Source of the DNA: Candidatus Saccharimonadota bacterium
GTDB taxonomy: Bacteria; Patescibacteriota; Saccharimonadia; Saccharimonadales; Saccharimonadaceae
Assembly: GCA_017557865.1 (NCBI GenBank)
Contig: JAFYXW010000003.1
Coordinates: 1 to 36,278, forward strand
DNA: 36,278 nt
Direction: 5' to 3'
Below are positions 1 through 36,278 of the stretch, piece by piece (position 1 is the stretch's first letter; the number at the start of each line of letters is the position of its first letter). The notes beneath the pieces are model-generated. The model saw only the letters and a program-made list of their open reading frames with translations. It did not search any database and was not told where the DNA came from. A program made the position numbers and the translations under genes.

Positions 1-251
1 CCGCGTAGCTGATCAAAGGAAATTTCCCCTGTGTAAGCACCGTAATCGCGATAAAAGGCGTTTTGTGCTGCCATTTTTATCTTGTGACGGTCGATTTGAA
101 GCGACAATGGTTGCAAGGCTAGCGCTGTTGGTGCTACCACCACTTCCACGTCCCGAATAATCGGCACCTTTTTTAATAGTTTATGAAGATAGATGGAAGA
201 TTCACCTACGGTGAAATTTAACTTCCAGTTGCCCACAATATAAGTTTTCAT
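1..251 (-). CDS. tpiA: Triosephosphate isomerase, 5' part (runs off the window)
   Basis: Interconverts dihydroxyacetone phosphate and glyceraldehyde 3-phosphate in cytoplasmic glycolysis. The 83 visible codons begin MKTYIVGNWKLN, the family's N-terminal motif with the substrate-binding Asn and Lys. They continue through AAQNAFY and GAYTGEIS, both characteristic of TIM barrels. The catalytic His and Glu would lie outside the window. The start is fixed by a TATAAT box (258-263) 6 nt upstream, so the mRNA is probably leaderless. It is divergent from the HAD gene with only 14 nt between start codons, and the aldolase gene lies just beyond, so this is a glycolytic cluster. Confidence 0.95.
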   Translation of the reverse strand, partial: MKTYIVGNWKLNFTVGESSIYLHKLLKKVPIIRDVEVVVAPTALALQPLSLQIDRHKIKMAAQNAFYRDYGAYTGEISFDQLR

Positions 252-265
252 GTTATTATTATATC
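252..265. promoter_or_regulatory. Overlapping divergent -10 boxes of tpiA and the HAD gene
   Basis: The 14 nt between the two start codons hold a minus-strand TATAAT (258-263, 6 nt from the tpiA ATG) and a plus-strand TATTAT (254-259, 6 nt from the HAD ATG). The boxes overlap by two bases. The -35 regions must lie in the opposite coding sequences. There is no room for a Shine-Dalgarno site on either side. Confidence 0.65.
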
Positions 266-1030
266 ATGAAAAAGATACTTGCATTTGATATTGACCAAAC
301 TTTAAACGTAGCAAAAACGCCAATCACGAGCGAAATTGCCGACTTACTAGTAAAGTGCCTCGACCATTTTGAAGTTTGCCCAATTTCTGGCCAAAAGTTT
401 GATCAATTCTTGATCCAAATCGTCAATGAGTTACCAAACCCTACGCCAGAGCAGCTTGAGCATTTGCATCTTTTTGTCGCTCAAGGCACCCAATATTACC
501 GCTTTAACATCGAAAAAAATGATTGGGAACAAGTTTATAATTACCCACTTACAGAAGAACAAGTTGCCAAAATTACCGCTACTATCGAACAGGCCGCTCG
601 CGAAACCGGCTATTGGGAAGAAGACAAATTGAAGCCAGGTGATGAAATTATCGAAAACCGCCTTTCTCAGGTTACCTTCTCTGCGCTTGGTCAAAAAGCT
701 GGCACCGAAGAAAAATACGCTTGGGACCCAGACCACAAAAAACGCGAAAAAATCGTGGCTCGCTGCAAAGAAATTTCTCCAGAATTCGATTACGAAATCG
801 GTGGTACCACCTCTATTAACGCCATCACTCCAGGTATGAACAAAACCTTTGGCATGACACATCTCCTAGAAGAGCTGCATGTTGAAAAATCCGATATTCT
901 CTATTTTGGTGATATGACTCAGCCTGGCGGCAACGATTACCCAGTAGTTGAAATGGGCATCGACACCATCACCGTAAGAAATCACGAAGACACCGCCTAC
1001 GCCTTGCGTGGCATCCTCGGCGTGATATAA
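266..1030 (+). CDS. HAD-superfamily phosphatase/phosphomutase, eukaryotic phosphomannomutase-like
   Basis: A cytoplasmic HAD enzyme of 254 residues. DIDQTL at residues 8-13 is the DxDxT motif with the nucleophile Asp8 and acid/base Asp10. ISG at 40-42 supplies the motif II Ser. GMNKTFG (190-196) gives the motif III Lys. YFGDMTQPGGNDY (213-225) closely matches the FFGD..PGGND motif of PMM1/PMM2-type phosphomannomutases, and ENRLSQVTFSALGQ (130-143) resembles their cap-domain signature. It may interconvert mannose-6-P and mannose-1-P for surface glycans, or be a sugar phosphatase; sequence alone does not decide. Its TAA stop is embedded in the -10 box of the next gene. No Shine-Dalgarno site; predicted leaderless. 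Confidence 0.8.
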   Translation: MKKILAFDIDQTLNVAKTPITSEIADLLVKCLDHFEVCPISGQKFDQFLIQIVNELPNPTPEQLEHLHLFVAQGTQYYRFNIEKNDWEQVYNYPLTEEQVAKITATIEQAARETGYWEEDKLKPGDEIIENRLSQVTFSALGQKAGTEEKYAWDPDHKKREKIVARCKEISPEFDYEIGGTTSINAITPGMNKTFGMTHLLEELHVEKSDILYFGDMTQPGGNDYPVVEMGIDTITVRNHEDTAYALRGILGVI

Positions 1031-1031
1031 T
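1026..1031 (+). promoter_or_regulatory. Extended -10 box of the aldolase fusion gene
   Basis: TATAAT preceded by TGA (TGnTATAAT), exactly 6 nt before the ATG at 1038. The box contains the stop codon (TAA, 1028-1030) of the upstream HAD gene, so the end of one gene and the promoter of the next share bases. Predicts a leaderless transcript. Confidence 0.65.
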
Positions 1032-1037
1032 ATTCTT

Positions 1038-2843
1038 ATGAATATTTTGATAGTGGGCAATGTCCTAAAGGACGTTTATCTAAATCTCGATACCAGAAGC
1101 GACGATTTCGAAACCGACAGCTCTGATACACGCTGGCTAAATCTTAGTTTTAACACTTCTACTCATCACTTTTTTGGCCGTAGCAGCAACTTTGGCGGCG
1201 CCGCCGTATCTCTAGAAGTCCTTTCGAAAATGGGCGTGCCTAGCTCTATTTCTGGTTCAGACTTTTGTTTTAATGACGACGGCCCAGTAAAAAGCAGTCC
1301 GGCCTCTACTTATCGCTATATTTTATCCGCCGACGGCGGCGTTACCTACTTTGTCCCAAGTGAATTTTCGCGCACTCAGTTTATCGCGCCAACCAATGAT
1401 ACCCCTGTAGATTACCTCTATTTAGATCGTTCTGCTGACTTTGGCGAAGAAACTATTTCTAGAATCTCTGCTTTCCTAAATTCATCACCAAACACTAAAT
1501 TGGTAGTATATCTTAAAAACAACGAAAATCCAGCGCTTCTAGGGCTGGCACACCGCGCCGATCTCATCTTTGCCGAAAACGTCACGACTTTGCCAGATTT
1601 CCCTGCCGAAAAAGTCGTTTTTGTTTCAGCGGATCAACTTTCTTACCTTGAGTCTCACGAAAAAATTACTATAGAACGCATCGATACACTCACCCACCTC
1701 TCGGCTTATTCCATTATGGCAGGCACCATCCTGGGTGGTTTTGTCCTTGGCAAAACCGTCGAGGAAAGCCTTCGTCTAGCCCGCGTCAATATCGAAAACT
1801 CAACACTAAACTCGGTATTATCACTGTCCGAGCTAGAAGCTATCAACGAAAATTTCAATCCCGAAGAAAATCTAGAATTAATTGCCGCTAATCTCGTTTT
1901 GCCCGGCAAAGGCATCTTGGCCGCCGACGAATCTGGCGGGTCAATTGAAAAAAAGTTTGCTCAGCTTAATATTCCGGACACTTTTGAAAATCGTCACGAT
2001 TATCGTAATCTTTTCTTTACTACCACCGACCTAGAACGCTATGTTAACGGCATAATCTTGTTCGACGAAACCGCCCGCGATTTTATGGATGATGGCGAAA
2101 GTATCGTGGATTATTTAATTTCACATCGCATTATCCCTGGAATTAAAGTAGATCAGGGTCTAGAATCCTGGCAAGGCACCGAAGAAAAATACACCAAAGG
2201 CCTAGATGGTTTGGAAGATCGTCTTAAAGAATACTACGCTATGGGGCTTCGCTTTGCCAAATGGCGCGCTGCATTTAATATTACAGACTCTACCCCATCA
2301 GACGAGTGCATTGCCGAAAACTGTCGCATTCTGGCCGAATATGCTTACAGGTGCCAATCCGCCGGGTTAGTCCCAATTGTCGAGCCAGAAGTCGTTTACG
2401 ATGGTTACTATACTTTGGATCGTTCCGTCTCTGTTACCGGCAAAATCTTGCGCGCTCTCTTCACCGAGCTTTCTAACTGGCATGTAAATCTCCGCGCCTG
2501 TATTTTAAAGGTAAACATGGTACTAGCTGGCAAACAATATGAAACTGGGTCTACTCCCGAAGAAGTCGGCCGCGCTACTGCCGAAGTCCTTAAAAACTAC
2601 GTGCCAAAAGACCTCGCCGGCGTAGTCTTCCTCTCTGGCGGACAAACCGTCGAGCAGGCCACCGACAATCTTGCCGCCGTCATCAAAAATGGACCATTTG
2701 CCTGGCCAGTCACTTTCTCTTTCGCTCGCGCTTTGCAAGATCCAGCCCTCTTTACCTGGCAGGGCAATAACGACAATGCCGAAGAAGCCAAAGCTGCCTT
2801 CAAAGCCCGCCTCGTCGCTAACACCGACGTCCTAAAAGTTTAA
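1038..2843 (+). CDS. Fusion: PfkB-like kinase domain plus class I fructose-bisphosphate aldolase
   Basis: 601 residues in two parts. Residues 1-265 resemble a PfkB/ribokinase-family sugar kinase: NFGGAAVSLEVLSKMG (51-66) fits the first PfkB signature and GGFVLGKTVEESLRLA (233-248) fits the region after the second. The catalytic GAGD there reads IMAG (226-229), so the base Asp appears to be lost. Residues 280-601 are a complete class I aldolase: GKGILAADES (290-299), GIKVDQG (368-374), VEPE (448-451), ILKVNMV with Schiff-base Lys491, SGG (533-535) and FSFARALQ. The aldolase part should cleave fructose-1,6-bisphosphate; the N-terminal part may be a binding or regulatory domain. It lies next to tpiA. 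Predicted leaderless start. Confidence 0.88.
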   Translation: MNILIVGNVLKDVYLNLDTRSDDFETDSSDTRWLNLSFNTSTHHFFGRSSNFGGAAVSLEVLSKMGVPSSISGSDFCFNDDGPVKSSPASTYRYILSADGGVTYFVPSEFSRTQFIAPTNDTPVDYLYLDRSADFGEETISRISAFLNSSPNTKLVVYLKNNENPALLGLAHRADLIFAENVTTLPDFPAEKVVFVSADQLSYLESHEKITIERIDTLTHLSAYSIMAGTILGGFVLGKTVEESLRLARVNIENSTLNSVLSLSELEAINENFNPEENLELIAANLVLPGKGILAADESGGSIEKKFAQLNIPDTFENRHDYRNLFFTTTDLERYVNGIILFDETARDFMDDGESIVDYLISHRIIPGIKVDQGLESWQGTEEKYTKGLDGLEDRLKEYYAMGLRFAKWRAAFNITDSTPSDECIAENCRILAEYAYRCQSAGLVPIVEPEVVYDGYYTLDRSVSVTGKILRALFTELSNWHVNLRACILKVNMVLAGKQYETGSTPEEVGRATAEVLKNYVPKDLAGVVFLSGGQTVEQATDNLAAVIKNGPFAWPVTFSFARALQDPALFTWQGNNDNAEEAKAAFKARLVANTDVLKV

Positions 2844-2848
2844 ACCAA

Positions 2849-2881
2849 GAAAAAACCAACGTAAACTTACGTCGGTTTTTT
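2849..2881. terminator. Bidirectional intrinsic terminator between convergent genes
   Basis: An 11-bp stem with one A-C mismatch, extended by flanking A and T runs (AAAAAACC...GGTTTTTT). It ends the aldolase transcript on the plus strand and, read the other way, lies just after the stop of the coiled-coil gene. Confidence 0.8.
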
Positions 2882-2888
2882 GCGGTTT

Positions 2889-3320
2889 TTAAGTAGAGGG
2901 GGGTGATTTTGTTGTAAAGTTATCCATTTTCTCTTTGACGCTTTTCCATTCGTCAAGAGCCTCATGGAACTTTTCGTGTTTTCTATCACGTTCAGCCTGT
3001 TTCTCGGCAAATTCCGTCTGAGCCTCTAAATAATGTTCTTCGGTCTCGTCCAGAATTTGCTTTGCAACCTGAATTTTTTCGTTTATTGAAGTCAAGTCGT
3101 GGTAGCGTTTGTCTAATATGAGCTTCTTCTTTTCTTCTTTGAATTCCCAAAGCTCATGTTTCTGCTGGAAATACTGGTCTCCAGCATATTTATACCTTTT
3201 ATAATACTCATTCTCTATTTTGTTAAGCTTTTGCCATTCATCATAGAGAGCATCCTTCTTTAACATTAGTTCATTTTCTAAAATGACTAGATCAATATAA
3301 TTAGGTTCTCTTCTGGACAT
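2889..3320 (-). CDS. Hypothetical cytoplasmic coiled-coil protein, 143 aa
   Basis: No family recognised. The protein is strongly charged (many Lys/Glu), has no signal peptide or membrane segment, and residues ~10-130 read as nearly continuous amphipathic helix, so a long coiled coil is likely. The start is set by a G-rich ribosome site (AAGGGGGAAC) 5 nt before ATG. A promoter TAGACA-N17-TATAAC (3369-3397) lies about 50 nt upstream, leaving a purine-rich leader. This leadered, strong-SD arrangement differs from the leaderless housekeeping genes around it and recurs with other orphan genes in the window. Confidence 0.7.
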   Translation of the reverse strand: MSRREPNYIDLVILENELMLKKDALYDEWQKLNKIENEYYKRYKYAGDQYFQQKHELWEFKEEKKKLILDKRYHDLTSINEKIQVAKQILDETEEHYLEAQTEFAEKQAERDRKHEKFHEALDEWKSVKEKMDNFTTKSPPST

Positions 3321-3368
3321 TTTTGTTCCCCCTTCCGTAAGATGTAAACTACTCCCCCTCCTCTTTTA

Positions 3369-3397
3369 GTTATACCACAAAAAACCAGTTTTGTCTA
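3369..3397 (-). promoter_or_regulatory. Promoter of the coiled-coil gene
   Basis: Minus-strand -35 TAGACA (3392-3397), 17-nt spacer, -10 TATAAC (3369-3374). It gives a transcript with a leader of roughly 40 nt containing two G-rich stretches, the second being the Shine-Dalgarno site. Confidence 0.6.
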
Positions 3398-3405
3398 CTA
3401 GGACC

Positions 3406-3434
3406 AAAAATCCCCTCTTTAGAGAGGGGATTTT
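3406..3434. terminator. Terminator downstream of rplY
   Basis: Near-perfect hairpin ATCCCCTCT...AGAGGGGAT flanked by A and T runs on both sides, immediately after the rplY stop. It is symmetrical enough to work in either direction, but the only gene ending here is rplY on the minus strand. Confidence 0.85.
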
Positions 3435-3450
3435 GTAAGTCAAACTGTGA

Positions 3451-4143
3451 TTATTCAGCTTTTTCTTCGCTAGCTTCAGCTTCTTCTGGCTTAGAACCGT
3501 TGTCGGAAGGAACATCAGCGGCGTCAACTGCTTCTTCGGCAGCAGCAGCTTCTTCGGCTTCACGAGCAGCAGCTTCAGCAGCTGGGTCGTACAAAGAAGC
3601 GATTACCTGCTCCGGATCTAGTTCCTTATTAGCAAGTTCTACGCCTTCAGCAAGTTTGATATCAGCAACGGTAATCTTATCGTCAATAGAGGTAAGACCA
3701 GATGCATCAATTTCAATATCTTTTGGAAGATCGGCAGGCTTTGCCTTAACATCAATCTCTTCAATTGCTTGAGTCATTGCAAAATGATAAAGTTTGGAAG
3801 CATCAGAAGCCTCAAAGTTTACGATTACAATAGGGGTAGTAGCCTCTACGACTTCGTTTGCCTTAATTGCTTGGAATTCTACGTTCAAAATTTTACGAGA
3901 AACTGGATCAATTGCGACATCTTTAACGATAGCAAGAGATTTTTTCCCTTCGATATCTAGATCGACAGGAGAGTGATAACCTGCAAGTCCAAGTACCTTC
4001 TCGGTAGCTACATATTCGGAAGTAGCAAGAACTGGCTCTTTACCACCATAAACTACAGATGGGATTAAGCCTTTCTCTCTTAGACTTTTCAATTTTTTTC
4101 CAGTTAATTCACGCTTTTTAAGCGCCAACTTATATTCAGCCAT
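3451..4143 (-). CDS. rplY: 50S ribosomal protein bL25 (Ctc/TL5 type)
   Basis: A large-subunit protein that binds 5S rRNA. Residues 1-90 form the L25 domain (MAEYKLALKKRE..., GLIPSVVYGG at 25-34). Residues ~95-185 match the C-terminal TL5/Ctc domain (LPKDIEIDASGL, ITVADIKLAEG). The last 45 residues are a low-complexity Ala/Glu acidic tail, common in long-form L25. At 230 residues it is of usual length for the Ctc form. The promoter TTTACT-N17-TAAAAT (4172-4200) gives a leader with a modest Shine-Dalgarno (AAAGGAT), so it is not leaderless, unlike most neighbours. Confidence 0.93.
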   Translation of the reverse strand: MAEYKLALKKRELTGKKLKSLREKGLIPSVVYGGKEPVLATSEYVATEKVLGLAGYHSPVDLDIEGKKSLAIVKDVAIDPVSRKILNVEFQAIKANEVVEATTPIVIVNFEASDASKLYHFAMTQAIEEIDVKAKPADLPKDIEIDASGLTSIDDKITVADIKLAEGVELANKELDPEQVIASLYDPAAEAAAREAEEAAAAEEAVDAADVPSDNGSKPEEAEASEEKAE

Positions 4144-4171
4144 TTATGTATATCCTTTAATTATTCTAATA

Positions 4172-4200
4172 ATTTTACCACTTATCTGTAAAAAAGTAAA
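4172..4200 (-). promoter_or_regulatory. Promoter of rplY
   Basis: Minus-strand -35 TTTACT (4195-4200), 17-nt spacer, -10 TAAAAT (4172-4177). It lies in the 58-nt gap after grpE. An alternative TTTACA/TAGAAT pair with an 18-nt spacer overlaps it. Confidence 0.5.
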
Positions 4201-4201
4201 G

Positions 4202-4612
4202 TTAAACCCGCTTTACCTTTACCATGGTCGGGCGTAATATTTCCGACTCGTAGTAATATCCTGGGCGCAAAACTTCAGCGATTACTTCTTTTTCGCCTTC
4301 GCCCTCAGCCATTACTGCTTCATGCAAATCTGGGTTAAACTCTACAGTTTCATCGGCTGGGATTTTAGCAAGACCCAAATCTTTTAAAGATTTTTCCAAC
4401 GATTTTTTAAGTGGTTCTAATTCTGTATATGTGTTTACGGCACGGTCGATATCATCAAGTAGTGGCAAAACTTTATAAACCGTCGCTAGTTTTACGGCTT
4501 TTTTCTCATTTTCCTTCTGAGCTTCTACTTGTTTACGAAAATTTTCAAAATCTGCTCGTGTCCGCTGCAGATCGTTTGTTAGCTCGGTAATTTTTTCTAC
4601 ATCTTTTTTCAT
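4202..4612 (-). CDS. grpE: Nucleotide exchange factor GrpE
   Basis: Promotes ADP release from DnaK in the Hsp70 cycle. The protein is 136 aa, shorter than the usual ~190, because the disordered N-terminal extension is missing. Residues 1-60 form the long dimerisation helix (DLQRTRADFENFRKQ). The C-terminal beta domain is clear: FNPDLHEAVM and the end motif VLRPGYYYESEILRPTMVKV. The start overlaps the last bases of hrcA and has a good Shine-Dalgarno (GGAGG), so it is translationally coupled to hrcA. Its partner dnaK lies 31 kb away in this window and shares CIRCE control. Confidence 0.95.
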   Translation of the reverse strand: MKKDVEKITELTNDLQRTRADFENFRKQVEAQKENEKKAVKLATVYKVLPLLDDIDRAVNTYTELEPLKKSLEKSLKDLGLAKIPADETVEFNPDLHEAVMAEGEGEKEVIAEVLRPGYYYESEILRPTMVKVKRV

Positions 4613-5319
4613 AATACCTCCTCCAACATATTACCAGCACGCCTTACCAAGGCCATCACGCGTGAATAATTTTGTCTAGTTGGGCCAAGCACCCCAATAT
4701 AGCTCCGGTCCGAAAACGGCGAGCGGAACTTAGAAATTATTAGCGAAACTTCGGAGTTTTTGCCGATTGGGTTTTCCTGCCCAATAAAGATATTTAGTGG
4801 TTCACCCGGCGCCGCCTCGCGAAGCCAAGGCTCCAAGTTGTCTAATAGTTTTGCCACTGCCTGTACTCGACGCGTATCTACAAACTCTGGTTGCGTGAAA
4901 AGCCTTGAAATACCAGAAAGATATAATTGCCCGTCAATTGTGGCGAGACCAAGATTACCAGTTAGCTCCACCAAAGAATCCACCGCACCGCGAATTGCTG
5001 CATCGGCTCTAGACTGCGAACTTACCCGCACTTCCAAAGCATGCGTGCCGCGTTCCAAGGCTGGTTCAACCTCATCTTTATTCTCTACTAAATTATTCAC
5101 ATAAAACCTGTAGCCAGCATCAGTTGGCACCCGTCCTGCAGAAGTGTGCGGTTGTGCTACTAGTCCCAAGGCTTCAAGTCGCGCCATTTCTGCTCGCACA
5201 GTTGCTGGCGAAACACCAAAAAGTTTAGCCATCGTCACACTGCCCACCGGCGAAGCTGTTTCAGCATATTCCTCTATTATTTGACTTAGAATTTGCTTTT
5301 GGCGCTCGGTAATTTCCAT
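4609..5319 (-). CDS. hrcA: Heat-inducible transcription repressor HrcA (short form)
   Basis: Repressor of class I heat-shock genes that binds CIRCE. Residues 1-75 form the winged-helix domain (ITERQKQILSQIIEEYAET, then SPATVRAEMARLEALGLV and TSAGRVPTDAGYRFYV), typical of HrcA. The effector/dimerisation part continues to ...FSDRSYIGVLGPTRQNY, the conserved C-terminal motif. At 236 residues it is about 100 shorter than Bacillus HrcA, the loss falling in the central inserted domain. First gene of hrcA-grpE. Predicted leaderless: TATAAT lies 6 nt before ATG and CIRCE overlaps the -35, so it is autoregulated. Confidence 0.93.
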   Translation of the reverse strand: MEITERQKQILSQIIEEYAETASPVGSVTMAKLFGVSPATVRAEMARLEALGLVAQPHTSAGRVPTDAGYRFYVNNLVENKDEVEPALERGTHALEVRVSSQSRADAAIRGAVDSLVELTGNLGLATIDGQLYLSGISRLFTQPEFVDTRRVQAVAKLLDNLEPWLREAAPGEPLNIFIGQENPIGKNSEVSLIISKFRSPFSDRSYIGVLGPTRQNYSRVMALVRRAGNMLEEVL

Positions 5320-5325
5320 AGCTTA

Positions 5326-5354
5326 ATTATATAAAATTAGCACTAAAATGTAAA
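5326..5354 (-). promoter_or_regulatory. hrcA promoter
   Basis: Minus-strand -35 TTTACA (5349-5354), 17-nt spacer, -10 TATAAT (5326-5331), then 6 nt to the hrcA ATG. The -35 hexamer lies wholly inside the 9-nt CIRCE spacer, so repressor binding would occlude it directly. Confidence 0.8.
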
Positions 5355-5363
5355 GAGTGCTAA
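5337..5363. promoter_or_regulatory. CIRCE operator of hrcA-grpE
   Basis: TTAGCACTA-N9-GAGTGCTAA, one mismatch from the consensus 9-9-9 inverted repeat. It is the known HrcA binding site and sits directly upstream of hrcA. Confidence 0.92.
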
Positions 5364-5380
5364 TTGCACCACAAAAACGC

Positions 5381-5409
5381 TTGACTTTATTATGTTTTTC
5401 CTGTATAAT
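5381..5409 (+). promoter_or_regulatory. Strong promoter of the 88-aa orphan gene
   Basis: TTGACT (5381-5386), 17-nt spacer, TATAAT (5404-5409). Predicted start is near 5416, immediately before a 7-bp hairpin (TCCCTCA 5417-5423 with TGAGGGA 5432-5438), so the mRNA would begin with a stem-loop. The CIRCE of hrcA ends only 17 nt upstream of the -35. Confidence 0.75.
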
Positions 5410-5465
5410 TAGAAAATCCCTCAAAAATTTCTGAGGGAAATATATACAATACAGGGGGGAATCTT

Positions 5466-5732
5466 ATGAAAGATAACCAGAAACTTAACAAGGAATATCG
5501 TGATTCGCAGACAAAAAAATATCGCGAGTCGAAAACGAAAAAAGAATTCAATTTCTTTGTTGACTTCAAAGAAAAGATCGCAAAGGTCTACAAAAAGAGA
5601 ACTGCTCCCGGGCAGAAGACTCTTGTAGCAACATACAACGCCGATGAGGGCCAGTGGCATGTTGCCAACAAAGGAATTTGGAAAAATATTCCTAACGAAA
5701 TCAAACAGAAGGCGGAAAGCATCGCCTCATAA
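5466..5732 (+). CDS. Hypothetical basic protein, 88 aa
   Basis: No family recognised. Residues 1-27 are very rich in Lys, Arg, Glu and Gln and look disordered or helical. Residues 28-88 look folded (FNFFVDFKEKIAKVYKK, then TLVATYNADEGQWHVANKG). No signal peptide and no membrane span; it could bind nucleic acid, but nothing shows that. The start is set by a six-G Shine-Dalgarno (AGGGGGGAA) 5 nt upstream. It has a near-consensus promoter, a 5'-terminal hairpin and its own terminator, so it is a single, probably well-expressed gene. It is divergent from hrcA. Confidence 0.75.
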   Translation: MKDNQKLNKEYRDSQTKKYRESKTKKEFNFFVDFKEKIAKVYKKRTAPGQKTLVATYNADEGQWHVANKGIWKNIPNEIKQKAESIAS

Positions 5733-5751
5733 AGTTAAATATCTTTCATAT

Positions 5752-5783
5752 AAAGTCCTGACAGTTTTATCGTCGGGACTTTT
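5752..5783 (+). terminator. Terminator of the 88-aa gene
   Basis: Hairpin AAAGTCCTGAC / GTCGGGACTTT (11 bp with one G-U pair) followed by T5. It ends about 20 nt before the -10 box of the next gene. Confidence 0.85.
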
Positions 5784-5815
5784 TCCTTGCTACTATTTTT
5801 TGCTATAATAAAACT

Positions 5816-6439
5816 ATGGAAGAGAAAATTAAAGCAATCAAAGCTTGGCTCGGTACGGGCTCTATCAACATTTTTGGCTTGCCAATGTCTGGCAAAGACA
5901 CTCAAGGTATTCGCCTCGCCGAAGCAATCGGCGGCAAATTCTTATCTTCAGGTTTGATTATCCGCGCTATGGAAGAAAACACCAAGAAATCTTATTCCGA
6001 TAAAGGCGCCCTCATTCCTACTAATGTCTTTTATGAATGGGTTTTGCCATATTTTGAACGTCGTGACCTTTTTGACTATCCTTTGATCCTATCGTCTATC
6101 GGCCGCTGGTACGGCGAAGAAGACGCCGTTATGACTGCTGCTGCTAGTGGTGGCCACGAAATCAAAGCTGTAATTTTACTCAATATTTCCGAAGCCGACG
6201 CCGAAACTCGTTTTGACGTCGCCAAGACTTTGGGCGATCGTGGCGACCGTGCTGATGACAAAGACATTGAAATTTTCCGCACCCGCCTTGAGGAATTCCG
6301 CACCAAAACTGCGCCAGTTTTACAACACTACAAAGAGTTGGGGCTTCTAATCAACATTAATGGCGACCAAACACGTGATGCAGTGTTTGCCGAACTCGTT
6401 GAAAAACTTTACGCCAAAACTTTAGAATCTCTTTCCTAA
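5816..6439 (+). CDS. adk: Adenylate kinase-like nucleoside monophosphate kinase
   Basis: Likely converts NMP plus ATP to NDP plus ADP in the cytoplasm. The P-loop GLPMSGKDTQG (residues 21-31) follows the NMP-kinase pattern GxPGSGKGTQ with Asp for Gly. FLSSGLIIRAM matches the ISTGDMLR region, and GDRGDRADD followed by RLEEFRTKTAPVLQHY matches the C-terminal Arg/Asp-Asp region of Adk. The LID insertion is very short and the usual DGFPR motif reads SSIGR. At 207 residues it has family length but is divergent, so substrate preference is uncertain. TATAAT (5804-5809) sits 6 nt before ATG: predicted leaderless. Its 3' end overlaps the convergent lamin-tail gene by 83 bp. Confidence 0.72.
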   Translation: MEEKIKAIKAWLGTGSINIFGLPMSGKDTQGIRLAEAIGGKFLSSGLIIRAMEENTKKSYSDKGALIPTNVFYEWVLPYFERRDLFDYPLILSSIGRWYGEEDAVMTAAASGGHEIKAVILLNISEADAETRFDVAKTLGDRGDRADDKDIEIFRTRLEEFRTKTAPVLQHYKELGLLININGDQTRDAVFAELVEKLYAKTLESLS

Positions 6440-7673
6440 ATTCATAAATCGCGTAAATAACACCTAGCGCCACTACACCAATCACTGCAAATATTGCCAC
6501 AAATGACGAGCTCTCTTTAAATTCTTCTTTTTCGAGTTTATAATCTGCGCCGTTGTTTTCTTTTGTTTTGATTTTTTTGCACCGTCCAGTTTCCTCATTT
6601 AGTGTATACCCTTCTTTACAAACTTTTTCCTTCACCGTCGTAGCTTTTACGCAGTTCCCAGTTTCTGGATTTAATACTTTTCCCTCCTCACAATTTTTAA
6701 ATTCCTGGTAATTGTTTGGCCCGTTTGGCGTCGGAGCGTAAGTCACGTGCCAAATCTCCTGGCCAGCACCGTCATACCCCACCCACGCAAACGCTGCGCC
6801 CTTTCTTTGCCCATTTGGATATTCCAATTTATCTACAATTCCGCCATTCACATCTATAATTTCTAACGTGTTAAAATTCGTTGGATTTTTGGTAAGTCTA
6901 AAATCCCCCAAATATCTTGCCAAATATCCTTCTGGCTTTATCACCCCACTCAAAGGATAAGTTTTATTTTTGTATTTTAAAAGACAGCCGTCTAACAAAA
7001 TCTGCTCCGACGAAAAATTATAAAATTCTATAAATTGTTCAGCTTGCGAACTATCGTAATAACTCAAAATTTCCGAAAACATCAAACCCTTGCACTGACT
7101 CGGCGGCGTTTCCGCTTCCCCGCCTTTACCCTCCACGCGATAATTCTCCTCAAGATATATCGGTTCATATTCCGCCACGTGTTCAAACTCACCCGTTTCC
7201 AAATTTCTTACTAATGTTGTCGGGCTAGCCGATTTAAATTCGGGGTAGCAATCGTTTTTGCCAGTCCAACACACAGTATCTATAATTTCCTCTCCTCGCC
7301 GAATTTCCAACGGACCAGCCTTAAACGCCAAAGTCTTAGTGTAGTTCAAGGCTGCTAGCTCGTGACCTGGCGAGCTAGCTAAACGAAGGAGGATATTCTC
7401 GCCAGTCATCCAACTGTACTCGGGAAATTCTACCAGACTTATAAAATTCCCGCTGGAGTTAGTATAGCCTATTGAAAGGCCGGCGAGCGAAACAGGTGCG
7501 TCGGAGGTGGTCGCAATTTCTATCATCTCTCCAACATTGCTTACGCCATCTACCGTATAACCCGGATTGACGGCTTTTATAAAAATTTCTGGAAGTTGAG
7601 TGGCAAAACAAACCTGAGAAAAAGCTAAACTATAGAACCCCACTGCCGCAAAACTTAATAAAACTTTTTTCAT
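6357..7673 (-). CDS. Secreted, membrane-anchored lamin-tail-domain protein with 2-Cys adaptor repeats
   Basis: 438 residues. An N-terminal signal peptide (1-24, ending CFAT) leads into two lamin-tail-like beta domains at ~29-155 and ~196-312. Then come two short cysteine repeats, C328-x7-NPETGNC341 and C352-x7-EETGRC365, which match the LNPxTGxC pattern of the 2-cysteine adaptor domain. A transmembrane helix at 390-410 and a basic C-terminal tail follow. The topology is an exterior protein held by one C-terminal span. Lamin-tail domains in bacterial exoproteins occur with nucleases and adhesins; no catalytic motif is seen here. The start lacks a Shine-Dalgarno site and has a weak TAGTGA box 6 nt upstream. 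Confidence 0.78.
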   Translation of the reverse strand: MKKVLLSFAAVGFYSLAFSQVCFATQLPEIFIKAVNPGYTVDGVSNVGEMIEIATTSDAPVSLAGLSIGYTNSSGNFISLVEFPEYSWMTGENILLRLASSPGHELAALNYTKTLAFKAGPLEIRRGEEIIDTVCWTGKNDCYPEFKSASPTTLVRNLETGEFEHVAEYEPIYLEENYRVEGKGGEAETPPSQCKGLMFSEILSYYDSSQAEQFIEFYNFSSEQILLDGCLLKYKNKTYPLSGVIKPEGYLARYLGDFRLTKNPTNFNTLEIIDVNGGIVDKLEYPNGQRKGAAFAWVGYDGAGQEIWHVTYAPTPNGPNNYQEFKNCEEGKVLNPETGNCVKATTVKEKVCKEGYTLNEETGRCKKIKTKENNGADYKLEKEEFKESSSFVAIFAVIGVVALGVIYAIYEFRKEILKFWRKVFQRVRQTLHHVFGRH

Positions 7674-7720
7674 GCCTATTCACTAACAATTTGCTGCTAG
7701 AATTACAACCCCTTACATGG

Positions 7721-7726
7721 TATAAT
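7721..7726 (+). promoter_or_regulatory. Extended -10 box of the membrane protein/flavoprotein operon
   Basis: TGGTATAAT with TATAAT ending 6 nt before the ATG at 7733. It decides this start over the in-frame ATG at 7691, which lies upstream of the promoter. Predicts a leaderless operon mRNA. Confidence 0.65.
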
Positions 7727-7732
7727 TTAAGC

Positions 7733-8437
7733 ATGGGCATTTTCATATCTTTAGAAATCGTCTTTTTGGCCATGCTTACTTATTGTCTTTTCCAACTTCC
7801 AGCTGGTATTTTTTCGATTTTTTATCATTATGCTTCCGGTAAAAGTTCGTCCAGAAAAGCCGATGGTCTTTCTATTTATTACATTCTTGGCGTAGAACTA
7901 TTTTTGTCCGTCATCTTTCTTTTGCTCTATCTCATTTTTTCTTATCTCTTCATTAACATTGGCCCATTTACCAGCACAATTTTCCCGTGGGTTCTAGTCG
8001 GAATCTTTTTAGCCCTTAGCATTGCTAGCTTTTTCTTTTATTTTCGAAAAGGCGCCGGCACCGAACTTTTCATTTCGCGCAAACTCGCAAACAGAATCTC
8101 CGCCAACGCCAAAAACGTCAAAACTTCTTCCGACGCGCTTGTCCTTGGTTTTACCGCCAGCATCCCAGAACTTATTTTTACTTTTCCGCTCTTTGCAGCT
8201 ACTGCCATTGTACTAGCAAATACTACCGAAGTCCCACGGCCTTTATTTGTCCTTCTTTATATCGTCATTGCTATTTCTCCACTCTTTTTCTACCATCATC
8301 TTTTCCATACTGGGCACAACCTCGCCGAAATACAACGTAGCCGCGTCAAGAATGAAACTTTTTATCGCATCGCTATTTGTATTGGCTTTTTACTACTCGC
8401 GCTCACAATGTTTAATCTAGGATTTTACTATGGATAG
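7733..8437 (+). CDS. Polytopic membrane protein, ~6 TM
   Basis: 234 residues with no recognised family. Hydrophobic stretches near residues 4-27, 48-72, 80-102, 130-160, 168-188 and 210-230 suggest six membrane helices. A basic cytoplasmic-looking loop lies around 104-128 (RKGAGTELFISRKLANR), and a His-rich stretch (YHHLFHTGHN) follows helix 5. First gene of a three-gene operon. Its end overlaps the next start by 8 nt (ATGGATAG), so translation is coupled. The operon context suggests a link to a membrane redox or stress function with the flavoprotein, but that is only an inference from position. Confidence 0.78.
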   Translation: MGIFISLEIVFLAMLTYCLFQLPAGIFSIFYHYASGKSSSRKADGLSIYYILGVELFLSVIFLLLYLIFSYLFINIGPFTSTIFPWVLVGIFLALSIASFFFYFRKGAGTELFISRKLANRISANAKNVKTSSDALVLGFTASIPELIFTFPLFAATAIVLANTTEVPRPLFVLLYIVIAISPLFFYHHLFHTGHNLAEIQRSRVKNETFYRIAICIGFLLLALTMFNLGFYYG

Positions 8438-8669
8438 CACTCTCGAAAAGAATATTGCACGCGAACTCAAAATCGACCTAAAAGGCATCGGTGTGCCCGA
8501 AGGCGCTGCTGTCTCTTTTGTTGATAACATTATCGCTGATACCAAGAAAGCCTTAAAAGGCAAAAACGTCGTTACAGAAAAAGATCTCACGCGTATAGTC
8601 GCTCGCGAAGCCAAAAAATATAATCCAGATTTGGCTTATGTTTATAAAAATCGTGATAAAATAATATAA
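8430..8669 (+). CDS. Small protein, 79 aa, with weak ATP-cone-like C-terminus
   Basis: Middle gene of the operon, overlapping the membrane-protein gene by 8 nt and ending 1 nt before the flavoprotein start. Mostly helical and charged, with no signal peptide. Residues 45-79 (VVTEKDLTRIVAREAKKYNPDLAYVYKNR) loosely resemble the second half of an ATP-cone, in which an I..iV...L helix is followed by an AY(V/I) strand. The nucleotide-binding first half is not evident, so this is a weak similarity only. Function unknown. Confidence 0.72.
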   Translation: MDSTLEKNIARELKIDLKGIGVPEGAAVSFVDNIIADTKKALKGKNVVTEKDLTRIVAREAKKYNPDLAYVYKNRDKII

Positions 8670-8670
8670 A

Positions 8671-10041
8671 ATGGGTAAGAAATTTGATTTTGACTATATT
8701 GTAATCGGCAGTGGTCCTGCCGGTGCTACTACTGCCCTTGCCCTTGCTAAAGCAAAAAAAGAAGTCGCCATTGTAGAAGGCGAAAGTTTTGGCGGTTCCG
8801 CCGTCAACTCACGCGATGTGCCTTATGGCATTAGTTTAGATTTTGCACACACTTTTTCTAAATTATCTAATTCACCAGAAACCAGCACGCAGGATGCTCA
8901 TTTCAATTTTCCTACTATCGTTTCTCACAGCGAAGGCATCTCCTCGATTCTTAGCGACGAGTACAAACAATCTTTCCTAGCTGCCGGCATCAGCTGTTTT
9001 GAAGGCTATGCCAATTTTATCGATAGCAACACTATCGTCGTAGGCTCTACACAAATTACCGCAGCCCACTTTATTATTGCTACTGGTGCCCATCTCAAAA
9101 CCAACGAAATCGCTGGGCTTGATGCCGTTAATTACTTAACTCCTGCTACCGCTATCAGATCTCGCCGTTTGCCAAAAGCTGCGCTCGTAGTTGGTGGCGG
9201 TGCTTCTGGTTGTGAAATTGCTGCCTATTTTGCCGAACTCGGCGCCAAAGTCCTTATTATGGAACGTGCTTCTCATCTTCTTCCAAACGAAGATAAAGAA
9301 GTTGGCAAAACTATCCAAGAATACTTCGAAAACGAACTAGGCATGATGGTACTTACCGGTAGCAAAGTCGTTGCTTTGGAACAAGATAATGTTAGCAAAC
9401 GCGTCGTATTCAACGTTGATGGCCGCGAAAAAATGGTTCGCGTTGATTGCATTGTCCTTGCCACCGGTTCTCAACCTACCGTTGACTGTGGCTTGGAAAA
9501 CGCCGGCGTAAATTACAAAAATGCTGGCATTATTGTAGACAAAGGTTTTCAAACTTCCGCCAAAAACATTTACGCCGTTGGCGATTGTGTTAACACCAAA
9601 AACTCTTCCTTTGAACTTGCCGAGTACGAAGGCAATCTCCTAGCTTCTAATCTAATTCATCGCACAAAAAACCCAATTGATTTCGTTGGCTTTGCTCGTG
9701 TTATTAATACCAACCCAGAAGTTGCTGTCATTGGTGCAAACGAATATGACCTACTAAAGCAAGACAAGAAATGCAAAAAATCTCTCGTTGAGTTAAAAGA
9801 CACCTTTGCCGGCAAAATTCACCAACCGTGCTATGGTTTTGTTAAACTTCTCGCCGACAGCAGCAACCACATTATTGGTGCTACCATCGTCGCGCCAAAT
9901 GCTAGCGCTCTGTCTGGCGAAATCGCTCTGGCCATTCGTAGCCGTATCACCGCGTCAGAGCTTGCAAATATTCCACACGTCTCTACATCTTTTGGTGCCG
10001 CTATCAAAACCGCGGCAAAGAATCTCACAAAAACAGCCTAG
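8671..10041 (+). CDS. FAD/NAD(P)-dependent oxidoreductase of the dihydrolipoamide dehydrogenase fold, without the redox cysteines
   Basis: 456 residues with the full pyridine-nucleotide-disulfide-oxidoreductase architecture. There is an FAD dinucleotide fold (VIGSGPAG, 11-18), ATG before the NAD(P) domain, a second Rossmann motif (VVGGGASGCEIA), the FAD-closing motif (IYAVGDC), and a C-terminal dimerisation domain. Yet the GGTCLNVGCIPSK loop reads GGSAVNSRDVP (41-51): both redox Cys are replaced (Ala44, Asp49). The C-terminal His is retained (IPHVS), but the following Glu is not. It cannot run a classical disulfide relay. A transhydrogenase (SthA-like), NADH oxidase or quinone-reducing role is possible. 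Last gene of the operon, with a terminator overlapping its stop. Confidence 0.85.
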   Translation: MGKKFDFDYIVIGSGPAGATTALALAKAKKEVAIVEGESFGGSAVNSRDVPYGISLDFAHTFSKLSNSPETSTQDAHFNFPTIVSHSEGISSILSDEYKQSFLAAGISCFEGYANFIDSNTIVVGSTQITAAHFIIATGAHLKTNEIAGLDAVNYLTPATAIRSRRLPKAALVVGGGASGCEIAAYFAELGAKVLIMERASHLLPNEDKEVGKTIQEYFENELGMMVLTGSKVVALEQDNVSKRVVFNVDGREKMVRVDCIVLATGSQPTVDCGLENAGVNYKNAGIIVDKGFQTSAKNIYAVGDCVNTKNSSFELAEYEGNLLASNLIHRTKNPIDFVGFARVINTNPEVAVIGANEYDLLKQDKKCKKSLVELKDTFAGKIHQPCYGFVKLLADSSNHIIGATIVAPNASALSGEIALAIRSRITASELANIPHVSTSFGAAIKTAAKNLTKTA

Positions 10042-10067
10042 ATTGGGGGGTAATCTAGGCTGATTTT
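10034..10067. terminator. Bidirectional terminator between flavoprotein gene and tRNA-fMet
   Basis: AGCCTAGATT / AATCTAGGCT stem around a G-rich loop. The plus-strand side ends in GATTTT and the minus-strand side in GTTTTTG. The stop codon of the flavoprotein gene lies inside the 5' arm, and the tRNA CCA begins at the other end. Confidence 0.8.
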
Positions 10068-10143
10068 GGTGGCGGGGGTTCGATTTGAACGAACGACCTT
10101 TTGGTTATGAGCCAAACGAGCTACCAGGCTGCTCTACCCCGCG
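10067..10143 (-). tRNA. Initiator tRNA-fMet (CAU)
   Basis: Full cloverleaf of 77 nt with encoded CCA. Anticodon loop CTCATAA gives CAU. Initiator marks are visible: C1 faces C72, so the first acceptor pair is missing, and the D arm reads AGCAGCCTGGTAGCTCGT as in bacterial tRNA-fMet. The three G-C pairs normal at the base of the anticodon stem are reduced to TTTGG/CCAAA. Confidence 0.95.
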
Positions 10144-10146
10144 ACA

Positions 10147-10178
10147 TCACGCTATTTATTATATACCAAATAGCGTGA
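10147..10178. repeat. Perfect 11-bp inverted repeat around the tRNA-fMet -10 box
   Basis: TCACGCTATTT (10147-10157) and AAATAGCGTGA (10168-10178) flank 10 nt that hold the minus-strand TATAAT (10158-10163). It may be a 3' hairpin of the pilin mRNA, an operator, or both. Neither side is followed by a T run, so it is not a standard terminator. Confidence 0.7.
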
Positions 10179-10189
10179 AAAAGCAATAG

Positions 10190-11506
10190 TTAAAAATTCC
10201 ATTCCTTCTGGACACTGAAATTCTTATCAAGGTTATTATCACCATTACTAGAGTTCAATAATTGAATACCATACATTGGGAACTTAAAGCTTGTGTTGGT
10301 GGCTTCTAGCCTTACTTCTACACGACGATATAGATCATTGGCACGCCCAGTAGAATCTACGTTAACTTGCATACCTTTTAGATTTGCTATAGAAGAATCC
10401 TTTTCTGTACCAGTTGCTAAATCGAGTTGTCTAGAACAAACATCGTTATCTGCACAGTAAAATTCCATCTCAAAATCCGTAGCTGGTTGGCCATATGGCG
10501 TCGTTACTACAAAGAGGAAGGTTTTACTGCTCCTAGCCCCACCAATCGGATCCGGTAACAATATATCCACTACACAGGCATAATCGTCTGCGCCACTACA
10601 ATAAACTACAAAAGGCAAATTTTTGCTATCACGATTATTGGTGCTTACTACTTGCGCAGCGGAAAGCACATTTGCCGAACCATTATAAATGCCCTTATAC
10701 GAATCGGCATTTGTAGCTTTGGCTGCCCCAGCATTATCGGTTGGCACCAAGTACATCGTCGCACGATCAGTTTTGTTTCCGCCAACATCAACAGCCTCAA
10801 AGTGACTTATACTAAAGGTTCCTGCAGTTTGAATTAATTGTACTTGAAGTGTAGGTGGCACTGAAGCACTAGACAAAGATGTCGGGCTAAATACTACTTT
10901 GTTATTAGAGAAGTTTGTATAATTATAGGTTTCGCCACCGCGCTGTGAATACCATTTAATCCTTACTTTCTTGATTCTCGATGCAGCCACACTATCATCT
11001 AGCGATACTTTGACTATTTTTTCAGAAGTTGTCGAATCGAGCGAAGCGCGGTAATTAGTAAGATTGCCTTCCATTGTTACGCAAGTATAGGCTTGGTTAT
11101 AATTGCTTTTTGTATCGCCAGATTTGTCGCTTACCGGCACGGACCCATCCGCATCCTTCACACGGCCTAAAATATAGGCTACCATATCGCATCTTGTATT
11201 CTCACGCTCCATCATCCAAACAATATTGTCGCAGGTTGGCTGGGCCTCATAGTTAGAAGGTCTATCTGCCGTCGCGCCACTTTCTAGACATTTTCTGTAG
11301 TTAGCAAATGCGAGTTTAGCATCTTCTACGCCAGCCATTGCCGAATCGTACGCCGACTGCGACAAATCATCGTTTGAAGAACGTGTAATCTCGGATATCA
11401 TAATAGCCGCGAAGCTAGTTACGATGATCATCAAAATCATCGTGGAAATCGCCACGATAAAGAACGATGCCGCCCCTTCTTTAAACTGTTTTTGCTGTCT
11501 TATCAT
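10190..11506 (-). CDS. PilX-like pilus assembly/minor pilin-like protein
   Basis: 438 residues. The N-terminus has a basic stretch, then GAASFFIVAISTMILMIIVTSFAAIMISEI (residues ~9-37) as one hydrophobic helix, then SQSAYDSAMAGVEDAKLAFANY, which resembles the PilX N-terminal domain ((A/Q)AAEAGLEDA). There is no G|FTxxE prepilin cleavage site. The remainder is a large extracellular beta-rich region with several Cys pairs. It probably works with the two prepilins encoded just upstream, as a minor pilin or tip component. The chosen ATG has a GGAG site 6 nt upstream that lies in the last codons of the preceding gene, and it starts 1 nt after that gene's stop; the longer reading frame was rejected. 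Confidence 0.75.
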   Translation of the reverse strand: MIRQQKQFKEGAASFFIVAISTMILMIIVTSFAAIMISEITRSSNDDLSQSAYDSAMAGVEDAKLAFANYRKCLESGATADRPSNYEAQPTCDNIVWMMERENTRCDMVAYILGRVKDADGSVPVSDKSGDTKSNYNQAYTCVTMEGNLTNYRASLDSTTSEKIVKVSLDDSVAASRIKKVRIKWYSQRGGETYNYTNFSNNKVVFSPTSLSSASVPPTLQVQLIQTAGTFSISHFEAVDVGGNKTDRATMYLVPTDNAGAAKATNADSYKGIYNGSANVLSAAQVVSTNNRDSKNLPFVVYCSGADDYACVVDILLPDPIGGARSSKTFLFVVTTPYGQPATDFEMEFYCADNDVCSRQLDLATGTEKDSSIANLKGMQVNVDSTGRANDLYRRVEVRLEATNTSFKFPMYGIQLLNSSNGDNNLDKNFSVQKEWNF

Positions 11507-11507
11507 A

Positions 11508-12377
11508 TTAATCTCCATTCGCCTGCACGGCAAAATTAAATTTATTTATTGCGCAATATTCAAATGCTTCCGTTGCGACGTCGTTTGGTGCCGAACAAGA
11601 TTTGCCACTAGTCTTAATATTTGCACCACCCTTAATCGTACCTAGAATAAACGAAACATTATAAAACCAATTGTCACCTTTAGTGTTTTCTGCCGGCTTT
11701 GATGCAGTTAAATTATAAATGGCTAAAGATTGGTCCAAAAGTTCAATTGGTTCCTCAGACACCCGAGCATACGAAGTAATATCAAATGTCCCTGCAAAGG
11801 TATTTTGGAAGTTTGTATTATAGTTAGACTTAAACGCAGACACGCAAACCGCTCTCGAATCATCACGAATTTTTAGTAGTCTAAAGTCTGTTTTTGTGGC
11901 CTTTGCGCCGTTTTTATTTAGATAAGTAATTTTAACCGGATTCACGCCATTTGGCTTAGTAGTGTTTTCTGCCCAAAAATATCCGGAATTCCAAATATAA
12001 GAATACTTGCCGGTACAAAACGCACCGTATATTGGAATATCATTCAATTTTTTACCAGCCACAGTGAAATCACTGCTTTTTTTCACTACCATCACAAACT
12101 TAGCCGCATGGTCGCTAACACAAGCCGTTCGGTTCCCGTTAACCTTCTGGCAGTCACTCTCAAACGGTTGCAAAGAAGAGTTTTGCACCGAGGTACGAAG
12201 ATCATCTACTAAAGCCATACCCGTAGTATTAATGTCGTTCAAAACTAGTCCTCGCCGGAAAGATGCTATTGTGTTTAAAATAATGAACACGATAGCAAGC
12301 GCTAATACTGCTATTAGCGCAATCGACAAAGATATTTCAACCATGGTAAAACCTTCCTTCGATTTTCTTCGTGGCAT
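11508..12377 (-). CDS. Type IV prepilin-like protein, 289 aa
   Basis: Starts MPRRKSKEG|FTMVEISLS: a prepilin peptidase site after Gly9, Phe at +1 and Glu at +5 of the mature protein, followed by a hydrophobic helix to about residue 33. The rest is a secreted domain with several Cys. Length and class fit a minor (GspJ/PilW-like) pseudopilin. The start is decided by TATAAT (12384-12389) 6 nt upstream, which rules out the longer frame beginning at 12413. It shares a transcription direction with the other pilin genes and is followed by the coupled PilX-like gene. Confidence 0.85.
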   Translation of the reverse strand: MPRRKSKEGFTMVEISLSIALIAVLALAIVFIILNTIASFRRGLVLNDINTTGMALVDDLRTSVQNSSLQPFESDCQKVNGNRTACVSDHAAKFVMVVKKSSDFTVAGKKLNDIPIYGAFCTGKYSYIWNSGYFWAENTTKPNGVNPVKITYLNKNGAKATKTDFRLLKIRDDSRAVCVSAFKSNYNTNFQNTFAGTFDITSYARVSEEPIELLDQSLAIYNLTASKPAENTKGDNWFYNVSFILGTIKGGANIKTSGKSCSAPNDVATEAFEYCAINKFNFAVQANGD

Positions 12378-12400
12378 ACATATATTATAGCATAATCTTT

Positions 12401-13162
12401 TTACTGACGACAAGCATTCTGAGCAATGTCATCTAGCGCAATAATCTCTACACCGGATGCATTACGCGCATCCTTGATAATCCTTACATCTTGTCGCCTT
12501 TCACCGCCATGCTCCGGGCTAATACAAAAATCTATTTGATTAGAAGAAAACCAGTTCGCCGTTAACGCATTTTTAAGAGGATTCTCGGGGTTGTTGTTAT
12601 TATTAAAGGCTTCCTGTACTTTCACTACCCTATTCGGAGCCACCAGAGTGTATATAGTACCCGAACGTGGATGACGCACGATCAGCACCGAAGCACTCCT
12701 ATAGCCAGTTGAAGAACCAGCGTTTTCGATAGCTGCCCCCCATTTTGTTGAATAACTTCTAGTTAAACCGTTATAACCATCACCACTAATAATTGCCTTT
12801 ACGTTAAGGTTGGCCAAAATAGTTTGCAAATTACTTGAACCTAAACCGTAATCTCCTGCCACATTACCAATTACATCATACACATAAACTTTGTATCCGG
12901 TAGCACTGCTAGCGCTAGTCTCGCCGAACGTAATCAATCTACCATAAAGCGCCTTGTTGCTCTGGCCTTTACCGTTACTTTGCGGGTTAGAGACCTCCGA
13001 ATAAACACTACGCAAAAACTCTGCAAAATTTTGCACCGAATCAGTAAAACGCTGCTGATAAACTGAGTTGCTCGTGCCCACCGCGACGCCTACAAAAAGG
13101 GCGCCCGTAATCGCCAAGAAAATTGCAACCTCAATTAAAGTAAACCCACTGCGTTTTTTCAT
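12401..13162 (-). CDS. Type IV prepilin-like protein, 253 aa
   Basis: MKKRSG|FTLIEVAIFLAITG is a textbook class III (prepilin) signal with cleavage after Gly6 and Glu at mature +5. The hydrophobic helix runs to about residue 30. The secreted C-terminal part is rich in Ser, Gly and Asn. It could be a GspH-type minor pilin or the main pilin; length favours a minor one. The extended -10 (TGCTATAAT, TATAAT at 13169-13174) lies 6 nt before ATG, so it is predicted leaderless, and lies in the gap after the FtsB-like gene. Confidence 0.87.
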   Translation of the reverse strand: MKKRSGFTLIEVAIFLAITGALFVGVAVGTSNSVYQQRFTDSVQNFAEFLRSVYSEVSNPQSNGKGQSNKALYGRLITFGETSASSATGYKVYVYDVIGNVAGDYGLGSSNLQTILANLNVKAIISGDGYNGLTRSYSTKWGAAIENAGSSTGYRSASVLIVRHPRSGTIYTLVAPNRVVKVQEAFNNNNNPENPLKNALTANWFSSNQIDFCISPEHGGERRQDVRIIKDARNASGVEIIALDDIAQNACRQ

Positions 13163-13184
13163 AACCTAATTATAGCATAAGTTT

Positions 13185-13613
13185 TTAGCGAGACGGGAAT
13201 AAATACATCATCCACTTTTCAAAATTGGTGTAACTTTTTTCTACAGATGCTTTGGCAATTTCTCTGTGCTTATTTTTAGCCTCTTCGCTATTCTCTGGCA
13301 AGTACACCATGTGCTCACCTGCTAATTGCTTATTGGCCAATTTCCTAGCCATTAGTTCCTGGTATTCCGCCGAATTATAATATTCATTTTCTAGCTCCGC
13401 CATTTGTGTCTCAATTTTCAAAAGCTCCAAACTTCGCTTCTCGGCATTAAGGCGTTCGGAGAGTTCCCAGTTTTTGGTCATTGATTCAATCGATTTAAAC
13501 GCCCACATCAAACAAAGAAAAATCGCCAGCATCAAAACTACATTTTCTACCGTAAAAAAGCCGTGCTTTAGACGGTACTGGATCTTACGAAAAAATGTAG
13601 CTATTTTGTTCAT
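13185..13613 (-). CDS. FtsB/DivIC-like septum formation initiator protein
   Basis: 142 residues with a short cytoplasmic N-terminus, one transmembrane helix (~20-42), a coiled coil (~45-95) and the DivIC/FtsB-type end motif (YYNSAEYQELMARKLANKQLAGEHMVYLP), in which a helix with an ARK.L pattern precedes G(E)..vylP. Such proteins join FtsL and FtsQ/DivIB in the divisome outside the membrane. The position ahead of the pilin genes is odd for a cell-division gene. Predicted leaderless (TATAAT 13620-13625, 6 nt before ATG). Confidence 0.75.
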   Translation of the reverse strand: MNKIATFFRKIQYRLKHGFFTVENVVLMLAIFLCLMWAFKSIESMTKNWELSERLNAEKRSLELLKIETQMAELENEYYNSAEYQELMARKLANKQLAGEHMVYLPENSEEAKNKHREIAKASVEKSYTNFEKWMMYLFPSR

Positions 13614-13638
13614 GGTTATATTATAACACTTGGTAGGC

Positions 13639-13692
13639 TTTTCGCTTTGCGAAAATCTAATGCTCTGGTAGTTTTTTGCTCCGCAAAAAACT
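13639..13692. repeat. Two perfect hairpins of unknown purpose
   Basis: TTTTCGC-TTT-GCGAAAA (13639-13655) and AGTTTTTTGC-TCC-GCAAAAAACT (13670-13692). Both have 3-nt loops and a GC-closing top with an A/T base. They sit between the FtsB-like promoter and the tRNA-Ile terminator, with no ORF of their own. Confidence 0.7.
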
Positions 13693-13711
13693 CCCCCCGG
13701 GCGTCACCTCA

Positions 13712-13735
13712 AAAAAGAGAGCGAGCTCTCTTTTT
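13712..13735 (-). terminator. Terminator of tRNA-Ile
   Basis: AAAAAGAGAGC / GCTCTCTTTTT hairpin 16 nt past the tRNA-Ile 3' end. The minus-strand side carries T6. Confidence 0.8.
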
Positions 13736-13750
13736 ATTCGGTTCCTACGG

Positions 13751-13827
13751 TGGTAGGGATGCCTGGACTCGAACCAGGGACACTGCGTGTATAAGACGCA
13801 TGCTCTAACCAACTGAGCTACATCCCC
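13751..13827 (-). tRNA. tRNA-Ile with anticodon UAU
   Basis: 77-nt cloverleaf with encoded CCA. Anticodon stem TGCGT/ACGCA closes loop CTTATAC, so positions 34-36 are UAU. Most bacteria read AUA with a CAU tRNA modified by TilS; a UAU tRNA-Ile is uncommon. G1-U72 is the only wobble pair in the acceptor. Confidence 0.92.
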
Positions 13828-13847
13828 ACTCAAATAATTATATCATG

Positions 13848-13873
13848 AAAAAGAGCCCCTAGAGGCTCTTTTT
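13848..13873. terminator. Terminator after the 67-aa gene
   Basis: AAAAAGAGCC-CCTAGA-GGCTCTTTTT hairpin with A/T runs on both sides, just downstream of the minus-strand 67-aa gene. The tRNA-Ile promoter box (TATAAT on the minus strand) lies immediately beyond it. Confidence 0.85.
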
Positions 13874-13900
13874 CTTGCACCTAATTAACTTGCGCACTGA

Positions 13901-14104
13901 TTATTTTTTCTTGAGAGTCAAGAAACCATTGCGTGGATTTTCGCAAACGATACGATCAGCTGGGAGATCACATGGGGTACCCTTGCCACCTTTTTCGTCT
14001 TTAGTGAAGAAGTAGATAGTCTGAGGTTTGCCACCACGTAGAGTTACTTCAGATTTGTGAAGGTAGTACTTTACTCCCTTGCCATTGGTATGTTCGTAAG
14101 CCAT
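13901..14104 (-). CDS. Small basic protein, 67 aa
   Basis: No family named. The 67 residues (begins MAYEHTNGKGVKYYLHKSEV) look like a compact beta-rich fold with a single Cys pair (PCDLPADRIVCENP) and a basic C-terminus. The terminator, the promoter TTGACA-N17-TAAGAT (14136-14164) and the strong AAGGAGG ribosome site with 8-nt spacing indicate a monocistronic, highly expressed gene. No signal peptide. A structural or nucleic-acid-related role would fit but is not shown. Confidence 0.82.
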   Translation of the reverse strand: MAYEHTNGKGVKYYLHKSEVTLRGGKPQTIYFFTKDEKGGKGTPCDLPADRIVCENPRNGFLTLKKK

Positions 14105-14135
14105 TTAAGCTTCCTCCTTAAGTTAATATATTCTT

Positions 14136-14164
14136 ATCTTATGACCCCACAGAGTAATTGTCAA
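14136..14164 (-). promoter_or_regulatory. Promoter of the 67-aa gene
   Basis: Minus-strand TTGACA (14159-14164), 17-nt spacer, TAAGAT (14136-14141). The leader of about 25 nt carries AAGGAGG. This is one of the best -35 boxes in the window. Confidence 0.75.
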
Positions 14165-14189
14165 GAGGAATTTTAGAGATTTTTAGAGA

Positions 14190-14867
14190 TTATCGGATAA
14201 ATAACAGAGAAATGTGCAAAACCGCCCAGATTACTACCCTTATAAAAATTACAACAATTATAATCAGTGTGATCAGTAACATAAACCCTGTAAAGGTTGG
14301 TGCCCACATCGGCGAAGCATAATTATGACGATAAAGTTCCGTAGATGGTAAACTTGCAATAATCTGATCCTGCAAATCTTCAGACGATGGGTACTTTTGA
14401 ATTTCCGTCATCATACAATTAATATAATTTGGGTTATCCCATGCCCAACCATTAGCAATTGCCTGTGGACGGCATACTTCCCCAGCCATCGCGTAAATAT
14501 TCCCATTTGGATTATTGTCGTTTGCTATGGTTTTTTCAGCCTCTTCTAAAGCCTTGTTTGCTGCCCTCAAATACTGATGTTCTAGATAGAACGGCCCCGT
14601 ACCAAACATCACTTTTTGGTTGCCATTATCATCTACTACGTTAATCACAATATTAGAAAATACAAAACTCTTTAGCTCCGCAAGCGTCGCTGCGATTTTT
14701 TCATCATCATTCTCTTCGTCGGCAGTTAGCACCGCATCACGCAGTTCCGTCATCCGAATATGGTCGGCGCGCATCATCGTTGCATCAATAAAAAGAAGTG
14801 GCACCAAAAGAATCAAAAGCTGCCAGGTCTTTAGTTTGAACTTTTTGATTTTAATACGCCCACCCAT
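14190..14867 (-). CDS. Two-span membrane protein with extracytoplasmic loop
   Basis: 225 residues, no recognised family. Basic N-terminus, membrane helix ~15-31, a 150-residue soluble region with two Cys (VCRPQ, NCMM) that could form a disulfide outside the cell, and a second long hydrophobic segment ~190-222 that may be one or two helices. The start overlaps no gene but uses a GGAGGA site in the last codons of aspS, so it is co-translated with aspS. Function unknown; the operon link to aspS may only reflect compaction. Confidence 0.78.
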   Translation of the reverse strand: MGGRIKIKKFKLKTWQLLILLVPLLFIDATMMRADHIRMTELRDAVLTADEENDDEKIAATLAELKSFVFSNIVINVVDDNGNQKVMFGTGPFYLEHQYLRAANKALEEAEKTIANDNNPNGNIYAMAGEVCRPQAIANGWAWDNPNYINCMMTEIQKYPSSEDLQDQIIASLPSTELYRHNYASPMWAPTFTGFMLLITLIIIVVIFIRVVIWAVLHISLLFIR

Positions 14868-14873
14868 ATCTCA

Positions 14874-16625
14874 CTATTCCTCCGGGACTATTGCAAGATG
14901 AGCTTCGTCCAATTGTGCTTGATCTACTATGCTTGGAGAACTCATCATCAAATCTATACCAGAACCATTCTTTGGGAATGCCACAATATCGCGAATGTTT
15001 TCTGCGTCTTCAAGCACCATGAATATTCTCTCAAGACCAAAGGCACAACCAGCGTGAGGTGGAGCGCCAAACTTAAAGGCGTTTAGCATACCGCCAAATC
15101 TTGCTTCGACATATTCATTGTTATAACCAAGAATATTAAAGGCTTTAAACATAATTTCTGGGTTATAATTTCTAACTGCGCCAGAGCAAATCTCAAAACC
15201 ATTCATCACCATGTCATATTGATCGGCTACAATGTCGAGCTTGTTTTCGGTCTCTTCTAGAGCTTTTAGGCCACCTTTTGGCATCGAGAATGGGTTATGA
15301 CCAAAATCTAGTTTCTTGTTTTTCTCGTCCCATTCATAGAATGGAAAATCTACTACCCAACAAAGTGCCACTACGTTTGGATCTTTGAGGCCAAAGTGAT
15401 CAGCAAAAGCAATACGAAGTTGGCCTAACACTTTATTTACAAGCACACGTTCATCAGCACCAAAGAATACTGCGTCACCCTCTTCTGCGCCAGTACGCTC
15501 TTTTACTGCAGCAATTTCGGCTTCACTCATAAACTTAAGAATCGGAGACTTAGCTTCGCCCTCACTATACAATATATAGGCAAGGCCGCCAGCCCCGAGT
15601 TTTCTAGCCTGTTCTGTAAATTCATCAATCTCGCGACGAGTGAGCGCAGCGCCGCCTTTTACGCAAAGTGCCTTTACGCATGGAGCCTTAAACACCTTAA
15701 ACTCGGTTTCGGCAAAAACATCAGTAAGTTCAACCAGCTCCATACCGTAACGTAGGTCTGGTTTATCAACGCCATATTTTTCCATCGATTCAGTAAACGA
15801 AATGCGTGGAATTTCTTCGCTAAATAGCTTCTTGCCAGCAAAATCTTTTACCAAAGATTTAATTAGCGGCTCCATCTCGGTACGAATTTCTTCACCGTCA
15901 TTTACGAAAGCCATTTCCATATCTAGCTGGTAAAAGTCGCCATAAAGACGGTCTGCCCTAGGGTCCTCATCACGGAAACATGGTGCAATTTGATAATACT
16001 TTGGCACGCCGCCGACCATCAAAAGTTGTTTAAACTGTTGCGGTGCCTGTGGCAAAGCGTAAAACTGACCAGGATGAAGTCTAGATGGAATTAGAAAATC
16101 GCGTGCCCCTTCTGGAGAAGAATTGGCAAGAATCGGTGTAGTAATTTCTACAAAATCGTGATTCTCCATATAGGAACGCATAAAGCTATAATACCTAGCA
16201 CGATCGCGCAAAATCTTCTGCATACTTGGACGACGAAGATCAAGATAACGATACTTTAGTCTCATTTCTTCAGAAGACTTTTCACCATCATCATGGGTGT
16301 TTACAGGAAGTGGCTCAGAACGGTTGAGTAGTTCGAGCTCGGAAACAACAAGTTCAATTTTGCCGGTTGGAATATTTGGATTGATTAGCTCTGGCTCACG
16401 CTCACGCATGGTACCAGTAGCTTTCAAAACAAATTCATCACGCACAGTCTCAGCCAAATTAAATGCTTCGGCTGTCTCTGGAGTTACCACAAGCTGAATA
16501 ATCCCAGTGTGGTCACGTAGATCAATAAAAATTAGTCCGCCGTGGTCACGTCTAGAATTTACCCAACCAGCTACAGTTACAGTTTGGCCAAGATAATCGT
16601 TTAATTTTTCCGTCAAAATTCTCAT
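14874..16625 (-). CDS. aspS: Aspartyl-tRNA synthetase
   Basis: Charges tRNA-Asp (and possibly tRNA-Asn if AsnRS is absent). 583 residues, the bacterial length. The N-terminal OB fold begins VTVAGWVNSRRDHGGLIFIDLRDHTG. The class II core has motif 2 (FRDEDPRADRLYGDFYQLDMEM), the bacterial GAD insertion in the middle, and motif 3 (GLERIFMVLEDAENIRDIVAFPK). Typical AspRS signatures SPEGARDFLIPSR and PQAPQQFKQLLM are present. First gene of a pair with the two-span membrane protein. Predicted leaderless: TATAAT (16633-16638) lies 7 nt before ATG. Confidence 0.97.
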   Translation of the reverse strand: MRILTEKLNDYLGQTVTVAGWVNSRRDHGGLIFIDLRDHTGIIQLVVTPETAEAFNLAETVRDEFVLKATGTMREREPELINPNIPTGKIELVVSELELLNRSEPLPVNTHDDGEKSSEEMRLKYRYLDLRRPSMQKILRDRARYYSFMRSYMENHDFVEITTPILANSSPEGARDFLIPSRLHPGQFYALPQAPQQFKQLLMVGGVPKYYQIAPCFRDEDPRADRLYGDFYQLDMEMAFVNDGEEIRTEMEPLIKSLVKDFAGKKLFSEEIPRISFTESMEKYGVDKPDLRYGMELVELTDVFAETEFKVFKAPCVKALCVKGGAALTRREIDEFTEQARKLGAGGLAYILYSEGEAKSPILKFMSEAEIAAVKERTGAEEGDAVFFGADERVLVNKVLGQLRIAFADHFGLKDPNVVALCWVVDFPFYEWDEKNKKLDFGHNPFSMPKGGLKALEETENKLDIVADQYDMVMNGFEICSGAVRNYNPEIMFKAFNILGYNNEYVEARFGGMLNAFKFGAPPHAGCAFGLERIFMVLEDAENIRDIVAFPKNGSGIDLMMSSPSIVDQAQLDEAHLAIVPEE

Positions 16626-16641
16626 GTGATATATTATACCA

Positions 16642-17208
16642 TTAATTTACCAGATAGTCTAATAGCATTTGAATTGTGAAAAACCCAGCGAGCTCGTCTT
16701 TTTCGTTCAGAACCAAATAATAATAACTATTTGTACGTTCAATCTCTTCTTTCACTTTTCCCAAATTATCACCCTCGTGCAAATAGTAAACTTCTTTATC
16801 CATATATTTAGAAGCCCGGTCTGTTTTTTTGATCTCCAACATATTTAAAGCTTCTGTATGGATAATGCCTTTGACTTTATTATAGTTATCTACTACTGGA
16901 AAATTTGTAAATCCAGACTTGTAAAGCTTATCTAGCATAAGTGGACCCAAAAAATCTTTCTCATTTACAAATACCATTTTGCTTTTTGGCATCATCAAAT
17001 CTTCAACTTTGCGCTCTTCGAAATTCATCACCGCCGCAATCCGCGCACGATCTTTTGCGCTTAACACATTTTTTGGCGTACGTTGCAAAACACCAATAAA
17101 CTCTTCCAGATTTTTTGGCGTGTATTTTACCTCCGGCTTTTTAGGACGATATTTATCAAGCTTCGGGTCTAACCACTTCGTGAACTTATATAAAAACTTA
17201 TCCCACAT
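16642..17208 (-). CDS. CBS-domain protein, CorC/HlyC-like but without membrane domain
   Basis: 188 residues. After a basic N-terminal 60 residues, VLSAKDRARIAAVMNFEERKVEDLMMPKSKMVFV matches the linker and first CBS strand of CorC/hemolysin-C proteins, followed by a CBS pair to the end (GFTNFPVVDNYNKVKGIIHTEAL, then YYYLVLNEKDELAGFFTIQMLLDYL). No DUF21 membrane part and no C-terminal CorC_HlyC domain, so it is probably a free adenosyl-nucleotide-sensing module, perhaps regulating a transporter. TATAAT (17217-17222) is 8 nt before ATG and overlaps the promoter of the divergent DsbA-like gene. Confidence 0.82.
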   Translation of the reverse strand: MWDKFLYKFTKWLDPKLDKYRPKKPEVKYTPKNLEEFIGVLQRTPKNVLSAKDRARIAAVMNFEERKVEDLMMPKSKMVFVNEKDFLGPLMLDKLYKSGFTNFPVVDNYNKVKGIIHTEALNMLEIKKTDRASKYMDKEVYYLHEGDNLGKVKEEIERTNSYYYLVLNEKDELAGFFTIQMLLDYLVN

Positions 17209-17212
17209 ATGA

Positions 17213-17222
17213 TATAATTATA
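17213..17222. promoter_or_regulatory. Overlapping divergent -10 boxes (CBS gene and DsbA-like gene)
   Basis: Plus-strand TGATATAAT (TATAAT 17213-17218) and minus-strand TATAAT (17217-17222) share two bases. The CBS gene would be leaderless. The DsbA-like mRNA would have a ~15-nt leader containing AAAGGAG. Confidence 0.6.
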
Positions 17223-17239
17223 GCATTAAAGGAGTTTTC

Positions 17240-18001
17240 ATGAAAAAAGGTTTTTCTATCATCGGAGCCGTTATTGCTGTGGCTATCATTGCCGTTCTTG
17301 CTATTGGCACCTACTTTATTATTGACGGTAACAACAAAGCTACAAATTTCGACAATTACAATTTTTATTCTTACATTGAGCCAGATGCACACAATGGCGA
17401 AATCGGCGATCATATCAAAGGTGAAAAAGACGCCGTAGTCTACATCTTTGAATATGCCGACTTCCAATGCCCAGGTTGCGCTACTATGAATACCCGCGTC
17501 AACCAAGCCGTGGAAGAACTAGACGGCAAACTTGCTGTAATTTATCGTAACTATCTACTTTCTTATCATCAAAACGCTACCGCTGCCGCTTCCGCTGCCG
17601 AAGCTGCTGGTCTTCAAGGTTACTGGAAAGAATATGCTAACGCCCTCTTTTCTAACCAAGCTGAATGGGAGTATGCTTCTTCTTCCGAACGCACCGATTT
17701 GTTTAACAAATACTTCACCGAAATTACCAACGGCAAGGGTGATCTCGAAAAATTCAAAGCCGACATTGCATCAGAACGCGTTTCCAAAAAAATTAGCTTC
17801 GATATGGGCATCGGCAAACGTATCGATATCGCCGGCACCCCAGCTTTCTTCGTAGATGGCCAACGCATCAACTGGGCAGACGAAGAAGGCGGCGAGGTTT
17901 ACGTCAATGGCAAAACCATTTCTTGGGACCATGCCCTTTCCGGTCCAGAATTCGTAGACATCTTGAAACAAATCGTCAAAGCTTCTACATCTAATAACTA
18001 A
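17240..18001 (+). CDS. Membrane-tethered DsbA-like thiol-disulfide oxidoreductase
   Basis: 253 residues. An N-terminal signal-anchor helix (~5-28) places the rest outside the membrane. The DsbA/BdbD-type thioredoxin domain has the active site C77-P-G-C80 in FEYADFQCPGCATMN, an inserted helical domain (residues ~105-185), and the cis-Pro loop GTPAFFVDGQ. It should form or shuffle disulfides in exported proteins; the pilins, lamin-tail protein and surface protein here all contain exported Cys. The start has a clear AAAGGAG site. A UUCG-loop terminator follows the stop. Confidence 0.9.
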   Translation: MKKGFSIIGAVIAVAIIAVLAIGTYFIIDGNNKATNFDNYNFYSYIEPDAHNGEIGDHIKGEKDAVVYIFEYADFQCPGCATMNTRVNQAVEELDGKLAVIYRNYLLSYHQNATAAASAAEAAGLQGYWKEYANALFSNQAEWEYASSSERTDLFNKYFTEITNGKGDLEKFKADIASERVSKKISFDMGIGKRIDIAGTPAFFVDGQRINWADEEGGEVYVNGKTISWDHALSGPEFVDILKQIVKASTSNN

Positions 18002-18008
18002 TCAAAAT

Positions 18009-18034
18009 AAAATAAGCCCTTCGGGGCTTATTTT
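18009..18034. terminator. UUCG tetraloop terminator
   Basis: AAAATAAGCCC-TTCG-GGGCTTATTTT, 11 bp capped by a TTCG loop. It closes the DsbA-like transcript, and in the other direction the 27-codon ORF, whose stop codon overlaps the 3' arm. Confidence 0.9.
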
Positions 18035-18116
18035 ATATTTCGATAAACTCTTGCCATTCGGCTGGAGCAATCTTTGCTTTACGCTCCTTGGAGCGCTTAG
18101 CCTTAATGATACGCAT
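18033..18116 (-). CDS. Candidate small basic protein, 27 aa
   Basis: ORF starting MRIIKAKRSKERKAKIAPAE and ending WQEFIEI, with a Lys/Arg-rich first half and an acidic end. Support: its own promoter (18204-18232), a leader with an AAGGAG site about 12 nt before ATG, and a terminator exactly at its stop. Against: short length and the long spacing of the ribosome site. No family recognised; it might be a short regulatory or ribosome-associated protein, or a leader peptide of an RNA element. Confidence 0.5.
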   Translation of the reverse strand: MRIIKAKRSKERKAKIAPAEWQEFIEI

Positions 18117-18197
18117 GTATCAAATTTTCTCCTTAATATCTTGTTGCTCATACGACCTCAAGCCCACTCGCAGTAATTGGGTAAAAAGCGAGCAACT
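18117..18197 (-). ncRNA. Candidate structured 5' leader upstream of the 27-aa ORF
   Basis: Transcript predicted from TTGCAC-N17-TAGAAT begins near 18197. Its first bases, GTTGCTC, can pair with GAGCAAC about 40 nt later (the copies lie at 18190-18196 and 18143-18149), just before the ribosome site. The overlapping CTCGC can instead pair with GCGAG within the loop, so two exclusive folds are possible, as in attenuators. Not a match to a riboswitch I recognise. Confidence 0.4.
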
Positions 18198-18203
18198 TTC
18201 TCT

Positions 18204-18232
18204 ATTCTATCAAAAATCAAAAACACGTGCAA
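18204..18232 (-). promoter_or_regulatory. Promoter of the structured leader/27-aa ORF
   Basis: Minus-strand TTGCAC (18227-18232), 17-nt spacer, TAGAAT (18204-18209), directly downstream of the ABC permease stop. Confidence 0.6.
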
Positions 18233-18241
18233 GCATAAAAT

Positions 18242-19435
18242 TTATGATTTTTTGGATTTCTTTTTTAGGAGATTTACGGTACCAAAGTTGATTGCATTCT
18301 TTTGGAAAGACACTATAGCTAATCTAATAACTATTACTGCAGTAACTGCTATCACGGCGAGACTGGCACAGTATTCTGGAGTAGAGATAGTGCCAAAACC
18401 ACTCCTAAGCATCAAAGCGATTGGCGCAGATGGTGGGAAGTAAGTTAAAAATTGCACAATAAGAGTTGGCTCCACCATAAACGCTTGCATAAAGTATAAT
18501 GGGAAAACCATTGCAATAATTGCTGGCCCAATAAAGGAAGAGGCATCTTTTGCTGTAGCCACGAGCGAGCCCACGAGCGTACAAGTACCGGCATAAAATA
18601 CCGCTGAAAACACAAATAGTACAATACTAAGCGTAATAGTTACCGGATCAATCTCGATCATCGCCAAAATTGGAGCAATTATCTGCCCATCGCGATTAAT
18701 AAACACCAATATCCCAACCGGAATTATCAAAGCTAACATTTGGACAAACCCGAGCGTGAGCATTGCAATAATCTTGCCTACAATCAAATGCTTGGAAGAA
18801 ACCGATGTTAAAATCATCTCGGAAATACGATTCTCTTTTTCTTCTACCACACACATCAAAAACCTGTTGCCACAAAGCGTAATAAAGAAGAAGAACAAAA
18901 TCCCAACTACAAATGGGATAATTGCTTTTCCTAGCGCGTTAGAATCGCTACCGTCTTTAGTTATCTTTTTGTCCTCAATTTCATAGCCACCAGTAAGCGC
19001 CAAGATATCGGCTGGGTCAACTCTGGACGCGGCATCCTGCATCATTAAAGATTTAAGGATGTTCGCATCAAAGTTAAGAATTTCTAGGCCTTCAGAAACA
19101 TGGTAAAACTCGGCTTTTCTAGTTTCCAAGAAATCTTGTGGGATGTAGAAATAAAGATCCACTTCCCCATTTTTTAACATCTCGATACCGTATTCTTTAT
19201 CGCCATTAATAATATATGGCGCCTGCGCGGAGAAAACACCCGCTTCATCAGTGATTGCTACCTTTGTATCCTCACTAATTTCCGGGTTCTCATCCACACC
19301 TTGTGAAGAAATGAAACTAATAAAGTAAATGCCGCCAATCAAAAGTGGCATGAGAAGTGTCGCTGCCCAGAATGCTGGCTTTTTTAGCTGGCGCACAATT
19401 TCAAATCTTGCAACTTTCCACGTAAAACTATTCAT
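18242..19435 (-). CDS. ABC-2 type exporter permease (NatB-like)
   Basis: 397 residues. Membrane helix near the N-terminus (FWAATLLMPLLIGGIYFISF), an extracytoplasmic domain of about 140 residues, then five more helices from ~165 on; this is the NatB/ABC-2 layout. It includes FFFITLCGNRFLMCVVEEKENRISEMILTSVSSKHLIVGKI, the conserved cytoplasmic coupling region of ABC-2 permeases. Substrate unknown: NatAB exports Na+, related systems export drugs or peptides. The start chosen overlaps the ATPase stop by 8 nt and has GGAGGTG 4 nt upstream, so the pair is translationally coupled. Confidence 0.88.
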   Translation of the reverse strand: MNSFTWKVARFEIVRQLKKPAFWAATLLMPLLIGGIYFISFISSQGVDENPEISEDTKVAITDEAGVFSAQAPYIINGDKEYGIEMLKNGEVDLYFYIPQDFLETRKAEFYHVSEGLEILNFDANILKSLMMQDAASRVDPADILALTGGYEIEDKKITKDGSDSNALGKAIIPFVVGILFFFFITLCGNRFLMCVVEEKENRISEMILTSVSSKHLIVGKIIAMLTLGFVQMLALIIPVGILVFINRDGQIIAPILAMIEIDPVTITLSIVLFVFSAVFYAGTCTLVGSLVATAKDASSFIGPAIIAMVFPLYFMQAFMVEPTLIVQFLTYFPPSAPIALMLRSGFGTISTPEYCASLAVIAVTAVIVIRLAIVSFQKNAINFGTVNLLKKKSKKS

Positions 19436-20150
19436 TTTCACCTCCGTATACATCTACAAAGATTTGGTCTAAACTCTTGCCGCCAAATTCTTTCTTGATT
19501 TCGGCGATTGAGCCGTAGGCTCTAGCTACGCCGTCTTTTAGTAGCAGCGCCCTGTCGCAAAGTTTTTCAACTTCATCCATATAGTGTGTAATCATAATGA
19601 TAGCTGCACCTTTTTTATGATGCTCTTCGATAATATCCATCAAAAGTCGGCGGTTCATTGGGTCAAAACCTTTGGTCGGCTCATCTAGAATCAAAAGTTT
19701 TGGATCCCCCATAATCGTAATACCAAGTTGAATCTTTTGCTGTTGACCGCCAGAAAGCTTTTCCACTCTTTCGTTCGCTTTATCTTCTAGACCTACGCGC
19801 TTTAAATATTTCATCCCCCATTCTCTCGGTTCTTTTACGCCATTTAGCTCTCCAAAATATTCCAAAGTATCAATCACAGTTTCTTTACGATAAAGCCCGC
19901 GTTCCTCTGGAAGATAGCCAATATTTACACTAGAATCCTCTGGATTATATGGTTTACCATCTACCAAAAGTTCACCACCAGTGGCCGGATAAAACCCAAG
20001 GAGTGCCCTTACGGTAGTGGTCTTACCGGAACCGTTCGCGCCAAGAAGACCAAATATTTCCCCCTTCTTTACATCAAATGACAAATCTTTGATAACGGTT
20101 TTGTTAACAAAAGTCATCTTGAAGTTTTTTACCTCAACAATATTTTTCAT
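19428..20150 (-). CDS. ABC transporter ATP-binding protein (NatA-like)
   Basis: 240 residues with all ABC motifs: Walker A GANGSGKTTT (residues ~37-46), Q-loop in the YLPEERGLY region, signature LSGGQQQKIQ, Walker B LLILDEPTKGFDP and H-loop ITHY. Powers the ABC-2 permease encoded by the next, overlapping gene. Family resemblance is to the NatA/CcmA export group. TATAAT (20158-20163) is 7 nt before ATG, so the operon mRNA is predicted leaderless. Confidence 0.95.
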   Translation of the reverse strand: MKNIVEVKNFKMTFVNKTVIKDLSFDVKKGEIFGLLGANGSGKTTTVRALLGFYPATGGELLVDGKPYNPEDSSVNIGYLPEERGLYRKETVIDTLEYFGELNGVKEPREWGMKYLKRVGLEDKANERVEKLSGGQQQKIQLGITIMGDPKLLILDEPTKGFDPMNRRLLMDIIEEHHKKGAAIIMITHYMDEVEKLCDRALLLKDGVARAYGSIAEIKKEFGGKSLDQIFVDVYGGENE

Positions 20151-20173
20151 AATTATTATTATACAACAAAAAA

Positions 20174-20248
20174 TGGTAGAGCCGACAGGAATCGAACCTG
20201 TATCGCAGACTTAGAGGGTCTGGGTCCTATCCGTTGAACGACGGCTCC
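20174..20248 (-). tRNA. tRNA-Arg (UCU)
   Basis: 75 nt with encoded CCA. Stem CAGAC/GTCTG closes loop CCTCTAA: anticodon UCU for AGA/AGG. Acceptor GGAGCCG/CGGCTCT with a G-U top pair and discriminator A. Confidence 0.95.
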
Positions 20249-20266
20249 ACCTCGCTTTATTATACC

Positions 20267-21016
20267 TTATTCTTCTGGTTTTCTCAACTTGTAATAAATC
20301 GATGGCGCAAAACGAATTGGCGCCAAAATTTGCTGTGCCGAATTTTCCATTTTTACCAAATTCTTGGTCTTCAACACTTTCTTCAAACCACGGCTTCTGA
20401 AATTCGATACAGACAAAACTTTTTCACGCTTAAAACCAACTTTATCAAAGATTTCTTCTACATATTTTGGATGATAATTATAAAAACCATCTTTATCAAT
20501 CTCTTTATAGTTTGCTACCTTTTTATCAAAAGGATTTACCTTGGAACGCCCGGTGATAAAGCGTGCCATTTTTGGCAAGGTACGCTTGTTTGCAACTTCG
20601 ATCACGGCTACACCACCTGGTTTTAGTACGCGGTAAAGCTCGTCGACGGCTTTTTTCAAATTCTTAAGATGGTGCGTTACGCGAACCATCATTAACCCAT
20701 CTAATTCACCATCTTTAAATGGCAACTCATAAATATCACCAGCTTTGGTTTCGAGTTTGTCGCCATAGATTTCTTTAGCCTGTTTTAGCTCGGTCTTTGA
20801 ATAATCAAAAATATAAACTTTACGTGCTCTCTTTAAGTATTCGTTTGCAAGTCTGCCATAACCGCCACCAATATCAGCAAATTTTTCCATTCTTTTTGGG
20901 AGCAATTTACGAATTGCCATTCTGTCGGCCTGGTCTTCGTACTCGCGATCTACATTTTCCCAGAAATCTTTTTTATAATCATATCCATTATAGTCAGAAA
21001 TAACTTTTTCACTCAT
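20267..21016 (-). CDS. Class I SAM-dependent methyltransferase
   Basis: 249 residues. Motif I FADIGGGYGRLANEYL (SAM-binding glycine loop), acidic end of strand 2 (VYIFDYS), motif near AGDIYELPF, and the MVRVTHHLKNLKKAVDELYRVLKPGGVAVIEV block typical of Methyltransf_11. The substrate cannot be read; small-molecule, quinone-like or lipid substrates are all possible. The start was moved to the second Met because the TATAAT box (21024-21029) covers the first; this leaves 7 nt between box and ATG. Divergent from arcC, with the two -10 boxes only 8 nt apart. Confidence 0.85.
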   Translation of the reverse strand: MSEKVISDYNGYDYKKDFWENVDREYEDQADRMAIRKLLPKRMEKFADIGGGYGRLANEYLKRARKVYIFDYSKTELKQAKEIYGDKLETKAGDIYELPFKDGELDGLMMVRVTHHLKNLKKAVDELYRVLKPGGVAVIEVANKRTLPKMARFITGRSKVNPFDKKVANYKEIDKDGFYNYHPKYVEEIFDKVGFKREKVLSVSNFRSRGLKKVLKTKNLVKMENSAQQILAPIRFAPSIYYKLRKPEE

Positions 21017-21023
21017 AACATCC

Positions 21024-21043
21024 ATTATATCACATGCTATAAT
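21024..21043. promoter_or_regulatory. Back-to-back -10 boxes of the methyltransferase gene and arcC
   Basis: Minus-strand TGATATAAT (TATAAT 21024-21029, 7 nt from ATG) and plus-strand TGCTATAAT (TATAAT 21038-21043, 6 nt from ATG). Each polymerase would cover the other promoter, so firing is likely to be exclusive. Confidence 0.65.
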
Positions 21044-21049
21044 TATTAT

Positions 21050-21988
21050 ATGAAAAAGCGTATCGTCTTGGCCCTTGGTGGCAATGCTCTACAAAAAAAC
21101 GGTGAGGCCACTGCTGAAGCTCAAAAAGCCGTCGCCGTCTCAGTTGGCGAAATGGTCGCCGAACTAGCAGACAAATACGAAATCATCTTAGCCCACGGCA
21201 ATGGCCCGCAAATTGGCAACCTCTTAATCCACGAAGAAACTGCCGGCACCGAAAAAGCCCCGGCCATGCCCCTAGAAACTGCTGTCGCCATGAGCCAAGG
21301 CCAAATTGGTTACTGGCTGACCCAGGCTATTGGCAATGCTTTCGCCAAAAGAGGCTTACACAAAAAAGTTGTTACCGTAATCTCACAAATCGTTGTAGAC
21401 CGCCGCGATCCTGCCTTCAAAGACCCTACCAAGCCTATTGGACAATTCTATTCCGAAAAAGAAGCGAAGGCTCTTGCTCGCACCAAAGGTTGGGTTGTCA
21501 AAGAAGATGCTGGCCGCGGCTGGCGTCGCGTTGTGGCTTCCCCACGTCCAATTGATATTATAGAGAAAAAGTCTATCATCGAGCTCGTCGAAGACGGCGC
21601 CATCGTAATCGCTGCTGGCGGCGGCGGCATTCCAGTTATTCGCACCAAAATCCTTGGCCGCCTCAAAGGCATCGATGCCGTTATCGACAAAGATTATGCC
21701 GCCGAAAAACTCGCCGAAGAAGCCAAAGCCGACATTTTTGTCTCTGTAACTGGCGTCCCAAATGCCTTCATTAATTATGGCACGCCAAAGGCCGAAGCTA
21801 TCGGCAAAATCAGCGCCAGCGAACTAGAAGAGCTAAAAAAATGCGGCTATTTCAAACCAGGTTCCATGCTACCAAAAATCGAAGCCACAGTAAAATTCGC
21901 AGAACACGGTGGCACTGGCATCATCACCGACATCGACAACGTCAAAGCCGCCCTCGCCGGCAAAGCTGGCACTATAATAACTGCTTAA
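21050..21988 (+). CDS. arcC: Carbamate kinase
   Basis: Transfers phosphate from carbamoyl phosphate to ADP, giving ATP, ammonia and CO2; the last step of the arginine deiminase pathway. 312 residues, normal length. Typical features: RIVLALGGNALQ at the N-terminus, HGNGPQIGNLL, PLETAVAMSQGQIGYWLTQA, RRVVASPRP, AAGGGGIPV, GIDAVIDKDYAAEKLA and the C-terminal GGTGIITD. arcA and arcB are not in the window. Arginine catabolism is a recurring trait of host-associated Saccharibacteria. Predicted leaderless. The 3' end overlaps pgi by 17 bp. Confidence 0.97.
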   Translation: MKKRIVLALGGNALQKNGEATAEAQKAVAVSVGEMVAELADKYEIILAHGNGPQIGNLLIHEETAGTEKAPAMPLETAVAMSQGQIGYWLTQAIGNAFAKRGLHKKVVTVISQIVVDRRDPAFKDPTKPIGQFYSEKEAKALARTKGWVVKEDAGRGWRRVVASPRPIDIIEKKSIIELVEDGAIVIAAGGGGIPVIRTKILGRLKGIDAVIDKDYAAEKLAEEAKADIFVSVTGVPNAFINYGTPKAEAIGKISASELEELKKCGYFKPGSMLPKIEATVKFAEHGGTGIITDIDNVKAALAGKAGTIITA

Positions 21989-23090
21989 GTTCTTGCTTGT
22001 AGGCTTCTACGCCTGGCTGGTCAAACGGGTTTACTCCCTGTAATTTTGCACTAATCGCGCAGGCCATTTCAAAGAAGTAAATTAATTCCCCAAAGCCTTT
22101 TTCGTCATAACTTTCTGGCGTAATACTAAGAACCGGAATCCCACCTGCCGTATGCGCCTTTTGTACTGCAAGCACCACTTTGGCGTTCATCTCATCTGTT
22201 GGATAATTAATAATCGTCTCCCACAGGTTTCGGCGCCCATCTTGCAAAAATTGTCCCATCGAATGAAGATCCGTAGAATAAATCACACTCGCCGGCAAAA
22301 TTCCCTGGCGATTCTTGCCTTCGCTTTCTCCAAACAATTGTTTGAGCCATTCATTAAAATACATCGTTGCCGGCTCGAAGCTGGCAAATACCTCTGTATC
22401 ATAACCCTTTTCGGCTAGATATGCCCGCATCGTAGCATACTGTGCCGGCGTATTCAAATCTTGCATGGCATTCGCCGCCCCCTCTAATAGTTTGTCGATA
22501 TCCACCCCAGCCGCCGCCAAAGGCAGTAGCCCCACCGCCGTCAACACCGAATACCTGCCACCGATATTATCTGGCACCACAAATCGCGTATAACCGTTTG
22601 CCGTCGCCTCATCATGCAAATCACCCTTGCTTGCATCCGTCGTCGCGTAAATTCGCTGCGCCGCTTGCTCGCCATATTTTTCTACCAATTTCTGCTTAAA
22701 TGCCTCAAATGCGATTTTTGGCTCCAAAGTTGTACCAGATTTAGAAATCACTAGTACCGAAAAATCATGATCGCCCACCTCGCTCAAAGCCTTATCTAAC
22801 TCTCTTTTAGACAGGGAATTTCCAGCATAAATAATCTTAACCTCAGATTTTGGCGCCAAAGCCTCTATAATGGCCCGGTGCCCCAGATAAGACCCGCCGA
22901 TACCAATGCAAACTAAATATTCGGCCTCCTCTGTAATTTTACGCGCGGCCTCTTTTATCCGCATCAATTCATTAATATCTATCTCTTGTGGCAAATTCAT
23001 CCATCCACCCATTGGATCCGCCCCAATATCCGCCAAAATTTGCGTGATTTTGCCCTGATCTATCTGCTGATTAAAGTTAAGCTTTATCAT
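21972..23090 (-). CDS. pgi: Glucose-6-phosphate isomerase (short form)
   Basis: Interconverts glucose-6-P and fructose-6-P. 372 residues, shorter than Bacillus (~450) or E. coli (549) forms. Visible signatures: VCIGIGGSYLGHRAI, VISKSGTTLEP for phosphate binding, DNIGGRYSVLTAVGLLPLA (PGI signature) and the active-site Glu in LFGESEGKNRQGILP. The C-terminal VNPFDQPGVEAYK holds the catalytic-region motif. It supplies the step ahead of the aldolase at 1-3 kb. TATAAT (23099-23104) is 8 nt before ATG. Convergent with arcC. Confidence 0.95.
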   Translation of the reverse strand: MIKLNFNQQIDQGKITQILADIGADPMGGWMNLPQEIDINELMRIKEAARKITEEAEYLVCIGIGGSYLGHRAIIEALAPKSEVKIIYAGNSLSKRELDKALSEVGDHDFSVLVISKSGTTLEPKIAFEAFKQKLVEKYGEQAAQRIYATTDASKGDLHDEATANGYTRFVVPDNIGGRYSVLTAVGLLPLAAAGVDIDKLLEGAANAMQDLNTPAQYATMRAYLAEKGYDTEVFASFEPATMYFNEWLKQLFGESEGKNRQGILPASVIYSTDLHSMGQFLQDGRRNLWETIINYPTDEMNAKVVLAVQKAHTAGGIPVLSITPESYDEKGFGELIYFFEMACAISAKLQGVNPFDQPGVEAYKQELKQLL

Positions 23091-23128
23091 ATACCCCTAT
23101 TATAACATCATATTTTTAAATAAAACTC

Positions 23129-23157
23129 TTGCTTTTTTTGCAAAAGTGTGATATAAT
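23129..23157 (+). promoter_or_regulatory. Promoter of the candidate ncRNA
   Basis: TTGCTT (23129-23134), 17-nt spacer, TATAAT (23152-23157) preceded by TGA (extended -10). Start expected near 23164. Confidence 0.75.
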
Positions 23158-23163
23158 TAATAA

Positions 23164-23354
23164 TAGCCACTCTCCTAGGAGAGACAGCTAGCTATTTAAG
23201 AAGAGCAGAGGAACTGTAACAATTAACCCCTCTTTTAAAAATATACAATATTTTGTGCCTCAAGTAGGCACGACTCTTTTACCGTATTTTTCATTCCTTC
23301 CGAACTCTTCTTTAGCACATTAAGATGGGAGTCCACAGGACTCCCTCTTTTTTT
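23164..23354 (+). ncRNA. Candidate structured non-coding RNA, ~190 nt
   Basis: The 282-nt gap between pgi and tRNA-Leu has a complete promoter and a strong terminator (23327-23354) but no convincing ORF. Possible helices: the 14-nt palindrome CTCTCCTAGGAGAG (23170-23183); a long-range stem AAGAAGAG (23198-23205) with CTCTTCTT (23305-23312); a stem continuing inward (23208-23213 with 23294-23299); apical hairpins AAAATAT-ACA-ATATTTT (23238-23254) and GTGCCT-CAAGT-AGGCAC (23255-23271). Length and the long closed arm are compatible with a 6S-type RNA, but no conserved 6S sequence was recognised; SRP RNA, tmRNA and RNase P signatures are absent. Confidence 0.6.
23327..23354 (+). terminator. Terminator of the candidate ncRNA
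   Basis: GGGAGTCC-ACA-GGACTCCC followed by a T-rich tract ending in T7. The -10 box of tRNA-Leu starts only a few nt further on. Confidence 0.92.
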
Positions 23355-23372
23355 GTGTTATAATATCCCTAT

Positions 23373-23459
23373 GCCCCTGTGGCGGAATTGGCAGACGCGC
23401 TAGCTTCAGGTGCTAGTGATAGCAATATCGTGCAGGTTCAACCCCTGTCGGGGGCACCA
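23373..23459 (+). tRNA. tRNA-Leu (CAG)
   Basis: 87 nt with long variable arm and encoded CCA. Stem CTAGC/GCTAG closes loop TTCAGGT: anticodon CAG for CUG. TATAAT ends 8-9 nt before the mature 5' end. The 3' end is 2 nt from the stop codon of the convergent pilB gene. Confidence 0.95.
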
Positions 23460-23461
23460 GA

Positions 23462-25084
23462 TTAGATAACCCTAGAAACCTCTTCTAACGTTGTTTCACC
23501 CCGGAGTACCGCAAGTACTCCTTTTTGTTCCAAGGTAAGCATTCCATTTTTCTTTGCTACTTCCTCGATCGCATCGGTGTTTGCATCTGCTACATCACCC
23601 CTAATAAACGCCTGAATCTCATCGGACACCACCAATTGCTCCATAATCACAATCCGGCCATTATAACCAAACGGATCGCCCTCTGTTACCACTGGCTCAT
23701 ATAGAGTAATGTTTTCTAAGTTTACATCGCCAAGGCGCTCTCTTGGCACACCAGCCAAAACCTCTCGAATATACTTGGCCTCCGCTTCCGAAGCCGGGCG
23801 CGGCTGCTTTGAATCAGATAGTTTTCTTACCAACCTCTGCGCCACAACCAAACGAATCGAGCTTGAAAAGATTGGGTTCACCCCTATTAAATCTATCATC
23901 CTCGAAAACGCTGCCGCTGTAGAGTTAGCATGGAACGACGACAGCACCAAATGCCCCGTAATCGACGCCTGAATCGCCGTTTTGGCCGTATCGGCATCGC
24001 GAATCTCACCCACCATCACTACGTCTGGATCTAGGCGAAGAACAGAGCGCAGCCCCTCGGCAAAAGAGCCGCCATCATTAGTGTTAATCGGTATTTGCGA
24101 AATGCCCGTAATCCCGTATTCAATTGGGTCTTCCAGCGTAATAATCTTGCGATCGGTGGTATTTAGTGCGTTCAACATCGAATATAGCGTAGTCGACTTA
24201 CCAGAACCAGTTGGACCCACCATCAAAACCAGCCCTCTTGGGTGCGAAATCACCTCATCTATCTCTGCTCGCTCCTCTTTAGACAAGCCAAGCAAATCCA
24301 AATTTAGTAAATTTTCATCAAAGTTAAAGAGACGTAGTACCGCATCTTGCCCATACATCGTCGGAATCGTTTCCACGCGAATATTCAAAACGTGGGTAGC
24401 CCCGTCCAAAGTCACCTCTTTTTGCATGTGCCCAGACTGTGGTTTATTGGAGGCGGTGGAAACGTTTGCTCTGGAGCTTAGCTCCCCCATCAAAACGCGA
24501 TATTTGTCCTTGTCGATGTCCGCAACTGGATGCAAAATTCCATCCACGCGCATGCGGATTCGGATTTCGCCCCGCAAATTCTCGATGTGAATATCTGAAG
24601 CACCCAATTTATCCGCCTGGTCAATCAAAAAGTCAAAAATCTTGTCCGAGGACACCGAATTTAGCGTCCGCGACACCTCTGTAATTGTCTCGGAATCGCC
24701 CTCGCCACCGATCTTGATGTCGTCGTAATGCACCTCTTTTGGCGGGTCGAAACGCAACATAAACACCTTGTATGCCGAGTTCGAAACCAAGAAAAAGTCC
24801 GCTTTTTTACCATTGTCAGCGTAGTCCTTTTGCATTTTCTGGATCAAAGACCTCGGCGTTTGGCTCGTCACCAAAAACTGATAATGCTCCTCGCCACCGC
24901 CTTTTTGCAAAGGAATAATAAAATCCCTATGCATCTGTTCTATACTAATAAACGGTTCTATTAGGGGAATTTCATTTTCAAACGCGCGCGTGTCTAAATA
25001 AGGCAAGCCCAAAATCCGAGCACGACCCATAGTGGCCTGCTCTTCGTTCTCACGCCTTTTTCGCTGGATTTCTGATTCATCCAT
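23462..25084 (-). CDS. pilB: Type IV pilus/type II secretion assembly ATPase (PilB/GspE family)
   Basis: Hexameric ATPase that drives pilus extension at the cytoplasmic face. 540 residues. The N2 domain has SSDKIFDFLIDQADKLGASDIHIE (145-168). Walker A GPTGSGKST is at 290-298, the Asp box LEDPIEY near 320, Walker B with VVMVGEIRD near 355, and the His box with HLVLSSFHAN after it. The four-Cys zinc motif found in many GspE/PilB proteins is missing (that region reads KLSDSKQPRPA). The N1E domain is short. The pilins it would serve are encoded at 10-13 kb and 33 kb. TATAAT (25093-25098), 8 nt before ATG. Confidence 0.92.
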   Translation of the reverse strand: MDESEIQRKRRENEEQATMGRARILGLPYLDTRAFENEIPLIEPFISIEQMHRDFIIPLQKGGGEEHYQFLVTSQTPRSLIQKMQKDYADNGKKADFFLVSNSAYKVFMLRFDPPKEVHYDDIKIGGEGDSETITEVSRTLNSVSSDKIFDFLIDQADKLGASDIHIENLRGEIRIRMRVDGILHPVADIDKDKYRVLMGELSSRANVSTASNKPQSGHMQKEVTLDGATHVLNIRVETIPTMYGQDAVLRLFNFDENLLNLDLLGLSKEERAEIDEVISHPRGLVLMVGPTGSGKSTTLYSMLNALNTTDRKIITLEDPIEYGITGISQIPINTNDGGSFAEGLRSVLRLDPDVVMVGEIRDADTAKTAIQASITGHLVLSSFHANSTAAAFSRMIDLIGVNPIFSSSIRLVVAQRLVRKLSDSKQPRPASEAEAKYIREVLAGVPRERLGDVNLENITLYEPVVTEGDPFGYNGRIVIMEQLVVSDEIQAFIRGDVADANTDAIEEVAKKNGMLTLEQKGVLAVLRGETTLEEVSRVI

Positions 25085-25122
25085 ACACCCTAATTATAGC
25101 ATAAGAATTATACCTACTACTA

Positions 25123-25151
25123 TTGACTTTTTTAACCATATGTGCTATAAT
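25123..25151 (+). promoter_or_regulatory. Promoter of the 55-aa acidic protein
   Basis: TTGACT (25123-25128), 17-nt spacer, TATAAT (25146-25151). The expected start near 25158 is directly followed by a hairpin TTACTA-TCAG-TAGTAA (25159-25174), the same layout as the 88-aa gene at 5.4 kb. Confidence 0.75.
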
Positions 25152-25203
25152 TAAAATATTACTATCAGTAGTAAAATTTTTTTGAAGAAAGGGGGCCAAA
25201 AGA

Positions 25204-25371
25204 ATGGCACAGGTTACTGATGAACGTTTATTTAAAGATCAGGTTATAGCAGAGGAAGCAGTAAAAGCTGAAGACATAGATACTTTGTCCGCAAAAATGC
25301 TTAGCGCTGCATTCGGAAATGATTTTCCCGTTATGGGAAATGACGAAATCTGCGACTTCCCGAGAGTATAA
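25204..25371 (+). CDS. Small acidic protein, 55 aa
   Basis: Begins MAQVTDERLFKDQVIAEEAV and ends GNDEICDFPRV, with one Cys near the end. The first 35 residues look like one amphipathic acidic helix, and the last 20 are Gly/Pro-containing. Supported by a near-consensus promoter, a 5'-terminal hairpin, a five-G ribosome site 8 nt before ATG and its own terminator. A helical acidic leader followed by a short tail recalls peptide precursors, but no maturation or export genes are adjacent, so no function is assigned. Confidence 0.75.
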   Translation: MAQVTDERLFKDQVIAEEAVKAEDIDTLSAKMLSAAFGNDFPVMGNDEICDFPRV

Positions 25372-25387
25372 TTAAATAATTAAGATT

Positions 25388-25412
25388 GGCCGAGCGTTTA
25401 GCTTGGCCTTTT
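25388..25412 (+). terminator. Terminator of the 55-aa gene
   Basis: GGCCGAGC-GTTTA-GCTTGGCC (8 bp with one G-U) followed by T4. Confidence 0.8.
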
Positions 25413-25443
25413 ACTTTCCCTTAAAATATGATATAATCAAAAA

Positions 25444-25548
25444 ATGGCAAGAAAATTTGTAATGAAACCTGTTGCAAAACAAAATCGCAACAATAATCAC
25501 AAACACAGCGACAAGCGCAAACATCCACGCCTAAAGAACGGTCGCTAA
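25444..25548 (+). CDS. Very small basic protein, 34 aa
   Basis: Begins MARKFVMKPVAKQNRNNNHK and ends KRKHPRLKNGR; almost half the residues are Lys, Arg or His, with no acidic residue but one Asp. Likely a nucleic-acid or ribosome-associated peptide. The extended -10 TGATATAAT (25432-25437) lies exactly 6 nt before ATG, the leaderless pattern seen at many real genes here, and a terminator starts at its stop codon. These two signals are the main evidence that the ORF is real. No family recognised. Confidence 0.75.
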   Translation: MARKFVMKPVAKQNRNNNHKHSDKRKHPRLKNGR

Positions 25549-25571
25549 AAAAGACCCTCCGGGGTCTTTTT
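25547..25571. terminator. Terminator between the 34-aa gene and tRNA-Ser
   Basis: AAAAAAGACCC-TCCG-GGGTCTTTTTT. A runs and T runs on both sides let it serve the plus-strand 34-aa gene and the minus-strand tRNA-Ser. Confidence 0.88.
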
Positions 25572-25585
25572 TGATCCAATAAAAA

Positions 25586-25671
25586 TGGCGGAAAGGACAG
25601 GATTCGAACCTGCGGAGCGTTAACTCTCTGGTTTTCAAGACCAGTGCCTTCAACCACTCGGCCACCTTTCC
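25586..25671 (-). tRNA. tRNA-Ser (UGA)
   Basis: 86 nt with long variable arm, encoded CCA and discriminator G. Stem CTGGT/ACCAG closes loop CTTGAAA: anticodon UGA for UCA. TATAAT ends 7 nt before the mature 5' end. Confidence 0.95.
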
Positions 25672-25721
25672 GTTCACTATTATAACAGATTATCCTACTT
25701 TTGCATAGGCTTACAAAAGTA

Positions 25722-25743
25722 AAACCCAGCATCCGCTGGGTTT
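25722..25743 (-). terminator. Terminator of the 86-aa gene
   Basis: AAACCCAGC-ATCC-GCTGGGTTT, 9 bp, just after the minus-strand stop; minus-strand tail is TTTTACTTTT. Confidence 0.8.
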
Positions 25744-25745
25744 AA

Positions 25746-26006
25746 TCATAAAGTAGGTTTCGAATTATTCTTTGCATTGAACAAACTAGTGTCCTTCATT
25801 CGCGAATTTTCGGTCATTCTAAGCACAATGCGCTGTTCAAATTTTGCCCAATCTTCCGGATTTGCTTTTGCGCCCTCTATTTTATTGATTAAGTTGCCCA
25901 ATTCCTCCGCTTCATCTTTTCCTCCAGTTTTATCTTCCAAAAAAGACGCTAAAGTAGACGCTACAGGATAATACGGCATTGCCACCGCAATGTATTTTTT
26001 TCCCAA
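25746..26006 (-). CDS. Hypothetical protein, 86 aa, TTG start
   Basis: No family recognised. The reading frame is open from 26051, but a GAGGTG ribosome site stands 6 nt before a TTG at 26006, and the promoter TTGACA-N17-TAAAAT (26052-26080) would start transcription near the upstream ATG, leaving it no leader. The TTG start (MGKKYIAVAMPYY...) is therefore preferred. The protein is a soluble, probably helical domain with many charged residues (DKTGGKDEAEELGNLINKIEG). Own promoter and terminator: monocistronic. Confidence 0.68.
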   Translation of the reverse strand: MGKKYIAVAMPYYPVASTLASFLEDKTGGKDEAEELGNLINKIEGAKANPEDWAKFEQRIVLRMTENSRMKDTSLFNAKNNSKPTL

Positions 26007-26051
26007 TTTTCTCACCTCTTTTCTATGATTTTTTAAGGGACATTTTCGCAT

Positions 26052-26080
26052 ATTTTATCATAATATCTTATTCTTGTCAA
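26052..26080 (-). promoter_or_regulatory. Promoter of the 86-aa gene
   Basis: Minus-strand TTGACA (26075-26080), 17-nt spacer, TAAAAT (26052-26057). The leader is about 40 nt. Confidence 0.75.
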
Positions 26081-26092
26081 TCAAGGGGCTAC

Positions 26093-26122
26093 AAAAACCG
26101 TCTACAAAGTAGGCGGTTTTTT
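26093..26122 (-). terminator. Terminator of yebC
   Basis: AAAAACCGTCTAC-AAA-GTAGGCGGTTTTT with one G-U pair, 12 nt beyond the yebC stop. Confidence 0.85.
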
Positions 26123-26133
26123 ACATGTCTAGA

Positions 26134-26835
26134 TTATTCGGCGTTCGTATAAACGTTCGTCACGTCGTCTAGCTCGTCGATCGCGTCTAATAGTTTCTCT
26201 AGCTTCTCGGCATTTTCCCCCTCAATTGGCACGTAGTTATTTGGCACATACTGAAGCTCTGCAGAAGTTACAGTCATGCCGGCGTCCACAAGAGCGCCGC
26301 GCACTTTCATAAGATCAGACGAAGCCGTGTAAATCACGATTCCCTCATCTTCTTCAGTTGCGTCCTCGGCGCCAGCTTCGAGCGCAGCCATCAAAGCGTC
26401 CTCACCTTTATCAGAAATTTCAATCACTCCCTTCTTAGTAAACTGGAACATCACTGAACCTGGATCAGCCATGCGGCCACCGTTTTTATCAAGAGTGTGA
26501 CGAACCTCTGGCATTGTGCGGTTTTTGTTGTCAGTCGCGATTTCAATTACAATCCCAACCCCGCCAGGGCCATAAGCTTCATAAACTTCTTCAATAAGAG
26601 CCGCTGCAGATTTATCTGCCACGCGCGCAATCGCACGCTCGATATTTGCTTTTGGCATGTTTGCAAGACGAGCCTTTTCTAGCACCATCGCAAGCGATGG
26701 GTTCATGGCTGGGTCTGTACCGGCTCTAGCCGCAATCGCAATTTGGTTGCCAATTTTGGTAAAAAGCGCGCCGCGCTTTGCATCCACTACGGCCTTTTGG
26801 CGTTTGGTGGTAGCCCATTTACTATGTCCAGACAT
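26134..26835 (-). CDS. yebC: YebC/PmpR/TACO1 family protein
   Basis: 233 residues, family length. The N-terminus MSGHSKWATTKRQKAVVDAKRGALFTKI is the family signature, then AARAGTDPAMNPSLAMVLEKARLANMPKANIERAIAR, YEAYGPGGVGIVIEIATDNKNRT and the KNGGRMADPGSVMFQF block. The family was described as transcription regulators; recent work on relatives points to relief of ribosome stalling at proline stretches. It has a leader with a GGAG site, not a leaderless start. Flanked by terminators, so monocistronic. Confidence 0.96.
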   Translation of the reverse strand: MSGHSKWATTKRQKAVVDAKRGALFTKIGNQIAIAARAGTDPAMNPSLAMVLEKARLANMPKANIERAIARVADKSAAALIEEVYEAYGPGGVGIVIEIATDNKNRTMPEVRHTLDKNGGRMADPGSVMFQFTKKGVIEISDKGEDALMAALEAGAEDATEEDEGIVIYTASSDLMKVRGALVDAGMTVTSAELQYVPNNYVPIEGENAEKLEKLLDAIDELDDVTNVYTNAE

Positions 26836-26891
26836 ATTTTCTCCAAAAAAATTAATATATTTCTTCCCTATATTTTAACATTAAACAGACA

Positions 26892-26921
26892 AAAAGTCCA
26901 CCTCCGAAGAAGTGGACTTTT
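26892..26921 (-). terminator. Terminator of the 286-aa membrane protein gene
   Basis: AAAAGTCCAC / GTGGACTTTT, 10 bp with a 10-nt loop. The minus-strand side is followed by T5. Confidence 0.85.
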
Positions 26922-26927
26922 GGTAGC

Positions 26928-27788
26928 TTAATCTTCTTTCTTATCCCCTAGTTCTTTTTCCATCCTAGCGCGAACTTCTTTTTCGATCATTTCCCTACGT
27001 ACTTGCTCTTCGATTTCGGCGCGAAGCTCATCATCAGATTTTTTAGCAGCTGGAGCTTCTTTCTTGGCGGATTTTTCTTCTTCTGGGGTTGGATTCATCA
27101 CGCCGCTACGCTTCAATGTGTATGAACCATATTCCTTCTTCTTTTCGCCAGAAGACATCACAGCAGCGATAATCCAAACAACAAACCAAACGATTGCAGC
27201 GAAACCAGCCAGCGCAGCAAGACGTTCGTTGGTGACTTTGCCAATGATCGTAATAATTGTACAGTAAATAAATAGATACCCAGCGAGCACAGCAGCAGTA
27301 ATTTTAAGTGGAAGAATTACATCTCTACGCTTACCTTCGTACATATTCAAGATGGCGCCACAAATTACGCCAAAGAGCGATAAATAAGCAAAGACGCTGC
27401 AAATCTTGGAAACTGCCGTAACTGCAGTAGAAGAGCTACAATCCGAGAAAATGCTAGTGCATGGTTGCGGTAGCCAAATCGATAAAATGGCAAAGACTAC
27501 CCAAAGTAGGCTAGAAACGCCACCGATAATTGCGAATACCTGCGAAACTGCTCTTCTGGATTCGATTAATTTTGAACAAGCGTTGAGAAAAATCAACATT
27601 ATACCAATGCAGATCATCGTACCAAAGGTTTTACCAAAGGCCTCCGCGCTTTCTAGGCTATTGGCGGTCAAGATGAAAATCACGCCAAGCACCACGCCCA
27701 AGATAATTGCGGCGACGGCACTTCTAAATAGCCATTTTCTAAATGTTGCTAGTCCCCCTAGTGTTTTTTCGCTAAATATACTACTCAT
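26928..27788 (-). CDS. Polytopic membrane protein with charged C-terminal tail
   Basis: 286 residues, no named family. About six hydrophobic segments between residues 20 and 210, including one in the ITAAVLAGYLFIYCTIITIIG region, then a cytoplasmic-looking tail of 70 residues with a helical, strongly charged end (DDELRAEIEEQVRREMIEKEVRARM). Two Cys-containing extracellular loops (QPCTSIFSDCSS) may form a disulfide. The start was moved to the Met of MSSIFSE because TACAAT (27795-27800) lies 6 nt upstream of it and inside the longer frame. Its promoter overlaps the 3' end of comEC. Confidence 0.8.
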   Translation of the reverse strand: MSSIFSEKTLGGLATFRKWLFRSAVAAIILGVVLGVIFILTANSLESAEAFGKTFGTMICIGIMLIFLNACSKLIESRRAVSQVFAIIGGVSSLLWVVFAILSIWLPQPCTSIFSDCSSSTAVTAVSKICSVFAYLSLFGVICGAILNMYEGKRRDVILPLKITAAVLAGYLFIYCTIITIIGKVTNERLAALAGFAAIVWFVVWIIAAVMSSGEKKKEYGSYTLKRSGVMNPTPEEEKSAKKEAPAAKKSDDELRAEIEEQVRREMIEKEVRARMEKELGDKKED

Positions 27789-27792
27789 GCTT

Positions 27793-28977
27793 TCATTGTA
27801 ACACATGTTTTTTAATTCTATACCTTTTTTGCCAGCTATAGACTAGTGGTATCAAAATCAAAACATAAATCAAAAATATCCACGGCTGGTAAGGCGGAAT
27901 TTCCACCAAGAATTCGCGCATGCTTCCAAAAAATTCCACCACATAGATATGAAAATCTAAAAGCGTCTTTGCCAGCCACGCTAATATCATCTCTACGCCC
28001 GGCAAACCCGCCACTACACCAGTAAGAAACACCAAACCCATCGCGTACGGCAAAGTCGGCAAAATCAATATATTAGCAATCACCGAAATTAATGACACCA
28101 TACCAAAATAGTATAAAGTCACCGGCAAAGTCATCAGTGTAGCTGCCACCGTCGTAATCACCGTTTCTGCAATCATCCCCGGTTTTTTGTTGCCATAAAA
28201 CATTTTGGTAAGTCTCGGGCCAAGCTCCATAATCCCCGCATAACTTGCAAAACTCAAAATCCAGCCTAGGTTATTCAAAAACCCCGGGTTAATCATTAAG
28301 GTTAGGGCAGCCACCATCACTATCATCCGAAGCGGCGCAATTTTTCGCCCCACATACCAAGTAATCAGAGTCAAAATCGACATAATTCCCGCCCGCATTA
28401 TCGACGGCGTCCACCCTACCATTTCCATAAAAAACAAATTAAAAAGCACCGAAAACAAAAACCCCATAGATCTTGAGATTTTCCCAAAAATCTTTCGCGC
28501 AATCCCCACCAAAATCGAAAGGTGCGCCCCGCTCGCTACCACAATATGCGTAAGTCCCACCGTTCTAAGATTTTCGCTCAAATCTTTTGGCAAGCCAGAC
28601 TTCATGCCGAGCAAATAAGATTTGCCTAACTTGTTTTCCGGCTCCGGAATCAAAGAATTTATTCTTTCTGCAAACCAATCTCTAACGTCAATTACAAAAT
28701 TCTGCGAAGTCTCTGCTGCCGTTTCGCCATTTTTTAACGTGTCCGCCGCCCGAAAAAATATCAAAATCATCCCAGCTAGAAACGCCAAAACAACAAAACT
28801 AATTTTTGGTTTTAAAGACGAGACTATGAGTAAAACTACCGCGAGAAGAATCCACACCGGCGACCAAAAATAATTAATCCTAAAAACCATTGCGAGCACC
28901 GCACCAGCGATAATCCCCACACACATCGCCACCACAAACCACGACTGGTGGATGGTTTTTACCCAAAGATTTTTCAT
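27793..28977 (-). CDS. comEC: ComEC/Rec2-type DNA uptake channel, competence domain only
   Basis: 394 residues. N-terminal helices, a short soluble segment, then the competence domain: GLTHIVVASGAHLSILVG (matching GLxHLLAVSGLH), PSIMRAGIM, NPGFLNNLGWILSFASYAGI and a run of helices to the end. The usual C-terminal metallo-beta-lactamase-like nuclease domain (to ~750 residues) is missing, and the N-terminal OB domain is reduced. It should carry single-stranded DNA across the membrane after pilus-mediated capture. The -10 is weak (TAGAGT, 28984-28989) but again 6 nt before ATG. Confidence 0.92.
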   Translation of the reverse strand: MKNLWVKTIHQSWFVVAMCVGIIAGAVLAMVFRINYFWSPVWILLAVVLLIVSSLKPKISFVVLAFLAGMILIFFRAADTLKNGETAAETSQNFVIDVRDWFAERINSLIPEPENKLGKSYLLGMKSGLPKDLSENLRTVGLTHIVVASGAHLSILVGIARKIFGKISRSMGFLFSVLFNLFFMEMVGWTPSIMRAGIMSILTLITWYVGRKIAPLRMIVMVAALTLMINPGFLNNLGWILSFASYAGIMELGPRLTKMFYGNKKPGMIAETVITTVAATLMTLPVTLYYFGMVSLISVIANILILPTLPYAMGLVFLTGVVAGLPGVEMILAWLAKTLLDFHIYVVEFFGSMREFLVEIPPYQPWIFLIYVLILIPLVYSWQKRYRIKKHVLQ

Positions 28978-29079
28978 GTTCGCACTCTAGCAAAGCCACA
29001 CAAGAATTACAACCCCATGCAAAGCTCACCAAAACGCCTACGCTTTATTAACCGCCCAAAAATGTTATAATATCCTTAC

Positions 29080-29156
29080 GCACCCGTAGCTCAGTGGATT
29101 AGAGCACTTGTCTTCGGAACAAGGTGTCACAGGTTCGAGTCCTGTCGGGTGTACCA
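29080..29156 (+). tRNA. tRNA-Arg (UCG)
   Basis: 77 nt with encoded CCA. Stem CTTGT/ACAAG closes loop CTTCGGA: anticodon UCG for CGA and possibly other CGN codons. Extended -10 TGTTATAAT lies a few nt upstream. The surface-protein gene follows directly. Confidence 0.94.
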
Positions 29157-29180
29157 CTTTTAAAAGTGGTTTTATTTTTT
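29153..29180 (+). terminator. Terminator of tRNA-Arg (UCG)
   Basis: ACCACTT-TTAA-AAGTGGT followed by TTTATTTTTTT. The 5' arm includes the tRNA's own CCA end. Confidence 0.8.
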
Positions 29181-29261
29181 TCTTGCTTTTTTATAATTCT
29201 TATGCTATACATAAAATATAAACAGGTCATATTAATAAAACAAAAACAAGGGGAAGGTGTT

Positions 29262-32200
29262 ATGTCATCCCGCATAATGGTCAATGTAGCTGGCCCAGAT
29301 TCCATAATCGTACCAGATACAGGTGGTGCCCCAGGCACTATAAGCACTGTCGACAACAGTGCAATTGTTGATAGTGTTTTTCCAATCATTGGTATTTCTT
29401 TGCTAGGCTTAGTATTAATTATCTTCATCATAAAGTGCATCAAAAAATACCACAAAAACCCTAAAAAATTTGAAATAGCTTCTAAATACAAACATCTTTC
29501 CACAGCAAGATTAGCCAGTATCCTGTTTTTTGCCTTCATCACAGTTTTTTCAATTGCCAAGTTTAATGACCTGAAACACGGTGCAAATGCTGAATCCGGC
29601 ACCGACGATTCCCTTTCTCTTTCTATATCTACCGAGGATATCAACATAAATGTAAACCTCGCCGACGAGCCAGTTTATGCCGTGGGTAGAAGTATTGTTT
29701 CTGTCGATTCGGCCACCACGTCTGGATATACTTTAATGGCTTATCTAGATAACGATACACCAGATCTTACCAACGCTACCAACCCAGACTCCACTTCCAC
29801 TATTAATATGTTACCAACCACTGGTGCTCAACGACTTACCGACAACACCTGGGGTGTAGCACTAAAATCCCCGATGAACAAAGATGATCCAATCTTTCGT
29901 GGTTTGCCAAACAACCGCGATGAAGCCTTAACGGTCAAATCTACTAACATGCCTACTGTGGCCGGCGATAAAACTACTTTGTATTATGCTACTTATGTTA
30001 CCCCAGGTTTGGATGAGGGTGTTTATGCCGGTGCAACGATAACTTACATCGCTCTAGCTAACCCTTCCCCGGATGACATCACCGTAAATTATCACGGCAA
30101 TGGTTTATACTTCGATGAAGACGAAACCGTTCCTACCAACACCGTAATCTACGGCGATTCTTGCTCTATGGCTTATATCGGCGGCAACTGTACAAAAGTA
30201 TATGTAGCTGCGCCAGAAATCGTCAAAACAGATAATATCGAAGACAATGGCACTATGGCTTACTATAACACCCTTAACGAAAGCCAAACCAAAACTGCAA
30301 CTTTCCCTGGCGCAGACCAATTAAGAGTTGAGCTTACATATGGTTACGATTACAACGGCGGCATGTATATCTTTACTGGCGTGCCAAACAATTACGAAGA
30401 ATTTGAGCAATATGAAAACGACAGTACTTTCTATGGATACTTCTGGGAAGAAGATTGGGAAAACGGTGGCGAGCAAACCACCAAAGAATTCACCATAGAT
30501 AGTGATACGCTCACTTTTATGATTACTAGATGGGGTGAACCAACGGTAGACTATTATGGCTATTACGTAAAAATAACGCCAATCTATAGTAGGCTTCCTG
30601 AAAACGTCGCCGTAGAAGAAGATACTGTTTGCCATATTGCAAAGACATCCAACATCAATGACGAAGGCGAACAAATCGAATCCTACACCGCAAACGATCA
30701 CATTCTCCAATCTTTCACAATTCCGGGCGCAAGCAAAATAAAAATAGTAATTAATTATGCCTTAACCAACGAAGCATATATTACTATAGCCAAAGGCAAC
30801 TGGGGTGGTTGGGAAGATAGCGACCCACAAGGTATATATATCGATCTCTATACTGGAGATGACTGGGAGGTCTACCCCATTTCCGGCTCTAAAGAATACT
30901 TCTTTGATGGTGATACCATTACTATTGAAATGGGTGGCATAGACCCACCTATAGAAAACTACGATTACGGTTTTTATGCCAAAGTTTATCCAATTTACGA
31001 CGAGGATGTAGAAGGCTCAACCCCAATTCAAGTTTGTTCGCTCGACCAAAAAACCGGGGCATACAAAGAACCTGTAGACTTCCACGACGCTTGGTATGTG
31101 TCTACAGAAATTGGAGATTATCGCGATGGTTATTATTGGTTTAATGATTATGATGATAATAATTATTGGTTCAGCAATGACGGCCAACTAAAAGAGCTTT
31201 TTCAAACATATTATGATGACTTCAAAGGCAAAACTATCGATGTCTATGCGAGCAACTATTATACTATTCGCTATCACTATCAATACAGCAATGGGACCTC
31301 TGGGACAGAGGATCAGGAAGTTTGGTTACCATACGGTGTTACGCTTCGAGGTATTAGCTGGCAAAATTACATCTTTCTCGGCTGGAATACAGAAGAAGAT
31401 GGAAGTGGCACAACCTATGAAGGGTGGTCCTATGTAGAAAACTTAGCAGGTGGTGGCGAAATCTTTAATCTTTATGCTCAATTAATTGCTCCATACGTAA
31501 TTCAATTTGATGCTAACGGTGGCGGCGGGTATTACTGGCAATACGTGAGTGATAAGGTCTGTCAAATAGATAAAGAATGTCGCCTAAATGAAAACCAGTA
31601 TACTAGACAATACTATATTTATAATGGCTGGAATACTAAGGCAGATGGAAGTGGCACATCCTACGCCGATCGTGCCACCGTCTACAATATAGCAAATAGC
31701 GGCGAGACCATCACGCTTTATGCTCAGTGGATTGCTCCATATATAATTCAATATGATGCTAACGGTGGTACTGGCACCACGAAAGATACTATTTGCACAA
31801 TGGATGAAGATTGTTATATTAACTATAATAATTATACTAGACCAGACTATCGTTTTACCGGCTGGAATACCGAAGCAGACGGTAGCGGCACTCCTTATAC
31901 TGAACATGACATGGTCCACAACCTACTTGACAGCGGCGAGACCATCACCCTCTACGCACAGTGGGAAGAAATTATAACATTCGGCGAAGCCTTTGAAGCA
32001 GCAGGGATAGCTAAATATGGCGACACCGATTATTATTCTATGCAAAGCATCACTTCGACTGTTTGCCAAAACGTCACCGTTGAAGAAACCACACAACTGA
32101 TGGACACGCGCGACGACCAATTGTATTCAGTCGCAAAAATTGCCGACGGTAAATGTTGGATGACAAAAAATCTAAATATTGCAAACGGAACATTACTAAC

Positions 32201-32696
32201 TCCAGACAGCTCCAATGTAGCCGAAGATTATTTGTTGACATCCTCCGGTGGTACTTCTTCAGGCGCTGGTTACAAGTTCATATACAACAGCGATAGTACA
32301 CTTTGTGGCGGAAGTTTTCGTCATCCATGTTACAGCTACTATAGCTATTCGGTTATTACGGCAGAGTCAGCAACATATGTTGGTGACGAAACCGATGCTC
32401 CATATGATATTTGTCCAAAAAGCTGGAGACTTCCGACATCTTCGGAACAAACAGCACTTATAGGCATTTACCCTACTGTTGATTCCTTAACCCGAGCGCC
32501 ATTTTCTGCGGTTCTTTCTGGCGGGTATAATAACGGCACCTTAGGAAATCCCGGTACGGCCGGCGGGTTATGGGCTTCATCACATAGGGGTTCGTGGCCT
32601 TATTATCTTGGGTATGGCGGCGGCTGGAATAATGGCAGGGTGGAATTTATTATGTCACACGTTAGCTCATTTGGTGCACGATGTATAGTGAAGTGA
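29262..32696 (+). CDS. Large cell-surface protein with CUB-like, InlB B-repeat and FISUMP-type domains
   Basis: 1144 residues. N-terminus: VPDTGG (17-22), hydrophobic helix (40-57) and basic KCIKKYHK (58-65), the layout of a sortase sorting signal but at the wrong end. A second hydrophobic segment (84-99) ends in ANA|E (108-111), a plausible signal peptidase site. Exterior part: a beta domain (~115-310), two related CUB-like repeats (~314-443 and 454-581), three InlB B-repeats (~666-902; GWNTEADGSGT, ETITLYAQW), and a C-terminal FISUMP-type domain (KIADGKCWMTKNLN ... WRLPTSSEQ ... FGARCIVK). Probably an adhesin for host-cell contact. Start chosen for the GGGGAAGGTG site and a TTGCTT-N17-TATACA promoter; the frame is open further back into the tRNA. 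Confidence 0.88.
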   Translation: MSSRIMVNVAGPDSIIVPDTGGAPGTISTVDNSAIVDSVFPIIGISLLGLVLIIFIIKCIKKYHKNPKKFEIASKYKHLSTARLASILFFAFITVFSIAKFNDLKHGANAESGTDDSLSLSISTEDININVNLADEPVYAVGRSIVSVDSATTSGYTLMAYLDNDTPDLTNATNPDSTSTINMLPTTGAQRLTDNTWGVALKSPMNKDDPIFRGLPNNRDEALTVKSTNMPTVAGDKTTLYYATYVTPGLDEGVYAGATITYIALANPSPDDITVNYHGNGLYFDEDETVPTNTVIYGDSCSMAYIGGNCTKVYVAAPEIVKTDNIEDNGTMAYYNTLNESQTKTATFPGADQLRVELTYGYDYNGGMYIFTGVPNNYEEFEQYENDSTFYGYFWEEDWENGGEQTTKEFTIDSDTLTFMITRWGEPTVDYYGYYVKITPIYSRLPENVAVEEDTVCHIAKTSNINDEGEQIESYTANDHILQSFTIPGASKIKIVINYALTNEAYITIAKGNWGGWEDSDPQGIYIDLYTGDDWEVYPISGSKEYFFDGDTITIEMGGIDPPIENYDYGFYAKVYPIYDEDVEGSTPIQVCSLDQKTGAYKEPVDFHDAWYVSTEIGDYRDGYYWFNDYDDNNYWFSNDGQLKELFQTYYDDFKGKTIDVYASNYYTIRYHYQYSNGTSGTEDQEVWLPYGVTLRGISWQNYIFLGWNTEEDGSGTTYEGWSYVENLAGGGEIFNLYAQLIAPYVIQFDANGGGGYYWQYVSDKVCQIDKECRLNENQYTRQYYIYNGWNTKADGSGTSYADRATVYNIANSGETITLYAQWIAPYIIQYDANGGTGTTKDTICTMDEDCYINYNNYTRPDYRFTGWNTEADGSGTPYTEHDMVHNLLDSGETITLYAQWEEIITFGEAFEAAGIAKYGDTDYYSMQSITSTVCQNVTVEETTQLMDTRDDQLYSVAKIADGKCWMTKNLNIANGTLLTPDSSNVAEDYLLTSSGGTSSGAGYKFIYNSDSTLCGGSFRHPCYSYYSYSVITAESATYVGDETDAPYDICPKSWRLPTSSEQTALIGIYPTVDSLTRAPFSAVLSGGYNNGTLGNPGTAGGLWASSHRGSWPYYLGYGGGWNNGRVEFIMSHVSSFGARCIVK
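31260..31968 (+). repeat. Three tandem InlB B-repeats within the surface protein
   Basis: Units at about 31260-31484, 31485-31730 and 31731-31968. The second and third start with almost the same DNA (ATTGCTCCATA...ATTCAAT.TGATGC) and encode IAPY(V/I)IQ(F/Y)DANGG. Units share GWNT(E/K)(A/E)DGSGT and end in LYAQ(L/W). The similarity at DNA level allows recombination that changes the repeat number. Confidence 0.85.
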
Positions 32697-32714
32697 TATA
32701 ATATTGGTACACGC

Positions 32715-32791
32715 GCACCCGTAGCTCAGTTGGATAGAGCGTCAGTTTCCGGAACTGAAGGTCACACGTTCAAATCGTGCCGGGTGTACCA
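32715..32791 (+). tRNA. tRNA-Arg (CCG)
   Basis: 77 nt with encoded CCA. Stem TCAGT/ACTGA closes loop TTCCGGA: anticodon CCG for CGG. Its acceptor and D arm nearly match tRNA-Arg(UCG) at 29080. The surface-protein stop (TGA) directly precedes the tRNA's TATAAT box. Confidence 0.94.
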
Positions 32792-32823
32792 AATTTAAAA
32801 TCTATGTTATAATATAAAAACGT

Positions 32824-32900
32824 GGTACCGTAGCTCAGTTGGTTAGAGCGTGGGACTCATAAGCCCAAGGTCACTGGTTCAATTCCAGTCGGTACTACCA
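32824..32900 (+). tRNA. tRNA-Met (CAU), elongator type
   Basis: 77 nt with encoded CCA. Loop CTCATAA gives CAU. The acceptor is fully paired (G1-U72 wobble), so it is not the initiator. The presence of a separate tRNA-Ile(UAU) makes a TilS-modified Ile identity unlikely. The last pair of the anticodon stem is an A-G mismatch. Confidence 0.88.
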
Positions 32901-32958
32901 TTTTTGTTTCACAAAAACGGTAGTACGCGGAACTTCGTAAACGGTACTACCATTTTTT
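32890..32958 (+). terminator. tRNA-Met 3' end with duplicated arms and terminator
   Basis: CGGTACTACCATTTTT occurs at 32890-32905 (the tRNA 3' end) and again at 32942-32957, with the inverse (AAAAACGGTAGTAC) between. The inverse copy can pair with either one. Pairing with the downstream copy is followed by T7 and forms a standard terminator; pairing with the upstream copy would trap the tRNA acceptor strand. Confidence 0.7.
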
Positions 32959-32975
32959 TGTGCTATAATAAACCC

Positions 32976-33368
32976 ATGAACACGAAAAAGGGCTTTACTA
33001 TCATAGAAATCATTATCGTTGGCATTTTTGCATCACTACTTGTTATTCTTTTCTTCATCCAAAAAGCCAACCTAGACGCCTTTGAGCGCGACGAAGATCG
33101 CAAAACTGCTATCAACGCCATCTACTATGCACTCGAGGAAAGTTTCTATAAAGAGCACAAATATTACCCAGAAACTATTTCCGAAGAAAATATCACCGTT
33201 ATCGACCCAGCTCTTTGGACAGATCCATTTGGTTTTAACCTTGGCAACCCAGACAGTTCTTACTCTTATACTCCAGCCAATTGTAACAACGGCCACTGCA
33301 AAGAATATACATTAAAAGCCATTCTCGAAAAAGAAGACGCTTACATCAAAAACAATCGCAATAACTAA
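32976..33368 (+). CDS. Type IV prepilin-like protein, 130 aa
   Basis: MNTKKG|FTIIEIIIVGIFASLLVILFFIQKANL: prepilin peptidase site after Gly6, mature Phe1 and Glu5, and a hydrophobic helix to about residue 30. A short globular part follows, with the Cys pair NCNNGHC near the end and features of PilA/GspG-like pilins (YYALEESFYKEHKYYPETI, then DPFG and Y.Y). The size fits a major pilin. TGCTATAAT (TATAAT 32964-32969) lies exactly 6 nt before ATG; the longer open frame reaches into tRNA-Met and is rejected. It stands alone, away from the main pilin cluster. Confidence 0.87.
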   Translation: MNTKKGFTIIEIIIVGIFASLLVILFFIQKANLDAFERDEDRKTAINAIYYALEESFYKEHKYYPETISEENITVIDPALWTDPFGFNLGNPDSSYSYTPANCNNGHCKEYTLKAILEKEDAYIKNNRNN

Positions 33369-33371
33369 AAA

Positions 33372-33959
33372 TTAATAAATAATTATCTCGTCGCTCTTTT
33401 TGTTCTTTTTGGCTTCCGAGATAAGTTTGGAAACTTCCTTTAGTTCCACTGGAGAAATATCTGAATACGTAAACGTATAAGTAGTTTCGTTACCTACTGT
33501 AGATAAACGAAATGTACCATAGTGGAAGAGTTTTTGCATAATACCATTTTGGCTAAAGCTGGCATCCTCAATCGAAGATAGATCGATAATATTCATTGAA
33601 GTAGCCACTGGAGAGCTCATCATCATCTGAATAACGTGTTTATTGGTAATAAAAAGTTTGTTGCCACGATAAATCATCACGGCTACACCGGCAGCAATAA
33701 TTGCAGCAATAATAAGAGCGGACAAAATAATATAGAGGAAATTTCTGCCCATGTCATCCAAAGTAGATTGGCCAAGTAACGCAAACAAGAAAATTACCAA
33801 AGCCACAGCAAGACCAACTGCGATTGCGCCAATCGTAATAAGTAGGCTAATTTTTGCTCTAGACAATGCAAATTCTACATATTCATCATCTTCAAGCTTC
33901 AGAAACGGGAAGTCTTTCTTACTTCTACCGTGTCTGATTTGCGCTAATCCTTCGTCCAT
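33372..33959 (-). CDS. Membrane protein with bacterial PH domain
   Basis: 195 residues. Two membrane helices (about 37-62 and 72-97), then a bPH2-like domain at ~100-180 (GNKLFITNKHVIQ..., IDLSSIEDASFSQNGIMQKLFHYGTFRLSTVGNETTYTFTYSDI), as in YdbT/YdbS-type proteins. Role unknown; relatives sit in the membrane and may take part in envelope stress or lipid-linked functions. It has AAGGAG 7 nt before ATG and lies 20 nt after ruvB, so it is the second gene of that operon. Confidence 0.83.
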   Translation of the reverse strand: MDEGLAQIRHGRSKKDFPFLKLEDDEYVEFALSRAKISLLITIGAIAVGLAVALVIFLFALLGQSTLDDMGRNFLYIILSALIIAAIIAAGVAVMIYRGNKLFITNKHVIQMMMSSPVATSMNIIDLSSIEDASFSQNGIMQKLFHYGTFRLSTVGNETTYTFTYSDISPVELKEVSKLISEAKKNKKSDEIIIY

Positions 33960-33979
33960 ACGGGATCTCCTTTTTATTA

Positions 33980-34999
33980 TTATACCTTATTTTTGCCATT
34001 TTGTAAATGCCTTTTGCCCTTTTCAGTCACTACCCTACCCCTAGGAGTACGCGCAAGCAACCCAAGTTGCAAAAGATATGGTTCGTAATAATCTTCAATC
34101 GTTGTGGCTTCATCGCCGGTAAGTGCAGCAATTGTGTTTAGGCCTACTGGGCGGTCACCGTAATTTTCGTACATCAACCGAAGCATATTCCTGTCTGCCG
34201 GATCTAGACCCAAATAGTCTATTTCCATCAATTCCAGAGATTTCTCTGCCGTCTCGCGGTCTACAATGCCGTCGCCATTTACATCCGCATAATCACGTAC
34301 CCGCTTAAAAATCCGGTTCGCAATACGTGGAGTTAGGCGCGAACGCGTCGCTAGAAGCTCAGTCGCTTCTGGCTGGATTTTGGTCCCCAAAATTCCCGCT
34401 GTTCGATTAATAATCTGCTCAATTTCTGGCTCTTTGTAGTACTCCAGACGGTGGATAATCCCAAAACGATCGCGAAGTGGTCCTGCAAGAGAACCAGTTC
34501 TAGTAGTAGCTCCAATCACTGTAAAGCGTGGCAAATCTAGCCGCACGCTTCTGGCTGCTGGACCTTTGCCTATTACAATATCTAGCTTGTAATCTTCCAT
34601 CGCCGAATACAAAACTTCTTCTACTGCCCGGCGCAGACGATGAATCTCATCAATAAATAGCACGTCGCCATCTTTTAAGTTGGTCAAAATCGATGCAAGG
34701 TCCCCCGCCCTTTCGATGGCTGGACCGGAAGTCACGCGGAGCGAGGCGCCAAGTTCGTGCGCAATTACGCCCGCCATGGTGGTTTTGCCTAGTCCTGGTG
34801 GACCGTATAATAATATGTGGTCTAATGTTTGGCCGTCGTTACGCTTTTTGACCGCGTCGATTGCGAGTTTTAAATTGTTTTTTAGATGCTCCTGCCCAAT
34901 ATATTCAGAAAAGGAAGTTGGGCGAAGCGAAATTTCTAGTTTCTCTTCTTCGGAACTCTCGGACGCCAAGGTCGGTTCAACTAATCTTTCTATAGCCAT
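33980..34999 (-). CDS. ruvB: Holliday junction branch migration helicase RuvB
   Basis: AAA+ motor of the RuvABC resolvasome. 339 residues, full length. Features: LRPTSFSEYIGQEHLKNNL, Walker A GPPGLGKTT (~66-74), Walker B LFIDEIHRL, sensor 1 IGATTRTGSLAGPLRDRFG, Arg finger region, and the winged-helix end domain (TIAALTGDEATTIEDYYEPYLLQLGLLARTPRGRVVT). Useful for recombination after DNA uptake. Extended -10 TGCTATAAT (35006-35011) lies 6 nt before ATG and directly follows the T run of the neighbouring terminator. Confidence 0.97.
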   Translation of the reverse strand: MAIERLVEPTLASESSEEEKLEISLRPTSFSEYIGQEHLKNNLKLAIDAVKKRNDGQTLDHILLYGPPGLGKTTMAGVIAHELGASLRVTSGPAIERAGDLASILTNLKDGDVLFIDEIHRLRRAVEEVLYSAMEDYKLDIVIGKGPAARSVRLDLPRFTVIGATTRTGSLAGPLRDRFGIIHRLEYYKEPEIEQIINRTAGILGTKIQPEATELLATRSRLTPRIANRIFKRVRDYADVNGDGIVDRETAEKSLELMEIDYLGLDPADRNMLRLMYENYGDRPVGLNTIAALTGDEATTIEDYYEPYLLQLGLLARTPRGRVVTEKGKRHLQNGKNKV

Positions 35000-35012
35000 A
35001 TACTTATTATAG

Positions 35013-35050
35013 CAAAAAAATCCCCCAGCGGCATATTAAGACCGCTGGGG
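35013..35050 (-). terminator. Terminator of the 181-aa gene
   Basis: CCCCAGCGG / CCGCTGGGG (9 bp). On the minus strand it is followed by T7, which leads straight into the ruvB -10 box. Confidence 0.9.
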
Positions 35051-35078
35051 TAAAGAAAAAAGAAGAAGAAAGAAGGTA

Positions 35079-35624
35079 TTATTTTGTTTCAGTCACGATG
35101 GCGATGGGTTCGCCACTAGGTGACATGCTTGTCTTGATTGTGCGTACGTTTTTGCCGTACGCGTATTCTTCAATTTTGGTGGAGAGAATCTTTCTCTCCT
35201 TGTAGGTTTCGGAATATGAAGATTCAATTCTAATGTACTTTCTGGTTTCCGCATCAATATAGATTGTGAAACAGGGAGATTTTTCCATATTCAGCAAAAC
35301 TTTTTCACCGAAAAATCCGTCTTCGTCAAAGTAAAAATATACGTCTCCGGACGCATGAATATAAACACCCCAAAACTTAAATTTGTCATTGGTGCCTTCA
35401 AGGATTCCGTAAATCTCGCTATGATTCTCTGCCATATACTTGGTCACATGATCGTCTTTATTGGACAGATCAAAGAACTCCGACATATCTTTTGTCGAAA
35501 CGTTCAGAGGAGCTGAACCGTCTTTCGCAAGGCGAAAATCACGAAGCACAAAGGTGTCATCATGGTCTTTAACGTAAAACCAAAAAACGTCATTAATAAG
35601 TGTTGCATACTCAAAATGTTTCAT
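35079..35624 (-). CDS. Hypothetical soluble protein, 181 aa
   Basis: No family recognised. Rich in aromatic residues, Asp and Lys, no signal peptide or membrane helix. The alternating pattern (FWGVYIHASGDVYFYFDEDGFFGEK) suggests a mainly beta-sheet fold. Start set at MKHFEY because GGAGGT lies 7 nt before it; the upstream in-frame ATG is part of that ribosome site. The promoter TTGATT-N16-TATAAT (35682-35709) leaves a ~50-nt purine-rich leader. Belongs to the leadered class of orphan genes. Divergent from dnaK. Confidence 0.75.
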   Translation of the reverse strand: MKHFEYATLINDVFWFYVKDHDDTFVLRDFRLAKDGSAPLNVSTKDMSEFFDLSNKDDHVTKYMAENHSEIYGILEGTNDKFKFWGVYIHASGDVYFYFDEDGFFGEKVLLNMEKSPCFTIYIDAETRKYIRIESSYSETYKERKILSTKIEEYAYGKNVRTIKTSMSPSGEPIAIVTETK

Positions 35625-35681
35625 ACTGGGTACCTCCATTCGAATTCTTAAGCTTCACACCCTTCTTCTCTCTTGAAATAT

Positions 35682-35709
35682 ATTATATCACAAAACCATA
35701 AAAAATCAA
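35682..35709 (-). promoter_or_regulatory. Promoter of the 181-aa gene
   Basis: Minus-strand TTGATT (35704-35709), 16-nt spacer, TATAAT (35682-35687) preceded by TGA. Its -35 is 13 nt from the first dnaK CIRCE. Confidence 0.6.
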
Positions 35710-35722
35710 TAAAAAAAGTGCT

Positions 35723-35749
35723 TTAGCACTATTGACAAACGAGTGCTAA
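35723..35749. promoter_or_regulatory. CIRCE operator 1 of dnaK
   Basis: TTAGCACTA-N9-GAGTGCTAA; the 9-nt spacer contains the dnaK -35 hexamer TTGACA. Same first-arm variant (A instead of C at the ninth base) as the hrcA operator. Confidence 0.93.
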
Positions 35750-35760
35750 AGGCCTACAAT
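35732..35760 (+). promoter_or_regulatory. dnaK promoter
   Basis: TTGACA (35732-35737), 17-nt spacer, TACAAT (35755-35760): a near-perfect housekeeping-sigma promoter. Start expected near 35767, between the two CIRCE copies. Confidence 0.9.
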
Positions 35761-35769
35761 TAGATTAAA

Positions 35770-35796
35770 TTAGCACTCACATACACAGAGTGCTAG
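35770..35796. promoter_or_regulatory. CIRCE operator 2 of dnaK
   Basis: TTAGCACTC-N9-GAGTGCTAG, one mismatch from consensus (last base). It covers the first transcribed bases and would also form a 5'-terminal hairpin in the mRNA. Confidence 0.9.
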
Positions 35797-35823
35797 AAAA
35801 ATTAACGAAAAAGGAGTTAAAAA

Positions 35824-36278
35824 ATGTCAAAAATCATTGGTATTGATCTCGGTACAACAAACTCTGCGTTTGCTTATATGGTGGCTGGTAAGCCAGAAGT
35901 AATCACCAACGCCGAAGGTGACCGCACTACCCCATCAGTAGTAGCCGTTACCAAAAAAGGCGAGCGCCTTGTTGGTAAAGTCGCTCAACGTCAACGCGTT
36001 ACTAACCCAAAGAATACTATCTATGGTATTAAGCGTTTGATCGGCCGTAAATTTGAAGACAAAGAAGTTAAACACGATCTTGAAATTAGCCCATACAAAA
36101 TTGTGAAAAAAGGTAGCGGCGTAGCCGTAGAGATGGATGGTAAAGAATACACACCAGAAGAAATCTCTGCTATGGTGCTCTCAAAAATCAAAGCCGATGC
36201 CGAGGCATTCCTTGGCGAAAAGGTCACTGAGGCCATCATTACCGTACCAGCCTACTTTGATGATTCTCAACGTCAAGC
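35824..36278 (+). CDS. dnaK: Chaperone DnaK (Hsp70), 5' part, runs off the window
   Basis: ATP-driven chaperone, partner of GrpE (4.2 kb here) and DnaJ. The 151 visible codons show [17 protein letters not shown] (phosphate 1 motif), [30 protein letters not shown] and [15 protein letters not shown], all standard for the ATPase domain. The start has AAGGAG with a 7-nt spacing. Two CIRCE sites place it under HrcA. The remainder, including the substrate-binding domain, lies beyond the window. Confidence 0.97.

Follow-up and report, generated by a model that had tools for sequence, protein, structure and literature searches.

What occupies the gap between pgi and tRNA-Leu(CAG) in this Saccharibacteria genome, and what may have stood there before? 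The window, the whole stretch of 36,278 nt that was analysed, is contig C16 of a 694-kb (∼0.69 Mb) Saccharibacteria assembly, and the closest relatives of its pgi come from rumen and gut Candidatus Saccharibacteria. A first-pass annotation placed an independent structured RNA gene in this gap, and the features needed to judge this proposal are as follows.

21972..23090, − strand: pgi (glucose-6-phosphate isomerase, named as in the first-pass annotation), divergent from the RNA unit; its leader is very short
23129..23157, + strand: promoter TTGCTTTTTTTGCAAAAGTGTGATATAAT, with −35 TTGCTT, 17-nt spacer, extended TGTG and −10 TATAAT
23129-23134, + strand: −35 TTGCTT; the 17-nt spacer behind it ends TGTGA
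23152-23157, + strand: −10 TATAAT of the RNA promoter, with TGTG extension
23164..23355, + strand: predicted noncoding transcript with a body of ∼190 nt, without ORF or Rfam match; homologous cores at loci L105 and L107
23165..23192, + strand: 5′ hairpin TAGC / CTCTC-CTAG-GAGAG / GCTA, which contains the palindrome
23170-23183, + strand: 14-nt palindrome CTCTCCTAGGAGAG, inside the 5′ hairpin
23198..23205, + strand: closing stem, 5′ arm AAGAAGAG, pairing exactly with the 3′ arm
23206..23224, + strand: small hairpin CAG-AGGAA-CTG, then TAACAATT; conserved block, in the versions CTGTAACAATT / GCGGCAACTAAATT / GCTGCAACTAATT
23226..23236, + strand: C-rich, anti-Shine–Dalgarno-like stretch ACCCCTCTTTT; conserved block, CCCTCCTTTC in L105 and CACCTCCTTTT in L107
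23255..23271, + strand: internal hairpin GTGCCT-CAAGT-AGGCAC, sequence not conserved in relatives
23281..23299, + strand: block ACCGTATTTTTCATTCCTT, common to the window and L107 (CCGTATTGTCATC)
23305..23312, + strand: closing stem, 3′ arm CTCTTCTT, pairing exactly with the 5′ arm
23327..23355, + strand: strong intrinsic terminator GGGAGTCC-ACA-GGACTCCC TCTTTTTTTG
23359..23364, + strand: −10 TATAAT of the tRNA-Leu gene, beyond the terminator, with the tRNA 8 nt further on; relatives have similar elements
23373..23459, + strand: tRNA-Leu(CAG), the downstream neighbour

A separate noncoding transcription unit spans 23129-23355 (+), with divergent pgi on one side and tRNA-Leu(CAG) on the other. 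The extended −10 promoter with a 17-nt spacer that had been proposed for it is indeed present (TTGCTT-17-TATAAT, with the TGTG extension) and matches GCAAAAGTrTGnTATAAT exactly. With up to two mismatches this pattern has 22 sites in the genome, compared with 0 for the reversed control pattern, and the full 29-nt promoter motif occurs once in the window, where 0 occurrences are expected. Sites of the same class also precede an S10-like ribosomal protein gene, the rplJ(L10) leader (Rfam L10_leader) and tRNA genes of the host genome; judged by these sequence matches, the RNA promoter is a member of a recurrent, strong housekeeping-type class. A generic sigma-70 scan, which favours a −35 closer to TTGACA, gave nothing but a weaker site nearby. 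The strong terminator reported earlier was recovered as an 8-bp stem at 23327-23345 followed by TCTTTTTTT, and three terminator-like sites were found in 23000-23500, against 0.3 expected. The reported absence of an ORF also held, as the longest frame in the region has 22 codons and is not preceded by a Shine–Dalgarno (SD) sequence. Recoded ORFs were considered and rejected: tables 4, 15, 16 and 25 gave a longest open stretch of ≤54/65 codons, and the region is wholly open under table 6 only, where TAA and TAG are both sense, which we took as no evidence. Thus, the marks of the sRNA class, namely own promoter, intrinsic terminator and no ORF, were all found as sequence signals, and the independence of the gene is borne out by a promoter class shared with ribosomal-protein and tRNA genes. 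By these signals, the candidate RNA gene is well supported as a transcription unit.

Rfam found nothing in the region at gathering threshold except the neighbouring tRNA. At the matching locus in two sister species, L105 (genome G061) and L107 (genome G169; also L024), the sequence between promoter and terminator is a noncoding core, and these cores were compared by pairwise local alignment against dinucleotide shuffles (1000 each). The first scoring gave z 3.3 for the window and L105 (3/1000 shuffles), 4.5 for the window and L107 (0/1000) and 4.0 for L105 and L107 (1/1000); the second gave 2.9 (10/1000), 2.8 (10/1000) and 4.9 (0/1000), respectively. As a control, the cores were compared with 30 ORF-type loci, for which the mean z was ∼0 and the maximum 2.85, with none above 3; L141, which likewise has a promoter but no ORF, was similar to the RNA cores only at shuffle level, which indicates no homology. 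Common to the three cores and collinear are the small GC hairpin with YAACWAATT and then CCYCYUUU (window 23226-23236), and the AUACAAUAUUUU stretch and CCGUAUUKUCAU are shared by the window and L107 only. Model R1, built from these three sequences, had strong matches in the same 3 of 174 genomes only; its further matches (E 0.025-0.48 per genome over the 174 genomes) were taken as chance. A DNA search with the RNA across 99 genus genomes returned only short chance matches. In the pgi tree, the window's species, G061 and G169 form one clade (SH-aLRT 99). On present evidence the three noncoding cores are homologous, and the earlier suggestion of a lineage-specific RNA fits a gene with no Rfam match and a homologous core in only two sister species among the 174 genomes.

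The RNA had also been called structured, and this holds for the window sequence and L107, which fold better than shuffles, but not clearly for L105. The whole predicted transcript in the window reached z=−5.6, and z=−3.3 without the terminator, with 0/200 shuffles equally stable. The 14-nt palindrome reported near the 5′ end was found at 23170-23183, and 5′ hairpins of unrelated sequence stand at the matching position in all three cores (p 0.15 in the window, 0.002 in L105 and 0.036 in L107). The long-range stem 23198-23205/23305-23312 was right in its exact coordinates, but its loop is 99 nt and not ∼90 nt. For this closing stem p=0.003 in the window, a weak 0.11 in L107 and 0.47 in L105, where it is absent at that register. 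The check for covariation in relatives, proposed with the original claim, gave a divided answer among the three homologues: the 5′ hairpin is present in 3/3, but significance of the closing stem is limited to the window sequence, with no convincing covariation. Because three sequences cannot decide covariation, we treat structural conservation as unproven, and conservation of RNA structure across the three species is weak. In the predicted folds of the window RNA and L107, pairing takes up ∼70% of the C-rich stretch; in L105 the stretch is open.

A divergent pgi next to tRNA-Leu(CAG) is a common arrangement in the genus group, of which 174 genomes were searched. In ∼40 genomes the gap contains a promoter of the same kind, an SD and a fast-evolving ORF of 82-110 aa, a similar promoter being retained at the locus in most of these relatives and the terminator lying just before tRNA-Leu. 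At 27 loci there is no ORF before the tRNA and promoter and terminator are both lost; these gaps are mostly 44-165 nt, and up to 290 nt where an inverted repeat has been inserted. The noncoding transcription unit of the window, L105 and L107 is the remaining type. A profile of the small protein found it in 37/174 genomes, essentially at the pgi/tRNA-Leu locus only, and had no match in the window's genome.

Several observations concern the locus at large. The 82-110 aa family is uncatalogued, with the consensus MxYxVSVxL..S..R.LLRxNGFxIY..N...YxCIYN..LPxQxVL (L036:2602-2883 (−), L049:2585-2869 (−), L106, ∼40 loci), and has no convincing match in Pfam, NCBIfam or PHROG. AlphaFold predicts a ferredoxin-like fold, strand-helix-strand-strand-helix-strand (pLDDT 89), which weakly resembles ribosomal protein S6 or ACT-type domains. 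Long inverted-repeat inserts (e.g. ACTATTCGGGACCATAAGCTTGGGCGA...), perhaps small mobile elements, lie in the gap at L123, L130, L161 and L164. The usual GGAGG is gone from the pgi leader in all three RNA-bearing species.

In the pgi tree, the ORF is widespread in the group that encloses the RNA clade, basal lineage included, and L109 carries it in this comparison. Since the RNA clade nests within such a group, the small-protein ORF is probably ancestral at the locus; we infer that the protein gene came first. Decay of the ORF has probably occurred elsewhere too, because L156 has one in-frame stop in it (hmm 1.6e-22) and L141 has promoter and terminator with no recognisable ORF. The unit at L141 (G110; first 450 bases, pgi-divergent orientation) runs ∼290 nt from promoter to terminator, and its sequence is unrelated to the window RNA. 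With the small-protein mRNA of other genus members, the window RNA shares the motif and position of the promoter and the terminator before tRNA-Leu; in contrast to that mRNA, it lacks the series of SD, start codon and ORF, has no codon remnant, is shorter and has no sequence similarity. An hmm search of the three cores, in all frames, for a trace of the small protein was negative, in the same test in which L156 scored as above, and pairwise scores between the RNA and the small ORF were at shuffle level. With no recognisable coding trace in the cores, two courses are left: the coding sequence was replaced, or it decayed past recognition and some other part of the transcript was retained. Other members of the genus have a protein gene with the same promoter in this slot, or leave it empty; hence the RNA appears to occupy a former protein-gene slot, and descent from that mRNA, if it took place, left no detectable coding remnant. 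Moreover, retention of the unit here suggests selection, because 27 other ORF-less relatives lost promoter and terminator.

The conserved C-rich block points to a possible mode of action. It resembles the anti-Shine–Dalgarno sequence of 16S rRNA, in general CCUCCUUU. The assembly lacks this organism's 16S gene; no 16S rRNA gene was found by RF00177 in the assemblies of G000 and six other genus genomes, and the 16S 3′-end pattern was likewise absent in those of the seven assemblies where it was tried. In the 36-kb window, RNA segments covering the C-rich stretch were predicted to pair below −9 kcal/mol with 10-13% of start regions, compared with 2% of coding controls. Many genes of the window appear leaderless, lacking an SD and having a TATAAT ∼10 nt ahead of the start codon (e.g. 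starts 1038, 5816, 13162, 20150, 34999), so that only SD-led genes could be targets. Target searches found no specific conserved target; for an antisense target of block 23280-23297 there was no exact match at any gene start, and its inexact matches were set aside, three of four reading through open coding frames. It is established that staphylococcal C-rich sRNAs, IsrR among them, bind SD sequences of AT-rich genomes through their C-rich regions (PMC9410917). The window RNA is like the C-rich trans-acting sRNAs of Firmicutes (RsaE/RoxS, IsrR, FsrA) in being short and intergenic, with its own promoter and terminator in an AT-rich genome, and in its hairpins and its SD-complementary C-rich stretch. 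Unlike them, it has a C-rich stretch that is partly paired, belongs to a very different phylum and shows no sequence homology.

The RNA is probably regulatory. We infer that transcription from the strong housekeeping-class promoter yields an RNA of ∼190 nt, which would fold into the 5′ hairpin, a stem-enclosed core and the terminator. Acting in trans, its conserved C-rich/CU-rich segment, beside the GC hairpin and YAACWAATT, may pair with the G-rich SD regions of some mRNAs and block their translation, in the manner of the Firmicutes sRNAs. The locus would have been inherited from an ancestor that probably carried a small protein gene under the same promoter, and in the RNA clade the coding sequence would have been lost or replaced while the transcript was kept. 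As the best explanation, which we hold with about even confidence, the locus is a real lineage-specific RNA gene, most likely a trans-acting regulator through SD pairing, in an inherited protein-gene slot. Counting against it are a closing stem that reaches significance in the window sequence alone, a largely paired C-rich stretch in the window fold, the many leaderless-looking genes nearby, target searches that gave no specific conserved hit, and a set of only three homologues.

The main rival to this explanation is a transcribed relic: the small-protein mRNA lost its frame, promoter and terminator persist, and the rest decays without function. Such a relic would account for promoter and terminator positions equal to those of ORF-type loci, for the G-rich SD-like runs within the 5′ hairpins and for the decay of the ORF at L156 and L141. 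However, the three cores show no protein trace in whichever frame they are read, although the decayed ORF of L156 is easily found; they share blocks among themselves and not with ORF loci; and ORF loss elsewhere is mostly accompanied by loss of the promoter. We consider a relic unlikely, yet a serious contender.

A structural RNA that binds protein, for example a divergent 6S RNA on RNA polymerase, is improbable. The window RNA shares with 6S RNA (RF00013) its size of ∼190 nt, a long enclosing stem and a strong housekeeping-type promoter, but has an extra 5′ hairpin, and its stem is not retained in L105. RF00013 had 0 matches in the host genome, in a search that was positive in 5/14 control genomes. 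At E 10, Rfam gave two matches in the region, SSRC41 and FopS, both at chance level and discarded; in the two relatives only tRNAs and one sub-threshold PsrR1 match (E 0.048; at L193, not in the window) appeared. The earlier suggestion of 6S or of some other housekeeping RNA finds no support: RF00013 is negative, and a housekeeping RNA would not be limited to three species while relatives have an empty slot or a protein gene there. Still less probable is a role in cis, as a leader or attenuator of tRNA-Leu or as a regulator of the divergent pgi. In its favour, adjacency to both genes is conserved, and a predicted pairing of the C-rich stretch with the start region of pgi reaches −10.6 kcal/mol. 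However, tRNA-Leu has its own −10 behind a strong terminator, a G-rich leader that would match is absent from pgi in both sister species, and most relatives have the same neighbours without the element.

Returning to the trans-acting RNA gene, we tentatively propose an in-place conversion: one clade of Saccharibacteria would have turned a small-protein gene into a functional regulatory RNA gene, with promoter and terminator kept; this is possible, although we would not favour it outright. In the open-access literature searched, we found no description of small RNAs of Saccharibacteria or other ultra-small parasitic bacteria, which appear essentially undescribed. If true, the conversion would mean that a fixed locus switched from protein to RNA, and this in a phylum without described sRNAs in that literature. 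As an sRNA candidate the locus is concrete: its promoter is strong, it has two homologues, and protein gene, RNA gene and empty gap form a natural series at one address. Its expression and function are open to direct testing. Moreover, this comparison series in close relatives lets the origin of a noncoding RNA gene from a protein gene, or in its place, be followed.
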